Below the pieces are notes generated by a model. That model searched no databases and was not told the origin of the DNA. It saw only the letters and a program-made list of their open reading frames with translations. A program made the translations under genes and the position numbers. Positions 1 to 64,000 of a stretch of 64,000 nucleotides of DNA are shown in pieces (the first letter of the stretch is position 1; each line of letters opens with the position of its first letter). Origin of the DNA: Prochlorococcus sp. AG-409-J16 (GTDB lineage: Bacteria; Cyanobacteriota; Cyanobacteriia; PCC-6307; Cyanobiaceae); NCBI GenBank assembly GCA_003215655.1, contig QCKB01000001.1, positions 434,001 through 498,000 of the forward strand, given 5' to 3'.

Positions 1-40
1 TTGGCAAGGCTGCATGAAAGTAAGTCTTACACGTTGCTAA

Positions 41-1399
41 TCAACCTCCAAGTAAAACAAGATTCAAAAATGTCACTCCATTCCAGAGTGCATGCATTAG
101 AACACAAGGCAATAAACGGCCAGAACTTAATCTTAAGATCCCAAGGCCTAACCCTAATACAACCAAGGGGGGCAGCTCTCCTACACTCAAGTGAGCTATG
201 CCAAAAATAACGGCACTAAAAACAACACCCAGCAATGGACCAAAGGATTTCGCTAATACTGGTAAAAGGACTCCTCGGAACACCACTTCTTCAAACAACG
301 GTGCCAAGAAAACTGTTGTTGCAATAAGGAGAGCCAATGCTAATGGGTCTCTGCTATTCAAAACCAATCCAAGCAAAGGATTACTACCACCCTGATCTCC
401 TACTAGCCGAGTCATAAGCCAACCAGTAAACAAAACTGCCGGCAGAACCATTAACCACCCTCTTACCGCACTAAAGATTGCTTTGCTGAATGGTTGCACT
501 CGCCATTGCAACCATCCATCTACTGGACGCTGAGTACTATCAAGGCTTCTCATCTGACTACGCAAAATCAACAACGGTGGCAACGTCATTACGCTATATC
601 CAATAACAACTTTTAATGAATCACTTAATGGACTAGCTAAACCCTTAGTCAAAAGACCACTTAAAGGCAAAGAGAAAACTGGAGAAACCACTTCGCCTAA
701 AACAACAAAGCCACCAGCCACAAGCAAGCCCATATCGGCTAAAGACAAAGGCATTGCTAAAACTTCTGGCCATGGGGCAGCAACCTTTCTAAACAAAAGC
801 CAAACTTGCCTAATCAATAAACCACTTCCTAATAGCAAGCCAATCGCAGGTAGCCCCTGACTAATCGCCAACCTCAGAGCCATGGCTCTTGATATAGAGG
901 TATCTACGCAACTTTTTACATCTCCACCTAGGGCTAAACAACTTAATTGATTCAGCAAAGGATCCCTATTTAGAGGAGCTAGATCCTCAGAGAAACCATA
1001 TAAAGCCCCTTCCGGACGTGGGGACTCAAGAAGAGCCTTTTGAATAGGCACCAAAGAAGGTGCCATCAAGGGCTTTGATAGGACCTCCAAACGTTTATCA
1101 ATAGAAGGCTCCAAAGCTGCACGCAAAACTCTCTGACGATCATCTAACTCTTCTAAGGAGATCTGATCCAAAGCATCCCTCAAAAGAATCTCAGGATCAG
1201 GTCCAATCAACAACGGCCTGACAGAAGGGTGTACTGAAGGCTCTGCCAATAAGGCTATTTCCTTCTGCTGTAAAGCCAGCTCAGGAACGACTGAAGGACG
1301 ACTGAAACTATCTTCAAGCCCCTTTTTCCAAATCGCTGCTGCAAGAACTAGGCACAGTACAGAAAGTAGTACTTTCCAGGCAGGTGTTGTTCGTCTCAT
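41..1399 (-). CDS. CPBP-family intramembrane metalloprotease
   Basis: The 452-residue membrane protein has an N-terminal hydrophobic segment, a soluble region of about 150 residues, then a multi-pass C-terminal half. The C-terminal part carries the CPBP (Abi/CAAX-protease-like) motifs: EEVVFRG at residues 370-376, a second-motif His in FGIAH (about 403) and MHALWN near 435-440. In this family the Glu pair and the two His positions form the metal-dependent active site in the membrane. The substrate cannot be told from sequence. Cyanobacterial members are often long like this one, with a non-conserved N-terminal domain. It faces away from the phosphatase gene that starts about 110 bases beyond its start. 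Family assignment is firm; function is unknown. Confidence 0.9.
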   Translation of the reverse strand: MRRTTPAWKVLLSVLCLVLAAAIWKKGLEDSFSRPSVVPELALQQKEIALLAEPSVHPSVRPLLIGPDPEILLRDALDQISLEELDDRQRVLRAALEPSIDKRLEVLSKPLMAPSLVPIQKALLESPRPEGALYGFSEDLAPLNRDPLLNQLSCLALGGDVKSCVDTSISRAMALRLAISQGLPAIGLLLGSGLLIRQVWLLFRKVAAPWPEVLAMPLSLADMGLLVAGGFVVLGEVVSPVFSLPLSGLLTKGLASPLSDSLKVVIGYSVMTLPPLLILRSQMRSLDSTQRPVDGWLQWRVQPFSKAIFSAVRGWLMVLPAVLFTGWLMTRLVGDQGGSNPLLGLVLNSRDPLALALLIATTVFLAPLFEEVVFRGVLLPVLAKSFGPLLGVVFSAVIFGIAHLSVGELPPLVVLGLGLGILRLSSGRLLPCVLMHALWNGVTFLNLVLLGG

Positions 1400-1507
1400 A
1401 GGGGAATGACTGTATATGTAAACATCAGAAGAAGCTGATTCTCTATACGAAAGAAAGAGTTAAAGGACCGGCGCCCCATACGATGGGCTCATGAAAGCTT
1501 TTTAAAT

Positions 1508-2839
1508 GTGACGCTGCGTCTTCTTTTAATTCGACATGGCCTCAGCAGCTTTAACTGCGAACGTAGGATTCAAGGTCGCAATGATCTTTCTATCCTCACC
1601 GATAAAGGGCAAGAACAGGCTACTCAAACTGGCAGGGTTTTAGGGAGCCTACCTATAAATGCCATTTACAGTTCTCCATTGCAACGGGCCGCCGAAACCA
1701 CTTCCAAAATCATAAAAGCTGGTGGAATTGATCTAAACCCAGTTTTTGATGAAGGATTGCTTGAAATAGACCTATCCTCGTGGAGTGGATTAAAGCTAAA
1801 TGAAGTTGGCGAAAAGTTCCCGCAGGAGTATGAAACATGGAAGAATGATCCGAGCAACCTAGTCCTTAAAAGAGAAAATGGACAAGAATACAAACCAGTC
1901 GAGGAACTTTTATCTCAAGCAAGAATTTTCTTAAGTCAACTATTAAAAAACCACTTAAAAGGCGACAACCAAACAGTTCTTGTTGTAGGGCATAACGCAA
2001 TACTTCGCTGCCTCATACTTATTCTTCTAAATGATCCCAATAAAGGTTTTAAGAGGCTAAAGCTAGACAATTCATCATTGTCTGTTTTCAACATAACCAA
2101 AACAGATACGGAGAAATATAATGCTCAAATTGAATGCCTAAATAGCACCGCTCATCTAGATAAGCCTTTGCCTAAAAGGAATGGTAAAGCTCGTCTAATA
2201 CTTGTTAGACATGGAGAAACCAATTGGAATAGCGAAGGTCGTTTCCAAGGGCAAATCGACATCCCTCTAAATAGCAATGGAAAGACTCAAGCATTAGCAG
2301 CAGGAAATTTCCTAAAAGCTTTTCAACTTGACAAGGCCTACAGCAGTTCAATGACAAGGCCTAAAGAAACGGCCGAAGAGATCCTTAAATTCCATAAAGG
2401 AATACCCCTCTACTTAATTGATGAACTTATTGAAATCAATCATGGTCTATGGGAAGGAAAACTTGAGTCTGAAATTGATACTGACTGGCCAGAATTACTA
2501 CAAATGTGGAAGGACTCACCCGAAAAAGTTCATATGCCCGAAGGAGAAAGTATTCATGACGTATGGAGCCGCTCAATAAAAAGCTGGAATAGAATTTGCA
2601 ACGACCTTGGTGAAGGTGAAACCGCCCTCGTTGTTGCTCATGATGCGGTGAACAAAACAATCCTTTGCCATCTCCTAGGGCTATGTGCATCCGACATATG
2701 GAAAGTAAAACAAGGCAATGGAGGAGTAACAATTATCGATATAAATCAAGACCCCCTTCAACCTGACATAGTGACATGCCTAAACCTAACGGCTCACTTA
2801 GGAGGGGTCCTTGACAGCACCGCAGCAGGAGCACTTTAG
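1508..2839 (+). CDS. Two-domain histidine phosphatase (phosphoglycerate mutase superfamily)
   Basis: The 443-residue protein holds two tandem histidine-phosphatase domains. Each starts with an RHG motif: LLLIRHG with His10, and LILVRHGETNW with His235. Each domain also has a second His in its C-terminal half (VVGHNA near 162; VVAHDA in domain 2). Both active sites therefore look intact, unlike many duplicated enzymes in which one copy decays. Cyanobacterial relatives are annotated as GpmB-like enzymes or 2-carboxy-D-arabinitol-1-phosphatase, which would clear a Rubisco inhibitor; that substrate is a family annotation and is not shown here. The start is GTG at 1508, directly before RLLLIRHG. 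It is followed after 3 bases by the dihydroorotase-like gene, so the two are probably co-transcribed. Confidence 0.9.
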   Translation: MTLRLLLIRHGLSSFNCERRIQGRNDLSILTDKGQEQATQTGRVLGSLPINAIYSSPLQRAAETTSKIIKAGGIDLNPVFDEGLLEIDLSSWSGLKLNEVGEKFPQEYETWKNDPSNLVLKRENGQEYKPVEELLSQARIFLSQLLKNHLKGDNQTVLVVGHNAILRCLILILLNDPNKGFKRLKLDNSSLSVFNITKTDTEKYNAQIECLNSTAHLDKPLPKRNGKARLILVRHGETNWNSEGRFQGQIDIPLNSNGKTQALAAGNFLKAFQLDKAYSSSMTRPKETAEEILKFHKGIPLYLIDELIEINHGLWEGKLESEIDTDWPELLQMWKDSPEKVHMPEGESIHDVWSRSIKSWNRICNDLGEGETALVVAHDAVNKTILCHLLGLCASDIWKVKQGNGGVTIIDINQDPLQPDIVTCLNLTAHLGGVLDSTAAGAL

Positions 2840-2842
2840 GCA

Positions 2843-4099
2843 ATGACTAAAGCAAAGCTATTTGAGAACATAAAAATTCTTTATGGGTCCGAACACTCAG
2901 CAGTAGAAGACAGCGTCCTAATTAGCAATAACGAACTAATCGCATTTGGAGAACAGGCCCTTATGCAGAGTAAAGAGTTAAATGTTACTCCTACTAAAGG
3001 GGACGGAAAGCTTTTAGCACCGTGTCTTGTAGACCCTTACTCCGTCCTAGAGGAACCTATAAAAGGGCATAGTGAAAGCTTGGCATCTTTAAGGAGTGTT
3101 GCCTCAAGCTCTGGGTATGGACAAATCGCTCTATTACCTCGCAGTCCATCATGGAGAGACTCTCCTGAAAAGCTCCATGGGTTTAACAATAAAGAAAATG
3201 ACGTATTAATTCATCTCTGGGGCGCCCTCAGCAAGGGTGGGGAAGGAACTGAACTCACACCCCACTCGGCCCTTTTAAAGCATGGCGCGATTGGATTAGC
3301 TGAAGATGATTCGATTCCTACACTCAACCTCCTTCAAAAGGCTCTGTCAATTGGCGCAATGGGATCATCACCATTGCTATTAGCACCCCGAGACACATCA
3401 ATTCAAGGCAATGGAATTGTTCGAGAAGGAGTAGAAACACTTCGCGCTGGTTGGCACCCAGATCCTGAGACGAGTGAAACATTGCCCTTAGGTCAAATAC
3501 TCGAGCTCCAGCGTAATTATCCTGAAAAAGCGATTCGAATAATGAATGTCTCCACATCGGCAGGCGTTTCAATGCTCATAGCGACTTCTCTAAAGCCAAT
3601 GGCAAGTGTGTGCTGGTGGCACTTAGTCTCTGATAGAGCTTCCTTAAACCTTACAGATATCGGCTGGCGAGTTTCTCCATCTCTTGGAGGGCCTAAAGAC
3701 AGAGAGTCACTCGTCAATGCAACTATTAATGGAGAAATCACAGCAATTGCCGTTAATTCAATTCCTCTAGATGAAGAAGATAGCTTGATACCTCTTGAAC
3801 AACGTATACCCGGGATATCAGGGCACCAACTTGTACTACCTGCTCTATGGCAAGAGCTTGTTGTCAAAGGCAATTGCTCTATTGAACGATTATGGGAAGC
3901 TATTAGCTTTGGACCTTCGAAATTTTTAGGCCTTCCTGAAGAACGCCTAACCTGCGGGAGTCGACGTTGGCTTCTCTTTGATCCAAATGAAGTTTGGAAT
4001 CAAAATCGCATGGGAAAGATCGCACCAAAAGCAGCTAACCAACCCTGGGAAAATCAACAAATAAAAGGGAAAGTGATTGACTGTGGTCTCAGAGGATAA
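2843..4099 (+). CDS. Dihydroorotase-like protein lacking the metal-binding motif
   Basis: The 418-residue protein resembles the PyrC/dihydroorotase branch of the amidohydrolase superfamily, which closes the dihydroorotate ring in pyrimidine synthesis. The diagnostic N-terminal motif D-x-H-x-H-x-R-E-P is replaced by DPYSVLEEP near residue 63, so both His metal ligands and the substrate-binding Arg are missing. The rest of the fold seems present, including the segment GALSKGGEGTEL and the C-terminal amidohydrolase tail. I infer a catalytically inactive pseudo-dihydroorotase. In other bacteria such proteins scaffold aspartate transcarbamoylase. It is tightly linked to the upstream phosphatase gene and overlaps the end of convergent lepB by 11 bases. 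The fold is likely; enzyme activity is doubtful. Confidence 0.8.
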   Translation: MTKAKLFENIKILYGSEHSAVEDSVLISNNELIAFGEQALMQSKELNVTPTKGDGKLLAPCLVDPYSVLEEPIKGHSESLASLRSVASSSGYGQIALLPRSPSWRDSPEKLHGFNNKENDVLIHLWGALSKGGEGTELTPHSALLKHGAIGLAEDDSIPTLNLLQKALSIGAMGSSPLLLAPRDTSIQGNGIVREGVETLRAGWHPDPETSETLPLGQILELQRNYPEKAIRIMNVSTSAGVSMLIATSLKPMASVCWWHLVSDRASLNLTDIGWRVSPSLGGPKDRESLVNATINGEITAIAVNSIPLDEEDSLIPLEQRIPGISGHQLVLPALWQELVVKGNCSIERLWEAISFGPSKFLGLPEERLTCGSRRWLLFDPNEVWNQNRMGKIAPKAANQPWENQQIKGKVIDCGLRG

Positions 4100-4790
4100 G
4101 GGAACCTATGCGATTTAATGGCCAAAACCTCCAGAAAGCTCTTCCAATAATCTCTGACTCAGGAACAAATGCAGTCCCTGGCCAATAACGTCCATCCCAA
4201 CTATTACTTCTATTATCTCCGAGAACCAATACATGAGAAGAAGGGACCCTTCCTTTTAGTGATCTACAAGTAGTCTTTTGAGAACCATCTTGATCACAAT
4301 ATTTACTAATATATGTCTCAAGAGTTCTTTCCCCATTCAATATCATTTGGCCCCTAGTATTTACAAAAAACTCATCTCCTGCAATAGCTACAACCCTTTT
4401 TATATATGCATCACAGGCGGCATGCCTAATAGAAGGTACATACGTTAAAAATGGCAGATTTACTAATCCACACCGAAAGGGAGAAGGCCTATTTGATGAA
4501 CCAAGAAGAGGGTCAAAGGCATGTGGGGAGTTAAAGACTACAATTTCACCTCTTCGGGGTGACCTTTTCTTCAGAGTTAACTTTTCGACAAGGAGTCGAT
4601 CTTGGATCTGTAGTCCAGGAAGCATTGATCCGGAAGGGATATACCTAGCCTCAGCTATGTAATGACGGATTCCAAAATAAAGACCTAAAGTGAAAAAAAT
4701 CGGGGCCCAAAAATCCCAAAAAGGACTTGGCCTCATACCTGAAGCGCCTTTTCTCTTGAAATCTTTTTCTTCCTTATGAGAATCAGTCAC
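4089..4790 (-). CDS. lepB: Signal peptidase I
   Basis: This 233-residue membrane-anchored Ser/Lys protease removes signal peptides from exported proteins such as PsaF, cytochrome f and other thylakoid lumen proteins. Visible elements are one N-terminal transmembrane segment (about residues 24-45), the catalytic Ser55 in IPSGSMLP, the general-base Lys131 in YIKRVVAIAGDE, and the box LGDNRSNSWDGRYWP. The start used is GTG at 4790; an in-frame ATG at 4736 (giving MRPSPFWDFW) is also plausible and would shorten the cytosolic tail by 18 residues. Its end overlaps the convergent dihydroorotase-like gene by 11 bases. Confidence 0.95.
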   Translation of the reverse strand: MTDSHKEEKDFKRKGASGMRPSPFWDFWAPIFFTLGLYFGIRHYIAEARYIPSGSMLPGLQIQDRLLVEKLTLKKRSPRRGEIVVFNSPHAFDPLLGSSNRPSPFRCGLVNLPFLTYVPSIRHAACDAYIKRVVAIAGDEFFVNTRGQMILNGERTLETYISKYCDQDGSQKTTCRSLKGRVPSSHVLVLGDNRSNSWDGRYWPGTAFVPESEIIGRAFWRFWPLNRIGSLIL

Positions 4791-4889
4791 CTTAAAAAAG
4801 TAGGAATTTTATGCATGTCAATAGTAGGGCTTTCAACCACATAGAAATAAAGCTAATAGGTTATTCCAAAGATTTATTAGTTATGGGCT

Positions 4890-5252
4890 TTAAGCCAGCA
4901 ATGCCTCAGACCAAGCATTTTCATTAAATCCAATAAGGAATTGTTCATTATTGAAAATCAAGAATGGACGTTTAATCAATTTACCATCAGAAGCTAATGC
5001 ATTAAAAGCATCTTCATCCGACATTTCCTTAACCTTAGCAGCACCTAAAGCTCTATAACTTAGACCACTAGTATTGAACAAAGCTCTTCTATTCCCAATG
5101 CAATTAAATGCCTTGACTAAAATTTCTCTCGAAGGAGGCCTAGTGACAATATCAATAACTTGATAAGAAATCTTGTTAGCCTCAAGCCATGACAAAGCCC
5201 TCCTGCAAGTCGAGCATTTTGAATAGCTATATACAGTAATTTCGCTAGCCAT
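4890..5252 (-). CDS. ArsC/Spx-family thioredoxin-fold protein
   Basis: The 120-residue protein matches the ArsC/Spx/YffB family. It has an N-terminal beta strand followed by SKCSTCRRALSWL with Cys13 and Cys16, then the typical segments VKAFNCIGNRRALFNTSG and IKRPFLIFNNEQFLIGF. The family includes glutaredoxin-linked arsenate reductases and RNA-polymerase-binding Spx/MgsR regulators. The CxxC pair resembles Spx/MgsR-type proteins, whereas classic ArsC has a single catalytic Cys, but the two roles cannot be told apart here. It lies between lepB and a pyrophosphatase gene on the same strand, with short gaps. Family assignment is good; specific function is uncertain. Confidence 0.85.
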   Translation of the reverse strand: MASEITVYSYSKCSTCRRALSWLEANKISYQVIDIVTRPPSREILVKAFNCIGNRRALFNTSGLSYRALGAAKVKEMSDEDAFNALASDGKLIKRPFLIFNNEQFLIGFNENAWSEALLA

Positions 5253-5309
5253 AATTTAATTAGAATAGAAAACAATCTAAGAGAATTAAGCAAAGGCCTG
5301 AGGACATCC

Positions 5310-5828
5310 TTATGTCTTGATCCTTGCAGCTTCAATACAAGTTTGAAGCAAAGGTCCAACTGCTTCAGAATCACGCCATCCACCGATAACAACTACACGA
5401 CCCTCAAGGCTTTTGTAAGTCCTAAAAAATTCAGCAACATCCTCTAATTGATTTGGAGCGATTTGACGAATACTAGAAATCGCCCGCTGGCGAGGGTCGG
5501 CTACGGGAACACATAAAAGTTTGCCATCATAAGCACCAGAATCATGCATATCTAAAACCCCTATTGGGCGAGCTTTGATTAAACACCCAGCAAATGTTGG
5601 CTCCTCCATTATCACCATTGCGTCTAAAGGAGCCCCATCTTCAGCAAGCGTATTAGGTATAAAACCGTAATCAAAGGGATATCTAACAGAAGAATGTAGA
5701 ACGCGATCAAGCGCCATAACTCCTGCTTCGGCAAAATATTCGTACTTGTTTCTGCTACCTGCTGGGATCTCTACCAAAAGATTCACCAGGCCTTGTGATG
5801 GTGATGGTGCGAGAGGTTTTAGGTCCAT
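5310..5828 (-). CDS. Second family I inorganic pyrophosphatase, variant active site
   Basis: The 172-residue protein aligns along its length with family I soluble pyrophosphatases, which hydrolyse PPi to drive biosynthesis. Conserved positions include Glu20 (VEIPAGS), Lys28/Glu30 (NKYEY), Arg42, Tyr54, DSGAYDGK with its two Asp and Lys, and the YK pair in FFRTYKSLEG. The core motif DGDPxD reads DGAPLD: the Asp matching E. coli Asp67, a proposed catalytic base, is Ala66 (codon GCT). The start is ATG at 5828, where homology begins; an upstream in-frame start would only read through the overlapping gene. A canonical pyrophosphatase lies at 21.0-21.6 kb, so this is a paralog that may be weak or altered. 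Confidence 0.85.
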   Translation of the reverse strand: MDLKPLAPSPSQGLVNLLVEIPAGSRNKYEYFAEAGVMALDRVLHSSVRYPFDYGFIPNTLAEDGAPLDAMVIMEEPTFAGCLIKARPIGVLDMHDSGAYDGKLLCVPVADPRQRAISSIRQIAPNQLEDVAEFFRTYKSLEGRVVVIGGWRDSEAVGPLLQTCIEAARIKT

Positions 5829-6060
5829 CAAGTTCCAATGCTGTGGGAACCATGCTTGCCCCTCCCATAGGACGATCAGTAAATACCGCCAAAAGGGGAA
5901 CTCCAATAGTGACTAATCCAATAGTCAGACCCAGGATCGCTATCGAAGTTCCATTCAAACTGAAAGGGTCTTCAGGATCGCGCCCAGAAGTCTCATCTAG
6001 CTTAGAAGGCACCTCGGCGATGGGAGAGTAGCGAGATGCAGCCGACGGTTCAGAGTCCAT
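5755..6060 (-). CDS. Small single-span membrane protein, unknown function
   Basis: The 101-residue protein has a Ser/Asp/Pro-rich N-terminal half and one strong transmembrane segment, TSIAILGLTIGLVTIGVPLL, near residues 38-57. A Gly/Met-rich stretch and a basic tail follow. I recognise it only as resembling the small conserved hypothetical membrane proteins of marine cyanobacteria. Its last 74 bases overlap the start of the pyrophosphatase gene in another frame on the same strand, so the two are probably translationally linked. The ordered hydrophobic segment and the lack of a competing frame over its first 230 bases support a real gene. No function can be assigned. Confidence 0.65.
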   Translation of the reverse strand: MDSEPSAASRYSPIAEVPSKLDETSGRDPEDPFSLNGTSIAILGLTIGLVTIGVPLLAVFTDRPMGGASMVPTALELDGPKTSRTITITRPGESFGRDPSR

Positions 6061-6185
6061 GCAGTGGTGGTTTGGAACTGCCCAAATGAGATAAGTGCAA
6101 TTGCACTAAATCAATAGGGCGACTCAGAAGAATGGCTTAGGCCATTCAAATAAGAGCTATATCTATTCTGTCACTTGCAAGGTAT

Positions 6186-6650
6186 TTATGCTGCTGATAT
6201 GTCTTTTTGATCTCTTCGTGACGATATGTCTGCAGGAGACTCTTTAGTCCTTTCTATATAAGAACGGATCAATTTAAGCTCTTCAAGAATGGAATTAAGT
6301 GTCTGTTGAGTTGCGCTAGAAGGAGAGTTTAAAACTTCTACAGTTACCTCTTTTATCCTAAGGACATCTTTTGCAAACCTTGCAACTTCATTGGGGTGAA
6401 AGAGAAGTGGATCTTTCTGATCACTTCTATATTCAGGGTTAAGTCTTCTTGGGTTAAAAGGTGGATTTAGATTACGTGCGTCTGTATTTGTATATCTATA
6501 TACAGATGCTCTAGAGCGATTTAAAGACTTTTGAACTTCATCAATACCTACAAGTGTTTCTGAGCTGGCCATTACCGCATATATATCTCTTCCTAATTCC
6601 AAACCCGCCTTTGTCTCAGAAGAGGCTGCTTTTTCCGAACCAGAGAACAT
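6186..6650 (-). CDS. Putative DNA-binding protein with helix-turn-helix-like segment
   Basis: I do not recognise this 154-residue protein by name. Residues about 33-55, GIDEVQKSLNRSRASVYRYT, look like a helix-turn-helix of the AlpA/MerR type: a helix ending in a turn, then an SRASVYRYT recognition-like helix. A Pro/Asn/Arg-rich region follows, then FHPNEVARFAKDVL, and the C-terminal half is predicted alpha-helical, ending in a basic, charged tail. It is divergent to proS with about 150 bases between them, which could hold promoters for both. A regulatory role is inference from the motif alone. Confidence 0.7.
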   Translation of the reverse strand: MFSGSEKAASSETKAGLELGRDIYAVMASSETLVGIDEVQKSLNRSRASVYRYTNTDARNLNPPFNPRRLNPEYRSDQKDPLLFHPNEVARFAKDVLRIKEVTVEVLNSPSSATQQTLNSILEELKLIRSYIERTKESPADISSRRDQKDISAA

Positions 6651-6800
6651 AAGCTCAAATCAACTCAGAATCTTTTTTGGGTGACGGGAACATAGCAGAT
6701 GAGACTCATTTCCAGAAGGCCCTTCTTCAGCTCACCCTAGTTTTGTAATCAACCTCATCACGTTTAGTATTATCTTCCCAGATGTTCTTCTCCTAATGCC

Positions 6801-8591
6801 ATGCGCGTCTCCCGCCTAATGCTGGTGACGTTGCGTGATGTTCCCGCGGACGCCGAAATAATCTCTCACCAATTACTGCTCAGAGGAGGGTACATCCGGA
6901 GAGTGGCCTCAGGCATATATGCCTATCTGCCCCTTATGTGGCGAGTTCTTAAGAAGATCAAAAATATTGTCAGAGAAGAGATGGACTCGGCCAACGCTCT
7001 AGAAACCCTGCTACCACAGCTTCAACCTTCAGAACCATGGAAAAGTACTGGTAGGTGGCAAGCCTATACCTCTGGGGAAGGAATTATGTTCCACCTCAAA
7101 GATAGGCAAGGTAGAGAACTAGGACTTGGACCAACCCATGAAGAAATAATCACAACCCTTGCCAAGGAGCTCTTACGTTCATACCGACAATTACCCATAA
7201 CCCTCTATCAAATACAAAGCAAATTTCGAGATGAGATTCGACCCAGATTTGGCCTGATGCGAAGCAGAGAATTCATTATGAAAGATGCTTATTCGTTTCA
7301 CGGAAATGAATCAAGCCTTAAAGCGACCTATTCATCTATGGATAGGACCTATAAAAGGATTTTCAATCGTTGTGGCCTGACTACAGTTGCAGTAGATGCA
7401 GACAGCGGGTCAATAGGAGGGGCCGCCTCTCAAGAGTTCATGGTAACCGCTAAAACAGGAGAAGACTTTATATTGACAAGCTCAGATGGAAAGTATTCCG
7501 CAAATCAGGAAAAAGCCGTATCGCATCCATCGCCCCCTATCCCATTAAAAGAAGGGAAAACATCCTTAATTGAAACCAAAGGCCAAAACACAATCAAAGA
7601 TTTATGCCAACAAAATGATATTGAAGCATCTCAAATTGTAAAAGTTATTCTACTTGTCGCAAGGCTACAAAGTCTCAAAAAACAACCAGTTCTCATAAGC
7701 ATAAGGGGGGACCAAGAGCTTAATGAAATAAAGCTAATAAACACCTTAGCCGCTCAAATTGACGAAGATATAATAGATATATCATATGTTAATCCTGAAA
7801 AACTTTCTTCTGAGGGATTAGAGAGTTTGCCTTTTGGCTCAATAGGACCTGATCTGAACGATTCTGTTTTAAGTAATGCCAAAAGTTGGGAAAAGAACTT
7901 CCTCCGATTAACTGATGAAACAGCCTCCTCTCTCAAAAGTTTTATATGTGGCGCCAACAAAATCGGCAAACATCATATACATATAACCTGGGAAAAGCTT
8001 GGAGTTATTCCAACCGTTGCAGACCTTCGAAAGGCAAAATCAGGAGACAGGTGCTTGCATGATAAAGATCAAATCCTTAAAGAATGTAGGGGGATTGAAG
8101 TAGGACATATTTTCCAATTAGGGCGAAAATATTCCCAGAGCCTTAATGCAACATTTACCAATGAAAATGGTAAAGAAGAACCCTATTGGATGGGTTGTTA
8201 TGGGATTGGAATCTCTAGACTTGCCCAGGCAGCAGTTGAACAAAATCATGATAATGAAGGTATAAATTGGCCATTAGCTATTGCCCCTTTCGAAGTAATT
8301 GTTGTAATAGCAAACCAAAAAGATCCACAACAAAAAAAGATGGGGGAGGAGATCTATCAAAGGCTGATCAAAGGGAATATCGACGCTCTCATCGATGACA
8401 GAGTCGAACGCGCGGGAGTGAAGTTTAAAGATGCTGACCTTATAGGTATCCCCTTCAGAATTGTTGTAGGAAGAGACGCTGAAGCTGGAAAAGTAGAACT
8501 TATAAAGCGTTCGAACAGAGAGTCGAAGATCCTGCTTATTGAAGAGGCCTTAGATAAAGTGATATCTGAGGTCTCTTCTAAGCGACCCTAA
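6801..8591 (+). CDS. proS: Prolyl-tRNA synthetase
   Basis: This 596-residue class II synthetase charges tRNA-Pro. The N-terminal catalytic core shows class II motif 2 in FRDEIRPRFGLMRSREFIMK and motif 3 in CYGIGISRLAQAAVEQ. A long insertion (about residues 230-400) between motifs 2 and 3 is the bacterial-type editing (INS) domain that removes mischarged alanine. The C-terminal anticodon-binding domain follows (PFEVIVVIANQK to the end). The length is normal for the bacterial form. The start is ATG at 6801, in MRVSRLMLVTLRDVP. psb27 and purA follow on the same strand. Confidence 0.97.
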   Translation: MRVSRLMLVTLRDVPADAEIISHQLLLRGGYIRRVASGIYAYLPLMWRVLKKIKNIVREEMDSANALETLLPQLQPSEPWKSTGRWQAYTSGEGIMFHLKDRQGRELGLGPTHEEIITTLAKELLRSYRQLPITLYQIQSKFRDEIRPRFGLMRSREFIMKDAYSFHGNESSLKATYSSMDRTYKRIFNRCGLTTVAVDADSGSIGGAASQEFMVTAKTGEDFILTSSDGKYSANQEKAVSHPSPPIPLKEGKTSLIETKGQNTIKDLCQQNDIEASQIVKVILLVARLQSLKKQPVLISIRGDQELNEIKLINTLAAQIDEDIIDISYVNPEKLSSEGLESLPFGSIGPDLNDSVLSNAKSWEKNFLRLTDETASSLKSFICGANKIGKHHIHITWEKLGVIPTVADLRKAKSGDRCLHDKDQILKECRGIEVGHIFQLGRKYSQSLNATFTNENGKEEPYWMGCYGIGISRLAQAAVEQNHDNEGINWPLAIAPFEVIVVIANQKDPQQKKMGEEIYQRLIKGNIDALIDDRVERAGVKFKDADLIGIPFRIVVGRDAEAGKVELIKRSNRESKILLIEEALDKVISEVSSKRP

Positions 8592-8638
8592 TTTCCTTAC
8601 TTCTCCTTCTAAAGTTGGCTTTAATCGCAATTACGAGC

Positions 8639-9073
8639 ATGAATTCTGCATTCCATCGCCTATTTAAGAAGGTGATGGGGGCAGCTGTAGCAATATGCCT
8701 GAGCATATGCTTAATGCTTTCATCATTCTCAGGCCAAGTTGATGCTCGGAAGTCTCTGCTTTCAGGGGACTATGAAGCTGACACGGTTTCTGTCTCACAA
8801 AGCCTTCAAGAAATCATTACCTCTTCTGACACTACGCAAGACGACCAATCCATCGAGGAGAATGCTGTTCCCCTTATATATGAATACATTTCAAGATACA
8901 GACCAAGGGGGGATGTCAACGGACGGAATTCCTACACAACGATGCAGACAGCTCTAAATTCTTTAGCTGGACACTACAAAACCTTTCCAAATCGTCCCCT
9001 TCCAGAAAAGCTTGTAGATCGAGTCCAACAGGAGCTTTCCAAAGCAGAAAGAAGCTTAGCTTCAGGAGACTAA
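8639..9073 (+). CDS. psb27: Photosystem II assembly protein Psb27
   Basis: Psb27 binds CP43 on the lumenal side of immature photosystem II and keeps the oxygen-evolving cluster from assembling early. The mature region is recognisable: LSGDYEADTVSVSQSL, the segment YEYISRYRPRGDVNGRNSYTTM and a helical tail ending KAERSLASGD. The N-terminus is a signal peptide (VMGAAVAICLSICLML, then SGQVDA before RKS). Many cyanobacterial Psb27 proteins are lipoproteins; I see no proper lipobox at the cleavage region, so this one may be a soluble lumenal form. The ATG at 8639 is preferred to an in-frame TTG at 8615. It follows proS by 47 bases. Confidence 0.9.
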   Translation: MNSAFHRLFKKVMGAAVAICLSICLMLSSFSGQVDARKSLLSGDYEADTVSVSQSLQEIITSSDTTQDDQSIEENAVPLIYEYISRYRPRGDVNGRNSYTTMQTALNSLAGHYKTFPNRPLPEKLVDRVQQELSKAERSLASGD

Positions 9074-9107
9074 TAAATAGACTTTTATCATCCCTTTGAC
9101 TAAGTGA

Positions 9108-10478
<1,371 letters not shown>

Positions 10479-10543
10479 AGAGTTTCTGAAATTTACAAAG
10501 CCTGCAAAAAAATCAATTAAAAAGCTTCCCAAAAAACCATTCA

Positions 10544-11554
10544 ATGTCATCAATGAAGCAATCAAATAACAAAACGCTTGATGTCGTGGGAATAGGCAAT
10601 GCAATTGTGGACGTCTTAGTAAAAGTCGAAGATTCTTTTTTGGAAACTCATAATCTTCAAAAAGGCAGCATGGTCCTTATTGATCAAGAACATGCCAAAA
10701 AGCTTTATTCAGAAACAGGGGTTGGATTAAAGACCTCAGGAGGCTCTGCTGCAAATACCCTCGCTGGACTTGCCCAACTAGGAGGCAAGGCAGGCTTCAT
10801 TGGCCGAATCAATAATGACGACCTTGGGGAGATTTTTCGTCATGATATTCGTTCAGTTGGTGCAGAATTTAATACCCCACCAACAAACAAAGGCCCCTCA
10901 ACGGCAAGGTGCCTCATTCTCGTCACAGCAGATGCTCAAAGGACCATGTGTACCTATCTGGGAGCATCTATCCAACTTGAGCCTAAAGATATTGACCTTT
11001 CAATGGTCAACAAAACTAAAGTTCTATATCTCGAAGGTTATTTATGGGACAGTCCCGCAGCTAAACAAGCATTTATAGAAGCGGCAGAAACCGCTAGGAA
11101 GGCTGGCGGGCAAGTTGCCCTAACACTTTCAGACTCCTTCTGTGTCGATCGTCATCGCGAAAGCTTTCTTGAACTTGTTAATGGTCATATAGATATTCTT
11201 TTTGCCAATGAAGATGAAATCACTGCTTTACACAAAAGTTCTTGTTTCGAAAGCGCAGCAAAAGAGATTAAAGGACTATGCCAAATAGTGGCTCTTACAA
11301 GAAGCGAAAAAGGCTCAATGATTCTTACTGAAGAGAATCAATGGGAAATCCCTGCATTCAAATTAGGGCCAGTAATTGATACCACCGGAGCAGGTGACCT
11401 ATATGCTGGAGGGTTCTTGTATGGATATACACAGGGGGCCAACCTAATAAACTGCGGAATGATTGGTTCCTTATGTGCGGGTCAAGTAGTCACCCAACTA
11501 GGACCTCGCCCTCAGGTCTCTTTAAAGGAATTAATCGCAACACATCTTGAATAG
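10544..11554 (+). CDS. PfkB-family sugar or nucleoside kinase
   Basis: The 336-residue protein belongs to the ribokinase/PfkB superfamily, which phosphorylates sugars or nucleosides with ATP. N-terminal VGIGNAIVDVLVKV and GGSAANTLAGLAQLGGKAGFIG form the substrate lid region. The C-terminal signature DTTGAGDLYAGGFLYG contains the catalytic Asp and the anion hole. The overall pattern resembles adenosine-kinase-like PfkB proteins of cyanobacteria. The substrate is not predictable from sequence alone. It follows purA by 65 bases on the same strand, which would fit a purine salvage role but does not prove it. Confidence 0.9.
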   Translation: MSSMKQSNNKTLDVVGIGNAIVDVLVKVEDSFLETHNLQKGSMVLIDQEHAKKLYSETGVGLKTSGGSAANTLAGLAQLGGKAGFIGRINNDDLGEIFRHDIRSVGAEFNTPPTNKGPSTARCLILVTADAQRTMCTYLGASIQLEPKDIDLSMVNKTKVLYLEGYLWDSPAAKQAFIEAAETARKAGGQVALTLSDSFCVDRHRESFLELVNGHIDILFANEDEITALHKSSCFESAAKEIKGLCQIVALTRSEKGSMILTEENQWEIPAFKLGPVIDTTGAGDLYAGGFLYGYTQGANLINCGMIGSLCAGQVVTQLGPRPQVSLKELIATHLE

Positions 11555-11576
11555 AAATAACTTTTACCCTTAGCCC

Positions 11577-11918
11577 TTATATTCCCTTTGAAGACATAAC
11601 ACCCTTTACCCACTCTCCATAAGAGGCTCCTGCTACAGCGGACCAATAAATCCACTCAGGAGTTTCATAGCTATGTAATTCCTCAATTGCATAGTTAAGC
11701 ATTTCCAATTGGTCTTCTGTTGTCTTAATTAGCAACTGAACCTCTTCTTCTTTTTGTAATTCATCCTGCCACCAATATTGAGATTGCACCTTTTGGAGGG
11801 TTATGCAAACTGCAAGTTTTCTCTGAAGGAGTTTTTGCGCAAGTCTTTCAGCAAGGCTTTGATTTGCCTCTGTAGTCAAAACCAAAAAGAGCTGATTGCC
11901 AATTCGTTTCTTATTCAT
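11577..11918 (-). CDS. cutA: Divalent-cation tolerance protein CutA1
   Basis: This 113-residue protein is a compact member of the trimeric CutA1 family, structurally related to PII signal proteins. Diagnostic pieces are LVLTTEANQSLAERLAQKLLQRKLAVCITL, QYWWQDELQKEEEVQLLIKTT and the C-terminal YETPEWIYWSAVAGASYGEWV. In E. coli CutA1 is linked to copper tolerance; in cyanobacteria a role in metal or redox handling is unproven. It is convergent with the PfkB kinase gene, with about 22 bases between the stops. Confidence 0.93.
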   Translation of the reverse strand: MNKKRIGNQLFLVLTTEANQSLAERLAQKLLQRKLAVCITLQKVQSQYWWQDELQKEEEVQLLIKTTEDQLEMLNYAIEELHSYETPEWIYWSAVAGASYGEWVKGVMSSKGI

Positions 11919-11952
11919 TGAAAAACCAGTTAAAAACTAAATAAAGCATTTT

Positions 11953-12768
11953 TTATAAGGAATTTAAAACTCTATTTAATAACCGATCAAGGCTATTAAA
12001 TGTCTCAAAAGATGAGGAGGAGGAGGAAGAGGATCTTGCAATCATCCATAGGTACAAATTATCTTTTTGGCAAATGTCTTGCCATAACTTCTGGGTGATT
12101 CCGCCTGATTGTCTACATATCACATCAGTAATAGCCCACCTCCGGCAAAGAGCTGCCTCCAGATCTCCTGATACTTGACCATGAAAAGGTCGTGAAATGG
12201 CTAAATGCTCTTGATCAATTCCACTAAACAATGCCTCTCGAATACTTTCTTGAGTAGGAATAACTCTGGCAAAAACATTCGCGCCTGCATAAGAAATCAC
12301 ATCAACTGCTTCTCTCAAGTGTCTAGAACCAATAGCCAAAAGAAAATTCCTGCCATTTAGTCTCTTAGAAGAAAGCTGTACAACAGAATTCAACAGAATT
12401 GCTCCATAAGGATTTTCAATAGGTCTCTCAAAACGAATCAAAGATTGACCAGCTTCACTACATGCTCTCTTTAAATCTTCTGAGATCACAAAAGCAAATG
12501 GATGGGTTGCATCTAAGACCCAACAAAATCCACTATGGATTTCTCTAGCTTTCCTTAAAAACGCTTTAATTCCTTGGACCCCAGAGATCGGACCAATAAT
12601 AATTTCTTCCAAATGAAGCTTTGAATAAGACAAAGCAGCATTAGGAGTAACTACACTGACAGTAACTTTCCACCCCTGACTTATTAACGCCTTGGCTAAA
12701 GGGGGGCCTTCTCCAGTCCCTGAAAGGAGCCAGACATGCCTCTGGTCATTCCTTCGATGATGCTTCAA
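11953..12768 (-). CDS. cobK: Precorrin-6A reductase
   Basis: CobK/CbiJ reduces precorrin-6A with NADPH in corrin ring synthesis, towards pseudocobalamin in marine cyanobacteria. The N-terminal HVWLLSGTGEGPPLAKAL is the Rossmann nucleotide-binding segment, and WVLDATHPFA plus LIRFERP are conserved family blocks. I use the TTG at 12768, which has AAAGG in front of it at ribosome-binding distance and leaves 26 bases to the divergent ssb start. The longer ATG at 12837 would overlap ssb by 43 bases and adds unconserved residues. A Ser-rich run (SSSSSSSF) near the C-terminus is unusual. Confidence 0.85.
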   Translation of the reverse strand: MKHHRRNDQRHVWLLSGTGEGPPLAKALISQGWKVTVSVVTPNAALSYSKLHLEEIIIGPISGVQGIKAFLRKAREIHSGFCWVLDATHPFAFVISEDLKRACSEAGQSLIRFERPIENPYGAILLNSVVQLSSKRLNGRNFLLAIGSRHLREAVDVISYAGANVFARVIPTQESIREALFSGIDQEHLAISRPFHGQVSGDLEAALCRRWAITDVICRQSGGITQKLWQDICQKDNLYLWMIARSSSSSSSSFETFNSLDRLLNRVLNSL

Positions 12769-12794
12769 GATACCTTTCGCTCCAAGAAAAGAAA

Positions 12795-13262
12795 ATGAAC
12801 CACTGCATGCTTGAAGTCGAAGTGATCCAAGCTCCAACAGTTCGTTATACCCAAGACAACAAAACCCCGATAGCAGAAATGGAGGTTCTCTTTGAAGGCC
12901 TTCGTATGGACGACGAGCCAGGCAAACTCAAAGTAATTGGATGGGGAAACCTTGCCCAAGATCTTCAAAATCGTGTAACAGCTGGACAAAGACTTGTTTT
13001 AGAAGGTCGATTAAGGATGAACTCAGTTCCTCGTCAAGACGGAACCAAGGAAAAGCGAGCAGAATTCACTCTCGCCAAACTCCATACCACCTCCGCGAAC
13101 ATAACCAATTCCAACCGATCATCATCTAACAATCCCGCGTCCCCTTCTTCTAACTTAAATAGTGCAACTCCAGTCCCTGATGAAGGATTTTCTGAAGACA
13201 CTCAAGAAACCAGTTGGAATAGCTCTCCTTTGATTCCAGAAACCGATGATATTCCATTCTAA
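12795..13262 (+). CDS. ssb: Single-stranded DNA-binding protein (cyanobacterial type)
   Basis: The 155-residue protein has an OB-fold core at residues 1-100 (MNHCMLEVEVIQAPTVRYT, GLRMDDEPGKLKVIGWGNLA, LVLEGRLRMN). A disordered Ser/Asn/Pro-rich linker follows, and the acidic C-terminal tip ends DDIPF. The acidic tip is the usual interaction site for DNA-processing partners, including PriA, which is also encoded in this window. The core is divergent from E. coli SSB and matches the cyanobacterial SSB-like group. The start is ATG at 12795. It is divergent to cobK and followed by a convergent small gene 2 bases past its stop. Confidence 0.88.
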   Translation: MNHCMLEVEVIQAPTVRYTQDNKTPIAEMEVLFEGLRMDDEPGKLKVIGWGNLAQDLQNRVTAGQRLVLEGRLRMNSVPRQDGTKEKRAEFTLAKLHTTSANITNSNRSSSNNPASPSSNLNSATPVPDEGFSEDTQETSWNSSPLIPETDDIPF

Positions 13263-13264
13263 TT

Positions 13265-13471
13265 TCATTTATTACTCTCATTATTCCCTTCTTCCAGATC
13301 TTCTGCCGCCCTAATCAAAAGTTGTCCCAGCTCTCTCTCTAGAGCAGCCAAATCCAACCGCAACTCAGGCCACCGCCCTTGATCAATTTGCAAAAGAAGC
13401 CAAGCCCGATCAGCATCAATCTGTGCAATCAGCTCAGACAACTCATCAGGTTGAAGGTCTTTGGAAGGCAT
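13265..13471 (-). CDS. Small acidic helical protein, unknown function
   Basis: The 68-residue protein is acidic and almost fully helical: LSELIAQIDADRAWLLLQID, then a leucine-rich helix (DLAALERELGQLLIRAAEDL) and a charged tail. I do not recognise a characterised family; it looks like the small conserved proteins found next to DUF2854 genes in marine cyanobacteria. It sits between ssb (convergent, stops 2 bases apart) and the DUF2854 gene (divergent, 45 bases). No competing frame covers it. The conserved WPELRLDLAALE-like stretch suggests a real gene. Confidence 0.7.
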   Translation of the reverse strand: MPSKDLQPDELSELIAQIDADRAWLLLQIDQGRWPELRLDLAALERELGQLLIRAAEDLEEGNNESNK

Positions 13472-13516
13472 ATCTAGGAATACGGAAACCTCATCCTGTA
13501 ACCAAAGGACGCCAGA

Positions 13517-14071
13517 ATGGCACTCATGAATTATCTATTAGCTCCAGCCAACCTGATTACGATAGTCGGTGGAGTGTTGACCGTTATAGGAGTGATCTCC
13601 TACTTAACTGGTGCGGCCAATTTAAGTGTTCCGACACTTTTTTATGGCTTTCCAATTTTCCTTGGAGGCCTAGCTTTAAAAACATCAGAGCTTCCTCCAG
13701 CAAAACTAATCAATGCCCCTGAAGCCCTTAAAAAAGCCAAAGAAGAAGGCCCTACTGAATTAGTCAAGTTAGTTGGTGATGTGACTCGTTGGCGATACGG
13801 TCAAAAGGTCCATCTTGAATCTTCTCTACAAGCATTAAAACTATGGAACGAAGATGCTCCTCCTGCCTTAAGCGAAATCGAACTTCTAGAGACCAAGGAA
13901 GGCTATGGGGTTCGCTTGAGGTTTGATCTCGCTGGTGTTCCTCTAGCAAATTGGGAAGAGAAGCAGGAACGTCTTGGTAGATTTTTTGCAAAAGGTTTGC
14001 AAGCAGAATTGAAATCTCTCTCCAAAGGAAAGCTTGATCTCATCTTGCTTCCAAATACAGCCGATAAGTAG
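13517..14071 (+). CDS. DUF2854 membrane protein
   Basis: The 184-residue protein matches DUF2854, a family known mainly from cyanobacteria and chloroplasts. Two hydrophobic helices lie near the N-terminus ([20 protein letters not shown] and [16 protein letters not shown]), followed by the conserved [10 protein letters not shown] and a soluble C-terminal domain of mixed strands and helices. Its role is unknown. ATG at 13517 is used; an ATG three codons later is equally good. It precedes argB by 13 bases, so the two probably share an operon. Confidence 0.88.
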
Positions 14072-14084
14072 AACAACAGTGTGC

Positions 14085-15014
14085 ATGGAATCAACTAAAT
14101 CTTCAGAAGAGGTGGTTTTTAGACCCCCTTCAAATAAATCCAACTCACAACTTTCAGGAGATGACTCTCTTCGAGTATCTGTATTAAGCGAAGCTCTTCC
14201 TTACATACAACGTTTTGCTGGTCGACGAATTGTTATTAAATACGGCGGAGCTGCAATGGCTCACGAAAATCTGAGGGAGGCGGTTTTTCGTGACATCGCT
14301 TTACTTTCAAGCGTAGGAGTTCAACCTGTCGTTGTTCATGGCGGGGGGCCTGAAATCAACCATTGGCTCGGAAAACTTGATATCCCAGCAAAGTTTCTTG
14401 AAGGATTACGAGTAACTGACTCAGCCACAATGGATGTGGTTGAGATGGTTCTTGTAGGCAGAGTTAATAAGCAAATTGTCAATGGTCTCAATAATCTTGG
14501 TGCACTTGCAGTGGGACTAAGCGGAAGTGACGGGAAACTCATTGAAGCCCGGACATGGGGAGATGGAAGACATGGACTAGTAGGAGATGTCGCCAGAATC
14601 AATCGAGATGTCTTAGAGCCACTGCTTGCTAAGAACTATGTTCCTGTAATCTCAAGTGTTGCACCTACCCCTAAAGGCCAATCTCATAACATCAATGCAG
14701 ATACTGTTTCAGGTGAACTAGCTGCTGCCTTAGAAGCAGAAAAACTTATCTTGTTAACAGATACACCTGGCGTACTTAGAGATCAAAATGATGCTTCATC
14801 ACTTATTCCACATTTACGGCTTTCAGAAGCAAGGGACTTAATCGCAAAAGGAATTGTGAATGGTGGAATGACCCCTAAAACCGAATGCTGCATAAGAGCT
14901 TTGTCTCAAGGGGTAAATGCTGCCCACATTATTGATGGCAGAGTCCCTCACGCGCTCCTCCTCGAAGTATTTACCAATGCCGGGATAGGCACAATGTTTA
15001 CAGGAAGAGGCTGA
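14085..15014 (+). CDS. argB: N-acetylglutamate kinase
   Basis: ArgB phosphorylates N-acetyl-L-glutamate in arginine synthesis and in cyanobacteria is the classic target of PII. The amino-acid-kinase fold is clear: [60 protein letters not shown] and [10 protein letters not shown]. Length is 309 residues. The N-terminal helix before RRIVIKYGG ([15 protein letters not shown]) is the extension typical of arginine-sensitive hexameric enzymes. The start is ATG at 14085, giving MESTKSS. It is followed 5 bases later by a small TPR gene. Confidence 0.97.
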
Positions 15015-15019
15015 AGGCA

Positions 15020-15505
15020 GTGACTCCCGACCACCGAGCAAAAGCTGAGATTGCTCTTGCTCGAGGAGACTATGGACAATGCTTAACGCTATTAGAACCT
15101 CTAGCTAGAAAACTTCCTTCAACCACCAAAGAAGGAGGAGAAATAAGAATGCTGATAGTAACTGCATTAATGGGGAAAGGCGAAGAGCAAGCTGCTATAA
15201 AAACTTGCAAGCTAATTACTCAATGCAGAAACAACGAGCTTCGCCAACGCGCCAAGCAATTACTAACTGTTTTAGAGGCTCCAAGTCTTCAGAGACCTGA
15301 AAATTGGTCCGTTCAACTCCCAAGTATGCAATTGCTAAGCCTTACAGGGAAACGTTTAAGTTCTATCAGTCAAAGGAAAAATAAACCAGCATTAGCCCCT
15401 CCTCCACCTACAGGTCCCACTCAGTTCCTAGGACGCGGATTCTCCTTATTCGTACTTGCAGTACTAATCGGATTAACTTATCTACTAAGTGATATGTCCG
15501 GTTAA
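15020..15505 (+). CDS. TPR-like protein with C-terminal membrane anchor
   Basis: The 161-residue protein begins with helical TPR-like repeats (AEIALARGDYGQCLTLLEPLAR and EEQAAIKTCKLITQCRNNELRQRAKQ). It continues with a Pro-rich linker (PALAPPPPTGPTQF) and ends in one transmembrane helix, SLFVLAVLIGLTYLLSDMSG. That topology suggests a cytoplasmic repeat domain tethered to the membrane. No named family recognised. It starts with GTG at 15020, 5 bases after argB, so co-transcription with argB is likely. Function unknown. Confidence 0.8.
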   Translation: MTPDHRAKAEIALARGDYGQCLTLLEPLARKLPSTTKEGGEIRMLIVTALMGKGEEQAAIKTCKLITQCRNNELRQRAKQLLTVLEAPSLQRPENWSVQLPSMQLLSLTGKRLSSISQRKNKPALAPPPPTGPTQFLGRGFSLFVLAVLIGLTYLLSDMSG

Positions 15506-15615
15506 TTATAAACATCCATATTTTCTTAGCTTTGAAGGAAAATCCTCATAAGCCCTCGATTAGCCTTGGGTCAAGGAATCATTAATTTGAATATATAAAT
15601 CAATTCAAAAAAGTT

Positions 15616-17916
15616 TCAAAGATTAATTGGATCTGGGTCCACCGAAAGAACTACTCCTTTAGGCAATCCATTCCAAAGCTTGGAACCTGAAGGCAAAGGA
15701 AGCTGACTAGCCTTTGGTCCATGTAATAGCAATTGCCATCTATGCTTACCTGCAACTCTGGCAATAGTTGCAGGCGCAGGTCCAATCAAGCTCCATCCCT
15801 GTGACTTACATTTTGTTTTTAATTGCTCGGCTATTACAGATGCCGCCGTAGCCGTAATAGAAGCAGAAGATCCAGACAATCTCAAGAGACAAGCTCGACT
15901 AAAAGGCATTAGCCCTGCTTCCTTTCTAAGGATGGCTTCCTTCTCAAGAAACTCCTCGTAATGACCATCCACTAGATGAGCAATGACCGGGTGATCAGGG
16001 CAATAAGTTTGAACAAAGACTCTCCCAGGGCGCTCTCCTCTACCGGCTCGACCAGCTAATTGCATGAGCAACTGCAAAGATTGTTCGGCCGCTTGGAGGT
16101 CCGGACGATGCAATAAACCATCAGCCGCAAGGACAGCCGCCAATGTCACACTAGGCAAATCCATCCCTTTACATATCATTTGCGTTCCGACAAGAACATC
16201 TGCCTCTCCATCTGCGAACTGATTCAGAAGACGTCGATGGCCATCTCTCCCTCCAGTCGAATCCCGGTCGAAGCGCAATAATCTCAATCCTTCGAGTTCA
16301 TGTACAAGGTGGTCCATAACTCTTTGAGTGCCTGCACCGAAGGGTTTAAATGCTTTGGAACCACAACTACTACAAGAGTCTTTAAGTTGCTCACGATGAT
16401 CGCACCAATGACAACGTAGCCATTCGCTACCACTAGGTCCTCTATGTACAGTCAAAGCGACATCACAATGCGGACACTCCACTACATCTCCACAACTTCG
16501 ACAACTCAAAAAACTGCTATAGCCTCGGCGAGGGACCAAAATTACCGCCTGCTCTCCATCCTTAGGCAACCTCTGTAGACGTTCCATTAGAGGACGACTA
16601 ATAAGTCGGCGATGCCCATCAAAGAGTTCATTCCGCATATCAACTACATGTACCGGCGGGAGTGCCTGATCTGTAATTCGTCTGGTCAATCGTGCCAAAC
16701 GCAATTGGCCTTTAGGTTCAATACACGCCCATGTCGCCAGTGACGGAGTAGCACTTCCAAGTACTACCCGCGCTCCAGTCCATTTAGCGCGATCCAATGC
16801 CAAATCTCTTGCGTGATAACACGGCATGGGGGACTCCTGCTTATAAGAGCTGTCATGTTCCTCATCGAGGACTATCAGACCTAAAGGAGTAAGTGGGAGG
16901 AAAACAGCTGATCGAGTTCCAATGATCACCAATGGCTCTGAAGTCTTAAGTCCATGAAGCCAAGTCCTTACCCGTTCACGATCGCTACAGCCACTGTGAT
17001 ATTCCAAAACCTGAGAACCAAAACGACAACGGAAACGATCCACTAACTGAGGGATCAACCCAATCTCAGGCGTGAGAATCAAACAATTCCGCCCCGCGGC
17101 CAGTTCTTTAGCCGCAAGCTGCAAATAAACCTCTGTTTTCCCTGAACCAGTTACTCCCCAAAGCAACAAACTTGAGCCAGGTTTCAATGACTGAAAGACC
17201 TCCATGGCCTTCGTCTGTTGGGAGGTAAGTGATCGAGCTACGCTCAAGGGCTTGTCCTTAAGATCCAAACCCTCGAGTTTCGAGACTGAATTTTCACAAG
17301 AAGAAAAACGTTTCCGCCTAGAAGCGAAACCCTTATCAATAAGAGTCTTAATTAGAGATTGAGAGAATCCTTCATGCTGAAGCTCTCTTTGCCAAGCCCC
17401 GCCACCTCGAGCCACCAGAGCCTGTCGTAATTCAGACTGTCTTGAAGGAAGTTCTATTGAATTATCACTTAAAGGAGTTAACTCAACCCAAACAAACTTG
17501 CGTGGTTCTAAATCCTTCCCCTGACCAAGCCAACCTGGTGGCAAGGCAGCTTTAAGCATTTTGAAAGGGCTTGTATAGCAACGGATAGCAGTCGCATCTA
17601 GCCACTCTTTCCATACTGGATCCACTGCAGCAGGCTGAACAATCCGCTCAATAGCCTTTAAAGGGCGTAGAAAAGGTATTTTTTCTTTCTTAAAAGACTT
17701 TTGGAAGTGGTTTTTTGAGTCCCTCCTATCTACGACAAGGCCCTGCATCCTTCTTCCACGCAAACTAACTAAAACCAAGTCACCAAGAGCAACCCCTAGA
17801 TTCTTACTATCTACATAAGTAAAAAAACGACCTTCCCGCCCTGCTGCCAACCAAACATCCACCTCAATTGAAGGCTCAGAATGAGAAGTATTAGAAAAAG
17901 TACTTGCAGAGGTCAC
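15616..17916 (-). CDS. priA: Primosomal replication restart helicase
   Basis: PriA reloads the replisome at stalled forks. The 766-residue protein contains an N-terminal DNA-binding region, the Walker A motif GVTGSGKTEVYLQL, the DEEHDSSYKQ Walker B, and the RGYSSFLSCRSCGDVVECPHC zinc-binding insert. This is followed by LRCHWCDHREQLKDSCSSCGS, giving eight Cys for two zinc sites. C-terminal helicase motifs such as VLVGTQMICKGMDLPSVTL and LMQLAGRAGRGERPGRV are also present. It reads away from rpoD. A small gene ends 14 bases upstream of its start on the same strand. Confidence 0.97.
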   Translation of the reverse strand: MTSASTFSNTSHSEPSIEVDVWLAAGREGRFFTYVDSKNLGVALGDLVLVSLRGRRMQGLVVDRRDSKNHFQKSFKKEKIPFLRPLKAIERIVQPAAVDPVWKEWLDATAIRCYTSPFKMLKAALPPGWLGQGKDLEPRKFVWVELTPLSDNSIELPSRQSELRQALVARGGGAWQRELQHEGFSQSLIKTLIDKGFASRRKRFSSCENSVSKLEGLDLKDKPLSVARSLTSQQTKAMEVFQSLKPGSSLLLWGVTGSGKTEVYLQLAAKELAAGRNCLILTPEIGLIPQLVDRFRCRFGSQVLEYHSGCSDRERVRTWLHGLKTSEPLVIIGTRSAVFLPLTPLGLIVLDEEHDSSYKQESPMPCYHARDLALDRAKWTGARVVLGSATPSLATWACIEPKGQLRLARLTRRITDQALPPVHVVDMRNELFDGHRRLISRPLMERLQRLPKDGEQAVILVPRRGYSSFLSCRSCGDVVECPHCDVALTVHRGPSGSEWLRCHWCDHREQLKDSCSSCGSKAFKPFGAGTQRVMDHLVHELEGLRLLRFDRDSTGGRDGHRRLLNQFADGEADVLVGTQMICKGMDLPSVTLAAVLAADGLLHRPDLQAAEQSLQLLMQLAGRAGRGERPGRVFVQTYCPDHPVIAHLVDGHYEEFLEKEAILRKEAGLMPFSRACLLRLSGSSASITATAASVIAEQLKTKCKSQGWSLIGPAPATIARVAGKHRWQLLLHGPKASQLPLPSGSKLWNGLPKGVVLSVDPDPINL

Positions 17917-17930
17917 CAGTTTTTTTTAGA

Positions 17931-18167
17931 CTATGAATGTTGGACAGTCAAAAGACTGTTGTCGGAACCAAGCAGACTTCCTTCCAGAGGGAAGACACGA
18001 AGCTCGATCCATTTGGGAACACCCAAAAAGTATCGACCGGTCTGAGAAAGCCCCTGACAGCACTGCCAAGAACCACTAATGACCCTCGTTACTCCAGGCA
18101 AGTTCAGCAAAGTTAAAAATTGGATAGTAGTAGCCACAGACTCCACTAAGGGCCCGAGGTTTATCAA
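17931..18167 (-). CDS. Small conserved-looking protein upstream of priA, unknown function
   Basis: The 78-residue reading frame starts with ATG at 18167 and stops 14 bases before the priA start, an operon-like arrangement. Its sequence has protein-like patterns: VATTIQFLTLLNLPGVTRV, GSWQCCQGLSQTGRYFLGVPKWIELRVFPLEG. I do not recognise a family. Support comes from strand, spacing and composition, not homology. The hydrophobic first helix and the WQCC pair are its most distinctive parts. It could still be chance, since the region between priA and rpoD has no other candidate gene. Confidence 0.5.
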   Translation of the reverse strand: MINLGPLVESVATTIQFLTLLNLPGVTRVISGSWQCCQGLSQTGRYFLGVPKWIELRVFPLEGSLLGSDNSLLTVQHS

Positions 18168-18279
18168 CTAATCCATTTTCACTGACTATGCCTTGCTTTC
18201 TTGCGAGCAATGGCATCTTTCGCTTAGCAGAAAGCATTACTTGTTTAGTTAATTCCTTGTCAACATCGCGTTTATTGCC

Positions 18280-19605
18280 ATGAGTCCTGCCGCAACTAAA
18301 GCAGCAGCCAAAAAGGCCCCGCCAAAAGCGACTGCAAAAACCACTGCCCTCCCCGTTACAAGTAACAAAGGGCAAACAAATTCAAAGAAAGCTAAGGCCA
18401 CCTCCGCAAAAGCAAAATCTTCAAAAAAAGCTATAGGTACAGCTTCAAAAGCTACTAAAACAAAAAAAGCGAAAACCAAAAGCAAAGCCTCTAAGCCTTC
18501 TAGCAAGGCCCTTGATGTTGCTGCAGATCAACTAATTGCTAATGCCGAAGATAATTCCACTAATCCAGCCCTAACTAGCAACGATCTAGCTACGACCTCA
18601 ATTAGTGAAGAGGCTAAAGCAAGAGCTCTCGCAAGCATCAAAATTGGTCCAAAAGGAGTTTATACAGAAGATTCTATAAGGGTTTACCTACAAGAAATTG
18701 GACGCATACGTCTATTGCGTCCAGACGAAGAGATAGAACTGGCCCGAAAGATCGCTGATCTTTTGCATCTTGAAGAACTGGCAATCCAGTTTGAAACTGA
18801 TAACGGTCACTATCCGACAAATAAGGAATGGGGCGCTCTAGTTGAGATGCCTCAAATCAAATTCCGCAGACGTCTAATGCTAGGTCGGAGGGCGAAAGAA
18901 AAGATGGTGCAATCAAATCTCAGACTAGTTGTATCTATCGCCAAAAAGTATATGAATAGAGGCTTGTCTTTTCAAGATCTAATACAAGAAGGCAGCCTTG
19001 GACTTATCAGAGCAGCCGAAAAATTTGACCATGAAAAAGGCTATAAGTTCTCTACCTATGCAACCTGGTGGATCCGTCAAGCAATCACAAGAGCCATTGC
19101 TGATCAAAGTCGAACAATTCGACTCCCAGTTCATCTTTATGAAACCATTTCACGCATCAAAAAAACCACAAAAGTCTTAAGCCAAGAGTTTGGTAGAAAA
19201 CCAACAGAAGAAGAAATTGCAGAAAGCATGGAAATGACCATTGAGAAACTTAGATTCATAGCAAAAAGTGCTCAATTACCAATATCACTAGAAACACCTA
19301 TAGGCAAAGAAGAGGACTCGAGACTTGGGGATTTCATTGAAGCTGATATAGAGAATCCCGAACAAGATGTTGCTAAAAACCTTTTAAGAGAAGACCTAGA
19401 AGGTGTTCTTGCAACATTAAGTCCAAGAGAAAGGGATGTTCTCAGACTTCGCTATGGACTTGATGATGGGAGAATGAAAACGCTTGAAGAAATAGGCCAG
19501 ATATTTGATGTAACCAGAGAGCGAATAAGACAAATCGAGGCAAAAGCATTGCGAAAACTACGTCATCCAAATCGCAATGGTGTATTAAAGGAGTACATCA
19601 AATAA
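18280..19605 (+). CDS. rpoD: Principal RNA polymerase sigma factor (RpoD/SigA type)
   Basis: The 441-residue sigma-70 protein directs core RNA polymerase to housekeeping promoters. Regions 1.2-4 are intact: [20 protein letters not shown] (1.2), the region 2 block [20 protein letters not shown] followed by [20 protein letters not shown], region 3, and region 4 with [20 protein letters not shown] and [20 protein letters not shown]. The first ~78 residues are a low-complexity Lys/Ala/Ser/Thr tract in place of region 1.1; it is very basic whereas E. coli region 1.1 is acidic. The start is ATG at 18280. The region after it contains no gene before hemC. Confidence 0.96.
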
Positions 19606-19963
19606 GGGATATATCTAGATAATTTTCCATAAACCAACCTTGATCTTAAAAATAAATTCAATTAAAGCTTTTGGAACCTCAACAAAAGTCAAGCCTTTAT
19701 TGGAAAGCTTGAAAATAGTGATCTCAAAAGGCGGATCAGTTACCTCTTATTGAAAAAATGCAAAACTCAACGCTCAATCCCAAGAGGCATTTACCAGTAG
19801 TTAAATGCCTACAAGTCTTTATGCAAAGCATTCCTTGCTCCAATTGAAAGCAAGTTCTTATGCGATTCAAGACCTTTTAAGCATCAGTGGTATAAAAGTT
19901 TTCAACTTGAGCACAAGATAGTTAGGTCGACTGTTTAGGCTGAGTTGCTTTTGATCCCTGCCA
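19606..19963. other. Intergenic region rpoD-hemC with a hairpin
   Basis: I see no gene here. The stretch holds one clear inverted repeat at 19785-19810 (listed separately) and scattered AT-rich tracts. A hemC promoter must lie in its right part, but I could not define -35 and -10 boxes with confidence. Confidence 0.5.
19785..19810. repeat. 9-bp perfect inverted repeat upstream of hemC
   Basis: AGGCATTTA (19785-19793) and TAAATGCCT (19802-19810) are perfect arms around the 8-base loop CCAGTAGT. No T-run follows, so it is not a standard terminator. It may be an operator, part of an RNA leader, or a small RNA hairpin. It lies about 150 bases before the hemC start. Confidence 0.6.
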
Positions 19964-20917
19964 ATGGCACTTGAGCAACTGCGCATCGCTTCACGTCGAA
20001 GCCAGCTGGCCATGGTCCAGACCAACTGGGTCAAAAAGGAGCTGGAAGAATCTCATCCAAACATTGCCATTTCTGTAGAAGCTATGGCAACACAAGGAGA
20101 CAAGATCCTAGATGTAGCCCTGGCAAAAATTGGAGATAAGGGCCTTTTTACCAAAGAGCTTGAGGCTCAAATGCTAATCGGGCAAGCAGAGATTGCTGTT
20201 CACTCTCTCAAAGATTTGCCAACGAACCTTCCAGAAGGGCTAATGCTTGGCTGCATTACAAAGAGAGAAGATCCTGCTGATGCTCTAGTTGTAAATAAAA
20301 AGAATGCTCACCACCAACTAGAAACTCTCCCTGAAGGAGCTGTTGTAGGGACAAGCTCATTACGAAGACTTGCCCAGTTAAGACATCACTATCCCCATCT
20401 TGTTTTCAAAGATATTCGGGGGAATGTAATAACCCGTTTAGAGAAACTTGATTCAGGACAATTCGACTGCCTAATACTTGCAGCCGCTGGTTTAAAAAGA
20501 CTAGGCTTTGGGGAGCGAATACATCAACTAATTCCAAGTGAGATTTCTCTCCATGCGGTAGGGCAAGGAGCTCTTGGTATTGAATGCGTAGAAAATCGTC
20601 CAGAAATAATTGAAATCATAAAAACGCTCGAGGATCCCGCCACCTCGCATCGCTGCCTTGCCGAAAGAGCATTCCTTAGAGAACTTGAAGGTGGGTGCCA
20701 AGTGCCCATAGGAGTAAACACAAGTATCGAAGAGGGCGAATTAATTCTCACAGGCATGGTTGCAAGCCTTGATGGGAAGAGACTCATTAGGGACGTCCGT
20801 CGCGGGCCTGCCGTAAACCCTGAATCAATTGGACTTGAACTTGCAAAAGTTTTGAAATCAAAAGGAGCTGGAGAAATTCTCGAGGAAATCTTTGCCTCTG
20901 TAAGACCAGAAGCTTGA
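19964..20917 (+). CDS. hemC: Porphobilinogen deaminase (hydroxymethylbilane synthase)
   Basis: HemC joins four porphobilinogens into hydroxymethylbilane for chlorophyll, heme and corrin synthesis. Key blocks are [62 protein letters not shown] and the cofactor-attachment Cys in [11 protein letters not shown]. The length of 317 residues is normal. The start is ATG at 19964, giving [14 protein letters not shown]. It has long flanks on both sides and appears to be a single-gene transcription unit. Confidence 0.97.
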
Positions 20918-21041
20918 AGTGATTTCATAAATAAACATTTTAAAATCTACTAATTAGCCTCCCAGGATCTCAACCAAAATTAAATAAAATAGGGCCGAGG
21001 ACATCAGAACACAGAATCCAAAACAGCTCCATTGTTAATAG

Positions 21042-21629
21042 TTATTCAACTAATTTTGGTTGAATTTCAGAAAGATAACGTGCCTCACAAGCCTTAATGA
21101 TTTCAATAGCTTTCTCGACTCCAAAGAACCCATTTACACTGCAAGATCCAGGCTTCTTTAAATCCTTGTAATGCTCCCAATAGTACTGAGTTTCTTTTAA
21201 CCAATGTTCTCCAAGCATCTTATAACTAGTTATATGGTCTACACGCTTATCATCTGCCAGAACTCCAATTACCTTGTCATCAACTTCTCCTCCATCATCA
21301 AAAGTCATAATGCCAATTATCCTGGCCTCCACTATTGAGCCAGGGACCAATGGCTCTGTAACATTTACGATCTCAATATCCAAAGGGTCTCCATCTTCAT
21401 CCCAAGTTCTTGGAATACATCCATAGGCAAAAGGATAGGCAAGGGAAGAATAGCCAACACGATCAAGCTTGAGATGCCCAGTCTCTGTAATCAACTCGTA
21501 CTTATTGATGGTATTGGAATTAAGTTCCACAATTGTATTTAGTCTCAATTGAGCTTCATCAGCGAAAGCAGGCAGAACATGGAGCAAATTTGGCATCCTG
21601 CGACTTGGGGCTTGATCGATGTTTGCCAT
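21042..21629 (-). CDS. ppa: Canonical inorganic pyrophosphatase (family I)
   Basis: The 195-residue soluble pyrophosphatase has the full catalytic set: Glu in IVELNSN, Lys/Glu in INKYEL, Arg in LDRVGYSS, the DGDPLD motif with all three Asp, FDDGGEVDDK and the YK pair in EHYKDLKKPG. This is the main housekeeping enzyme, in contrast to the DGAPLD paralog near 5.3 kb. ATG at 21629 is preferred; TTG at 21638 would add three residues. It lies just downstream of an M32 carboxypeptidase gene on the same strand, with 27 bases between. Confidence 0.95.
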   Translation of the reverse strand: MANIDQAPSRRMPNLLHVLPAFADEAQLRLNTIVELNSNTINKYELITETGHLKLDRVGYSSLAYPFAYGCIPRTWDEDGDPLDIEIVNVTEPLVPGSIVEARIIGIMTFDDGGEVDDKVIGVLADDKRVDHITSYKMLGEHWLKETQYYWEHYKDLKKPGSCSVNGFFGVEKAIEIIKACEARYLSEIQPKLVE

Positions 21630-21656
21630 ACTTTTCAAAAGGACATAAAGACGATC

Positions 21657-23207
21657 CTACGAGGCGCTACCCAACTGCTCAATTTTTGTACCAAGGTAAT
21701 TAAGAAAAGGCTCTGCCGACAATGGCCTACCCGTTACATCCAGAACTAAATCCTCAGCATTTTTTTTACGACCATGTTGATGAACATTCTCTCTAAGCCA
21801 AGTCAGTAACTTGGATTCATTACCACATCGTATGCAGTCTTCCAAAGGGTCTGCGCCCTCTTCTCCAAGTTTTCGGAGCCCATCAGCCATCGCCTCAGAA
21901 AGTTGAGCACTAATTAAATGGCCTAACAAATAGGAAGGAAAGTATCCAAACTGGCCTTCACTCCAATGAACATCCTGTAAGCAACCTTCACTATCGTTCT
22001 GCGGAATCACTCCAAGCAAGTCGCCATATCGCTTATTCCATTCCCCTGGTAAATCTTCTACTGGCAATCCATTCTCAAGCAAGTCAACTTCAATATCCAA
22101 TCGAATCAAAATGTGCAATCCATATGTCAGTTCATCTGCCTCTACTCGATTAAGGCCTGGTGATAATGGGTTCATTTCAGACCAAAAGGCAAGAGAGGAA
22201 TCAAAAGGGGCTCCAGATTTCACAAAATGAGGCCAGAAACGTTCAGCAAAAGCCTTACTGCGAGCGACTCTGTTCTCCCAAAAAAGAGATTGGCTTTCAT
22301 GAACTGCCATTGAAGAAGCCTGCCCTAATGGCCAAGCGAACCAACTATTTGCTTGAGAAGGTAATCCTTGCTCATATAAGGAGTGTCCCCACTCATGTGC
22401 TGTTGCGAGAAAACAAGACAAAGGCTGCCCTGGTACCACACGGTTACTTATACGAAAATCTTTCGGGCCAAGAGTTATTGAGAATGGATGAGGTGATCTA
22501 GCAACACAAGTCATACTTTGATCTTGCCCCCATTCTTGAAGAAGAAGCTCACAAAGGGACTGCTGCGTCAACTCATCGAAGTCCCATTTGCTTTTTGATG
22601 GTCTAGGGAAAGACCCCACACTTTCCAAGAGGACAGGCAATCTTTGACGTAGAGGGGCGAAAAGTTCTTGAAGCCTTTTGAGACTGAGTTCCGGCTCAAA
22701 AGGCTGTGCAAGGGTTTCCCAGCAAGTTCTAGGTTCATCAAGCTGCCGAGCTTGCTCTTGCCTCAATGAAATCAGGTGCCTAAGTGCTCCTGCAAAACAA
22801 CTGAAATCAGAACTTAACTTGGCCTTCTGCCATCGCTCGTAACCAATCGCTTTAGCACTTGCTAGAGAAGCAACCAGCTCAGGATCCAAATGTTTTTGCC
22901 TTATTAGATCCTGTTCAAGAAGCTCAAGATTCCTTGCTTTCTCAGAAACTTGTTGCTCATCCAGCTCACCTGAGCGAGAGTCAACTTCAAATTCATTTCT
23001 CGCATCATTCAAAAGCCCCTCAAAGTGACTACTACTTTGACGCGCATGGATATTCCTTGCCAAAAGGCTAAGTTGTTCACCCCTCCAGACCGCTCCTGCA
23101 GAAGGCATCCTTGTATTTTGGTCCCAATAAAGAGTGTTCTGAATCGAGACCAATAACTGGGTCTCTCGTAAATACTCCCCCAGTAGCCACCAGGCACTTG
23201 AAGGCAA
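21657..23207 (-). CDS. Carboxypeptidase Taq family metallopeptidase (M32)
   Basis: The 516-residue cytosolic zinc carboxypeptidase is of MEROPS family M32. The zinc site HEWGH is at residues 271-275, preceded by the family motif SPHPFS (about 238-243). The third zinc ligand is likely the Glu in VHESQSLFWEN, and the downstream block RVEADELTYGLHILIRLDIE is typical. Members remove C-terminal amino acids with broad specificity and probably serve peptide turnover. Length and motifs are normal. ppa follows on the same strand, so they may be co-transcribed. Confidence 0.95.
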   Translation of the reverse strand: MPSSAWWLLGEYLRETQLLVSIQNTLYWDQNTRMPSAGAVWRGEQLSLLARNIHARQSSSHFEGLLNDARNEFEVDSRSGELDEQQVSEKARNLELLEQDLIRQKHLDPELVASLASAKAIGYERWQKAKLSSDFSCFAGALRHLISLRQEQARQLDEPRTCWETLAQPFEPELSLKRLQELFAPLRQRLPVLLESVGSFPRPSKSKWDFDELTQQSLCELLLQEWGQDQSMTCVARSPHPFSITLGPKDFRISNRVVPGQPLSCFLATAHEWGHSLYEQGLPSQANSWFAWPLGQASSMAVHESQSLFWENRVARSKAFAERFWPHFVKSGAPFDSSLAFWSEMNPLSPGLNRVEADELTYGLHILIRLDIEVDLLENGLPVEDLPGEWNKRYGDLLGVIPQNDSEGCLQDVHWSEGQFGYFPSYLLGHLISAQLSEAMADGLRKLGEEGADPLEDCIRCGNESKLLTWLRENVHQHGRKKNAEDLVLDVTGRPLSAEPFLNYLGTKIEQLGSAS

Positions 23208-23354
23208 TGGTTAGACCAACAACTATCTAAACCTTAATCAAGCAAGCAACAAAGGAGTAGGAAAAAGCTAGAACGGAGTTGAAAACCTCACTAAGTCAAT
23301 AAAAACGTTTAGGCAAGGCTGCAAATCTAGCCTCAAATGTATGGATCAAAGGGA

Positions 23355-23372
23355 TTTCAAACCTGCTTGAAA
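23355..23372. repeat. 6-bp inverted repeat upstream of yjbQ-like gene
   Basis: TTTCAA (23355-23360) and TTGAAA (23367-23372) flank ACCTGC, about 50 bases before the start of the YjbQ-family gene. It could be an operator-like dyad. The arms are short and AT-rich, so chance is possible. Confidence 0.3.
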
Positions 23373-23419
23373 CTCTCGTGATAAGAATCAAAATTAAAGG
23401 AAGCGTCTTTTAATGCCAT

Positions 23420-23878
23420 ATGTCCCTACATCAATCGATGGAACAACTGGATATAAAAACACATGGGGAAGGCTTCATAAATCTCACCCCCACAATTAAT
23501 TCTTGGTTAGCCCAAAACGAAATAACAAATGGGGTTCTACATATAACTGCTCTCCACACTAGTTGCAGCCTAACTATCAATGAAAATGCCGATCCAAAGG
23601 TTTTAGAAGATTTGTCGTCTTATATGAAAGCATTAGTCCCAGAAGAAGGGTTCAAATCAATTAGTGGAAATGGCTCCTCTTTTAATTACAAGCACTCAGA
23701 TGAAGGGCCTGACGACATGCCTGCGCACATTCGAACAGCACTAACTTGCAGCAACCTTAGTTTAAGTATTAATTCAGGCAGACTTCTTCTAGGAACTTGG
23801 CAAGCTGTATATCTTTGGGAGCATCGCTCAAGAAGACAATTCAGGAAAATCAATCTACATGCAATTGGTGAAATGTAA
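23420..23878 (+). CDS. YjbQ/UPF0047 family protein
   Basis: The 152-residue protein belongs to the YjbQ (UPF0047) family, whose members have been reported to show thiamine-phosphate synthase side activity; the true role is unsettled. The family signature is LHTSCSLTINENADPKVLEDL, followed by SDEGPDDMPAHIRTAL and LGTWQAVYLWEHRSRRQFRKI. The conserved His and Asp/Glu residues in these blocks form the presumed metal site. The start is ATG at 23420; an internal ATG at 23438 is possible. Confidence 0.9.
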   Translation: MSLHQSMEQLDIKTHGEGFINLTPTINSWLAQNEITNGVLHITALHTSCSLTINENADPKVLEDLSSYMKALVPEEGFKSISGNGSSFNYKHSDEGPDDMPAHIRTALTCSNLSLSINSGRLLLGTWQAVYLWEHRSRRQFRKINLHAIGEM

Positions 23879-23947
23879 GCACTCACATCTTATGGAAATA
23901 AGGCTTAACCTCTATTAAATCAAAGAATTAAATCTAACTCTAAGCTC

Positions 23948-24241
23948 ATGAAAGCACGACTCCTATCATCTGAAGAGCTCAATCAATCACTAAAAAAGCT
24001 TCCTAGATGGTCCCTTAAAGAAGGAAAGCTATATCTGGAATTAGTTTTTGAAAATTTCGGAGAGGCTTTTGGTTTTATAGCAAAGGTAGCCCTTCTTGCT
24101 GAGAAGAAGAATCATCACCCAGAATGGAGCAATGTCTATGCAAAGGTAACTATAAAATTAACGACTCATGACTTAGGAGGCATAAGCAACATGGATATAG
24201 ATTTCGCTAATGAAATAAACATGATGCAACCAATAAAATAG
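23948..24241 (+). CDS. Pterin-4a-carbinolamine dehydratase-like protein
   Basis: The 97-residue protein is of the PCD/DCoH family. The active-site stretch is [15 protein letters not shown], then [17 protein letters not shown]. In animals the enzyme regenerates tetrahydrobiopterin; in cyanobacteria a role in pterin recycling or Moco/folate-related processes is proposed but unproven. The catalytic His pair (HH) and the THD motif are both intact. It is followed by a CobW-like gene 74 bases later. Confidence 0.92.
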
Positions 24242-24315
24242 TTTTTCCGAGAACAAGCCCTAGTTTTTGAGGGAGAGGTTGCAAACATTAATCAATTTTT
24301 TATTCATTCAAATTC

Positions 24316-25416
24316 ATGGTTAAAAACAATTCTTTTTCAAAAGAGAGTCCATCAAAAGTGCAAACAGCTCAAACTGAAACATCTCCAGTTCCAGTAACTA
24401 TTATTACGGGATTCCTAGGTTCTGGTAAAACAACTCTCCTTAATTACATTTTAAACAATCAAACTGGAGTCAGGACTGCTGTACTCGTAAATGAATTTGG
24501 CGAGATAGGAATAGATAACGATCTGATTTTGACAACGAGCGAAAGCATGATCGAACTTAGTAATGGTTGTATCTGCTGCTCTATTAATGGCGAATTACTA
24601 GAAGCAGTAGATCGAATCCTCGACCAACCTAATTCAATCGATTACCTAGTTGTAGAGACGACAGGCTTAGCAGACCCGCTACCGGTAGCAATGACATTTT
24701 TAGGAAGCGAGCTAAGAGACCTAACACGTCTAGATTCAATTATCACTGTTATTGATGCAGAAAACTTTGATACCGAACTTCTTTCTAGCCAAGTAGGACG
24801 TTCCCAAATTCTTTACGGTGACATCCTCCTATTGAATAAATGCGATCTTGTTGATGAGCAGAGGCTCTTAGAAGTCGAAACAACCTTGAGCGAGGTCAAA
24901 AAAGAAGCAAGGCTTTTACGAGCCACAAAAGGTGAAGTCCCATTACCACTTTTGATGAGCGTTGGCCTCTTTGAAACCGATCGGGTTGCTATCAAGCAAG
25001 AACCGCAAGACCATAGTGAATGTGACCACGATCATGGCAAATGTAACCATAAGCACCAAAAAGGATCTTCAAGCAATATCCATACAAAAAGCAATGCGGA
25101 ACAAGTTGGTATAGAAGGTTTTACTTCACTTTCCTTTAGCAGTTATAACCAATTTGCCCTAAGGAAGTTTCAAAATTTTCTAGATAACCAATTACCAGCT
25201 GAAGTATTTCGGGCTAAAGGCATTCTCTGGTTCAAAGAAAGTGAAAGGAGACATATTTTCCATTTAGCGGGGAAGCGGTTCTCTATAGATGACACTGATT
25301 GGGATGGCGAAAGAAAGAACAAGCTCGTATTAATAGGTCGCAATCTCAACCATCAGAAAATCAAGAGCCAATTACAAGCCTGTGTAGCCAAAGACACTGA
25401 AGAAGGCCTCTCTTGA
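24316..25416 (+). CDS. CobW/COG0523 P-loop GTPase, putative metal chaperone
   Basis: The 366-residue G3E-family GTPase has Walker A GFLGSGKTTLLNYIL (from residue 32), NEFGEIGIDNDL, the metal-binding GCICC (Cys85, Cys87, Cys88) and a GTP-specificity NKCD. A His/Cys-rich insert, HSECDHDHGKCNHKHQK, separates the GTPase domain from the C-terminal CobW_C domain, as in zinc or nickel chaperones. Proteins of this group deliver or allocate metal ions, most often Zn2+. It is followed by a tiny membrane protein gene and then an iron-type ABC permease, so this is a metal-related neighbourhood. Confidence 0.93.
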   Translation: MVKNNSFSKESPSKVQTAQTETSPVPVTIITGFLGSGKTTLLNYILNNQTGVRTAVLVNEFGEIGIDNDLILTTSESMIELSNGCICCSINGELLEAVDRILDQPNSIDYLVVETTGLADPLPVAMTFLGSELRDLTRLDSIITVIDAENFDTELLSSQVGRSQILYGDILLLNKCDLVDEQRLLEVETTLSEVKKEARLLRATKGEVPLPLLMSVGLFETDRVAIKQEPQDHSECDHDHGKCNHKHQKGSSSNIHTKSNAEQVGIEGFTSLSFSSYNQFALRKFQNFLDNQLPAEVFRAKGILWFKESERRHIFHLAGKRFSIDDTDWDGERKNKLVLIGRNLNHQKIKSQLQACVAKDTEEGLS

Positions 25417-25561
25417 AAAAAACATGAAGAATTTCTCTTCTTAGAGAAACAGTGTCAACAGCCTGAAGTGCTAACAGGGTGAGCAATCTCGAGGAGATCA
25501 ACTCATCCAAGCAATTTAACAATCACCTTTTTTATACAGTCACTTCGCCACAACTTGTCTA

Positions 25562-25732
25562 ATGTGGCTTTCCTTGGAGCTAGTCATGATTGGATTGCAA
25601 TTTGCTATCACCTGTCTTGTCCTTGGAATACTGGCCTTCTGGTTATTAGCAAACTCAGATGATGACAACAGTGGAGGAGGGCTTATGGAGCCTTCTCTTA
25701 GCCCAATAAAAATAAGGGATTCGCAGAACTAA
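25562..25732 (+). CDS. Tiny single-span membrane protein, unknown function
   Basis: A 56-residue frame starts with ATG at 25562, with a second in-frame ATG at 25586 (MIGLQFAITCLVLG). It encodes one strong transmembrane helix (FAITCLVLGILAFWLLA), then an acidic/Gly turn SDDDNSGGG and a short soluble tail. The topology is like that of small photosystem or transporter-associated peptides, but I do not recognise it. It lies between the CobW-like gene and the FutB-like permease on the same strand. The reading frame is open and protein-like. Confidence 0.55.
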   Translation: MWLSLELVMIGLQFAITCLVLGILAFWLLANSDDDNSGGGLMEPSLSPIKIRDSQN

Positions 25733-25864
25733 CCCATAATCTCCAAAACTTTAGAAAAAAGATTCAAAAAAATTTCTATATTTAGCCAGCCCAGTAACTT
25801 AACTTGGCTTCCTCTTCTCTACTAAAAAAGCTTTCATTATCTAAAAGCTGAAATCTATAAACTA

Positions 25865-27475
25865 ATGTCGATAAGCGTAAACAGTGCAAAGCATTCGAAC
25901 TTCTCTCCACTAAGAAAACGATTAGAGCCAGGTCGCTTAATACTTGGCTTGCTCGCAATATCCCTTGCATCCTTAGCCATATTCCCGCTAATTGGACTAG
26001 TCGCAGAAGGTCTTAAAGGCCTAAGGGATGGTTCATCCAACTTAGGAATTGATGGACCTGCACAAATCAAAGGAACATTTGAGCTGGTTATTGGTACAGC
26101 CCTGCTTGGTGGATTCCTAGGGACAGCCAATGGATGGTTACTTGCCAATTGCCGCTTTCCTGGAAGACGGTTCCTAAGAATTGCTCAACTAATTCCTCTA
26201 GCTACGCCAGCTTATTTACTTTCAGCGACACTAATTGATCTTGGCAGCATTAATGCCATCAGGATCCATGGGATGAGCTGGGGAATATTAATAATGGGGC
26301 TAACAACATATCCCTATGTTTTCTTATTAAGCACAGAAAGCTTTGCTATTTGCGGAAGAGGTCAACTAGAAGCTTGTAGAAGCCTTGGAGTAGGACCTTG
26401 GGAAAGCTTTCGCAGAGTTGCGCTACCAATGGCAATGCCTGCAATTGGCGCCGGAATTGCCCTAATGGGCATGGAGGTAATCAACGAGCTTGGAGCAGTT
26501 CAATTACTAAATATTCCAAGTATTTCTGCAGGGATCGTTGAAAACTGGGTTGCAGAAGGAAACCCAGCAGGAGCAATTGGGCTGGCAATTATTGCATTAG
26601 CAATAGTGATTACACTCTTGGCATATGAACGAACTCTAAGAAGACGTAGTAAACGGTGGAGCGAAGGTATAAACAATGGAGAGACTCATACATGGCGCAT
26701 AAAGGGTTATCGGGCACTATTAGCCCAGTCACTAGCAGCAATTCCTCCAACCTTCACTCTAGGAACTCCTATTCTTTGGGCTGTTTTAAACATCGATCAA
26801 CTTAGTAAAGGTTTCGATATTGAACTGTTTGCACTTACAGCAAGAAGTCTTGGGCTAGGCATTTCGGCAGCCTTTATAACAACTTTAATTGCATTGATTT
26901 TAGCAATCGCCAAAAGATGGCGGTCGGAAAAGTGGCTAAAAAATATCACCTTCTTAGCAGGAATTGGATATGCAATACCAGGAGCTGTAATGGCGCTAGG
27001 TATACAATCTTTTGGGATATCTAAATTATCCCTTGCACCTATTGTATTACTCCTATGGGGGTACAGTGCTCGCTTTCTAACAATAGCAAAAGGTGGCTTA
27101 GATGCAGGTCTAGAAAGGCTTTCTCCCAGTTTAGATGAAGCCGCCACTGGGCTAGGCTACCGCTGGCCAGGGGTTCTGAAACATATTCATCTTCCTCTCT
27201 TAAAAGGACCAATTGCAGTAGGGTCTCTATTAGTATTTGTTGATACCTTAAAAGAACTCCCACTTACATTTGTTTTAAGGCCATTTGATTTTGACACCCT
27301 TTCAGTACGCGTATTTCAATATGCAAGTGATGAGAGAATGGCCGAATCTCTTTTACCAGCGATGATAATTCTAGTACTAGGCTTAATCGCATCACTTGCT
27401 CTAATACCCGGACTGGATAATTCCAAAGAGAGACATTCAAGAGAAAATGTCGCCAGGCCAGCAGCCTCTAATTAA
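25865..27475 (+). CDS. futB: Iron(III)-type ABC transporter permease (FutB/ThiP type)
   Basis: The 536-residue integral membrane protein is a double-length binding-protein-dependent permease, with two permease modules of about six helices each. The EAA-type loops are visible: ACRSLGVGPWESFRRVALPM and, in the second half, DEAATGLGYRWPGVLKHIHLPLL. The pattern VDTLKELPLTFVLRPFDFDTLSVRVFQYASDER fits FutB-like permeases for ferric iron. FutA (binding) and FutC (ATPase) are not in the window. The symbol rests on family resemblance; thiamine permeases share this fold. Confidence 0.85.
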   Translation: MSISVNSAKHSNFSPLRKRLEPGRLILGLLAISLASLAIFPLIGLVAEGLKGLRDGSSNLGIDGPAQIKGTFELVIGTALLGGFLGTANGWLLANCRFPGRRFLRIAQLIPLATPAYLLSATLIDLGSINAIRIHGMSWGILIMGLTTYPYVFLLSTESFAICGRGQLEACRSLGVGPWESFRRVALPMAMPAIGAGIALMGMEVINELGAVQLLNIPSISAGIVENWVAEGNPAGAIGLAIIALAIVITLLAYERTLRRRSKRWSEGINNGETHTWRIKGYRALLAQSLAAIPPTFTLGTPILWAVLNIDQLSKGFDIELFALTARSLGLGISAAFITTLIALILAIAKRWRSEKWLKNITFLAGIGYAIPGAVMALGIQSFGISKLSLAPIVLLLWGYSARFLTIAKGGLDAGLERLSPSLDEAATGLGYRWPGVLKHIHLPLLKGPIAVGSLLVFVDTLKELPLTFVLRPFDFDTLSVRVFQYASDERMAESLLPAMIILVLGLIASLALIPGLDNSKERHSRENVARPAASN

Positions 27476-27519
27476 TCAATAATCACAGAAAGAATAAAGT
27501 ATTTTTAAGCAAAGGAAAA

Positions 27520-27537
27520 GCCCCTAAAGCTAGGGGC
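27520..27537 (-). terminator. Rho-independent terminator for the DUF4278 gene
   Basis: GCCCCTA (27520-27526) and TAGGGGC (27531-27537) form a perfect 7-bp stem with loop AAGC. Read on the minus strand, the stem is followed by TTTTCCTTT, a weak U-run, so it terminates the minus-strand DUF4278 gene (27559-27747). On the plus strand only A/G follows, so it would serve the futB side poorly. Confidence 0.75.
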
Positions 27538-27558
27538 AGAAAGAAAGAAACAAAACAA

Positions 27559-27747
27559 CTACTTAATGTAAGTAGCACCTCGATAAGTTAAAACAACTTC
27601 CTGATGCAAAGCTGAATCTTGTCTTCTTTTCAAGTAAGTTTGCCTTCGATATGTCAATTTAAGCAAGTCCTGAGGATGCGACTGAGAAAGTGATTGATGA
27701 AGCCTTAAATAAGACTTGCCCCTATAAATAAGAGTAGAGGATTGCAT
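27559..27747 (-). CDS. DUF4278-like protein with three YRG/Y repeats
   Basis: This 62-residue protein has three copies of a short motif: LIYRGKSYLR (residues 6-15), LTYRRQTYLK (31-40) and LTYRGATYIK (53-62). DUF4278 proteins of cyanobacteria carry this LTYRGxxY motif, usually one to a few copies; function unknown. The protein is basic and soluble-looking with a Ser/Gln-rich linker. A terminator follows it, and a structured region with several hairpins lies upstream, so it may have a long 5' leader. Confidence 0.75.
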   Translation of the reverse strand: MQSSTLIYRGKSYLRLHQSLSQSHPQDLLKLTYRRQTYLKRRQDSALHQEVVLTYRGATYIK

Positions 27748-27754
27748 TAATTAG

Positions 27755-27848
27755 TCCAACAGTGTCCAGGTCCCCGTTCCATGGCCTGGAGCGAACTGCG
27801 CCTTGGCAATAATCCAAGGTGAACGCTTTGTAGCTATTGCTACAAAGC
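27755..27848. other. Hairpin cluster, possible structured RNA or leader
   Basis: Between the DUF4278 gene and the flippase-like gene there are several stem candidates. The strongest is GCTTTGTAGC (27825-27834) with GCTACAAAGC (27839-27848), a perfect 10-bp stem and TATT loop. Next to it CCTTGG (27801-27806) pairs with CCAAGG (27814-27819). A weaker one, CCAGG/CCTGG, lies near 27766-27788. No protein frame fits. I infer either a 5' leader of the minus-strand gene or a separate small RNA. Confidence 0.5.
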
Positions 27849-27917
27849 CATACTGCCAAAGAATAAGTCCACAGGTCGTTCAGAGTGATACAAAACTAAC
27901 TCTGAGAACTATTGTTT

Positions 27918-28904
27918 TCAGTTCAAGAAGGACTTCCTAAAAAAGCTATAAGACTCAGCCAAGAGTGCTGCAAATAAATCAGACATCGTTGATATGACCC
28001 TATAGCTAAGGACAGCTCCTAAAAGAGAGACCTCAGGGACAAGATGAGAAACCTTTAGGAAGACGCTCGCTTCAAAAACCCCAACACCTCCAGGGGCCGC
28101 TGGGATAACAAATCCAACAGTCCATGCAAAAGCAAAGGCAGACAACCATTCGCCCCAAGAAAGATTAACGCCCAAAGAGAACGCTTCTAAACAACAGTAA
28201 AAACCGCCAAACCGGCACCCTAGAAAAAGCATCTCCACGAACAAAGGTTTGAAGGGATACCCCAGCCTTCTTGTCCCACCATCTTCAATAGGAATAGAGC
28301 AAACAAGTTCTGAATCAAGCTTCTTTAATTGTTTAACCTTATTCAATTGCAAGCTTTTTAAAAGAGGCTCGCGGAAAAATGGAAGCAAGGACAAAACAGG
28401 CACGCAACAAATCAAAGAAAAACCAGATTGCCATCCACCAAAAGGGACAAATAGAAGCGCTGCAACAACCATCAATATTGGTTCTAAGAAAACAGAAGCC
28501 AATGCATTTCTAGTATCCATATACTTTCTAAGAGCCCTTATTCTCTCTACAAAATGCCAGACTCCTCCTGGAAGATACTTGAGTAAATTAGTCTTTAAAT
28601 AAAGACTCAATACAGGCAATCCTTTAGGACTATGTCCTAGCCAAGCCAAAAGCAATGACCAAGCATATGCATTAATAAACAAGCTCAAACAGCTAGTTAA
28701 TAATCCGGCAATCAACCAACCAATAGACAATCTACTCAGTGAGAATTGACTGAATTGCCCTCCATGACCAAGCAAAACAGAAAAAACAAACCCCAGGCTT
28801 ACAAGCGTGACCCAAAGCCTTATCCCACCTGGGATAGATATGCTTAAAGGAGGAAATATTCTACGGTAAATATCTCTTAAGGCTTTTACAGTCACCATGA
28901 CCAA
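27918..28904 (-). CDS. UPF0104/LPG-synthase-TM-like membrane protein
   Basis: The 328-residue protein has about eight hydrophobic segments and matches the lysylphosphatidylglycerol synthase transmembrane region/UPF0104 family. Recognisable parts are LLKYLPGGVWHFVERIRAL and GFVIPAAPGGVGVFEASVF near the C-terminus. Members are flippase-like domains, and here the catalytic soluble domain is absent. Substrate unknown. Its start overlaps the end of larC by 13 bases on the same strand, so the two are translationally coupled. Confidence 0.88.
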   Translation of the reverse strand: MVMVTVKALRDIYRRIFPPLSISIPGGIRLWVTLVSLGFVFSVLLGHGGQFSQFSLSRLSIGWLIAGLLTSCLSLFINAYAWSLLLAWLGHSPKGLPVLSLYLKTNLLKYLPGGVWHFVERIRALRKYMDTRNALASVFLEPILMVVAALLFVPFGGWQSGFSLICCVPVLSLLPFFREPLLKSLQLNKVKQLKKLDSELVCSIPIEDGGTRRLGYPFKPLFVEMLFLGCRFGGFYCCLEAFSLGVNLSWGEWLSAFAFAWTVGFVIPAAPGGVGVFEASVFLKVSHLVPEVSLLGAVLSYRVISTMSDLFAALLAESYSFFRKSFLN

Positions 28905-30127
28905 TCCTCTTTTGGGACAAAGTCTTCCAAAGCAAGAAACACTTCCCTACGCAGCTCTTCTACAGTCTTTCCAGACTCTTTGCTCACTCTGAGAATATCT
29001 TCATACTCAGGCTTATACGTAAAGCGGCCATCTGGCCTTAAGACTTGCTTGACTGCTATCTCTCCAACTCTCGTAGAACAATATCCAAGCCTTCTAGGCA
29101 GAGACCACCGATCTTCTTTTCTCTCTCTCAAGCCGAGAGTTGATCCATAAGAAAGCCATATCTTTCGTAATTGCCTGACCTTATCAATTTCAACCAAGGC
29201 AGTTAAAGAAACCCCTGAACGTCCCTTCTTCATAATTACTTGGCTGCACGCAACATCCAAAGCGCCCGCAGAACGCAATTGCTCAACAAGGCCTGCCACA
29301 TCTTCAGGAGAAGCATCATCTATCCAAGATTCTTGAATAATCAAATGCTGCAAGTTCAAATCATTAGACACTTGACCTGTGGGGACATCATCTAATGACT
29401 CAATTTCAAACACCCTTAATAAGTTAGCCCTATCAATATTGCGTTGACCAAATCCAATGCCAACTCTTCTAATAGATAAAGAAGATGGCTGTCCAAAGCT
29501 ACTTGAATTAACAGCCATCAACGCAAATCCAGTTGGCGTTGTGAGTTCGCCAGGGGGTAACGCCTCACAACCCATCAAGCTGACACGATGAGTTTTAGCC
29601 ATCTCAACAACAGCTGGAACAGGCAATGGCAAAACCCCATGAGAAGTTTTAACTGTTCCTCTTCCAGCTGGAGGAATCCCACAAACAATTCGACTAGGCC
29701 TCAAATAATTGAACGCTGCGCAAACGCCAACAACATCAACTAGTGAATCAATTGCTCCCAATTCATGAAAATGAACTTGCTCAATTTCTTCTCCATGAAC
29801 AAAAGCCTCCGCTTCCGCAAGAGCCTTAAAAACTGCTAAGACGCTTTTTTTAAGAGAGTCATCTATCAAGGAGGTCCTATTAATAAGCTCTCTAATTTCT
29901 CTCCAATGTCGACTAGGAGGGTCTTCTTCAAGAGCACTAACTAAAACTCTTGTGCCTCTAAGACCAAAACTTCGATCTTCTTTTACCTTCAGTTCATAAG
30001 AGTTCTCTAGGCCTATTGCCGCTAAAGGAGCATCCACAACCTCCCTTGGGACCCCTAAATCAAGCAAAGCAGCAAGAAGCATATCCCCAGCGAGACCATT
30101 GGGACAATCAACAAAAATATCGGTCAT
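28892..30127 (-). CDS. larC: Nickel-pincer cofactor biosynthesis protein LarC
   Basis: LarC (DUF111) inserts nickel into the pincer nucleotide cofactor first found in lactate racemase. The N-terminal signature is IFVDCPNGLAGDMLLAALLDLG, the His-rich FHELGAIDSLVDVVG lies near residue 130, and IPPAGRGTVKTSHGVLPLPVP is a strong family block. The C-terminal domain (KKGRSGVSLTALVEID onward) is also present. Length is 411 residues from ATG at 30127; a longer start at 30169 would add 14 unconserved residues. LarA, LarB and LarE are not seen in this window. Confidence 0.9.
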   Translation of the reverse strand: MTDIFVDCPNGLAGDMLLAALLDLGVPREVVDAPLAAIGLENSYELKVKEDRSFGLRGTRVLVSALEEDPPSRHWREIRELINRTSLIDDSLKKSVLAVFKALAEAEAFVHGEEIEQVHFHELGAIDSLVDVVGVCAAFNYLRPSRIVCGIPPAGRGTVKTSHGVLPLPVPAVVEMAKTHRVSLMGCEALPPGELTTPTGFALMAVNSSSFGQPSSLSIRRVGIGFGQRNIDRANLLRVFEIESLDDVPTGQVSNDLNLQHLIIQESWIDDASPEDVAGLVEQLRSAGALDVACSQVIMKKGRSGVSLTALVEIDKVRQLRKIWLSYGSTLGLRERKEDRWSLPRRLGYCSTRVGEIAVKQVLRPDGRFTYKPEYEDILRVSKESGKTVEELRREVFLALEDFVPKEDWSW

Positions 30128-30286
30128 GAACTTTCCAATGCGTCTTGGTAAGAGATGGAGACCTAACAAGTGTGATCCATCTAATTTGAAAAGGCTTCTT
30201 TGAAAAAGTAATTTCTAGTCAAATATCTGAGAACAAGTATCTCAGCTGAAAAACTTACAGCAAAATCTCCATATTTAAGAAATAGA

Positions 30287-30934
30287 TCACCTCCTAAAAT
30301 TGCCTGATTTATCTCGATGTCTTTTACCAGCTCGAGTAGGCATTGGGCCAATAACTTCAAAACTCTCTAGATGGAGCTCCTGACCTTTGCGTCTTACTTC
30401 AAGGCACAAGAAATGCCGCAATTTCTCCAGAGTCAGCTCTCCCTTAATCTGAAGTTTAAAAGGGACTGGCCTAGTCCTATCGGATCTTTGTTTTTGACGG
30501 ACTTTGATAATAAAGTCATTATTTTCTGGCTTGGTAAAAACCAATTCACCCCTAACTGAAAAATAATCATCTCCTTCAGGGAGCTGATCTTTTGAATCCA
30601 ATGATTCTGTTGCATTATTTGATTCAGCATTAGAACCGCTGCTCTTATCAAGAGTGCTTGGCTCCCAAATTCCTGCAATCTGAAGATGAAGTGCCCCTGC
30701 TTCACGTGACCGGGGATAAACCACCCAAAGGTGAGGTTTATCCATAGCTAAATGTCTTTGCATCAAAGTCATAACCCGTCCCAAAACCACTGCCTGTATC
30801 TCAGCACCATCCAAAGTTAGTAGTATCCCTCGAGTTATTTGATCAGGTTTCTCAGGCTTATAAATCCCTCTAACAACACCAATGGCTCGGTATTGCAAGG
30901 CTTCTGTAACTGTAGGGATTGGGTGGTCTCGCAT
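30287..30934 (-). CDS. Conserved cyanobacterial protein of unknown function
   Basis: The 215-residue soluble protein looks like a picocyanobacterial hypothetical. It has an ordered N-terminal domain (EALQYRAIGVVRGIYKPEKP, QITRGILLTLDGAEIQAVVLG, LWVVYPRS), a disordered acidic linker with Ser/Asn, and a second ordered part (YFSVRGELVFTKPENNDFIIKV and RPVPFKLQIKGEL). It ends in a basic tail (RAGKRHRDKSGNFRR). No catalytic motif is visible. It is divergent to the TPR gene, and the two starts overlap by up to 16 bases depending on start choice. Confidence 0.8.
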   Translation of the reverse strand: MRDHPIPTVTEALQYRAIGVVRGIYKPEKPDQITRGILLTLDGAEIQAVVLGRVMTLMQRHLAMDKPHLWVVYPRSREAGALHLQIAGIWEPSTLDKSSGSNAESNNATESLDSKDQLPEGDDYFSVRGELVFTKPENNDFIIKVRQKQRSDRTRPVPFKLQIKGELTLEKLRHFLCLEVRRKGQELHLESFEVIGPMPTRAGKRHRDKSGNFRR

Positions 30935-31797
30935 CGAAATTAAAGGGCATAAACTCGCCCCCTACAAATCTAGCCAGCTTTCAAGAACCGTCTCAAAATA
31001 TACCCAATGAATATCCACTAGCTTTGACTCTCAAAATCGACAGGATCATTCAATCACGTTTGGTAGTTGTTTTAGCTGCTGGGCTCTTAAATCTCGGTGT
31101 AATCCTCCTAATAGTCAACTACATATTTTCAAACAAGCCAAAGGAAGACAATATTCAAAACGTTCTTCCAAATAAAGTTACAAGTAGGTTCAGAAAGAAA
31201 AGCAATGAAGCAGAAGCAGAAATACAAGCAATCAACAAAAGATTAACACTCGCAAATACACAAGGCGCAATAGATTCATTAGATAAGTTAATTTTGAAAG
31301 AGCCAAAGAACTGGATCTGGAAAACTATCAGAGTAGAAATCGCAAGAAGAGCAGGATTAATTAATTTCGCAAGCTCCGAAATCAACCAACTAGTATCACT
31401 TCATCCTAAGAATATACATATAATAAAGTTAAAAGTTCTTATAGATTTAGACCTGGGGGAAGAAGACTCCGCTATTGCTTTTTTAAAAGCAAAGTTAAAT
31501 TCAGGCTCAAAAGATACCCGCATCCCTATTAGCCTCCTCTTGGCCGATTTATACCAGGAGATTGGCAACAAGAAGGCGGCAAAGAACATATATCAATCTC
31601 TAGCCAAAGAAGAACCTAATAATCCAACACCATTACTAGCTCTAGCGATAATTAATGGTCAGCAGGAGAACTATACAAGAGCGAAACAGCTTCTAGAAAA
31701 AGCAAGAATCCTTACCCTAGAAGATAAATCTGATGATCAATTAATTGACCGTTTATCAATTTATTGGAGTTTAAAGTCTAAACAAATAATGTATTAG
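30919..31797 (+). CDS. TPR-repeat protein with N-terminal membrane anchor
   Basis: The 292-residue protein has a short N-terminal segment, one transmembrane helix (LVVVLAAGLLNLGVILLIVNYIF, about residues 50-72), and a helical repeat domain of TPR type. Repeat pieces are ALALAIINGQQENYTRAKQL, NLHPKN-like helices and IPISLLLADLYQEIGNKKAAKNIYQSLAKEEP. It is probably anchored in the membrane with the repeat domain as a protein-binding platform. The start is uncertain: TTG at 30919 overlaps the divergent neighbour, while TTG at 31024 would begin just before the hydrophobic helix. Confidence 0.75.
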   Translation: MGGLASKLKGINSPPTNLASFQEPSQNIPNEYPLALTLKIDRIIQSRLVVVLAAGLLNLGVILLIVNYIFSNKPKEDNIQNVLPNKVTSRFRKKSNEAEAEIQAINKRLTLANTQGAIDSLDKLILKEPKNWIWKTIRVEIARRAGLINFASSEINQLVSLHPKNIHIIKLKVLIDLDLGEEDSAIAFLKAKLNSGSKDTRIPISLLLADLYQEIGNKKAAKNIYQSLAKEEPNNPTPLLALAIINGQQENYTRAKQLLEKARILTLEDKSDDQLIDRLSIYWSLKSKQIMY

Positions 31798-31812
31798 CAG
31801 GACTTAATTTCC

Positions 31813-32151
31813 CTATTGCTTTATTCGATTAATCTTAGTGACTTGTTCGTCTAAAGCCTCTAAGGCTTGATCAATCGCATCAGAAGGGCTTGTAGCATTT
31901 TTCATTGCTGATGCTCGCTGTAAGCGGTTCATTAATTCCATAGGGTTTGTGGCATCAAGAATCGAAGTCCTTTTATCTCCGCCTGGGAGCGTGTCATAAA
32001 ATTCATTCTCATTAATTGATGGTTCATAATTCGCAGATGGCTGTGACTGTGAACTATTAATTGGCAAAGTCACACCAAGACCAAAGCTTGCCGCAATCGT
32101 TAAAAGAATCCGAGAGAGATCCAAACCCTTTATCTTTAATGGACTTTTCAT
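31813..32151 (-). CDS. Small secreted or anchored protein, unknown function
   Basis: The 112-residue protein has an N-terminal hydrophobic segment (ILLTIAASFGLGVTLPI) after a basic KSPLKIKG, fitting a signal peptide or anchor. The rest is polar: a Ser/Gln/Asn-rich stretch, then DATNPMELMNRLQRASAMKNATSPSDAIDQALEALDEQV, which is likely helical. I do not recognise a family. It lies between the TPR gene (convergent) and xth (divergent, 68 bases). Confidence 0.7.
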   Translation of the reverse strand: MKSPLKIKGLDLSRILLTIAASFGLGVTLPINSSQSQPSANYEPSINENEFYDTLPGGDKRTSILDATNPMELMNRLQRASAMKNATSPSDAIDQALEALDEQVTKINRIKQ

Positions 32152-32219
32152 TTATAAAGCTCCCAAACCTCAAGAGTTACCCAGGACATGTTAATCCTAT
32201 TTGACCTAAGACCAAGCCT

Positions 32220-33074
32220 ATGAGAATTGCTACCTGGAACGTCAACTCGATTCGATCAAGGCTTGATCAAGTTCTTGACTGGCTAAAGGCTATACAGCCA
32301 GATCTTCTTTGCTTGCAAGAAACAAAAGTAGATGATCCACTATTCCCTAAGCAAGCATTTGAGACACTTGGCTATCAAGTAATTTTCCATGGTCAAAAGT
32401 CATATAACGGGGTGGCTTTTATAAGCCGACTACCTTTTGAAGACGTACGACTTGGTTTCCTGGGCGAATTACCAGATAGCAAAAAGGCTGAAGAACTAGG
32501 AGGCCAAAAAAGAGTTTTAAGTGCTCTTATTAATGACATTCGTATTGTTAACCTTTACGTTCCCAATGGATCAGACCTTAAGTCAGAAAAATATATCTAC
32601 AAGCTTGAATGGTTAAGATGCCTTAAAAGCTATTTAGAAGTTCCTGCAGAAAGGGGTGAAGCTCTTTGCGTTCTTGGGGACTTCAACATTGCGCTCGAAG
32701 GAAGAGATATTCATAATCCCAAACAGCTAACTGGAAAGATTATGGCCAGCGAGCCAGAAAGAAAAGCCCTTAAAAGTGCGCTAGGTGATGACTTAGAAGA
32801 TGTTTTTCGTATTTTTGAATCTGATACGAACCACTGGAGTTGGTGGGACTACAGAAGCGGTGCCTGGGATCGAGATAGAGGCTGGAGAATAGATCATATT
32901 TACTTAAGCAAAGAACTCCTTTCTAGAGCTAATTGTTGCTACATAAACAAGGAGGTCAGAGGCAATGAAAAGCCCAGTGATCATGCGCCTGTAATAGTTG
33001 ATTTAAATTGGCCCCCTAATGAAGAAGAAGAAGAAGAAAATGATGAAGCCATGAATTCCTTAAATTTTCTATGA
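32220..33074 (+). CDS. xth: Exodeoxyribonuclease III
   Basis: Xth is an AP endonuclease/3' exonuclease in base excision repair. Motifs are MRIATWNVNSIRSR, the catalytic Glu in CLQETKVDD, the central WDYRSGAWDRDRGWRIDHIY and the C-terminal GDFNIALEGRDIHNP and PSDHAPVIVDL. The length of 284 is slightly longer than E. coli because of a Glu-rich C-terminal tail (NEEEEEEND). The start is ATG at 32220. It is convergent with glcD, with about 40 bases between stops. Confidence 0.95.
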   Translation: MRIATWNVNSIRSRLDQVLDWLKAIQPDLLCLQETKVDDPLFPKQAFETLGYQVIFHGQKSYNGVAFISRLPFEDVRLGFLGELPDSKKAEELGGQKRVLSALINDIRIVNLYVPNGSDLKSEKYIYKLEWLRCLKSYLEVPAERGEALCVLGDFNIALEGRDIHNPKQLTGKIMASEPERKALKSALGDDLEDVFRIFESDTNHWSWWDYRSGAWDRDRGWRIDHIYLSKELLSRANCCYINKEVRGNEKPSDHAPVIVDLNWPPNEEEEEENDEAMNSLNFL

Positions 33075-33116
33075 AAATATCATTATTGAGAACAGAAGCT
33101 AATTACCTATTGCAAA

Positions 33117-34589
33117 TCAAAAAGCTTCAATATCTAAGGGTTCATCTTTCTCTTTTGTTGTAAGTATTACTTTTCTCCGAGAAGCCTCTGCACAACTTAT
33201 TGGTGTAGGGAATATCTTCCCAGGATTAGCTAAGCCCTTTGGATCAAAAGCACTTCTCAACAGTCTCATTGTATCCAGATCATCTGGATTGAACATCCAT
33301 TCCAAATAACACCTTTTATCCGCGCCAACGCCATGTTCGCCAGTAATACTTCCACCGACAGCCAGACATTCTCTTAAGATTTCGGCCCCAAGTTCTCGGA
33401 CTTTTGCTTCAATATTAGGGGCATCCGCTTGATAAAGAATCAAAGGATGCAAATTACCATCACCTGCATGGAAAACATTAGCCACAGGTAATCCATATTT
33501 CTTACTTAAGCTTTCAATTGCTGAAAGTACCTTTGGGAGAGTACTTCTTGGTACCACTCCATCCTGAACGTAATAAGAAGATGATATTTGTCCAACTGCA
33601 GCAAAAGCAGATTTACGCCCTTTCCAAAGCCTTGCGCGATCCTTCGCATCCTCCGCACTCCTAATCGACCTAGCACCAGCTCTTATACAAATTTCACTTG
33701 TCTGCTCAGCAGTTTCCTTTACCTCAGATTTCTGACCATCAAGTTCTATAAGTAAAATCGCAGCTGCATCTCTTGGGTATTCATCAAAACCAAAAAGATC
33801 ATTAACTGCATTAATCATAAACTTATCCATAATTTCCATCCCAGCAGGAAGTATTCCTTTAGAAGTAATATTCGAAACAGCCAAGCCAGCTGACTCCATA
33901 TTACTGAAATCTGCCAACAAAACTGTTACGGACTCTGGAACTTTTAGAAGCCTTAGTGTTATTGAAGTTGCTATACCAAGAGTTCCTTCACTGCCTATAA
34001 AAGCCCCTCTTAAATCTAACTCTGCATATTCTGAAAGCTCACCCCCAAAATTAGTTATTGTTCCATCGGGTAAAGCCACTTCTAAACCGAGAACATGATT
34101 ACTTGTGACTCCATATTTTAGGCAATGTACTCCCCCTGAATTCTCAGCAATATTCCCACCAATACTGCAAACAATTTGGCTAGATGGATCAGGTGCATAA
34201 TAAAACCCTTCACCTTCAACAGCTCTGGTTACCCAACTATTGATCACACCTGGCTGAACTTTTACTATCTGATTAGATAAATCAACTTTCAGAATCTTTC
34301 TCATTCGACTTGTTACTACTAATAATGCGTCTTCCTCTACCAATGAGCCTCCCGAAAGTCCTGTTCCACTACCCCTCGCAACAAAAGGAATGCCCAACCT
34401 ATGACAACAAGCTAAGACCTTGGACACTTCTAAAGTCGTCTCTGGTAATACTGCCAAAGGCGGACAATTTCGATCAATTGTCAGCCCATCACAGTCATAT
34501 ACAAGTAATTCTTGGCGCTTAGAAACTACAGCCTTTTTAGGGAGGAATTTCCTCAGTTCCCTTTCCAGGACTGCCCAGTTAGGCTTCAA
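33117..34589 (-). CDS. glcD: Glycolate oxidase subunit GlcD
   Basis: GlcD oxidises glycolate to glyoxylate in photorespiration and carries FAD. The FAD_binding_4 signature is VARGSGTGLSGGSL, preceded by VLACCHRLGIPF. The C-terminal FAD-linked-oxidase domain includes FHAGDGNLHPLILY and SITGEHGVGADKR. The 490-residue length is usual. The other subunits GlcE and GlcF are not present next to it. It is divergent to hemL, with about 137 bases between. Confidence 0.95.
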   Translation of the reverse strand: MKPNWAVLERELRKFLPKKAVVSKRQELLVYDCDGLTIDRNCPPLAVLPETTLEVSKVLACCHRLGIPFVARGSGTGLSGGSLVEEDALLVVTSRMRKILKVDLSNQIVKVQPGVINSWVTRAVEGEGFYYAPDPSSQIVCSIGGNIAENSGGVHCLKYGVTSNHVLGLEVALPDGTITNFGGELSEYAELDLRGAFIGSEGTLGIATSITLRLLKVPESVTVLLADFSNMESAGLAVSNITSKGILPAGMEIMDKFMINAVNDLFGFDEYPRDAAAILLIELDGQKSEVKETAEQTSEICIRAGARSIRSAEDAKDRARLWKGRKSAFAAVGQISSSYYVQDGVVPRSTLPKVLSAIESLSKKYGLPVANVFHAGDGNLHPLILYQADAPNIEAKVRELGAEILRECLAVGGSITGEHGVGADKRCYLEWMFNPDDLDTMRLLRSAFDPKGLANPGKIFPTPISCAEASRRKVILTTKEKDEPLDIEAF

Positions 34590-34726
34590 TGTCCAAGTTC
34601 ATCTGATAAACAACATAGACAATTGAATCTGTCAGGAAACCAACAGCTAGAGAAAATTGATACGCATATAGGATTTTTGCGCCAATATGGCAGATGGTTT
34701 ACATCAGCCAATTGGCATCAGTCCCC

Positions 34727-36028
34727 GTGACAGCATCCGCCTTGAACACTTCTCGTTCCCAGGCCATTTTTGGCGCTGCTCAAACACTCATGCCTGGTGG
34801 AGTCAGTTCACCAGTAAGAGCATTCCGCTCCGTAGATGGTCAGCCAATCGTCTTTGATCGAGTCAAAGGTCCCTACGCATGGGACGTAGATGGCAATCGA
34901 TACATTGACTATGTAGGGAGCTGGGGGCCCGCCATATGTGGCCATGCCCACCCAGAGGTAATTGCCGCGCTTAATGAAGCTTTAGAAAACGGCACCAGCT
35001 TCGGCGCTCCTTGTGAGCTGGAGAACCAACTAGCTGAAATGGTCATTGCCGCCGTTCCCAGCGTAGAAATGGTTCGCTTTGTTAACAGTGGCACAGAAGC
35101 ATGTATGGCCGTGCTGCGACTAATGAGGGCATTCACAGGTCGCGACAAAGTAATTAAGTTCGAAGGCTGCTACCACGGACATGCCGACATGTTTTTGGTT
35201 AAGGCCGGCTCAGGTGTGGCAACCCTTGGGCTTCCTGACTCACCTGGAGTACCACGCAGTACAACCGCCAACACCCTCACTGCTCCATACAATGACCTTG
35301 AAGCTGTCAAAGAGCTTTTTGCCGAAAATCCAGACGCAATCTCTGGTGTAATCCTTGAGCCTGTGGTTGGGAATGCAGGTTTTATTACACCTGAGCCAGG
35401 CTTCCTAGAAGGGCTAAGAGAACTAACAAAAGAAAACGGAGCCCTCCTTGTCTTTGATGAGGTAATGACTGGCTTCAGGATTAGCTACGGAGGGGCTCAA
35501 GCGAAGTATGGAGTAACCCCAGATCTGACAACTATGGGGAAAGTCATTGGCGGAGGTCTTCCGGTAGGTGCCTATGGAGGCAGAAGCGACATTATGGGAA
35601 TGGTTGCGCCTGCAGGTCCCATGTATCAAGCAGGAACTCTCAGCGGAAATCCACTTGCAATGACAGCTGGAATCAAAACTCTTGAACTACTTAGCCAAGA
35701 GGGAGCGTATGGGAAATTGGAAACAACTACTACTCGGCTGATATCAGGAATATTAGAAATAGCAAAAGAGGCAGGTTGGCCCATTACAGGAAGCAGCATT
35801 AGCGGAATGTTTGGCTTCTATTTATGTAATGGCCCTGTAAGAAACTTTGAAGAAGCAAAATCTGCAGATACATCCAGATTTGGAAAACTCCACCGCGCCA
35901 TGCTCGAGAGAGGTGTATACCTTGCTCCAAGTGCTTTTGAAGCAGGCTTCACCTCTCTAGCGCATTCAGAAACCGATATAGACGCAACATTGCAAGCCTT
36001 CCGCGAAAGTGTTGCAAGCCTTAGTTGA
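34727..36028 (+). CDS. hemL: Glutamate-1-semialdehyde 2,1-aminomutase
   Basis: HemL makes 5-aminolevulinate from glutamate-1-semialdehyde, the entry to tetrapyrrole synthesis, with PLP as cofactor. The PLP lysine lies in [49 protein letters not shown] and [11 protein letters not shown] are further signatures. The start is GTG at 34727 ([12 protein letters not shown]), at the family N-terminus. An ATG at 34694 would add 11 residues. Length is 433. Confidence 0.97.
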
Positions 36029-36125
36029 TTTTTAAATGACCTAATATACAGCCAAAAGCTATATCAAACTCATAACTAAAGCATAGCCTCAAAAGACAGG
36101 TAACACCGAATAGTTCGCTTGATCC

Positions 36126-36677
36126 ATGAAATCTATAACTCTTCTTTCATATTTTTCTACTAACATTAAAAACCGCCTTAAGGTTTTATTATCAAGGCCA
36201 AATAGTTACAACCTAACTCTCGTAAAAGCCGAAGAAAGCAATTATAGCAATGGGCTAGAAAGAGAATTGATTCAACAATTGGAGAAGATTGATGCGCAGA
36301 TAAAGGCAACAAACCAGGAGCTTTTAAAGGCACAGAGTGTTAACTTGCGCTCTTATGTAAGCAGCAGGGAAAGCCTATGGGGCAACCTCCAAAGGAATAT
36401 GCACCGAAATGCCGCACAAGAGTCAATCACTTGGCACTGGAAGCAGCTAAAAAAACTAATAAGAGTACGCCTTTATACCCAAGAAAAGCTCGATCGAATA
36501 ACTGGCAAGTACTGGCCTAAAAAGATAAGACTTTACGTAAACCTTATCTGCTTAGCAATGCTTATTTTTTTTCTGATTGGAATTATTCTAATGGGAATAA
36601 TGACAGCTATTTACCTATTGCCTATATGGGGTTCACTAGCATTGATCTATTTTTTAAGTAAGAAGAAAAGGTTCTAA
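36126..36677 (+). CDS. Coiled-coil protein with C-terminal membrane pair, unknown
   Basis: The 183-residue protein is basic with a helical/coiled-coil segment (LERELIQQLEKIDAQIKATNQELLKAQ) and two hydrophobic helices near the end (LYVNLICLAMLIFFLIGIILMG and IMTAIYLLPIWGSLALIYFLS), joined by a short turn. The C-terminus ends KKKRF. No recognised family. It lies alone between hemL and the small membrane gene at 36.9 kb. Confidence 0.65.
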   Translation: MKSITLLSYFSTNIKNRLKVLLSRPNSYNLTLVKAEESNYSNGLERELIQQLEKIDAQIKATNQELLKAQSVNLRSYVSSRESLWGNLQRNMHRNAAQESITWHWKQLKKLIRVRLYTQEKLDRITGKYWPKKIRLYVNLICLAMLIFFLIGIILMGIMTAIYLLPIWGSLALIYFLSKKKRF

Positions 36678-36869
36678 AGAGTAATTTCCAAACAACGTGA
36701 TCAATCCAATCCCATTTAAAAAATAAGGTAAAATTATACCTTTAAACTCTATCTAAGGTCCTATACTTTTTCTCGAAATAAACAAGGAAGCTCCTAATTT
36801 TTAAATAATTTCTCATCAGATTCTTTCTAAACAGTCACTAATAAATGGCATAGGGCTGCTGAAGGTGCT
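36678..36869. other. AT-rich intergenic region
   Basis: No gene or strong motif is visible. One small hairpin, AAGGTA/TACCTT around 36726-36743, may act as a weak terminator or operator for neighbours. Confidence 0.3.
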
Positions 36870-36896
36870 ATGAAATATCATCTGCTATTAAAAGAA

Positions 36897-37115
36897 ATGG
36901 ACGCCCCTACCAATCAGGAAAAGAACATGATGGATGGACCTGACCCTCAGGCTCCCCTAGAAGACGAGGCTGTGAAATGGGACTACACAAATAGAGAGCA
37001 GACCCTTTATACAGGAGCCGCTGTAGTAGGACTAAACCTACTAGTAATAGTCCTAGTAGTACTTGATCGAACAATTCCAGCAGTTCATTCATTTATCACA
37101 GGTAAGCCTATGTAA
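36897..37115 (+). CDS. Small single-span membrane protein, unknown
   Basis: The start used is ATG at 36897 (MDAPTNQEKNMMDGPDPQ), giving 72 residues; an in-frame ATG at 36870 would add nine. An acidic N-terminus is followed by WDYTNREQTLYTGAAVVG and one transmembrane helix with a Leu/Val-rich core (LNLLVIVLVVL), then DRTIPAVHSFITGKPM. It looks protein-like and probably real, but I recognise no family. The neighbouring truncated ndhF-like gene starts 83 bases downstream, so a link with NDH-1 is conceivable but unproven. It has no ExBxNxRxAM-type hli motif. Confidence 0.6.
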   Translation: MDAPTNQEKNMMDGPDPQAPLEDEAVKWDYTNREQTLYTGAAVVGLNLLVIVLVVLDRTIPAVHSFITGKPM

Positions 37116-37198
37116 GAGATCAACTCTGCTGAAGCCTTAGGACAGTAAGAACACTACTTAAAGCACAACTATCTTCATCATCCCAACCAGTCCGACTG

Positions 37199-37669
37199 AT
37201 GCCATCACCTATAGAAATAGCTTGGTTAATTCCATTAATGCCCTTAGCTGGTGCAATCCTAATTGGACTACTTTTAATCAGTTTTAATAAAACCATGAAC
37301 AGGCTGAGTAAGCCTGTATCAACATTTTCAGCCAGCTGCCAGGGGGTTTCTGCAGTACTAAGTTATGCGTTGATGCGTCAAGAGTTTTCAAATCCAACAG
37401 TAAAGGAAATTATTTTCAACTTGGGAGACAAGATCAGAGTTTTGAATATTCAATTAGGAATAATTCTAGACAAGCCAGGGGCAACAATACTTGCTTTTAT
37501 AAGTACTATAAGCCTTCTATTAATTATCCTATCTCATCAATTAATGTATAGAAAGAAAAAATATGTATTATTCTTCATTTTCCTTGGCCTATTTAATAGC
37601 TCCCTCCTATACCTATCAGTAAGTCCAATGCTTCATTCATTCACGGGAAAGTTATCCTTCTTAGGGTAA
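37199..37669 (+). pseudogene. Truncated NdhF-like gene (NDH-1 subunit 5 N-terminal fragment)
   Basis: The 156-residue frame starts MPSPIEIAWLIPLMPLAGA, close to the cyanobacterial NdhF N-terminus, and carries LLISFNKTMNRLSKPVS. Later blocks align in order: the DKPGATILAFISTISLLLIILSHQLM helix pair and YVLFFIFLGLFNSSLLYLSVSP. Where NdhF reads NLLEIYVFWELVG it becomes MLHSFTGKLSFLG and stops. Full NdhF is over 600 residues, so about three quarters is missing; the stop is 5 bases from the prohibitin stop. It is likely a remnant of a second ndhF copy, or a diverged short protein. It is not interrupted internally. Confidence 0.7.
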
Positions 37670-37674
37670 ACAAT

Positions 37675-38478
37675 CTATTTCCTTCCTCCTACAATCACTG
37701 GTGGTGAGCCTGTTTTACTCCCTGGCAAAGCAGGAACCACCTGAGTTTCACCATTCCATTTATCTAGGAAAAGCTTAAACAGAACTTGGTCGTCAAGACT
37801 TTTAGTAAGTGTTTCATAACGCTTAGCCTCTTGTTCTGCAATTTTCACTTCAGTCTGTGCCCTAAGCAACTGTTGCTCAGCAATCTGTTTTTGCTCAATT
37901 GCAGCCCTATATTCTTCTGCGATCTCTAAGCCTGTCAAATCTAAGCCTTTAACATCTACATAATCAAACTTGTCTAGTTCTTCAGCAACAGTTCGCTCAA
38001 CCAATTCGGATATATCACTCCATTTACTAGCGATTGTTACCAATTCATATTGAGAAAAAACCGACTTAAGAGCTTTCAATAAAGACGGTTGAATAATCCT
38101 TGGATAAACTTCTCTGTCGCTATAAGCAATAGTGCTATAAACACGCCCAGCCTCTGTTGGCCTAACAGCATATTTAACTGTTGCAGTAGCCTCTATAACC
38201 TGAAGGTCTTTTGTAAGGGTGGCAAACTTCTCTGGCCTTACTTGTGTACGAACATCAAATGGGAAAACAGACTGCACGAAAGGAATTTTCAGATTCAATC
38301 CTGGACGCCTTGAACCTCCACTTACCTTGCCAAGAGTTGTGACTACAGCCACTTGACCAGCAGGAACAACAAATAATGCCTGGGTCAGAAGGACAAATCC
38401 AGTAAAAGAAAGCGCCACAAGAAGGGTGGTTGCCCCTCCAGGACCATTGGGGGTTACGTTTCTGAAAGAGGTGCTCAT
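37675..38478 (-). CDS. Prohibitin-like SPFH protein
   Basis: The 267-residue SPFH/band-7 protein has an N-terminal transmembrane helix (TTLLVALSFTGFVLLTQALFVV), the conserved VPAGQVAVVTTLGKVSGG, RRPGLNLKIPFVQSVFPFDVRTQV and the C-terminal coiled coil with EYRAAIEQKQIAEQQLLRAQTEV. Prohibitins form membrane scaffolds; in cyanobacteria they are linked to membrane protein quality control. ATG at 38478 is used; ATG at 38499 adds seven residues. The gene ends next to the truncated ndhF-like gene. Confidence 0.92.
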   Translation of the reverse strand: MSTSFRNVTPNGPGGATTLLVALSFTGFVLLTQALFVVPAGQVAVVTTLGKVSGGSRRPGLNLKIPFVQSVFPFDVRTQVRPEKFATLTKDLQVIEATATVKYAVRPTEAGRVYSTIAYSDREVYPRIIQPSLLKALKSVFSQYELVTIASKWSDISELVERTVAEELDKFDYVDVKGLDLTGLEIAEEYRAAIEQKQIAEQQLLRAQTEVKIAEQEAKRYETLTKSLDDQVLFKLFLDKWNGETQVVPALPGSKTGSPPVIVGGRK

Positions 38479-38721
38479 AACATGTCTGTTGTATTTCAAT
38501 ACTATTCAGATTTAGTTGTTTCTGTGAGATCAAGGCATTTCTCTCAAAATATAAATTCACTTGCTAGAGGTGGGGAAACGATTGAGAACCCTCAAAGAGT
38601 TTGAAAATATTTTGAAACCCCTGCAAAAAATAGTCGAGATAGCGGATTATTTTGTTCTTATTGTTATATAATCAAGAACGAATGGTTATCTGCCTGGCAA
38701 TAAATTGATTAGACTATTAAA

Positions 38722-38937
38722 TTAAACAGAATCAAGCCTTTCTTTTGTCCTGGAAAGAACTGAAAGATATAATTGCTCATCTATTTCCCTAATATCATAC
38801 TCAGATGGAAGCACACCATGACGGTATTCATGAACAGCCATCCAACAGCAACGTTCAATCTCTGAAGAAGATTCACCCGCTATCTCAATAGAACGGTTTG
38901 AGATAACTTCAATTCGAACTTTCAAGTCTTCTTTCAC
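38722..38937 (-). CDS. Small protein of unknown function
   Basis: The 71-residue protein (MKEDLKVRIEVISNRSIEIA to TKERLDSV) has a beta-rich first half and a helical, charged second half, with Cys-Cys-Trp-Met in the middle (IERCCWMAVHEYRHG). No named family. It sits between prohibitin and YajQ genes on the same strand, well spaced. It reads like a coding sequence, but small size limits certainty. Confidence 0.5.
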   Translation of the reverse strand: MKEDLKVRIEVISNRSIEIAGESSSEIERCCWMAVHEYRHGVLPSEYDIREIDEQLYLSVLSRTKERLDSV

Positions 38938-39072
38938 TATTTATTTAGCGAGGCGAACGAAAGGTAATTATAAGTCATTTTAATTAGTTATTTAAATCCA
39001 ATCTTATTTTCACTACTTTTAAATAGCCTAAATTGATAAATCTAAACCTGTTAAACTTATTTTTCCCTAACA

Positions 39073-39570
39073 CTATCTATAATTCTCAAACTGCAAAGGT
39101 ACATCCAAATCTTCCTCTTTAACTCTAAGTAATTCTATTGCTTTCTGAAGGTCATCTTTACTCTTTCCAGTAACTCTAAGGCTCTCTCCCTGAATCGAAA
39201 CATTGACCTTCTTAAGTCCCTCTCTAATAGACTTGCTTAATTTCTTAGCAATCTCCTGACTCAATCCCTTCCTGAAAAGAATAGTTTGTTTCACCCTATT
39301 CCCCCCTGAACTTTCAGAAGGTTGGACATCAAAAATCTTTAATGATAAATTCCTTTTTGAAGCCTTTTGGCGAAGGACATCGCCAATTGCTTGCAGAGTC
39401 AAATCACTGGCTGTAATAATCATCATGGAACTCTCTTCTAGTTCAATTTCAGTATTGGAATCCTTCAGGTCATAGCGCTGTCCAACTTCTCTTCTTAACT
39501 GATCTACGGCATTTACTAATTCCTGCCGATCAAAATCAGAGACAACATCAAAAGAGTAGGTGTCTGCCAT
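39073..39570 (-). CDS. YajQ-family nucleotide-binding protein
   Basis: The 165-residue YajQ/UPF0234 protein has the family N-terminus [21 protein letters not shown] and conserved [20 protein letters not shown]. The [29 protein letters not shown] block completes the fold of two ferredoxin-like domains. YajQ homologs bind nucleotides; c-di-GMP binding is known for a few. Its role in cyanobacteria is unknown. Length is normal. Confidence 0.93.
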
Positions 39571-39681
39571 TGAATAACTAAATCCTTTACGTCAGCCTAG
39601 AAAGACTAAGCATAGAAAACCACTATTAACTCAAATAAAGTTTTTGCAACCCATTATCTATCAAAAGGCATATTCCCATAA

Positions 39682-40206
39682 TTAATCAAAAAAAAGAAGA
39701 CTTACTACTTTCCCCATATCCTCAGCACTGCGACAACTAGTCAAAAGTGTCTCACTGTCGTGAAAAGCGAAACAAATCAATTGATCGCACCTACTAATAA
39801 TCTCCTGATTACAAAGGCTGCTAGCTATAGGCAAAGGGAGATCATCATGATCTGGCTTTTCTATCAAGTGCAACACTCTTTCCAGTTGATCTTGGATCTC
39901 CTGAACTTGGCGATGAAGGCTCTGTGGTAACAAAACAGTCAACAAAGAAGCATCTATGTCCAAAACTCCTCGAATAACTGCAGCATTAACCCCTTGGGAG
40001 CCAGAAGTTATTAATGAATGACCTTCTTGAGCCAAAGAACGTGCGATCAACTCAACCAAGTGAATTGCCACTACTGGAACGTGTCGACTCCCAAGGAAGG
40101 CAATGCGTCTTTTCCCCTTGTCCTGCAACAATGCCAATTCCTGGGCGAGGGTATCAACTCGATCTAAAGATGGGAGATCCAGGGACCTACTCAAGGACAT
40201 CCCCAT
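39682..40206 (-). CDS. DprA-like Rossmann protein (short)
   Basis: The 174-residue protein resembles the DNA-processing DprA/Smf and LOG group. The segment RRIAFLGSRHVPVVAIHLVELI, then GHSLITSGSQGVNAAVIRGVLDI, matches the DprA Rossmann core. It lacks the C-terminal winged-helix and other DprA extensions, so it is best called DprA-like. Two starts fit: 40206 and 40200 (MSLSRSLDLP). It lies just downstream of the BioD/DRTGG gene, 25 bases away on the same strand. DNA uptake or recombination roles are inferred only. Confidence 0.75.
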   Translation of the reverse strand: MGMSLSRSLDLPSLDRVDTLAQELALLQDKGKRRIAFLGSRHVPVVAIHLVELIARSLAQEGHSLITSGSQGVNAAVIRGVLDIDASLLTVLLPQSLHRQVQEIQDQLERVLHLIEKPDHDDLPLPIASSLCNQEIISRCDQLICFAFHDSETLLTSCRSAEDMGKVVSLLFFD

Positions 40207-40230
40207 AAAGCTTCTTCGAAACTAGCAGTG

Positions 40231-41331
40231 TCAAGCAATTCTGCCTTCGATTCCTAAGGCAACAAATAAACGCTCTAGCTTGCAATGTTCTTCTACAAGC
40301 TTAAATGCATAAGTAGCCTTTACTTTCTCATGCAATCTGACATGGCCAAAAGCCTGCTCAATAACTTCAACGGTTGAGAGCGTGTCATGCTCAACTTTAA
40401 GCAAGGGAACTTCAAGTTCCTCAGCCCTATTAATGAGTTGAGGTAATGGTTCCCCTGCACCTGTAAGGATCAAGCACTGAGTAGAAGCTTCTAACGCAGC
40501 AAGTTGAATATCGGTTCTATCAGCGCCAGTAACGACAGCCATATTTCTCCTGCGACGAAAAAATTCCATTGCAGAATTCACATTCATGGCACCAATACTT
40601 AATGTTTCGACCATTAATTCAAGACGCTCTGAGCAACAGATCACTCTTGCGCCTAGCCGCCTTACAAGCTCTTCAACTGCCACACTGCGTAGCAAAGGCG
40701 AGCGCGGCATAACACCAAATACAACAAGTCCTAACTCCTCCAGAGCTGGGACAACTGATTCCTCTAATTGAAAGACTTCATCTGGTGTAACTGCATTCAG
40801 GACAATCCCAATCAAATGGTCTCCCAACTGCTCCTTAGCCGCAAGCAAAGCATCCAAACTGCGACTGTCCTGCCATAAATGAACAAGCAGAACATTCGCA
40901 TCAAGACCTTCTGCTAATTGACAAAGGCTTAATCCATACAGAAGTCCTTCATGCAAGCTCCCAGCCGCCTCTAGAAGAGTTAATCCCTCACAGGGAGTAT
41001 TGAGCTGCGCCTTCAAATCCTCAAAACCCTTACCTGCTAATAAATTCCCATTTAAAAGACGCTTCTCTGCCGAAGTGGGGTCGATCAAATTAAGAGAGGG
41101 AATCAACTTGTCCTCTGAAAGCCCAAGAGTTTCCCCGACGAAACGAACATCATCATCAATTAATGGGCTTGGAAGCTCATCAGGCTTCCTATCCCACTCC
41201 AAACTTGTCGCTAGAGGTTTCCCAAAACGAATCGGGTAATCGGCAGCCATTATTTGCCTGGCAATCCCAAGTACCACTGCAGATTTGCCGCTAAAAGGCT
41301 CGCAAGATCCGACCAGTAAGGTATTTCCCAT
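40231..41331 (-). CDS. BioD-like/DRTGG-domain protein (orphan Pta regulatory region)
   Basis: The 366-residue protein has an N-terminal P-loop BioD-like ATPase domain (NTLLVGSCEPFSGKSAVVLGI; TLLEAAGSLHEGLLYGLSL; DANVLLVHLWQDSRSLD) and a C-terminal DRTGG domain ending near ATYAFKLVEEHC. This architecture is the N-terminal regulatory half of long phosphotransacetylases, but the catalytic PTA domain is missing. Such stand-alone proteins are known in cyanobacteria. ATG at 41331 is preferred to GTG at 41343. It is upstream of the DprA-like gene. The effector is unknown. Confidence 0.85.
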   Translation of the reverse strand: MGNTLLVGSCEPFSGKSAVVLGIARQIMAADYPIRFGKPLATSLEWDRKPDELPSPLIDDDVRFVGETLGLSEDKLIPSLNLIDPTSAEKRLLNGNLLAGKGFEDLKAQLNTPCEGLTLLEAAGSLHEGLLYGLSLCQLAEGLDANVLLVHLWQDSRSLDALLAAKEQLGDHLIGIVLNAVTPDEVFQLEESVVPALEELGLVVFGVMPRSPLLRSVAVEELVRRLGARVICCSERLELMVETLSIGAMNVNSAMEFFRRRRNMAVVTGADRTDIQLAALEASTQCLILTGAGEPLPQLINRAEELEVPLLKVEHDTLSTVEVIEQAFGHVRLHEKVKATYAFKLVEEHCKLERLFVALGIEGRIA

Positions 41332-41541
41332 GCCAGGAATCACATTGGCTTTATCTTTTCAATGTAAGCCTCAAACCTTCAGAAAAACCTAATTAAGAAA
41401 AGCCATCACGAACCAAAAACATCTAAATCAACTTAAAGAATGATCTAAAGCTCCAAAAAGGCTTTAAATACAAGGAATCAAAAACCATTGATCGAGCAAT
41501 AGGACCCAACTCCAAAGGGAAAAATCCTCGACTTCATTGAA

Positions 41542-42291
41542 ATGGGACGAACCAAAGCTTCTAACGAAAAATGGACGAACTGCAGGATTGGAATCACTGG
41601 GGCCAATGGCAGTCTTGGAAGAGCCCTGACTAAAAAACTTAGGAGCAAAGGAGCATTTGTTGTTGGAATAACTCATAGCCCAATATCAAATAATCAATCT
41701 TCAAAAGAAGAACCTCAGCAATGGATCAAGTGGACAAGTGGGAAAGAATCGTCACTGAAGAAAGTTTTTAAAGATCTAGATATACTGATTATTAATCACG
41801 GAATCAACCCACAAGCGAAACAAGATCGGAAGGATTTAGATAAGGCATTAGAAATAAATGCTCTGAGTAGCTGGAAACTAATTGAACAATTTGAATCAGT
41901 TACAATTAATCCATCAAATATCTCCACTAAAAGAGAAATTTGGGTCAATACGTCCGAAGCAGAAATCCAACCTGCGCTTAGTCCCGCTTATGAGATAAGC
42001 AAAAGATTATTAGGCGAGCTTGTAAGCCTTCGCTCAAATAATCTAACGGCTGAACAACGTAAATTACTCACAATAAGAAAACTTATTTTAGGACCTTTCC
42101 GATCAAGCCTTAATCCAATAGGGATAATGTCGGCTGAATTTGTTGCAAGCTTAATAATCAAGGGAGCAGAGTTAGGCTTGAATCTAATAATCGTTACTCC
42201 AAATCCATTAACTTATTTATTAATGCCCCTTACTGAGGGAACCCGAGCTATTTATTCAAAACTTCTTCGCAAGGTAAACATAAGCTCCTGA
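41542..42291 (+). CDS. Short-chain dehydrogenase/reductase
   Basis: The 249-residue SDR has the glycine-rich GITGANGSLGRAL nucleotide site and the catalytic YxxxK (YEISKRLLGEL), with a Ser in the preceding WVNTSEAEIQPALSPAYE. The asymmetry of the middle helices and an Asn-rich start fit the classical SDR fold. Substrate cannot be named. Spacing to its neighbours (about 200 bases upstream; 24 bases to the convergent map) is short. Moderate confidence because of sequence divergence. Confidence 0.8.
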   Translation: MGRTKASNEKWTNCRIGITGANGSLGRALTKKLRSKGAFVVGITHSPISNNQSSKEEPQQWIKWTSGKESSLKKVFKDLDILIINHGINPQAKQDRKDLDKALEINALSSWKLIEQFESVTINPSNISTKREIWVNTSEAEIQPALSPAYEISKRLLGELVSLRSNNLTAEQRKLLTIRKLILGPFRSSLNPIGIMSAEFVASLIIKGAELGLNLIIVTPNPLTYLLMPLTEGTRAIYSKLLRKVNISS

Positions 42292-42294
42292 AAA

Positions 42295-42319
42295 GTAAAA
42301 TTTTAAATTATAATTTTAC
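42295..42319. terminator. AT-rich hairpin between SDR and map (weak terminator)
   Basis: GTAAAATT (42295-42302) and AATTTTAC (42312-42319) form a perfect 8-bp stem with a 9-base loop, in the gap between two convergent genes and reaching into the end of map. It may slow transcription in both directions. The low GC makes it a weak candidate. Confidence 0.3.
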
Positions 42320-43155
42320 CCTCTATCAGTAAGGATTTCGTAACCATCAGAAGTAACAACAATCGTATGCTCCCATTGCGCAGATAGACCTCCATCTTGA
42401 GTCACAACAGTCCAGCCATCCTTCAAAGTTCGGCAAGATTTACTCCCTGCATTAAGGATTGGCTCAATCGCTAAAGTCATCCCTTCGCGCAAAGTGACAT
42501 TAGGCAAAGCTTGTGTACGAAAATTAAAAACCGAGGGTTCCTCATGAAGATTTCGCCCAACTCCGTGTCCGGTGTAATCCTCAACAACACTGAAGCCATT
42601 TGCCTTGACATGATCTTCTATAGCCCCAGCTATATCTAAAAGTGTATTTTTTGGCTTGACCTGATCAATCCCAAGCATCAAGGCCTCTTGTGCTACTCGA
42701 CTAAGGGTTCTGGCCAACTCTGGAGCGTCATCTCCCACACAAATACTTATACAGCTATCACCGTGGTAGCCCTCGTAATAAGCACCGGTATCAACTTTTA
42801 GTAAATCCCCAGAGCGTATAACCTTCTTAGTGCCTGGAATGCCATGAACCACTTCGTTATTGATGCTTGAGCAAATGCTTGCGGGAAAACCGTGATAACC
42901 CTTAAAACTAGGTTGAGCTCCCATTTCACGAATTCTCTTCTCCGCATAAGCATCCAAATCAGCAGTCGTTTGCCCTGGAGCAACCATCTGATCAATCTCT
43001 CGCAAAACAGTTGCAACTATTCCGCTTGCCTTTCTCATTATTTCTATCTCTCTTGCAGATTTAATCTCAATCCCCCTCCGCTGTTGAATGCGAGGTCCCG
43101 TCTGAGTTTGTTTCCCTACAGAGCCTGATGCCAAAAGATCAGCAAAGAGTTTCAT
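42316..43155 (-). CDS. map: Methionine aminopeptidase, type I
   Basis: MAP removes N-terminal Met from new proteins. The type I enzyme has the metal ligands in [16 protein letters not shown] (two Asp), [12 protein letters not shown] (His) and the C-terminal Glu residues in MTLAIEPIL and QWEHT. Length is 279 including about 30 extra N-terminal residues. The start is ATG at 43155. It is convergent with the SDR gene. Confidence 0.96.
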
Positions 43156-43450
43156 AGTGAATCGGAAGAGAAATCAAGTTTTCCTTGCTAAACAAGGCAT
43201 AGCTATAGATAGTTATATTTTCATCCTCTCAAACTTCAAGTTATCAACATCTTGGGCAACAAGATCAAAAATGCGTTGGGATCAAATCTCTCCAGCACTC
43301 CAGTGATGAAATAAGAGCTGTAATCAATGCCCCCTCAGGCAAGTTCCAGACACCTAAGGGCTTTCAAAGTATTGGGGAGGGTAGTCAAGTCAGATCAGGG
43401 TGAATAATGAGACGTTACAATTAGGAATTGGCCATTAATTTGGAGCTGAG
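43156..43450. other. Intergenic region map-rplS
   Basis: Contains the divergent promoters of map and rplS. I note a short hairpin, CCTTG/CAAGG, near 43182-43196 and no clear coding sequence. No L19-type leader can be claimed. Confidence 0.35.
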
Positions 43451-43975
43451 ATGTCAGCCGATTCGAAAGAAGCCTCAACAAGTGAGGACGCAAACCAAGA
43501 AACAACTGATAAGTCTCCTGAGATGAAGGAGGCTTCAAAGGAGGCTTCAAAGGAGGCTTCAAAGGAGGCTTCAGAAAAGGTTTCCAAAGGTTCTAAGAAA
43601 GTTCCCACTCATAAGAAACTGAGACCTTCAGAGCTCATTCAAGAATTTGAGTCCTCACAACAGAAGAAAAACCTCCCGGAAGTATATGTAGGGGATACAG
43701 TCCGCGTAGGTGTTCGTATAAGTGAAGGAAATAAGGAACGGGTTCAGCCCTATGAAGGTGTGGTCATATCAAAACGTCATGGGGGGATCAATGAGACCAT
43801 TACTGTTCGGCGCATATTCCAAGGAATCGGCGTTGAACGTGTGTTCATGCTGCATAGTCCTCAAGTGGCAGCAATAAAGGTTGAACGTCGCGGTAAAGTA
43901 CGTAGAGCGAAGCTTTTTTATCTGCGGGAGCGGGTCGGCAAAGCCACCCGCGTAAAGCAGCGCTTCGACCGCTGA
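43451..43975 (+). CDS. rplS: 50S ribosomal protein L19 with repeat-bearing N-terminal extension
   Basis: L19 sits at the 30S-50S interface. The core spans about residue 57 to the end: [53 protein letters not shown] and [20 protein letters not shown]. Bacterial L19 is about 115 residues; here there is an extension of some 56 residues, rich in Glu, Lys, Ala and Ser, with four KEAS units (residues 26-41) encoded by a 12-base tandem repeat at 43526-43573. The tail ends KQRFDR. tRNA-Trp follows on the same strand. Confidence 0.95.
43526..43573 (+). repeat. 12-bp tandem repeat, four copies, inside rplS
   Basis: AAGGAGGCTTCA repeats four times in perfect tandem and in frame, encoding KEAS units in the L19 extension. 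The 12-base period keeps the reading frame whatever the copy number, so the locus could vary in length by slippage. Confidence 0.9.
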
Positions 43976-44038
43976 GGTCTCGGCCTCGTTCAATCCAAAT
44001 ACCGTCGTCTCTGGCGATAGTCCTAGGGTAGTCGCAAT

Positions 44039-44111
44039 GCGCCGTTAGTTCAGTTGGTAGAACGCAGGTCTCCAAAACCTGATGTCGGGGGTTCGAGTCC
44101 TCCACGGCGCG
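44039..44111 (+). tRNA. tRNA-Trp (anticodon CCA)
   Basis: The cloverleaf is complete: acceptor GCGCCGT (44039-44045) pairs with ACGGCGC (44104-44110), discriminator G at 44111, D loop with TTCAGTTGGTAGA, anticodon CCA within TCTCCAAAA, and T arm GGGGGTTCGAGTCCTCC. CCA is not genome-encoded. It lies 63 bases after rplS. Identity as Trp follows from the anticodon. Confidence 0.95.
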
Positions 44112-44147
44112 TCCGATGCCCCTTCCTGCAGTTTCCTAGTTTTGAGA

Positions 44148-44336
44148 ATGGAGTTGGATCTTCAACCTGGTGATGTTGTAAAAGTTCTCGAGTCAGCCGC
44201 TCTTGGTTGGGTTCGAGCACGCGTCATACGTGTCAAATCTGGTGGTCGAGTGGTCGTCCAAAGTGATCAAGGCCGCGAATTTACTGCCCGTGGCAATCAG
44301 GTACGACTGATTGAACCAGCAGGATTCAGGCCTTAA
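44148..44336 (+). CDS. Small beta-rich conserved protein, unknown function
   Basis: The 62-residue protein (MELDLQPGDVVKVLES, then WVRARVIRVKSGGRVVVQSDQGREFTARGNQVRLIEP) has strand-turn-strand patterns suggesting a small SH3/OB-like barrel. It may be an RNA- or protein-binding module. It is located right after tRNA-Trp and starts with ATG at 44148. No named family recognised. Its composition and order strongly suggest a true gene. Confidence 0.7.
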   Translation: MELDLQPGDVVKVLESAALGWVRARVIRVKSGGRVVVQSDQGREFTARGNQVRLIEPAGFRP

Positions 44337-44353
44337 AAGCTCCATAAAAGGCC
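44329..44353 (+). terminator. Possible terminator overlapping the end of the small gene
   Basis: GGCCTT (44329-44334) and AAGGCC (44348-44353) form a 6-bp stem that starts at the stop codon, followed by TTTAAG. The T-run is short, so it is only a weak candidate. Confidence 0.35.
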
Positions 44354-44682
44354 TTTAAGACTATCTTCCTACAATTCAGACCCTTAGTTCATTTGAGCAA
44401 GGTCTAATAAGTAATGCTGTTTTTTCTGACATGATGAGCAAATATCAGCAGGAGCATCCATAAAGCTTTCTGATCAATAGTCCCTGTTAAATACATATCC
44501 TTAAATCTTCGAGCAACAAAGGCTTCATCAACAAACCTCCTAAATACAACCTTTCAACTTCAATAAATCCTCAGCGGTCGAGTTGACGAGTGGCAGGGTA
44601 GAGGTTGATACTTCAATTGTCGCTTTAGCGATACTGGTCTGTCTCCAGAAGGAGAGAAACCAACTGGACCTGAACAGATTCA
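44354..44682. other. Region before tRNA-Asp with several small hairpins
   Basis: No protein gene is visible. From about 44622 to 44682 there are three stems: TCGC/GCGA around 44622-44633, TCTCC/GGAGA around 44642-44655, and CCTGAA/TTCAGG at 44669-44684, the last reaching the tRNA-Asp start. It may hold a small RNA or the tRNA precursor leader. The left part is AT-rich and contains the tRNA promoter region. Confidence 0.4.
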
Positions 44683-44756
44683 GGGACCGTAGTTCAACTG
44701 GTTAGAGCACCGCCCTGTCACGGCGGAAGTTGCGGGTTCGAATCCCGTCGGTCCCG
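44683..44756 (+). tRNA. tRNA-Asp (anticodon GTC)
   Basis: The acceptor GGGACCG (44683-44689) pairs with CGGTCCC (44749-44755), discriminator G at 44756; the anticodon stem reads CCGCC-CTGTCAC-GGCGG with GTC, and the T arm is GCGGGTTCGAATCCCGT. It directly precedes gltX, 22 bases away. Confidence 0.96.
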
Positions 44757-44778
44757 TTTCCCAATATTCAGAACAATT

Positions 44779-46209
44779 TTGGAAGTGCGTGTAAGACTGG
44801 CCCCTAGTCCTACGGGGACCCTTCATATAGGCACAGCTAGAACTGCTCTTTTTAATTGGTTGTTTACAAGACACGAAGGGGGGAAATTCCTTATTCGCAT
44901 TGAAGATACTGATAAAGAAAGATCCAAACCTGAATTCACAGAAAATATCCTTGAAGGGCTCAATTGGCTAGGGCTCAACTGGGACGAGAGCCCAGTTCTT
45001 CAAAGCGCGCGAATATCTGAACATCGCCAAGCAATTAAAGGATTACTAGACGCGGGGCATGCCTATCGGTGCTATGCCTCTGAAGATGAGTTGGCATCTA
45101 TGCGTGAAAGTCAAAAGGCACTAGGGAAATCACCGAAATATGACAACAGGCATAGGAGCCTCACTCCTGAACAAGAAGAGGCTTTTAAAGCTGAAGGCAG
45201 GACAGCTGTTGTGCGTTTCAAGATCAATCCTTCCTCAGAAATCGTATGGAACGACCTGGTTCGTGGCCAGATGTTTTGGAGAGGCGAAGACCTCGGAGGA
45301 GATATGGTTATAGCGCGAAGAGCTAAAGCGGAAGATATCGGAGATCCTCTTTATAACCTTGTAGTCGTATTAGATGACATATTTATGGGAATTACCCATG
45401 TGATTCGTGGTGAAGACCATATAGCAAACACTGCTAAACAAATTCTTCTTTATAAAGCACTTGGAGCGGATATCCCGGAATTTGCGCATACTCCTCTAAT
45501 TCTTAACTCTGAAGGTAAAAAACTATCAAAAAGAGACGGAGTTACATCAATAAATGAATTCAAGAAAATGGGCTATACACCAGAAGCAATGGCAAATTAT
45601 ATGACCCTACTTGGATGGTCAGTGCCTGAAGGAATGGAAGAACGGTTTAACATTAAAGAAGCGTCTAAAGTCTTTACATTTAACAGAATAAATAAAGCAG
45701 GGGCAAAATTTGACTGGGACAAATTGAATTGGCTAAATGCTCAAGTTTTGCATGAATGGTCACCCAAAAAACTACTAGAAGAACTAGAGCCACTCTGGCT
45801 TCAGGCTGGCTGGAAGCAGCATGATCAATCTTGGGCACTAGACCTGGTTGAGCTGATCGGGCCATCAATGACATTGCTAAAAGATGGCGTCGAGCAAGCT
45901 CGTCCTTTTTTTGAAGAACCTCCCTTAGAAGAGAGTGCAATAACTCAACTTTCTATAGATGGAGCCAAAGCTGCATTAAGAGAGCTTGCTCAACAACTTT
46001 CGGAAACTCCTTGGGATGGGATAGAGACCGATCAAGCTCAAAAGCTCATTAGTTCAACTGCAAATTCTTCGGGAGTTAAGAAAGGAATAATCATGAAAAG
46101 CTTAAGAGCTGCTCTCTTGGGGAGCATGCAAGGTCCTGACCTTTTAACTAGCTGGAGCCTACTGGCGAGGGTCGGACAAGATTGTGACCGACTGAGCAGA
46201 GTCCTCTGA
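44779..46209 (+). CDS. gltX: Glutamyl-tRNA synthetase
   Basis: GltX charges tRNA-Glu, which in cyanobacteria also feeds 5-aminolevulinate synthesis through glutamyl-tRNA. The HIGH-type motif is [14 protein letters not shown], the KMSKS-type motif is KKLSKRDG, and [11 protein letters not shown] starts the Rossmann fold. The start is TTG at 44779 ([13 protein letters not shown]); a GTG two codons later is possible. The length of 476 is normal. It ends by overlapping the convergent antiporter gene by 51 bases. Confidence 0.96.
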
Positions 46210-47415
46210 CTCTTTCTCTTCAGGAGGAACAAGCAACCCTAATGCTTTAGCTAAAGGTTGTGCAGTAAGCCCCTGAATTCCAACAGTCATAAGGATCGTC
46301 AAAAAAACTAAACCCTGGAGCCGACCTGCACCCAGAACACCAGCCTGCTCAAGCCGAATAGAGAACAAAGACGCTACAGCAGCGGTAACAATTCCCCTAG
46401 GAGCCAACCAACCCAAAAACAACTTTTGGCTTATATCAAGAGGGAGACCAACTGTTGCCAAACTCACCGCAACAGGACGAACTACCAACATCAAAGTCAA
46501 CACACAAGTAATGCCTCCCCAACCCAATGGACTTAATTCCCCCCAAGAGACATCAGCAGCAAGCAATGGAAACAACATTGTGATAGCAAGTCTCGCTAAC
46601 TCTCTAATCAGCTGATCCAATTGATTGGCCTCTGTAGCAGGTCTCCTTCCAACGACAAAACCTGCTGCAACCGAAGCAGGTAAGCCCGATTCAGGCAAAA
46701 GCCATTCACAAAAACCATATAAAAGGAAAAGGACACCAAGGGTGAGCTGCAAACGCAGGCCAACAGAAGGATCAGGTTTTACACGCCTTAAGGCCTCTGA
46801 AAGAATCCAACCAGCGCATAAACCCATTACCACCCCACCCCCTAAACGAGACAGAAGCCCGACTAGCACCTCTCTCCAACCATGCAAATCTCCTAAAGTA
46901 AGCTCTAATAACAGCAAAGCCAATACAGCTCCTATAGGTTCCAAAACCAACCCTTCTGCCTCTAATACATCTGCCAAAGGAGAGGCAAGTCTTATCTGCT
47001 GAACAAGTGGGGTAACAACTGTTGGGCCAGTTGCTAAAACAATTGCGCTATAAACAGCGGCAATCGACCATCCCAAGCCTGCAAGCCAATGAGCAGCAAG
47101 AAGCCCGGCCGCTAAAGACACTACAAGTCTTATAAGAGATATTCGAAGAACAGTAGACTTAATCGTCTCCCCAGGGAGCCGCAAATTGAGCCCCCCATCA
47201 AACAAGACAAGGCTTACCAACAACCCAACAATAGTTTCAAGTCCTTGGCCAAGATCAAGCGGCTCTACTAATCCCAAGCCTGATCGGCCTATAAGCAGGC
47301 CTGAAAGCAATAAAAGGACGACACCTGGCAACCCAGAAAAAGAAGCCAAAAGCCTTGCCCCTGCTCCCGCAAAGACAGTTACCCCCCAAAGCAATCCCAA
47401 TCGCTCAGGTGTCAT
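46159..47415 (-). CDS. CPA1-type Na+/H+ antiporter-like protein
   Basis: The 418-residue membrane protein has about a dozen transmembrane segments and matches the NhaP/CPA1 sodium-proton exchanger fold ([38 protein letters not shown]-like TM3, [29 protein letters not shown]). The functional pair is normally TD or TP in TM4 and ND or DP in TM5; here TM5 reads LEPIG, Glu159 in place of Asp. It likely serves ion and pH balance; the ion cannot be named. A C-terminal soluble tail follows. Confidence 0.88.
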
Positions 47416-47520
47416 TAAGGTCTAAATAATGAGGAGCAAACCGAAAAAAAATCAGAGAGTAATGCTGCCTTAAAAGGTACTCACGCTTTAACCCTCTGAA
47501 CGGCAATTTAATAATCCCCG

Positions 47521-47597
47521 AAGACCGAAGGAGTTAACTACTCCCTTTTATAACTGCATAAGTGTTTTAAAGGAAGCAAATAACAATCTTCGGTCTT
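47521..47597. repeat. 10-bp inverted repeat flanking an inner hairpin
   Basis: AAGACCGAAG (47521-47530) and CTTCGGTCTT (47588-47597) are perfect reverse complements 57 bases apart, and GGAGT/ACTCC (47530-47544) forms an inner stem. It lies in the gap between the antiporter gene start (47415) and the DUF1643 gene end (47669). It could be part of a terminator, an antiporter leader, or a small RNA; no protein is encoded. Confidence 0.55.
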
Positions 47598-47668
47598 AAA
47601 AACAACAGATCCGATCTCCAGGATTCCATATATCAAATCAAGTTTGCCTAAGCTTAAATCTGAAAAAG

Positions 47669-48217
47669 CTATTTAGGAAGATTCACCATCAATGATGGAA
47701 GAAAGGGCTTTAAAACCTCACTCCCAGAGATATAGAGAGGATGACGAGGATTTCCATGCCGTGTCAAACCCACCACTAAAGGGCCAAAAGATCTCTCTCT
47801 TAAAGAGTGTCGCCTCTTAAAAAATGGTTGCAGTAAATTCAAGACTTCAATATTTCTATTAAACAAACTTCCCCCTTCTCCCCAACCAAACCAAAGATCC
47901 CAATCACTTCTTATAGCCCACTCACAAACCCAAGAAGAAAGAACATCGTCATTCAAATTACCAACAGGGTCAACACAATGTTTTAAGAGAGTGGGCGATT
48001 TACTAATCCTTCCAAACAAATTAACCACAAGGATCCTTCCATAACTCCACTTTCGGCAAAATCCCTCAAGTCTGCGCAATGTCGGATCATTCTCTTTAGT
48101 TGAAGCCTTTGAAGGATTTAGCCCAATAAAAAGCAAAGTTTTCTTATTCAAACTAACTTCTCTACTCAACCACCAACGATATTTACCACATTCACTAAAA
48201 GAAGCCTCAGCGTACAA
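47669..48217 (-). CDS. DUF1643-family protein
   Basis: The 182-residue protein matches DUF1643: CGKYRWWLSREV, LLFIGLNPSKASTKENDPTLRRLEGF, GRILVVNLFGRISKSP and WFGWGEGG. The fold is unsolved in function, but homologs are found in many bacteria and phages. The start is TTG at 48217, only 6 bases after the stop of the hli gene, so it is translated from the same mRNA. Its C-terminal part is GLTRHGNPRHPLYISG, a typical family ending. Confidence 0.88.
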   Translation of the reverse strand: MYAEASFSECGKYRWWLSREVSLNKKTLLFIGLNPSKASTKENDPTLRRLEGFCRKWSYGRILVVNLFGRISKSPTLLKHCVDPVGNLNDDVLSSWVCEWAIRSDWDLWFGWGEGGSLFNRNIEVLNLLQPFFKRRHSLRERSFGPLVVGLTRHGNPRHPLYISGSEVLKPFLPSLMVNLPK

Positions 48218-48223
48218 ATCTCT

Positions 48224-48403
48224 TCAGGAGATCAAAAAATGAACAACGGTTAGAAAAGTAAAGCCAATCAGCAAGCCAAGCATAGCCATTCGACCATTCC
48301 AAATTTCAGCCTGAGGGGTAAATCCTCTACGCCATGAATTGATTTCACCTCTACTAACAGAAGTGGAAATTTGACTTGGATCAAATGAAGTGTTTGATGC
48401 CAT
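48224..48403 (-). CDS. hli: High-light-inducible protein (HLIP, single-helix chlorophyll-binding)
   Basis: This 59-residue protein (MASNTSFDPSQISTSVSRGE) ends in one transmembrane helix preceded by the chlorophyll a/b-binding motif AEIWNGRMAMLGLLIGFTF (from residue 32). The ExxNGRxAMLG signature is diagnostic of HLIPs, which bind chlorophyll and carotenoid and protect photosystem assembly. It lies between tsaD (39 bases upstream) and the DUF1643 gene (6 bases downstream) on the minus strand. Most Prochlorococcus hli genes are multi-copy; this appears to be a core-type copy. Confidence 0.93.
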   Translation of the reverse strand: MASNTSFDPSQISTSVSRGEINSWRRGFTPQAEIWNGRMAMLGLLIGFTFLTVVHFLIS

Positions 48404-48442
48404 GATTTGATCTCAAAAAGAAAGAATGTATTTGCTATATCT

Positions 48443-49531
48443 TCAAAACGGCTCTTGTGGTTGATATAAAGCCTCCGCTTGTTCAAGTGGCCAACGGGCT
48501 GAAACGCCTAGCTGGAGTGAACTGTTGTAACCTCCCAATTCTAATCGGTTTAAAGCCGCCGCGCCCACCATTGCTGCATTATCTGTACAGAATTCGATAG
48601 GTGCAAAATGAACCCCTACTGAAAACTCAAGGCCCCGACTATGCATAAGCCCTCTGAGTCTCTTGTTAGCAGCCACTCCACCAACTACCACCAAATCAGC
48701 AAGTTCCTCATTTAGAGCACATCTCATGCTTCTTTCAACAAGGACCTCTGCAACCACCTGCTCAAAACTTGCTGCCAAATCTTCCACAGGAAGAGGCTTT
48801 TCTAATTCTGATAATGCTTGTACCTCTCTAAGAACTGCTGTTTTTAAACCACTAAAAGAAAAGTCGTATGGATAGAACCCTCCACCAGGCTTAGAGACAC
48901 GCCCCTTGGGGAAAGAAAACCTTTTATGATCTCCATTCTTCGCTACTTTCTGAATCGCTGGCCCCCCTGGATAGGACAACCCCAAAAGGCGCGCGACCTT
49001 ATCAAAAGCCTCCCCAGCAGCATCATCATGACTTCGGCCAAGACGGATAAATTTTGTATATTCAGCCACCCTTATCAACTCAGTGTGACCGCCACTAACT
49101 AATAAAACCAAATATGGAGGTATTGGAGGATCCTTTAATAATCGAACAGATGCCAGGTGTCCCTCTAAATGATGAACACCTAAAAAAGGAAGAGAGTGCA
49201 GCGCGGAAATTGTCCTTGCTGTAATCGAGCCAACCAAAAGAGAGCCACATAAACCAGGTGCAACAGTCGCAGCAACCGCATCAACGCCTTCCAGAGAAAT
49301 ACTTGCATCCTGTAAAGCAGCTCCCAAGAGAGAAGGCAAAGCCTCAACATGACGCCTAGATGCAATCTCTGGGACCACTCCTCCCCATTGAGCATGTTCC
49401 TCTGCCTGAGAGGCTATTCGACTAGAAATAACCTCCATCTTGCCTTGCTCAAGGCTGACTACAGCAACTGCTGACTCGTCACAACTTGTTTCGAGGGCTA
49501 GGACTGTTGCCCTAGTTGGGTTGTATCTCAT
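48443..49531 (-). CDS. tsaD: tRNA N6-threonylcarbamoyladenosine transferase TsaD
   Basis: TsaD (Gcp/Kae1/Qri7 family) makes t6A at position 37 of ANN-decoding tRNAs. The metal site is the HxxxH in [14 protein letters not shown], with the ASKH-fold signature [43 protein letters not shown], and the C-terminal [13 protein letters not shown]. The 362-residue length is normal. The start is ATG at 49531. It is divergent to psaF, only 60 bases away. Confidence 0.97.
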
Positions 49532-49591
49532 TTAACTTTGTGTAGTGACATCCTTTCCCTAAGGGATAAGGGCCAAACAGGAATCGAACTA

Positions 49592-50161
49592 ATGCGTCGC
49601 CTATTTGCCATTCTGCTATCAGCCTTCCTTGTTTTGGGATTAGCCCCAATTGCAAATGCTGCAGGAGGAGCAGAATTTAATGCGGACAGAGGAGACACCT
49701 CTTTCACAGCATCCGCACTTGCTCCATGCTCTGAAAATTCTCGGTTTAACGAGAGAGCAAGTGCTGCCTCTACACCACAAGACATAGCAAGATTTGAACG
49801 CTACAGCCACGCATCATGCGGAGATGATGGCCTACCTCATTTGATCATCGGGCCCACCCTTGAGCCATTTGGTGCGCTGTTCATGCGCGGCCACGAAGGA
49901 GAGGTTTTGATACCTGCTCATATTTTCATATATGTAGCTGGAATCATCGGTTGGTCTGGCAGGCACTATCTCATCGAGAGCCGTAAGACAAAGAACCCAG
50001 CTGAAAATGAAATCAACCTAGATTTCGACCTTGTTCGCGCAGCCGTTATCAAAGGTGCAGCTTGGCCCCTTGAGGCTCATAAGGAGGGTGTAAGTGGGAA
50101 TCTTCGTGAGCCTGAACGCAACCAAGACATTGCTAAGTCGATTCCAAAATTCTTCGACTGA
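49592..50161 (+). CDS. psaF: Photosystem I subunit III (PsaF)
   Basis: PsaF is the lumenal/transmembrane subunit III of photosystem I. The 189-residue precursor has a signal peptide (RLFAILLSAFLVLGLAPIANA) and the mature domain with FTASALAPCSENSRFNERASA, IARFERYSHASCGDDGLPHL, then the transmembrane pair VLIPAHIFIYVAGIIGWSGR. The start is ATG at 49592, giving MRRLFAILL. psaJ follows by 55 bases, forming the usual psaF-psaJ pair. Confidence 0.97.
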   Translation: MRRLFAILLSAFLVLGLAPIANAAGGAEFNADRGDTSFTASALAPCSENSRFNERASAASTPQDIARFERYSHASCGDDGLPHLIIGPTLEPFGALFMRGHEGEVLIPAHIFIYVAGIIGWSGRHYLIESRKTKNPAENEINLDFDLVRAAVIKGAAWPLEAHKEGVSGNLREPERNQDIAKSIPKFFD

Positions 50162-50216
50162 AGAATTAGACTTTCCCAAAACAAGTCTTAACTCTCTACC
50201 ACTACTCAATTAACTC

Positions 50217-50357
50217 ATGGCGAATAAGACACCACTAATCAAATTCCATCACTCAGTGCACATTGTTGGTTCACTTTGGGTGCTAATAACAGCAGGTATC
50301 ATCGTTGAATTCCAACGTTTCTTCCCTGACCTGTTGTTCCATCCAATGTACTGGTAA
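50217..50357 (+). CDS. psaJ: Photosystem I subunit IX (PsaJ)
   Basis: The 46-residue, single-helix PSI subunit IX has [20 protein letters not shown] as its transmembrane helix, followed by the conserved lumenal end [13 protein letters not shown]. The gene is too short for most gene finders, but the fit to PsaJ (helix then FxPDLLFHP) is strong, as is its place after psaF. It ends at a strong hairpin terminator. Confidence 0.95.
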
Positions 50358-50409
50358 CAACATGCCACTAAAAAGCCCCCCTTTCGGGGGGCTTTTTAGT
50401 GGCATGTTG
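50358..50409. terminator. 24-bp bidirectional terminator between psaJ and gmk
   Basis: The left arm 50358-50381 and right arm 50386-50409 are perfect 24-base inverted repeats with a TTTC loop. The core is five A and one G, then CCCCCC/GGGGGG, then CTTTTT, so both strands carry a GC stem followed by a T-run. It can stop psaF-psaJ on the plus strand and gmk on the minus strand. It is an unusually strong structure in this AT-rich genome. Confidence 0.93.
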
Positions 50410-50415
50410 AAACTT

Positions 50416-50979
50416 CTAAGAAAAAATCAATTCCTCTAGTTCTTTCAAAGCCTCTTCTAAAACATCATTTATAACAACTGCGTCAAACTCATCCTTTGCC
50501 ACTAACTCCTCTCTCGCTCTGACTAACCTTTTCCGAATAGACTCTTCAGAGTCAGAGGCTCGTCCTCTTATACGTCTCTCTAACTCTTCTAAACTCGGAG
50601 GTGCCAAAAAAACCATTAAGGCATCAGGAAAACTCTTGCGCACTTGTCTTGCACCTTCCAACTCAATTTCAAGCAAAACCTTTTGATTATCGTCTAACTT
50701 TTGCTGGACAGGTTCACAAGGAGTCCCATATTTATTCCCAGCAAATTCTGCCCATTCAATAAAACCCCCCTTATTAATAAGTTCTTCAAAAATATCTTCT
50801 TGCATAAAGAAATAATCCTTGCCGTCTATTTCACCTAATCTTGGAAGTCTTGTGGTTGCAGAAATTGAAAGCCATATCTCTGGATGGCGATCTAAGAGTT
50901 TCTTTACAAGAGAACCCTTGCCTACCCCACTAGGGCCAGTAATAACAGTAAAGCTGCTTGAAGCCGAAGAAGAAGCCAT
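50416..50979 (-). CDS. gmk: Guanylate kinase
   Basis: Gmk phosphorylates GMP to GDP. The 187-residue protein has the P-loop [16 protein letters not shown], the GMP-binding [19 protein letters not shown] and the lid region [18 protein letters not shown]. The start is ATG at 50979 ([18 protein letters not shown]); upstream in-frame ATGs at 50988 and 51000 are possible. It is convergent with psaJ across a shared terminator. Confidence 0.97.
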
Positions 50980-51043
50980 GCATTTCATCGAAATACACAC
51001 GCAGACTAGTAAGAAAACTTGCGATCGCAGGTTTCACTAACCA

Positions 51044-52792
51044 ATGACCTACGTCCCTCTACAAACAATGGACGTAACCAGCCTAAAGGCGGTTATCACT
51101 GAATTGCAAGAGACTCTTTTACCCAGTCGTTTCGAACAAGCCCAGCAAACAGACTCCCATACCATTCAAATTGGAGTTAGGACCTTAAAAGGTCTCAAAT
51201 GGCTAGAGCTGAGCTGGAGAGCAGATGCTGCTCGATTAGTAATAGTTGAACCTTCAAAACGAGTTGGCAGCCAAAGCACACTGGCAAGACAAATTCAACA
51301 TGGACTTCGTCAAATGGCCCTAGTTGAAATACGCCAAAAGGGCTTTGAAAGAGTCGTGCAATTTGGCCTATCGCCGAGACCAGGCGAAGCAATACAAAGA
51401 ACCCTTGTATTGGAATTAATGGGCAGACATAGCAATTTCTTTCTATTAAATAATCAACATCGAATAATTGCCATTGGGAGGCAAGTCAAAGATCATCAGT
51501 CTCGCATCAGGCCAATTGGCAATGGTGATGCCTATATAGATCCGCCTCTCTTAAGGGGCTATAAACCAACTCTTACTGAATCAATAAATAGCTGGAAAAA
51601 AAATCTTTGTTTAATACCCAGTCAGAAACTATTGAATGCCCTGCAACAAAGCTATCAGGGGATAAGCCCAGCCCTAGCGCTCCAAATCGCTGATGAAGAA
51701 GAGGAAACAGCAAGAACGCTTATCAACTCGAAAGTCCTAGAAATTACCAATAAGCAATGGGAAGATCTTTACTGTCGATGGTGTTTATGGCTAAAAAGAG
51801 TTGAGGAAAAAAACTTCTCATTAAGGTTTGACGGACCGACACCATTCAGAGTATGGGGTGAGATAAAGACAAACACAAAAATGAGTAAAGAATTATGCTT
51901 GAAATTGGGAAGTTATTACACAGAAATTCTTGAAAGCAAACAGATTCTTGACATAACTAATGAAATAAGGGAATCACTAATTAAAGCCAAAAAGAATCAA
52001 AATAATCATCTTGAAGAACAAGAATGCCTCCTAGATAAGAGTAATAAAAATAAAGACCTCCAGGAAAAGGCAGATAATTTACTCTGCGAGAAAGAGCCTG
52101 GCAAGAAAATTCTTGAAGAAGCACAGAAGTTATATATTCAAGCCAAAAAGCTTCGTCGTTCTATCCCTGCAATAAAACAAAGGATTCTTCATCACCAACA
52201 AAAGCTTCAGTTCATCCAAGAGACTGAAGCATTCCTTGAAGAATTTGTATCCAACAAATGGGAAACGCAAGATCAAAAAATAAAAGGACTTCTAGAGCTT
52301 CAAGAAGAAACGAAGTCATTGATTAGATCGAATGAAAAGATCAAAAAGAGGAGAATTCAAAGCAATCGAAGAACGCAACAACTCAATACTCCAAAACCGC
52401 TTCAATTAACTAGTCCTAATGGTCTAGTAATACAGGTTGGCCGGAATCATCGACAAAACGAATGGATCAGCCTGCGACAATCTCGTAATGGCGACATCTG
52501 GTTCCACGCACAAGAATGTCCTGGGAGCCACGTAGTCTTAAAAGCATCTAGCAAAGTTGCTGAGGAATCAGATCTGCAAATTGCAATTGACCTGGCGGCC
52601 TACTTCAGCAAGGCAAAAGGCAACAAAAGTGTTCCAGTGATTATGGCTTCTACCAATGATCTCAAAAGAATCTCCGGGGGAGATCCTGGAACGGTTAGCC
52701 ACAGAAACTCGAAAATACTATGGGGTGAACCCTCTAGAGGTATTAAATACTTAGAGACATCAAGCCATGGTGAAATCAATAGCGGTTCGTAA
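51044..52792 (+). CDS. NFACT-family protein (RqcH-like ribosome quality control factor)
   Basis: The 582-residue protein is an NFACT (FbpA/RqcH/NEMF) member. It has an NFACT-N fold (LKGLKWLELSWRADAARLVI, LELMGRHSNFFLLN), a helical coiled-coil middle, and the NFACT-R domain near the C-terminus (QVGRNHRQNEWISLRQSRNG and WFHAQECPGSHVVLKASS). RqcH tags stalled nascent chains with alanine in bacteria. The DR pair of B. subtilis RqcH (Asp97-Arg98) reads ER here in GFERVVQFGL. It is close to gmk but divergent. Confidence 0.88.
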   Translation: MTYVPLQTMDVTSLKAVITELQETLLPSRFEQAQQTDSHTIQIGVRTLKGLKWLELSWRADAARLVIVEPSKRVGSQSTLARQIQHGLRQMALVEIRQKGFERVVQFGLSPRPGEAIQRTLVLELMGRHSNFFLLNNQHRIIAIGRQVKDHQSRIRPIGNGDAYIDPPLLRGYKPTLTESINSWKKNLCLIPSQKLLNALQQSYQGISPALALQIADEEEETARTLINSKVLEITNKQWEDLYCRWCLWLKRVEEKNFSLRFDGPTPFRVWGEIKTNTKMSKELCLKLGSYYTEILESKQILDITNEIRESLIKAKKNQNNHLEEQECLLDKSNKNKDLQEKADNLLCEKEPGKKILEEAQKLYIQAKKLRRSIPAIKQRILHHQQKLQFIQETEAFLEEFVSNKWETQDQKIKGLLELQEETKSLIRSNEKIKKRRIQSNRRTQQLNTPKPLQLTSPNGLVIQVGRNHRQNEWISLRQSRNGDIWFHAQECPGSHVVLKASSKVAEESDLQIAIDLAAYFSKAKGNKSVPVIMASTNDLKRISGGDPGTVSHRNSKILWGEPSRGIKYLETSSHGEINSGS

Positions 52793-52919
52793 AGAATGGC
52801 CTAACTAGAAGAGCTGTCTCATTTCAAGCAAAAATGTGATATTGGCTAGTTGCTCTATAAAAAAACATCCAACAGAGTTTCGATGTCGTATCATCACACT
52901 CAAACGAATGTGACTTTAA

Positions 52920-53171
52920 ATGTTTGAATTCCTGCTTGGTACACATGAATTTCTTGGCAATCATACCTTTCCTGAGTTTTTAATTGGCTATATTTTTGGA
53001 GCCGCTCTCATAATCGGTGCGCCCACTGTCTTTCTGTTACTTGCATTCACAAGTGCACTAATGAAGACAAATGGAAAGATGGGAGGATACAAAGAGTTTG
53101 AGAATTATGGAAAATCATCCCTCAACAATTGTCCTCCATTCATACTTCCTGATCCAACCAACCCTAATTAA
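52920..53171 (+). CDS. Small membrane protein, unknown function
   Basis: The 83-residue protein has one or two hydrophobic helices (FPEFLIGYIFGAALIIGAPT, VFLLLAFTSALMK), then a polar C-terminus ending FILPDPTNPN. The Pro- and Asn-rich tail and the compact hydrophobic part fit a small photosynthesis-related membrane protein, but no family is recognised. It is isolated, with about 130 bases upstream and 270 bases downstream. Confidence 0.6.
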   Translation: MFEFLLGTHEFLGNHTFPEFLIGYIFGAALIIGAPTVFLLLAFTSALMKTNGKMGGYKEFENYGKSSLNNCPPFILPDPTNPN

Positions 53172-53445
53172 TATCAAGAAGGAAAGCTATAAAGTTTTTT
53201 ATTACCAAGGATGTGTCCAAGCATATATCTTTTATAAATAGGCCTGGATTTAAAAGCATTATTCAAAAGTTAACCTGCCTTATTACCTGAATGGAATTCT
53301 AGATAATTCTTGATAAATAAATCTATAGAATCATCCTTAAACACATCTACAAGAAATTTACTACCACAAATTGCCTATGCAATCAGGCAAATAAATTCCC
53401 ATATTTCCTTAAAGCACTAATTAGATTTAGCCTGGATACAGCAAA
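53172..53445. other. Intergenic region before tatC
   Basis: AT-rich and without a gene that I can support. A 6-bp stem TTGCCT/AGGCAA near 53371-53390 with an 8-base loop is the only clear structure. The promoter of tatC should be in this part. Confidence 0.3.
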
Positions 53446-54291
53446 TTGGCATTTCATCTGAACAGTCCTCAGGAAAACAAACCCTCGCTTAAGCCTCTGC
53501 CACCAATTGATATTGGTAGTAAAGCCAATGCAAACAAACTGCCTAACGGCAAGGAGATGCCTTTTGTTGATCACCTTGAAGAATTACGGCAAAGATTGCT
53601 ACGTAGCCTTCTAGCAGTTGTTTTAGCGGCACTTGGATGCCTTGTATTTGTCAAACCATTAGTTCGCTTTTTAGAAACTCCAGCAGGGTCGATCCGTTTC
53701 CTACAAGTTGCACCAGGTGAATTTTTATTTGTCTCTATAAAAGTTGCAGGCTATGCAGGCCTTGCCACTGCATTGCCTTACATCCTCTATCAAGGGCTTG
53801 CTTTTGTTCTACCTGGATTAACCCTTAAGGAAAGGCGCTTAATTGCTCCTGCCGTTGCTGGATCAGCCATCTTATTTTTAGGAGGACTTTTTTTTGCATG
53901 GTGGGCTCTAGTTCCTGCGGCGCTCAATTTTCTTCTTAGTTATGGCGCTGATGTTGTTGAACCACTTTGGTCAATTGAACGCTACTTAGATTTTGTCCTC
54001 TTATTAATGCTTGCTACAGGGCTTGCCTTCCAGTTGCCTGTCCTCCAAATGCTTTTAGGTTTTTTCGGACTAGTGAAGTGGCAAAAGATGCTTGCTTCTT
54101 GGAGATGGGTCTTAATGACAGCGGCTTTAGCAGGAGCTGTTCTTACTCCTTCGACTGATCCCATCACAATGCTTCTTCTGGCAAGTGCAATCTCAGTTCT
54201 TTTTCTAATTGGTGTAGGGCTTGTTGCACTCACGGATCAATTCAAAGAACAAATTCCCCCAAAAGATCATCAGACTTCAAATGCAGAGTGA
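53446..54291 (+). CDS. tatC: Twin-arginine translocase subunit TatC
   Basis: TatC forms the Tat export channel core, here for proteins such as the Rieske protein PetC encoded 0.4 kb away. The 281-residue protein has six membrane segments and the canonical start MPFVDHLEELRQRLLRSLL, with FLQVAPGEFLFVSIKVAGYAGLATALPY following. The start used is TTG at 53446; the ATG at 53557 directly at MPFVDHLEEL is a good alternative. Its end overlaps the convergent DUF3067 gene by 50 bases. Confidence 0.93.
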   Translation: MAFHLNSPQENKPSLKPLPPIDIGSKANANKLPNGKEMPFVDHLEELRQRLLRSLLAVVLAALGCLVFVKPLVRFLETPAGSIRFLQVAPGEFLFVSIKVAGYAGLATALPYILYQGLAFVLPGLTLKERRLIAPAVAGSAILFLGGLFFAWWALVPAALNFLLSYGADVVEPLWSIERYLDFVLLLMLATGLAFQLPVLQMLLGFFGLVKWQKMLASWRWVLMTAALAGAVLTPSTDPITMLLLASAISVLFLIGVGLVALTDQFKEQIPPKDHQTSNAE

Positions 54292-54616
54292 CCGCATAGC
54301 CTAAACGAGGCTTTTGGGTCGTCGTGTTCAACCACTCTCTCACCACCCCAGCAAGACCTAAACGATTCACAACCTCAAGCAATTCATTTAAATGAACCCT
54401 GTAGGCCTCTTCATCCAAAGGGAAAGACTGCTGTTCTAAGTAGGCCCACATCAATTGGAGATAGAGTTTTTGCCCCTTGACCAAAAGTCGCAAATCATAG
54501 GTAGCTCCCCACCTCTCTCGAAGGCAAGCAATCACCTCATCAACCCCTAAACAATCTGGGCGTTTTGAGCTTTCGGGACAGGTATTAAACACAGGCTCAA
54601 AATCAAAATCAATCAA
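54242..54616 (-). CDS. DUF3067-family protein
   Basis: The 124-residue protein matches DUF3067, a family restricted mostly to cyanobacteria and plastids: VIACLRERWGATYDLRL, LYLQLMWAYLEQQSFPLDEEAYRVHL, NRLGLAGVVREWL and KPRLGYAVTLHL. Function unknown. The start used is TTG at 54616. It overlaps tatC by 50 bases and lies next to petC, which is divergent; some link to photosynthesis is a guess. Confidence 0.88.
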   Translation of the reverse strand: MIDFDFEPVFNTCPESSKRPDCLGVDEVIACLRERWGATYDLRLLVKGQKLYLQLMWAYLEQQSFPLDEEAYRVHLNELLEVVNRLGLAGVVREWLNTTTQKPRLGYAVTLHLKSDDLLGEFVL

Positions 54617-54695
54617 AAAGTCATTTGGCTTAAAAGCTAAGAAGGCCCCTCACAGTCCATAATGGTCTTTATTGAGAGCTGAGTGAACATCTGTC

Positions 54696-55232
54696 ATGAC
54701 ACAAATGACCTCTAATGATGTGCCCTCAATGGGTAGGAGGCAGTTCATGAACCTTCTTACCTTCGGGACTGTTACAGGGGTCGCATTAGGAGCCCTATAC
54801 CCAGTTGCGAGCTATTTCACACCATTAAGAGCTGGTGGAAGCGGTGGAGGTACTGCAGCCAAGGATGAGTTAGGCAATCCTGTTACATCAACTGGCTGGC
54901 TTTCAAAACATCCAGCAGGAGACAGAAGTCTTGTCCAGGGATTAAAAGGTGACCCTACATATCTGATCGTCGAAGGCTCAGATGCAATTGGCAGTTATGG
55001 AATAAACGCTATTTGCACCCACCTCGGTTGCGTTGTCCCATGGAACAACGGTTCAAACAAGTTCATATGCCCATGCCATGGCAGTCAATACGACGACACT
55101 GGCAAGGTAGTAAGAGGACCAGCGCCTCTTTCTCTAGCATTAACTCATGTTTCTGTTGAGGATGACAACGTACTTGTAAGCCAATGGACAGAAACCGACT
55201 TTCGAACTGGTGATAAGCCTTGGTGGGCCTAA
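54696..55232 (+). CDS. petC: Cytochrome b6f Rieske iron-sulfur protein
   Basis: PetC carries the 2Fe-2S cluster of the b6f complex. The cluster-binding loops are [10 protein letters not shown] and [12 protein letters not shown]; the N-terminal [21 protein letters not shown] includes the twin-Arg (RR) and the membrane anchor, fitting Tat export. The Gly-rich hinge SGGGT follows. The start is ATG at 54696; length 178. petA follows 49 bases later. Confidence 0.98.
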
Positions 55233-55281
55233 TTCTTCCCTTATAGATGTTGTTCTACATTCCCTCACTCATCCATTCATC

Positions 55282-56214
55282 ATGCGTCGCTTCATAAACC
55301 TCCTTCTCTCTTCAATATTCTTAGGGCTATCCCTTGTGATTATGCCTTCAGCAAGCTGGGCATATCCTTTCTGGGCTCAACAAAATTATGAGAACCCTCG
55401 GGAAGCAACAGGAAAGATTGTTTGTGCAAACTGTCATCTCGCAAAGATGACAACACAAGCAGAGGTCCCTCAGTCAGTTGCTGCTGACAGTGTATTCAAA
55501 GCGGTAGTCAAAATACCCTATAAAAACGATACAAAAGAGATAGGTGCTGATGGCAGCGATGTCCCCCTTCAAGTAGGGGCCTTAGTCATGCTCCCTGATG
55601 GCTTTAAGCTTGCGCCACAGGAGAGATGGACTGACTCAATTAAAGAAGAAACCAAGGGGGTCTATTTCACTGAATACAGCGAGGAAAAGGACAATATTAT
55701 TCTTGTCGGACCATTGCCAGGCGATCAAAACAGAGAAATTGTTTTCCCAATTCTTTCTCCCAACCCTGCAACCGATAGCAACATTCACTTTGGAAAATAT
55801 TCCATTCATGTTGGAGGCAATAGAGGCAGAGGTCAGGTTTATCCAACTGGGGAAAAAAGTAATAACGCCATCTTTACAGCAACAAAACCAGGAACAGTTA
55901 CATCAATTGAATCAGGAGAGAATGGTTCAAGAATTATTAATCTACAAACTGAAGACGGTGAAACAATTACTGAGAATATTCCTATAGGACCAAATCTATT
56001 AATAAAAGAAGGTGACACCGTAAAAGCTGGGGCTCCTTTAACTAATGATCCCAACAAGGGAGGCTTTGGGCAAATAGATACCGAAGTAGTACTTCAAAGT
56101 CCTTTTAGAATATATGGTTTACTCGCATTCTTTTTAGGAGTCTCTCTAGCCCAAATACTACTAGTACTCAAGAAAAAACAAGTAGAAAAAGTGCAAGCTG
56201 CTGAAGGCATTTAA
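55282..56214 (+). CDS. petA: Cytochrome f
   Basis: Cytochrome f passes electrons from the Rieske centre to plastocyanin. The 310-residue precursor has a signal peptide ([20 protein letters not shown]) cleaved after ASWA to expose the mature Tyr1 ([17 protein letters not shown]), whose amino group is a heme ligand, and the heme site CANCH. A C-terminal transmembrane helix ([20 protein letters not shown]) anchors it. The start is ATG at 55282. lgt and cobM follow. Confidence 0.98.
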
Positions 56215-56241
56215 TCAGAGCGTTGAATCCAATCTGTAGCA

Positions 56242-57111
56242 ATGGAAGCTTTTATAGCAAGCTTTACTTCACCAGGGCCTGAGTTATTTAGACTTGGGCC
56301 TTTTGTATTGCGATGGTATGGACTCCTAATTGCAATCGCTGTTCTTATTGGACTAAACCTATCTAGCTATCTTGCTAAACAAAACGGTCTTAAAAAAAAT
56401 CTAATTAATGATCTTCTACCTTTTCTAGTCCTAAGTTCATTAATAGGGGCACGCATCTATTACGTTACGTTTGAATGGCGCCAATATAAAGACAATTGGC
56501 TTGATGTACTAGCAATCTACAAAGGTGGGATTGCTATTCATGGAGCTCTAATCGGCGGGTCAATTGCAGTCTTCCTTTTTTGTCGCTTCAACAAACAACC
56601 CTTCTGGGATGTTTTGGACACGCTTCTTCCTTCTGTTGCACTAGGCCAAGCAATAGGACGATGGGGTAATTTCTTCAACCACGAGGCTTTTGGGCTACCA
56701 ACAGATCTCCCATGGAAACTATCCATTCCATTAGGATATCGCCCAGAAGCATTTATAAATGAACAATATTTTCATCCAACATTTTTATATGAATCTATTT
56801 GGAATATAGGGTTATTTATTTTATTAATTATTTTATACATTAGACGTCTAAAAGGGCTTATAAACATTCCAACTGGGGGAATTAGCTGCATCTACTTAAT
56901 CACATATAGCCTTGGAAGATTTTTAATAGAGAGTCTCAGGGTTGACCCATTATGCTTTGGCGGCAACCCTCCCTTCTGCGATGGAGGGTTGCGAGTCGCT
57001 CAATTAATGAGTCTTTTACTTTTGAGCGCAGGGGTTGGAGTACTTTGTAGGCTTTACTCAAAACAAAAAACTCTTTCGGCCTCCAACACTCATTCATCTG
57101 ATATTTTATGA
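56242..57111 (+). CDS. lgt: Prolipoprotein diacylglyceryl transferase
   Basis: Lgt adds diacylglycerol to the lipobox Cys of lipoproteins. The 289-residue membrane protein has the family signature [17 protein letters not shown], the GAxxGARIYYV block ([13 protein letters not shown]), and [11 protein letters not shown]. Seven helices are expected. Its stop overlaps the cobM start in an ATGA (57108-57111), showing tight coupling. It follows petA by 27 bases. Confidence 0.95.
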
Positions 57112-57857
57112 ACCCTATATATATCGTTGGAGCGGGCCCAGGGGCTCCGGATTTAATAACCATTCGCGCCAAATCACTTTTAGAAGAAGCTGAAGTATTG
57201 GTTTGGACTGATTCACTTATCTCTCCTGAAATCGCGAAATTAGCACCAGATTCTTGTGAGCGCATCAAGACCAGCTCTCTAACCCTTGAGGAAATCCTCG
57301 AAATTCTCATTAGCAGGTCAAGTAATGGCAAAAAAGTAGTGCGACTACATGATGGAGACCCTTGTTTTTATGGAGCACTTTCTGAACAGATCTGCGGGCT
57401 AGCCGACGCTGGGATCGGTGTAGAGGTTGTACCTGGAATAAGTGCTTATCAAGCGACAGCAGCAGCACTAAAAAAAGAGCTCACTATCCCTGGTATTGTT
57501 CAAACTATTGTCCTTAGCAGAGCAGCTGGCAGAACTGGAGTCCCAGAAAATGAGAGCCTCGAAAGATTGGCATCTTTAAAAGCATCCCTATGCCTTTATC
57601 TAAGCGCAAGACATGTAGAGGAGGTTCAAAAAATACTGCTTGATTATTACCACGAAGATACACCTGTTGCGATAGGGCATCGTGTCAGCTGGACTGACGA
57701 GTGGCTAGCAATAGTTCCTTTAAAACTAATGGCAAAAACCTCTAAGGAAAAGGGATTTTTTCGTACAACCCTTTACCTGGTAAGCCCAGCACTTAAGCAA
57801 AGCAAGGCAAAATCTAAGCTATACAGCAAAGGGCATAGTCATCTATTCAGGGCATAG
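57108..57857 (+). CDS. cobM: Precorrin-4 C11-methyltransferase
   Basis: CobM methylates C11 of precorrin-4 with S-adenosylmethionine. The 249-residue protein has the N-terminal [52 protein letters not shown] and a C-terminal [11 protein letters not shown]. It shares an ATGA overlap with lgt. The corrin gene cobK is at 12 kb. Length and motifs are normal. Confidence 0.96.
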
Positions 57858-57985
57858 AGAACATTGATTTCCTTAAACCAAAGAAAAATAAGCATTAGCT
57901 TAATTTGAAAATAATTTTGCTAGGAAAGAAATTTCAAAAGCTTTATTTAACCAAGAGTTAGCTATAAAACATATTTAAGTACTTT

Positions 57986-58013
57986 TTCTCACTTCTCATT
58001 TCTCATTTCTCCA
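57986..58013. repeat. 7-bp near-perfect tandem repeat upstream of the RodZ-like gene
   Basis: TTCTCAC-TTCTCAT-TTCTCAT-TTCTCCA gives four consecutive 7-base units, about 60-90 bases before the TTG start. It may be a repeated protein-binding site or simple sequence drift. Confidence 0.5.
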
Positions 58014-58076
58014 ACAAGAAACTGACAACAATGACCTGATTGTTTAAAGTATAGGTAATTCTTCTCATGCAAGCCC

Positions 58077-58682
58077 TTGGAGATAAAGAACCTTGACGAT
58101 CAATCATGCAGCAGTCAGGGCATCGAAAGCACTCGCGTAGATCCTCTCAAGGAAATTGGAGACACACTTAAGCGGGCCCGCAAGGAAAAGAGGCTAAGCA
58201 AATCACAATTAGCAGATAGTCTTCGTATTGGAGAGGAACAGCTCATAGCTTTAGAGAATGGAGAGCAGCAATTATTGCCAGAGAGAGTTTTCATAAAAGC
58301 AATGATTCGAAGAGTTGCGGAAAAGCTAGGGCTAGATTCGGAGGTCCTTATCAGTCAAATCAGCGAAACTAAACAAGAATTAGAACAAGAAGAGGGCGGA
58401 AAGAGAGAAGTACTTATCAATAGACTAAATTTATTTAATACTCTTTCAATAGCCTTTATATTCATAGGAATAGTAGCAGTGGGAATAACTAGCAAAATAG
58501 TATCTAAATCTAATTCAGAGAAGAATTCTTTCCCTAAAGAAAACAATATTTACGAGACTCCTTCAAAACCAGATATCACTAAAAAAGAATCGCTGATGAT
58601 CAGAAAAAATCCAAAAATCAAACGAATCGTCAATTCTCGAGAAAGATCTCGAGAAAGAAAACTCTATACAAATTTTAATTAA
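58077..58682 (+). CDS. RodZ-like HTH membrane protein
   Basis: The 201-residue protein starts TTG at 58077 and has a Cro/C1-like HTH_25 domain (residues about 28-90: IGDTLKRARKEKRLSKSQLADSL), one transmembrane segment (LNLFNTLSIAFIFIGIVAVG, about 118-138), and a basic Ser/Arg/Lys tail. The order matches RodZ, a cell-shape protein that binds MreB, but the usual large periplasmic domain is missing: only about 60 residues follow the helix. Its function in this organism is inferred from architecture. Confidence 0.75.
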   Translation: MEIKNLDDQSCSSQGIESTRVDPLKEIGDTLKRARKEKRLSKSQLADSLRIGEEQLIALENGEQQLLPERVFIKAMIRRVAEKLGLDSEVLISQISETKQELEQEEGGKREVLINRLNLFNTLSIAFIFIGIVAVGITSKIVSKSNSEKNSFPKENNIYETPSKPDITKKESLMIRKNPKIKRIVNSRERSRERKLYTNFN

Positions 58683-58759
58683 TCAAATAGAGAGGTTCTT
58701 TTAGATTAGTTATCAAACTCTATTCATACATCTATATAGAAACGCTTAATCAATAAGTT

Positions 58760-60421
58760 CTATCTTTGAATTAAAACTTGCAAATCATAACCACTAGCCT
58801 CCCTAACAACCAAGGCGCAATCCAACAGGCTCCACCTTTCCAAGACAAGATCATGAGCTTTGGTCTTAGGAGATAAAACCAAAGTAATTTCTCCTTCTCC
58901 CCTTTGAACACCTATTGAATCAACAGCTGGCTTTGGACGACGGTCAATTGCAACAGCAAGTCTTAGAAGCAAAGACATTTCTAAAACAACTTGTCGATCA
59001 CCCTTGCTAATCAAACTTTGCCAAGCTTCATGTCTCTTCTTAGGCAAGCTTCTTCTGTGATACCTGGCAATGGCCGCTACCATCAAATGCTCGGATTGTG
59101 AATACCCCAAAAGATCTCCGTGCCGAATCAAATACCACGAATGCTTGTGATATGAAGATCGATTGATGTGTTGACCACAGGCATGCAACATTCCCGCAGC
59201 CCAGAGAAGATCCCTTCCTTCTCCAGTGTCCTGATGCAACAAACCCCGAGTCTGGTCATAAAGGCTTAATGCATGAGTCGCAACACTTTCAGCACGGTCA
59301 TTATTAACAGCAAAGCGCTTCGCCTGGTGGACGACAGTTCGTTTTCGAATGCTGCTCTGGAAGCTCAAACGATCCTCCAACAAACCTTGTCGGAGCATCC
59401 AGTCAATTATCAACCCTTCTCTCAATGCTCGCTCGCTGAGAACCATCTCCTCAACATCAAGCATTTGCATAGCAGTTTGCAAAATCAACGCACCAGGGAC
59501 AATGATTTCTGCACGACGATCATTCATTGAGGGCAACGCTTTTCTCTCGCCTGGAGTCATCTCCAAAAGCTTGTCGACCAAAAAGTTCAATTTCTTTCGT
59601 GAAACCTTGTGACCATGAAATTTAAGGAGAGGGCGATCCTCATCATTTGCTGAAAGAGCACCAATTGCCATGGCAGTTCCACTTGTGGCAACCATTACAG
59701 GCTTCTCCCCAACTGCCATACGATCAAGGACCTTTACTACAGCCGGCTCCAAAGAGCCCTGAATGAAAGTCTGGAGAAAGGTTCGCCTAGAAGGAGATAT
59801 AGGTTCTTCTTTTATAAAATCCCGCTGAAGACGCACAGCTCCAACTCTTGTACTAGTAAGTGCCCTTGCATCGACACCATCAGCAAGAATTAACTCTGTA
59901 GAGCCTCCTCCAATATCCAGTACAAAATGAGGTCGCTCGCCAAAGTTCATCCCTGAAAGAACACCCAGGTAAATCAGCCGTGCCTCCTCTGCCCCGCTAA
60001 CAAGATCAACATCAACTCGAATATCTTCCTTAATTCGACGCAAAAAAGCTTCCCCATTTGGAGCTTCCCTAACTGCACTTGTTGCTGCGAGGATCAAAGT
60101 TTCGACCTGATAACTATCCGCCAATTCCTTAAACCGGCTCAAGGTTTCTATTACTCTCTGCATAGCAAAATCTGTAAGTTCTCCTGAATCGGAATCCTTT
60201 TCCCCTAAACGAGTAGTCGATTTCTCTGCATGCTCAACACTAAAAGTATTCAGTGAAGTATCTACCAGTGCAATAAGGAGATGAGTTGAGTTAGTACCAA
60301 TATCAATTGCAGCAATATGTCTAAATTGTTTTTCTGAATCAGGTTTGTCCGCATCAAAAGATCTTTTCCCTTTAGTGGACTCATCAACTGAATACGTTCG
60401 AGATGAGCTAACGCCTGACAT
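58760..60421 (-). CDS. ppx: Exopolyphosphatase/guanosine pentaphosphatase family
   Basis: The 553-residue protein has the Ppx/GppA N-terminal ASKHA fold (AAIDIGTNSTHLLIALVDTS, FVLDIGGGSTELILA) and a C-terminal HD-like region (HACGQHINRSSYHKHSWYLI). It hydrolyses polyphosphate, and some members also pppGpp. Length and motifs are normal. It is divergent to ubiA, with 90 bases between them, holding their promoters. Confidence 0.92.
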   Translation of the reverse strand: MSGVSSSRTYSVDESTKGKRSFDADKPDSEKQFRHIAAIDIGTNSTHLLIALVDTSLNTFSVEHAEKSTTRLGEKDSDSGELTDFAMQRVIETLSRFKELADSYQVETLILAATSAVREAPNGEAFLRRIKEDIRVDVDLVSGAEEARLIYLGVLSGMNFGERPHFVLDIGGGSTELILADGVDARALTSTRVGAVRLQRDFIKEEPISPSRRTFLQTFIQGSLEPAVVKVLDRMAVGEKPVMVATSGTAMAIGALSANDEDRPLLKFHGHKVSRKKLNFLVDKLLEMTPGERKALPSMNDRRAEIIVPGALILQTAMQMLDVEEMVLSERALREGLIIDWMLRQGLLEDRLSFQSSIRKRTVVHQAKRFAVNNDRAESVATHALSLYDQTRGLLHQDTGEGRDLLWAAGMLHACGQHINRSSYHKHSWYLIRHGDLLGYSQSEHLMVAAIARYHRRSLPKKRHEAWQSLISKGDRQVVLEMSLLLRLAVAIDRRPKPAVDSIGVQRGEGEITLVLSPKTKAHDLVLERWSLLDCALVVREASGYDLQVLIQR

Positions 60422-60510
60422 ATGGCTGAGCCTTTAATAAAACCACTCTCGCACTGGTTAGTGAAACTTGCTTCAAGTTACCTAAGGTTTATATACCCCG
60501 AAAAAAAAAC

Positions 60511-61404
60511 TTGAATAAATTGACCTATATCAATAAGTTGATTATTTGGGTAAATCTACTTCGTTGGAATAAGCCAAGCGGGCGACTAATCCTTCTAATC
60601 CCTGCAGGGTGGAGTCTTTGGCTAACCCCAAACGCTCCTCCTGATCCAGCTCTTGCGACATTGATGCTTCTGGGGGGAATAAGCGTCAGTGGAGCTGGAT
60701 GCATCGCCAATGATCTATGGGATATGCACATAGATCGGAAAGTGCGACGCACAATGCAAAGGCCTCTTGCTAAAGGCTCTATAAGACCACTTACAGCTTT
60801 AGCTCTGCTTTTCATAATGCTGGGCTTTAGCCTTTTTGTTGTTAGTCAGCTCCCAACTGCAAATAGGAGTCTTTGTCTTGGACTCGCCTTCCTTGTACTA
60901 CCAGTAATCCTTATTTATCCCTCAGCGAAACGGTGGTTCAGTTTTCCACAAGCGATTCTTGCGGTTTGCTGGGGCTTTGCCGTCCTTATCCCATGGGCAG
61001 CTAGCCAGGGCAACCTAAATGGAGGGTGGCCTCTTTTAACATGCTGGAGCGCAACTCTGATATGGACATTTGGATTCGACACCGTTTATGCGATGGCCGA
61101 TCGCGATGATGATAAAAAGCTAGGGATCAAAAGCAGTGCTCTAACACTTGGCACGAAAGCTCTGCAGACAGTAAGTTTCAGCTATGCCCTTACAAGCTTT
61201 CTATTAGCCGTTGCGAGCTTTACTGCCGATGTGGGTTGGTCTTTTTGGCCCTGCTGGATTATTGCAAGCTTTGGGATGCAACGCGAAACATTCGCCCTAC
61301 GAGGAGCAAAGTCTGGCAGTCCCCTCTTTGGCAAGCACTTCCAGCATCAAGTTTTGCTAGGCAGTTTGGTTATGTTCGGACTAATTGCTAGCCGCCTTGG
61401 ATGA
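60511..61404 (+). CDS. ubiA: 4-hydroxybenzoate polyprenyltransferase-like (plastoquinone pathway)
   Basis: UbiA-family prenyltransferase of 297 residues with the Asp-rich substrate/Mg sites NDLWDMHIDRKVRRT and DTVYAMADRDDDKKLGIKS. It has about eight membrane helices. In cyanobacteria it prenylates 4-hydroxybenzoate for plastoquinone. The start is TTG at 60511, in MNKLTYINKLIIWVNLL. A tightly spaced S66 peptidase gene follows by 6 bases. Confidence 0.93.
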   Translation: MNKLTYINKLIIWVNLLRWNKPSGRLILLIPAGWSLWLTPNAPPDPALATLMLLGGISVSGAGCIANDLWDMHIDRKVRRTMQRPLAKGSIRPLTALALLFIMLGFSLFVVSQLPTANRSLCLGLAFLVLPVILIYPSAKRWFSFPQAILAVCWGFAVLIPWAASQGNLNGGWPLLTCWSATLIWTFGFDTVYAMADRDDDKKLGIKSSALTLGTKALQTVSFSYALTSFLLAVASFTADVGWSFWPCWIIASFGMQRETFALRGAKSGSPLFGKHFQHQVLLGSLVMFGLIASRLG

Positions 61405-61410
61405 AAGGTA

Positions 61411-62307
61411 ATGAGAATCCAATCTGAAACCTTTGTAAAGGCACTTCAAAAAGGTGATGATTTTATTGCAATTGCTTCAAGCTTTGCAATTGAAAGGAGA
61501 GAGCGCATCCTCAATGGAATAAAGGTTCTAGAAAAATGGGGTTTAAAAAGTCGCCCTAGTACATTTTTGGAACGCAGGTGGGGATATTTAGCAGGGGATG
61601 ACACCACCCGTCACAATGAACTCTATCCTCAACTTCCACCGAAATTAATAGCTTGCGCAAGAGGAGGATGGGGAGCCGCTCGATTATTAGAAAAACCTCA
61701 AAGCTGGAAAAAAGGTTGGTTCCTTGGTTATTCAGATGCGACAGCACTACTTTGGGCCCGCCTAGCAGCTGGTTTCGATGGAGGGATACATGGTCCTCTC
61801 TTAAACAGCCTCAGTAAAGAGCCAGAATGGAGCCAGGAGCGACTTAAATCTATTCTTTTTGGAGAAACTGTCGAAGACCTTAAAGGTGAGGGCTGGCGAA
61901 AAGGAATTGCTATAGGTCCTTTAATAGCAGGCAACTTAAGTGTGATCACACACCTACTTGGCAGCAGCTATATCCCTGAACTTAGTGGTGCAATATTAAT
62001 ACTTGAAGATATTGATGAAGAGCCATACAAAGTTGACCGCATGCTTACACATTTAAGACTTACAGGTCTTCTAAGTTATATAGGAGGACTTGGGTTTGGT
62101 GATTTCCAAAAATGTGAGGCACCTAAAGAGATCCCTATTAATGAAACTTTTCAGCTTGAAGAAGTTCTTAAAGATCGTAGCCTTGACCTTCAAATCCCTG
62201 TCGTAGGGAAGCTCTCTATAGGGCATTGTTGTGGCAATGCAGCCTTGCCATTGGGAAGAAATGCAATCTTAAATGGGAACACTGGATTGCTTAGCCTTTA
62301 TCCCTAA
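61411..62307 (+). CDS. LD-carboxypeptidase/MccF-family peptidase (S66)
   Basis: The 298-residue protein matches family S66: [14 protein letters not shown] with the RGG block, and [11 protein letters not shown] holding the nucleophile Ser. Members cut tetrapeptide to tripeptide in murein recycling. The overall domain structure (N-terminal Ser module; C-terminal His module with [14 protein letters not shown]) fits. It overlaps ispD, convergent, by 17 bases. An alternative role in peptide hydrolysis such as MccF is possible. Confidence 0.88.
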
Positions 62308-62971
62308 GTGAAAGGACAGCTTCAGCAACCTTTAAATCAAAAGGGGTCGTCACTTTTATATTCCCTGGACCAGCATCCAGGACTTTTACGGGCCATCCAA
62401 GACGTTCATAAAGAGACGCATCATCAGTTACTGACCAACCCAGGGTCTTAGCTTGATCATGTCCATGAATTAACTCTGCAACTGAAAAACCTTGTGGTGT
62501 CTGGGCAGCCCAAAGTTCCTCCCTTGCAGGCGTTTCTTTAATTACTCTTTCCTCATCTACACGCTTAATGGTATCTGTAACAGGCGTTGCTGCTATTACG
62601 GCATCACCACCCAAAACAGCAGCTGAACACTGGTCAAACAAAGATGCTTCTACTAAACATCTTGCACCATCATGGATAAGCACATGCTCGGCACCTGATG
62701 GTAAGGAAGCAAGACCTAATTGGACAGATTCCTGTCTAGTGCTACCACCATTAACCCACTTCACCGTTTTGAAATCCGAATAAATGAGTCCCATAATTTC
62801 TTCTCTATCGCCTGGTTGACCAACAATCCCTATCCAGTCAATAGACTTGGCTTTCAAAGCAGCTTCAAGGGTCCAAGACAAAAGAGGGCGACCAGCTAAA
62901 GGCAACAACAACTTGTTGCGATCTGCTCCCATTCGTCTTCCGCTACCAGCGGCTGCTATTAATAAATGCAC
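62291..62971 (-). CDS. ispD: 2-C-methyl-D-erythritol 4-phosphate cytidylyltransferase
   Basis: IspD couples CTP to MEP in the non-mevalonate isoprenoid route that feeds chlorophyll, carotenoid and quinone tails. The cytidylyltransferase signature is [33 protein letters not shown] and [17 protein letters not shown] are the other catalytic blocks. The 226-residue length is normal. It is convergent with the S66 gene. Confidence 0.96.
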
Positions 62972-63103
62972 AATTAATACTGCCTTGGGCAGTTTGAAAG
63001 GTCCTCAATACAATCAGCTTGCACTATTCGAGCTCTTAAAACAAAAAGCTCTAAAGAAACTGCTCCTAATTTTTCCTAACATCTATCTACTCATACCAAC
63101 TTT

Positions 63104-63853
63104 ATGAATTACTCCCCCCTTGTTGGTCAAACTGCTCTTGTAACTGGTGCCAGTCGGGGCATCGGTAGAGCAGTGGCAATATCTTTAGGCAAAGCCGGAG
63201 CTGAAGTCGCTGTTAACTACTCCAGCTCACTTGAGAAAGCAGAAGAAGTAGTAGAAGCGATTATTTCTTCAGGAGGTAAGGCTTATCCATTGCAAGCCAA
63301 TGTTGCAGATGAATCAGCTGTAGATGAACTAGTAAAAAACGTTATTACTCGCAGTCAGAGCCTAGACATCCTTGTAAACAATGCAGGAATAACAAGTGAT
63401 GGCCTCCTCATGAGGATGAAAACTATGGAATGGCAAAAAGTAATCGACCTCAATCTCTCAGGAGTATTCCTTTGCACGAGAGCAGTAGCAAGAACAATGC
63501 TCAAACAAAGAAGGGGCAGAATTATCAATATCACTTCCGTCGTGGGACTAACAGGAAATGCCGGGCAAGCTAATTACGCCGCAGCAAAAGCGGGAGTGGT
63601 CGGATTTACTAGAAGCACTGCTAAAGAGTTTGCTAGTCGAGGCATAACCGTTAATGCTGTTGCTCCAGGGTTCATCAATACTGATATGACCAAAGACCTA
63701 GATACAGCAGGAATCCTTGCCGCAATCCCAATGGGAACATTAGGCACCCCTGAACAGGTCGCTGGGGCAGTTAATTTCCTAGCTTCTGATCCAGCAGCTG
63801 CATATATAACCGGACAAGTTTTACAAGTCGATGGTGGAATGGTTATGGCCTAA
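63104..63853 (+). CDS. fabG: 3-oxoacyl-[acyl-carrier-protein] reductase
   Basis: FabG is the ketoreductase of type II fatty acid synthesis. The 249-residue SDR has TGASRGIGRAVAISLG for NADP binding, NNAGITSDGLL, Ser in NITSVVGLTGNAG, and the catalytic YAAAKAGVVGFTR. The C-terminal GMVMA ends as in family members. The start is ATG at 63104. It is divergent to ispD with 132 bases between. Confidence 0.97.
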   Translation: MNYSPLVGQTALVTGASRGIGRAVAISLGKAGAEVAVNYSSSLEKAEEVVEAIISSGGKAYPLQANVADESAVDELVKNVITRSQSLDILVNNAGITSDGLLMRMKTMEWQKVIDLNLSGVFLCTRAVARTMLKQRRGRIINITSVVGLTGNAGQANYAAAKAGVVGFTRSTAKEFASRGITVNAVAPGFINTDMTKDLDTAGILAAIPMGTLGTPEQVAGAVNFLASDPAAAYITGQVLQVDGGMVMA

Positions 63854-63874
63854 AGCTTAAAAAAGGGCTGGCTT

Positions 63875-64000
63875 TTAATCACTTGAAGTTTCGTCCAATG
63901 GTTGACCTAACTCATACCGCAACTTTCGAATCCTTTGCAAAAGCTGCAATCGCCTGCTTCTGGCCGTTGCGGTCAGGAAGAAGCGTAATGGAACATAAAC
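63875..64000 (-). CDS. C-terminal end of an unknown gene, cut by the right edge
   Basis: The minus strand has an open reading frame of 41 residues from the right edge to a TAA at 63875-63877. Its sequence VPLRFFLTATARSRRLQLLQ and the charged end IRKLRYELGQPLDETSSD look like a real, basic, helical C-terminus. The gene is convergent with fabG, 21 bases apart. The family cannot be named from this piece. Confidence 0.5.
   Translation of the reverse strand, partial: VYVPLRFFLTATARSRRLQLLQRIRKLRYELGQPLDETSSD

Follow-up and report, generated by a model that had tools for sequence, protein, structure and literature searches.

Probable dual nitrogen control of a DUF4278 small-protein gene by an NtcA operator and a glutamine-II riboswitch in Prochlorococcus

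The window analysed here, a stretch of 64,000 nucleotides from Prochlorococcus sp. AG-409-J16, carries on its minus strand a small gene (27559..27747) encoding a protein of 62 amino acids with three YR[GR]xxY repeats, which matches DUF4278 (PF14105, 30.8 bits against a cut-off of 25.3) over residues 5-60 of 62. The protein displays no other Pfam or NCBIfam match, and a comparison of DUF4278 with solved structures returned no match at an E-value of 1 or better. Just 3' of the gene, a consensus scan placed a terminator-like hairpin with a T-rich tail on the same strand (27520..27537), which is weak evidence as five such sites were found against 3.5 in shuffles. The locus is bordered by a convergent ABC-transporter permease gene (25865-27475, plus strand) and, upstream, by a gene for a lysylphosphatidylglycerol-synthase-type membrane protein (28904-27918, minus strand); a LarC-type nickel-insertion gene is a further neighbour. 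The closest named relative among the fetched loci belongs to the Prochlorococcus single-cell genome AG-363-P19 (72% over 1,319 bases).

The original prediction had singled out the region preceding the DUF4278 gene for a 10-bp perfect stem with a 4-base loop (27825-27848), a 6-bp stem (27801-27819) and a weaker third one, all of which are present in the sequence. It had also described the region as devoid of protein frames and this holds as far as the support goes, only two chance ORFs of 45 amino acids crossing it (27722-27859 on the minus strand and 27803-27940 on the plus strand). We found that the minus strand carries a complete glutamine-II (type 2 glutamine) riboswitch aptamer at 27765..27828: the RF01704 covariance model matched 27828-27765 with 69.2 bits (E 1.2e-14), above the curated cut-off of 33 and over its full length (model positions 1-60 of 60). 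Besides this match, the Rfam gathering cut-offs gave only two tRNAs in the 64-kb window. In the RF01704 alignment, stem P1 (27819-27814 with 27806-27801, minus strand) corresponds to the 6-bp stem and P2 (27790-27785 with 27770-27765, minus strand) to the weaker one. The pseudoknot strands CGUUC (27825-27821) and GAACG (27779-27775), assigned on the minus strand by analogy with the crystal structure reported in PMC6698751, are both present together with the linking strand GCGC, and by the same analogy C27798 should pair with G27774. Members of this family are reported to bind L-glutamine and to raise expression (PMC6316151, PMC6698751), and L-glutamine binding is expected of the present aptamer from its family membership. 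The aptamer ends 17 nt before the start codon of the minus-strand DUF4278 gene, which agrees with the proposal that this gene has a structured 5' leader.

RF01704 was detected in 25 of 60 genomes, that is in 25 of the 37 belonging to the family of the window (its own genome included) and in none of the 23 others, these counts being possibly low owing to the strict filters used. The 25 picocyanobacterial genomes provided 57 matches, 54 above the cut-off and three below, for which 80 nt upstream were read; some of these loci are related or overlapping, so that counts of conserved sites among them are not independent events. Pairing could be followed in 56 of the 57 aptamers (L013 was not parsed). 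The pseudoknot is complementary at each of its five pairs in all 56, the last pair being CG in 50 and GC in 6, and two-sided changes that preserve pairing occur in P1, in P2 and in one pseudoknot pair (the first pair of P1, for instance, is CG in 34 aptamers and TA in 14), although the P2 register was picked for best pairing, which biases its count in favour of P2. Compensatory changes in relatives, which had been proposed as a check, are therefore found for the aptamer stems. The unusual hairpin density noted originally was likewise confirmed, since the 126 bases at 27740-27865 fold better than dinucleotide shuffles on both the plus strand (z -4.44, 0 of 200 shuffles as good) and the minus strand (z -3.33, 1 of 200). 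For the likely transcript by itself (minus strand, 27843-27721), z was just -0.92, with 33 of 200 shuffles as good; fold energy alone is thus insufficient and it is the covariance-model match that proves the RNA.

The 10-bp stem overlaps the aptamer by four bases and lies outside the RF01704 family structure. Its core at 27830..27843 (minus strand), GTAGCAATAGCTAC, has the form GTA-N8-TAC. Sites of the form GTA-N8/9-TAC are reported for NtcA in Prochlorococcus, with binding raised by 2-oxoglutarate (PMC5767323), and ntcA is present in the genome (368 bits). The box of the locus taken alone is no evidence, because the window contains nine GTA-N8-TAC matches where 5.5 are expected. Its conservation identifies it as a probable operator: of the 57 RF01704 matches, 50 have GTA-N8-TAC directly 5' of the aptamer. 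Within 45 nt upstream the density is 50 per 1,824 positions, about 177 times that of the remainder of the loci (23 per 148,222). The distance from the end of the box to CGTT is 3-9 nt in CGTTCA-type aptamers, which mostly precede DUF4278 genes, 10 nt in the nine loci with MNTLPLIR-type peptides that have the box, and 22-23 nt in four loci of a third group. The seven loci lacking GTA-N8-TAC include L044, in which a GTA-N9-TAC can be seen by eye.

Upstream of the box, a putative -10 element, CAGTAT (27850..27855, minus strand), is weak, with three of six matches to TATAAT; its position follows from the profile of relatives, which have TATAAT there. In 36 main-group loci, the match to TATAAT peaks at -12 from the box (mean 3.6 of 6, against 1.8 overall), and the next best offset, +11, falls at the end of the box. 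A scan of named genomes for the box followed by CGTTCA yielded at least 118 stretches, and 58 distinct loci passed an aptamer filter. Among the matches listed, these comprised 48 from Prochlorococcus, nine from Synechococcus or Synechococcaceae and one from Cyanobium, with a full TATAAT at -12..-7 in 30 of the 58, five matching bases in ten and four in nine. Also among the matches listed, 33 of the 60 failures came from Prochlorococcus or Synechococcaceae, which indicates that the filter was too strict, and 27 from other or unnamed taxa; a looser filter passed 81 of the 118, including one Streptomyces record. Given the TATAAT profile at -12 from the box, transcription should start at about 27843, close to where the box has its first G. 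This predicted start agrees with that of yfr6, reported at about 20 nt 5' of the motif (PMC2864571). The GTA-N8-TAC of the locus would accordingly cover the core promoter and start, as placed by the -10 profiles, and NtcA at such a position is reported to block transcription of gifA and gifB (PMC6316151). The class-II pattern GTA-N8-TAC-N22-TA-N3-T gave two matches in the genome versus 13 for its reversed control.

Further upstream, a second conserved element of the form TTGTAT-N5-TGAAC-N-AC is matched exactly by TTGTATCACTCTGAACGAC at 27875..27893 (minus strand). Of 39 loci, 24 carry it at positions -49 to -51 relative to the box with at most three mismatches in 14; this set excludes the two other aptamer groups (16 loci) and two loci without a box. 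At the same mismatch level it occurs in 20 of the 58 named loci among the matches listed, which makes it a feature of a subset of loci. Exact matches numbered nine in 40 genomes, and seven of them precede an RF01704 aptamer. One exact match (L076; genome G011, C1:56,114) precedes an ORF of 137 amino acids beginning with DUF4278-like repeats, near which no Rfam aptamer was detected at E 1, and another (L067) has no DUF4278 ORF and no aptamer with it. A coding origin of the element, suggested by an LYR..E frame in several loci, was discarded because an insertion in L021 puts a stop in this frame and leaves the element intact, as judged by eye; we thus treat it as DNA. We also rejected the idea that the element marks a wide regulon, since one-mismatch counts are about equal to the reversed control in many genomes (3 versus 3 in its own genome). 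In genome G043, the pattern gave 50 matches spread over many contigs; most of them are one and the same sequence, TTTTATCCCTTTGAACAAC, which probably belongs to a dispersed repeat.

Between aptamer and start codon lies a linker (27748..27764, minus strand) containing UUGGAC, a putative ribosome-binding region that could pair with the 5' pseudoknot strand; the ligand-free fold of the locus pairs GUUCA with UGGAC. The motif G[GA]AC, which could base-pair with GUUC in that strand, is present in 36 of 56 linkers, compared to 6.5 in shuffled linkers and to 5 of 81 other start regions of the same loci (L055, whose start codon was not found, is excluded from the linker and fold sets). Across the 56 linkers, no complementary motif was found for CGUUG-type aptamers. 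Among the 40 loci in the DUF4278 group, fold prediction gave the ribosome-site pairing in 7 (mean probability 0.16; shuffled linkers, 0.10), and among the 16 loci outside it in one. A plausible mechanism, with weak to moderate support, is that glutamine would engage CGUUC in the pseudoknot and so expose the ribosome site.

Related elements are found elsewhere. The genome of the window itself holds another DUF4278 ORF (L087, C5 ~79,259-79,423; 1459-1826, minus strand; 41 bits), whose 5' end carries a type 1 glutamine aptamer scoring 34.8 bits against the RF01739 cut-off of 35, and beside it an ORF that looks like PII/glnB. A second class of glutamine-II aptamers precedes MNxLxLIR peptides in place of DUF4278 genes (L052 at C5:131,609-131,663 of the same genome, L025 and L048-L056). 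None of the four MNTLPLIR-type peptides scanned exceeded a Pfam cut-off, and a reading of them as IF7-like factors, which they may resemble, was set aside. Three loci (L024, L035 and L036) look like hybrids of the MNTLPLIR type with DUF4278-like YRG repeats. Phage-borne copies were sought and discarded: the exact RF01704-type core pattern had no match in viral contigs, blastn of 27480-27960 had none in phage records, and a loose box-plus-CGTTC pattern gave at least 120 viral stretches, of which 10 of 120 passed a loose filter and none of these 10 held RF01704 at its gathering cut-off in an Rfam scan. Of the same 10 filtered stretches, one carries a type 1 glutamine aptamer and one a manA RNA. 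An environmental viral contig shows a type 1 glutamine aptamer at L295:3020-3071 on the plus strand (RF01739, 52.4 bits against 35).

As the predicted start lies near the first base of the palindrome, the RNA would carry the hairpin, and the palindrome could be a conserved 5'-end RNA stem serving transcript protection or switch timing, instead of or besides an operator. The complementarity of GTAGC and GCTAC fits this proposal, pair 4 being kept in 42 of 50 sites and pair 5 in 49 of 50 with a few two-sided changes, but such changes are explained equally well by dyad symmetry and, because a CRP-type dimer needs that symmetry, do not decide the matter. The constancy of GTA and TAC in the 50 sites is a result of the choice of pattern. 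Pair 4 is nevertheless mismatched in six of the 50 sites (plus G-T in two) and pair 5 in one, with GTA and TAC kept; pairs 6 and 7 of the box are Watson-Crick in only 9 and 14 of the 50, and the flanking pairs in just 21, 29 and 27. The inner and flanking pairs thus not being kept, what is shared among the sites is a 5-bp dyad, which in this locus happens to be lengthened to a 10-bp stem. The DNA reading is favoured by inner pairs that mismatch while GTA and TAC stay intact, and by the third group of four loci with the box 22-23 nt before the aptamer; the RNA stem is left an unlikely one. Judging from the sequence comparisons, the palindrome is most likely an NtcA operator at the transcription start; the description of the hairpin cluster as RNA thus stands for P1 and P2, and probably fails for the 10-bp stem.

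It is somewhat less likely still that NtcA, or another CRP-type factor, activates transcription from the second element at about -42 with the box at the start just tuning expression, in which case nitrogen shortage would switch the gene on. TTGTAT-N5-TGAAC-N-AC contains GTA-N8-AAC, keeps its distance in 24 of 39 loci and lies near the activator position of -41.5. However, it is the right half TGAACNAC that is conserved in place of TAC, and the element is absent from 15 of the 39 loci and, among the matches listed, from 38 of the 58 named ones. Published observations also point the other way, relatives being reported as lowered in nitrogen starvation (PMC2864571) and the PMM1846 riboswitch as raising expression in nitrogen excess (PMC6316151). 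The stand-alone small RNA considered in the original prediction is very improbable: the stretch folds well and the related leader yfr6 was originally reported as noncoding (PMC2864571), but a full-length cis riboswitch lies 17 nt before the DUF4278 start and this order is repeated in many loci, which leaves a separate small RNA unsupported.

We propose, with a probability of roughly 0.8, that the DUF4278 small-protein gene is controlled by two stacked nitrogen sensors, an NtcA operator and a glutamine-II riboswitch. When nitrogen is short, NtcA activated by 2-oxoglutarate would bind GTA-N8-TAC, identified by its conservation 3' of the -10 and over the start, and would block transcription. When nitrogen is plentiful, the transcript would be made and its glutamine-II aptamer would bind glutamine, stabilising the CGUUC/GAACG pseudoknot. 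Without glutamine, CGUUC may instead pair with the GGAAC/GGAC-type sequence and hide the ribosome-binding site, a step with weak to moderate support. Both layers would turn the gene on in nitrogen excess, glutamine switching on translation. More tentatively, a single conserved cassette (second element, -10, NtcA box on the start and aptamer) might run small proteins across marine picocyanobacteria, namely DUF4278 proteins both short and long, peptides of the MNTLPLIR type and hybrids between the two families. The element would then be bound by a regulator, the ribosome-binding region would imitate a pseudoknot strand, expression would pass a two-metabolite gate of low 2-oxoglutarate AND high glutamine, and the proteins would supply the restraint on glutamine synthetase that is so far missing in Prochlorococcus; we regard this extension as possible, though doubtful. 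It is to be noted that a DNA operator may be mistaken for an RNA hairpin where it abuts a riboswitch. With the layout being fixed across many loci, dual control of DUF4278 genes by 2-oxoglutarate and glutamine can be tested directly, and with it the regulation of glutamine synthetase in Prochlorococcus, which section 2.7 of PMC6316151 calls unclear.

The locus is a further case of an already described control of DUF4278 genes by NtcA and a glutamine riboswitch, to which our analysis makes modest additions: the conserved layout of operator, start and aptamer, a start region resembling a pseudoknot strand, and the second element, which roughly half of the loci share. A partial literature search found no account of the box-to-aptamer spacing, of the second element or of the linker resemblance. 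According to section 2.7 of a 2018 review (PMC6316151), PMM1846 of Prochlorococcus MED4 is a DUF4278 gene with a type 2 glutamine riboswitch and an NtcA consensus in its promoter, and that section leaves open whether such DUF4278 proteins inhibit glutamine synthetase. The present locus shares with PMM1846 the aptamer family (glutamine-II, Downstream-peptide motif), the downstream DUF4278 gene and the NtcA consensus; it differs in concerning another genome and another DUF4278 gene, with the spacing of box, start and aptamer followed here over 57 loci. The product may restrain glutamine synthetase, a role that rests on analogy as the protein has no match beyond DUF4278. It possesses the N-terminal DUF4278 part of IF17, and its 62 amino acids leave no room for the C-terminal IF7-like inhibitor part; we do not class it as an IF17. 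The arrangement is also like that of gifB (IF17) in Synechocystis 6803, where an NtcA site at the core promoter is reported together with a glutamine riboswitch raising a DUF4278-bearing protein (PMC6316151); in that system the aptamer is of type 1 (glnA-type) and IF17 is longer, whereas here the protein of 62 amino acids consists of DUF4278 alone.
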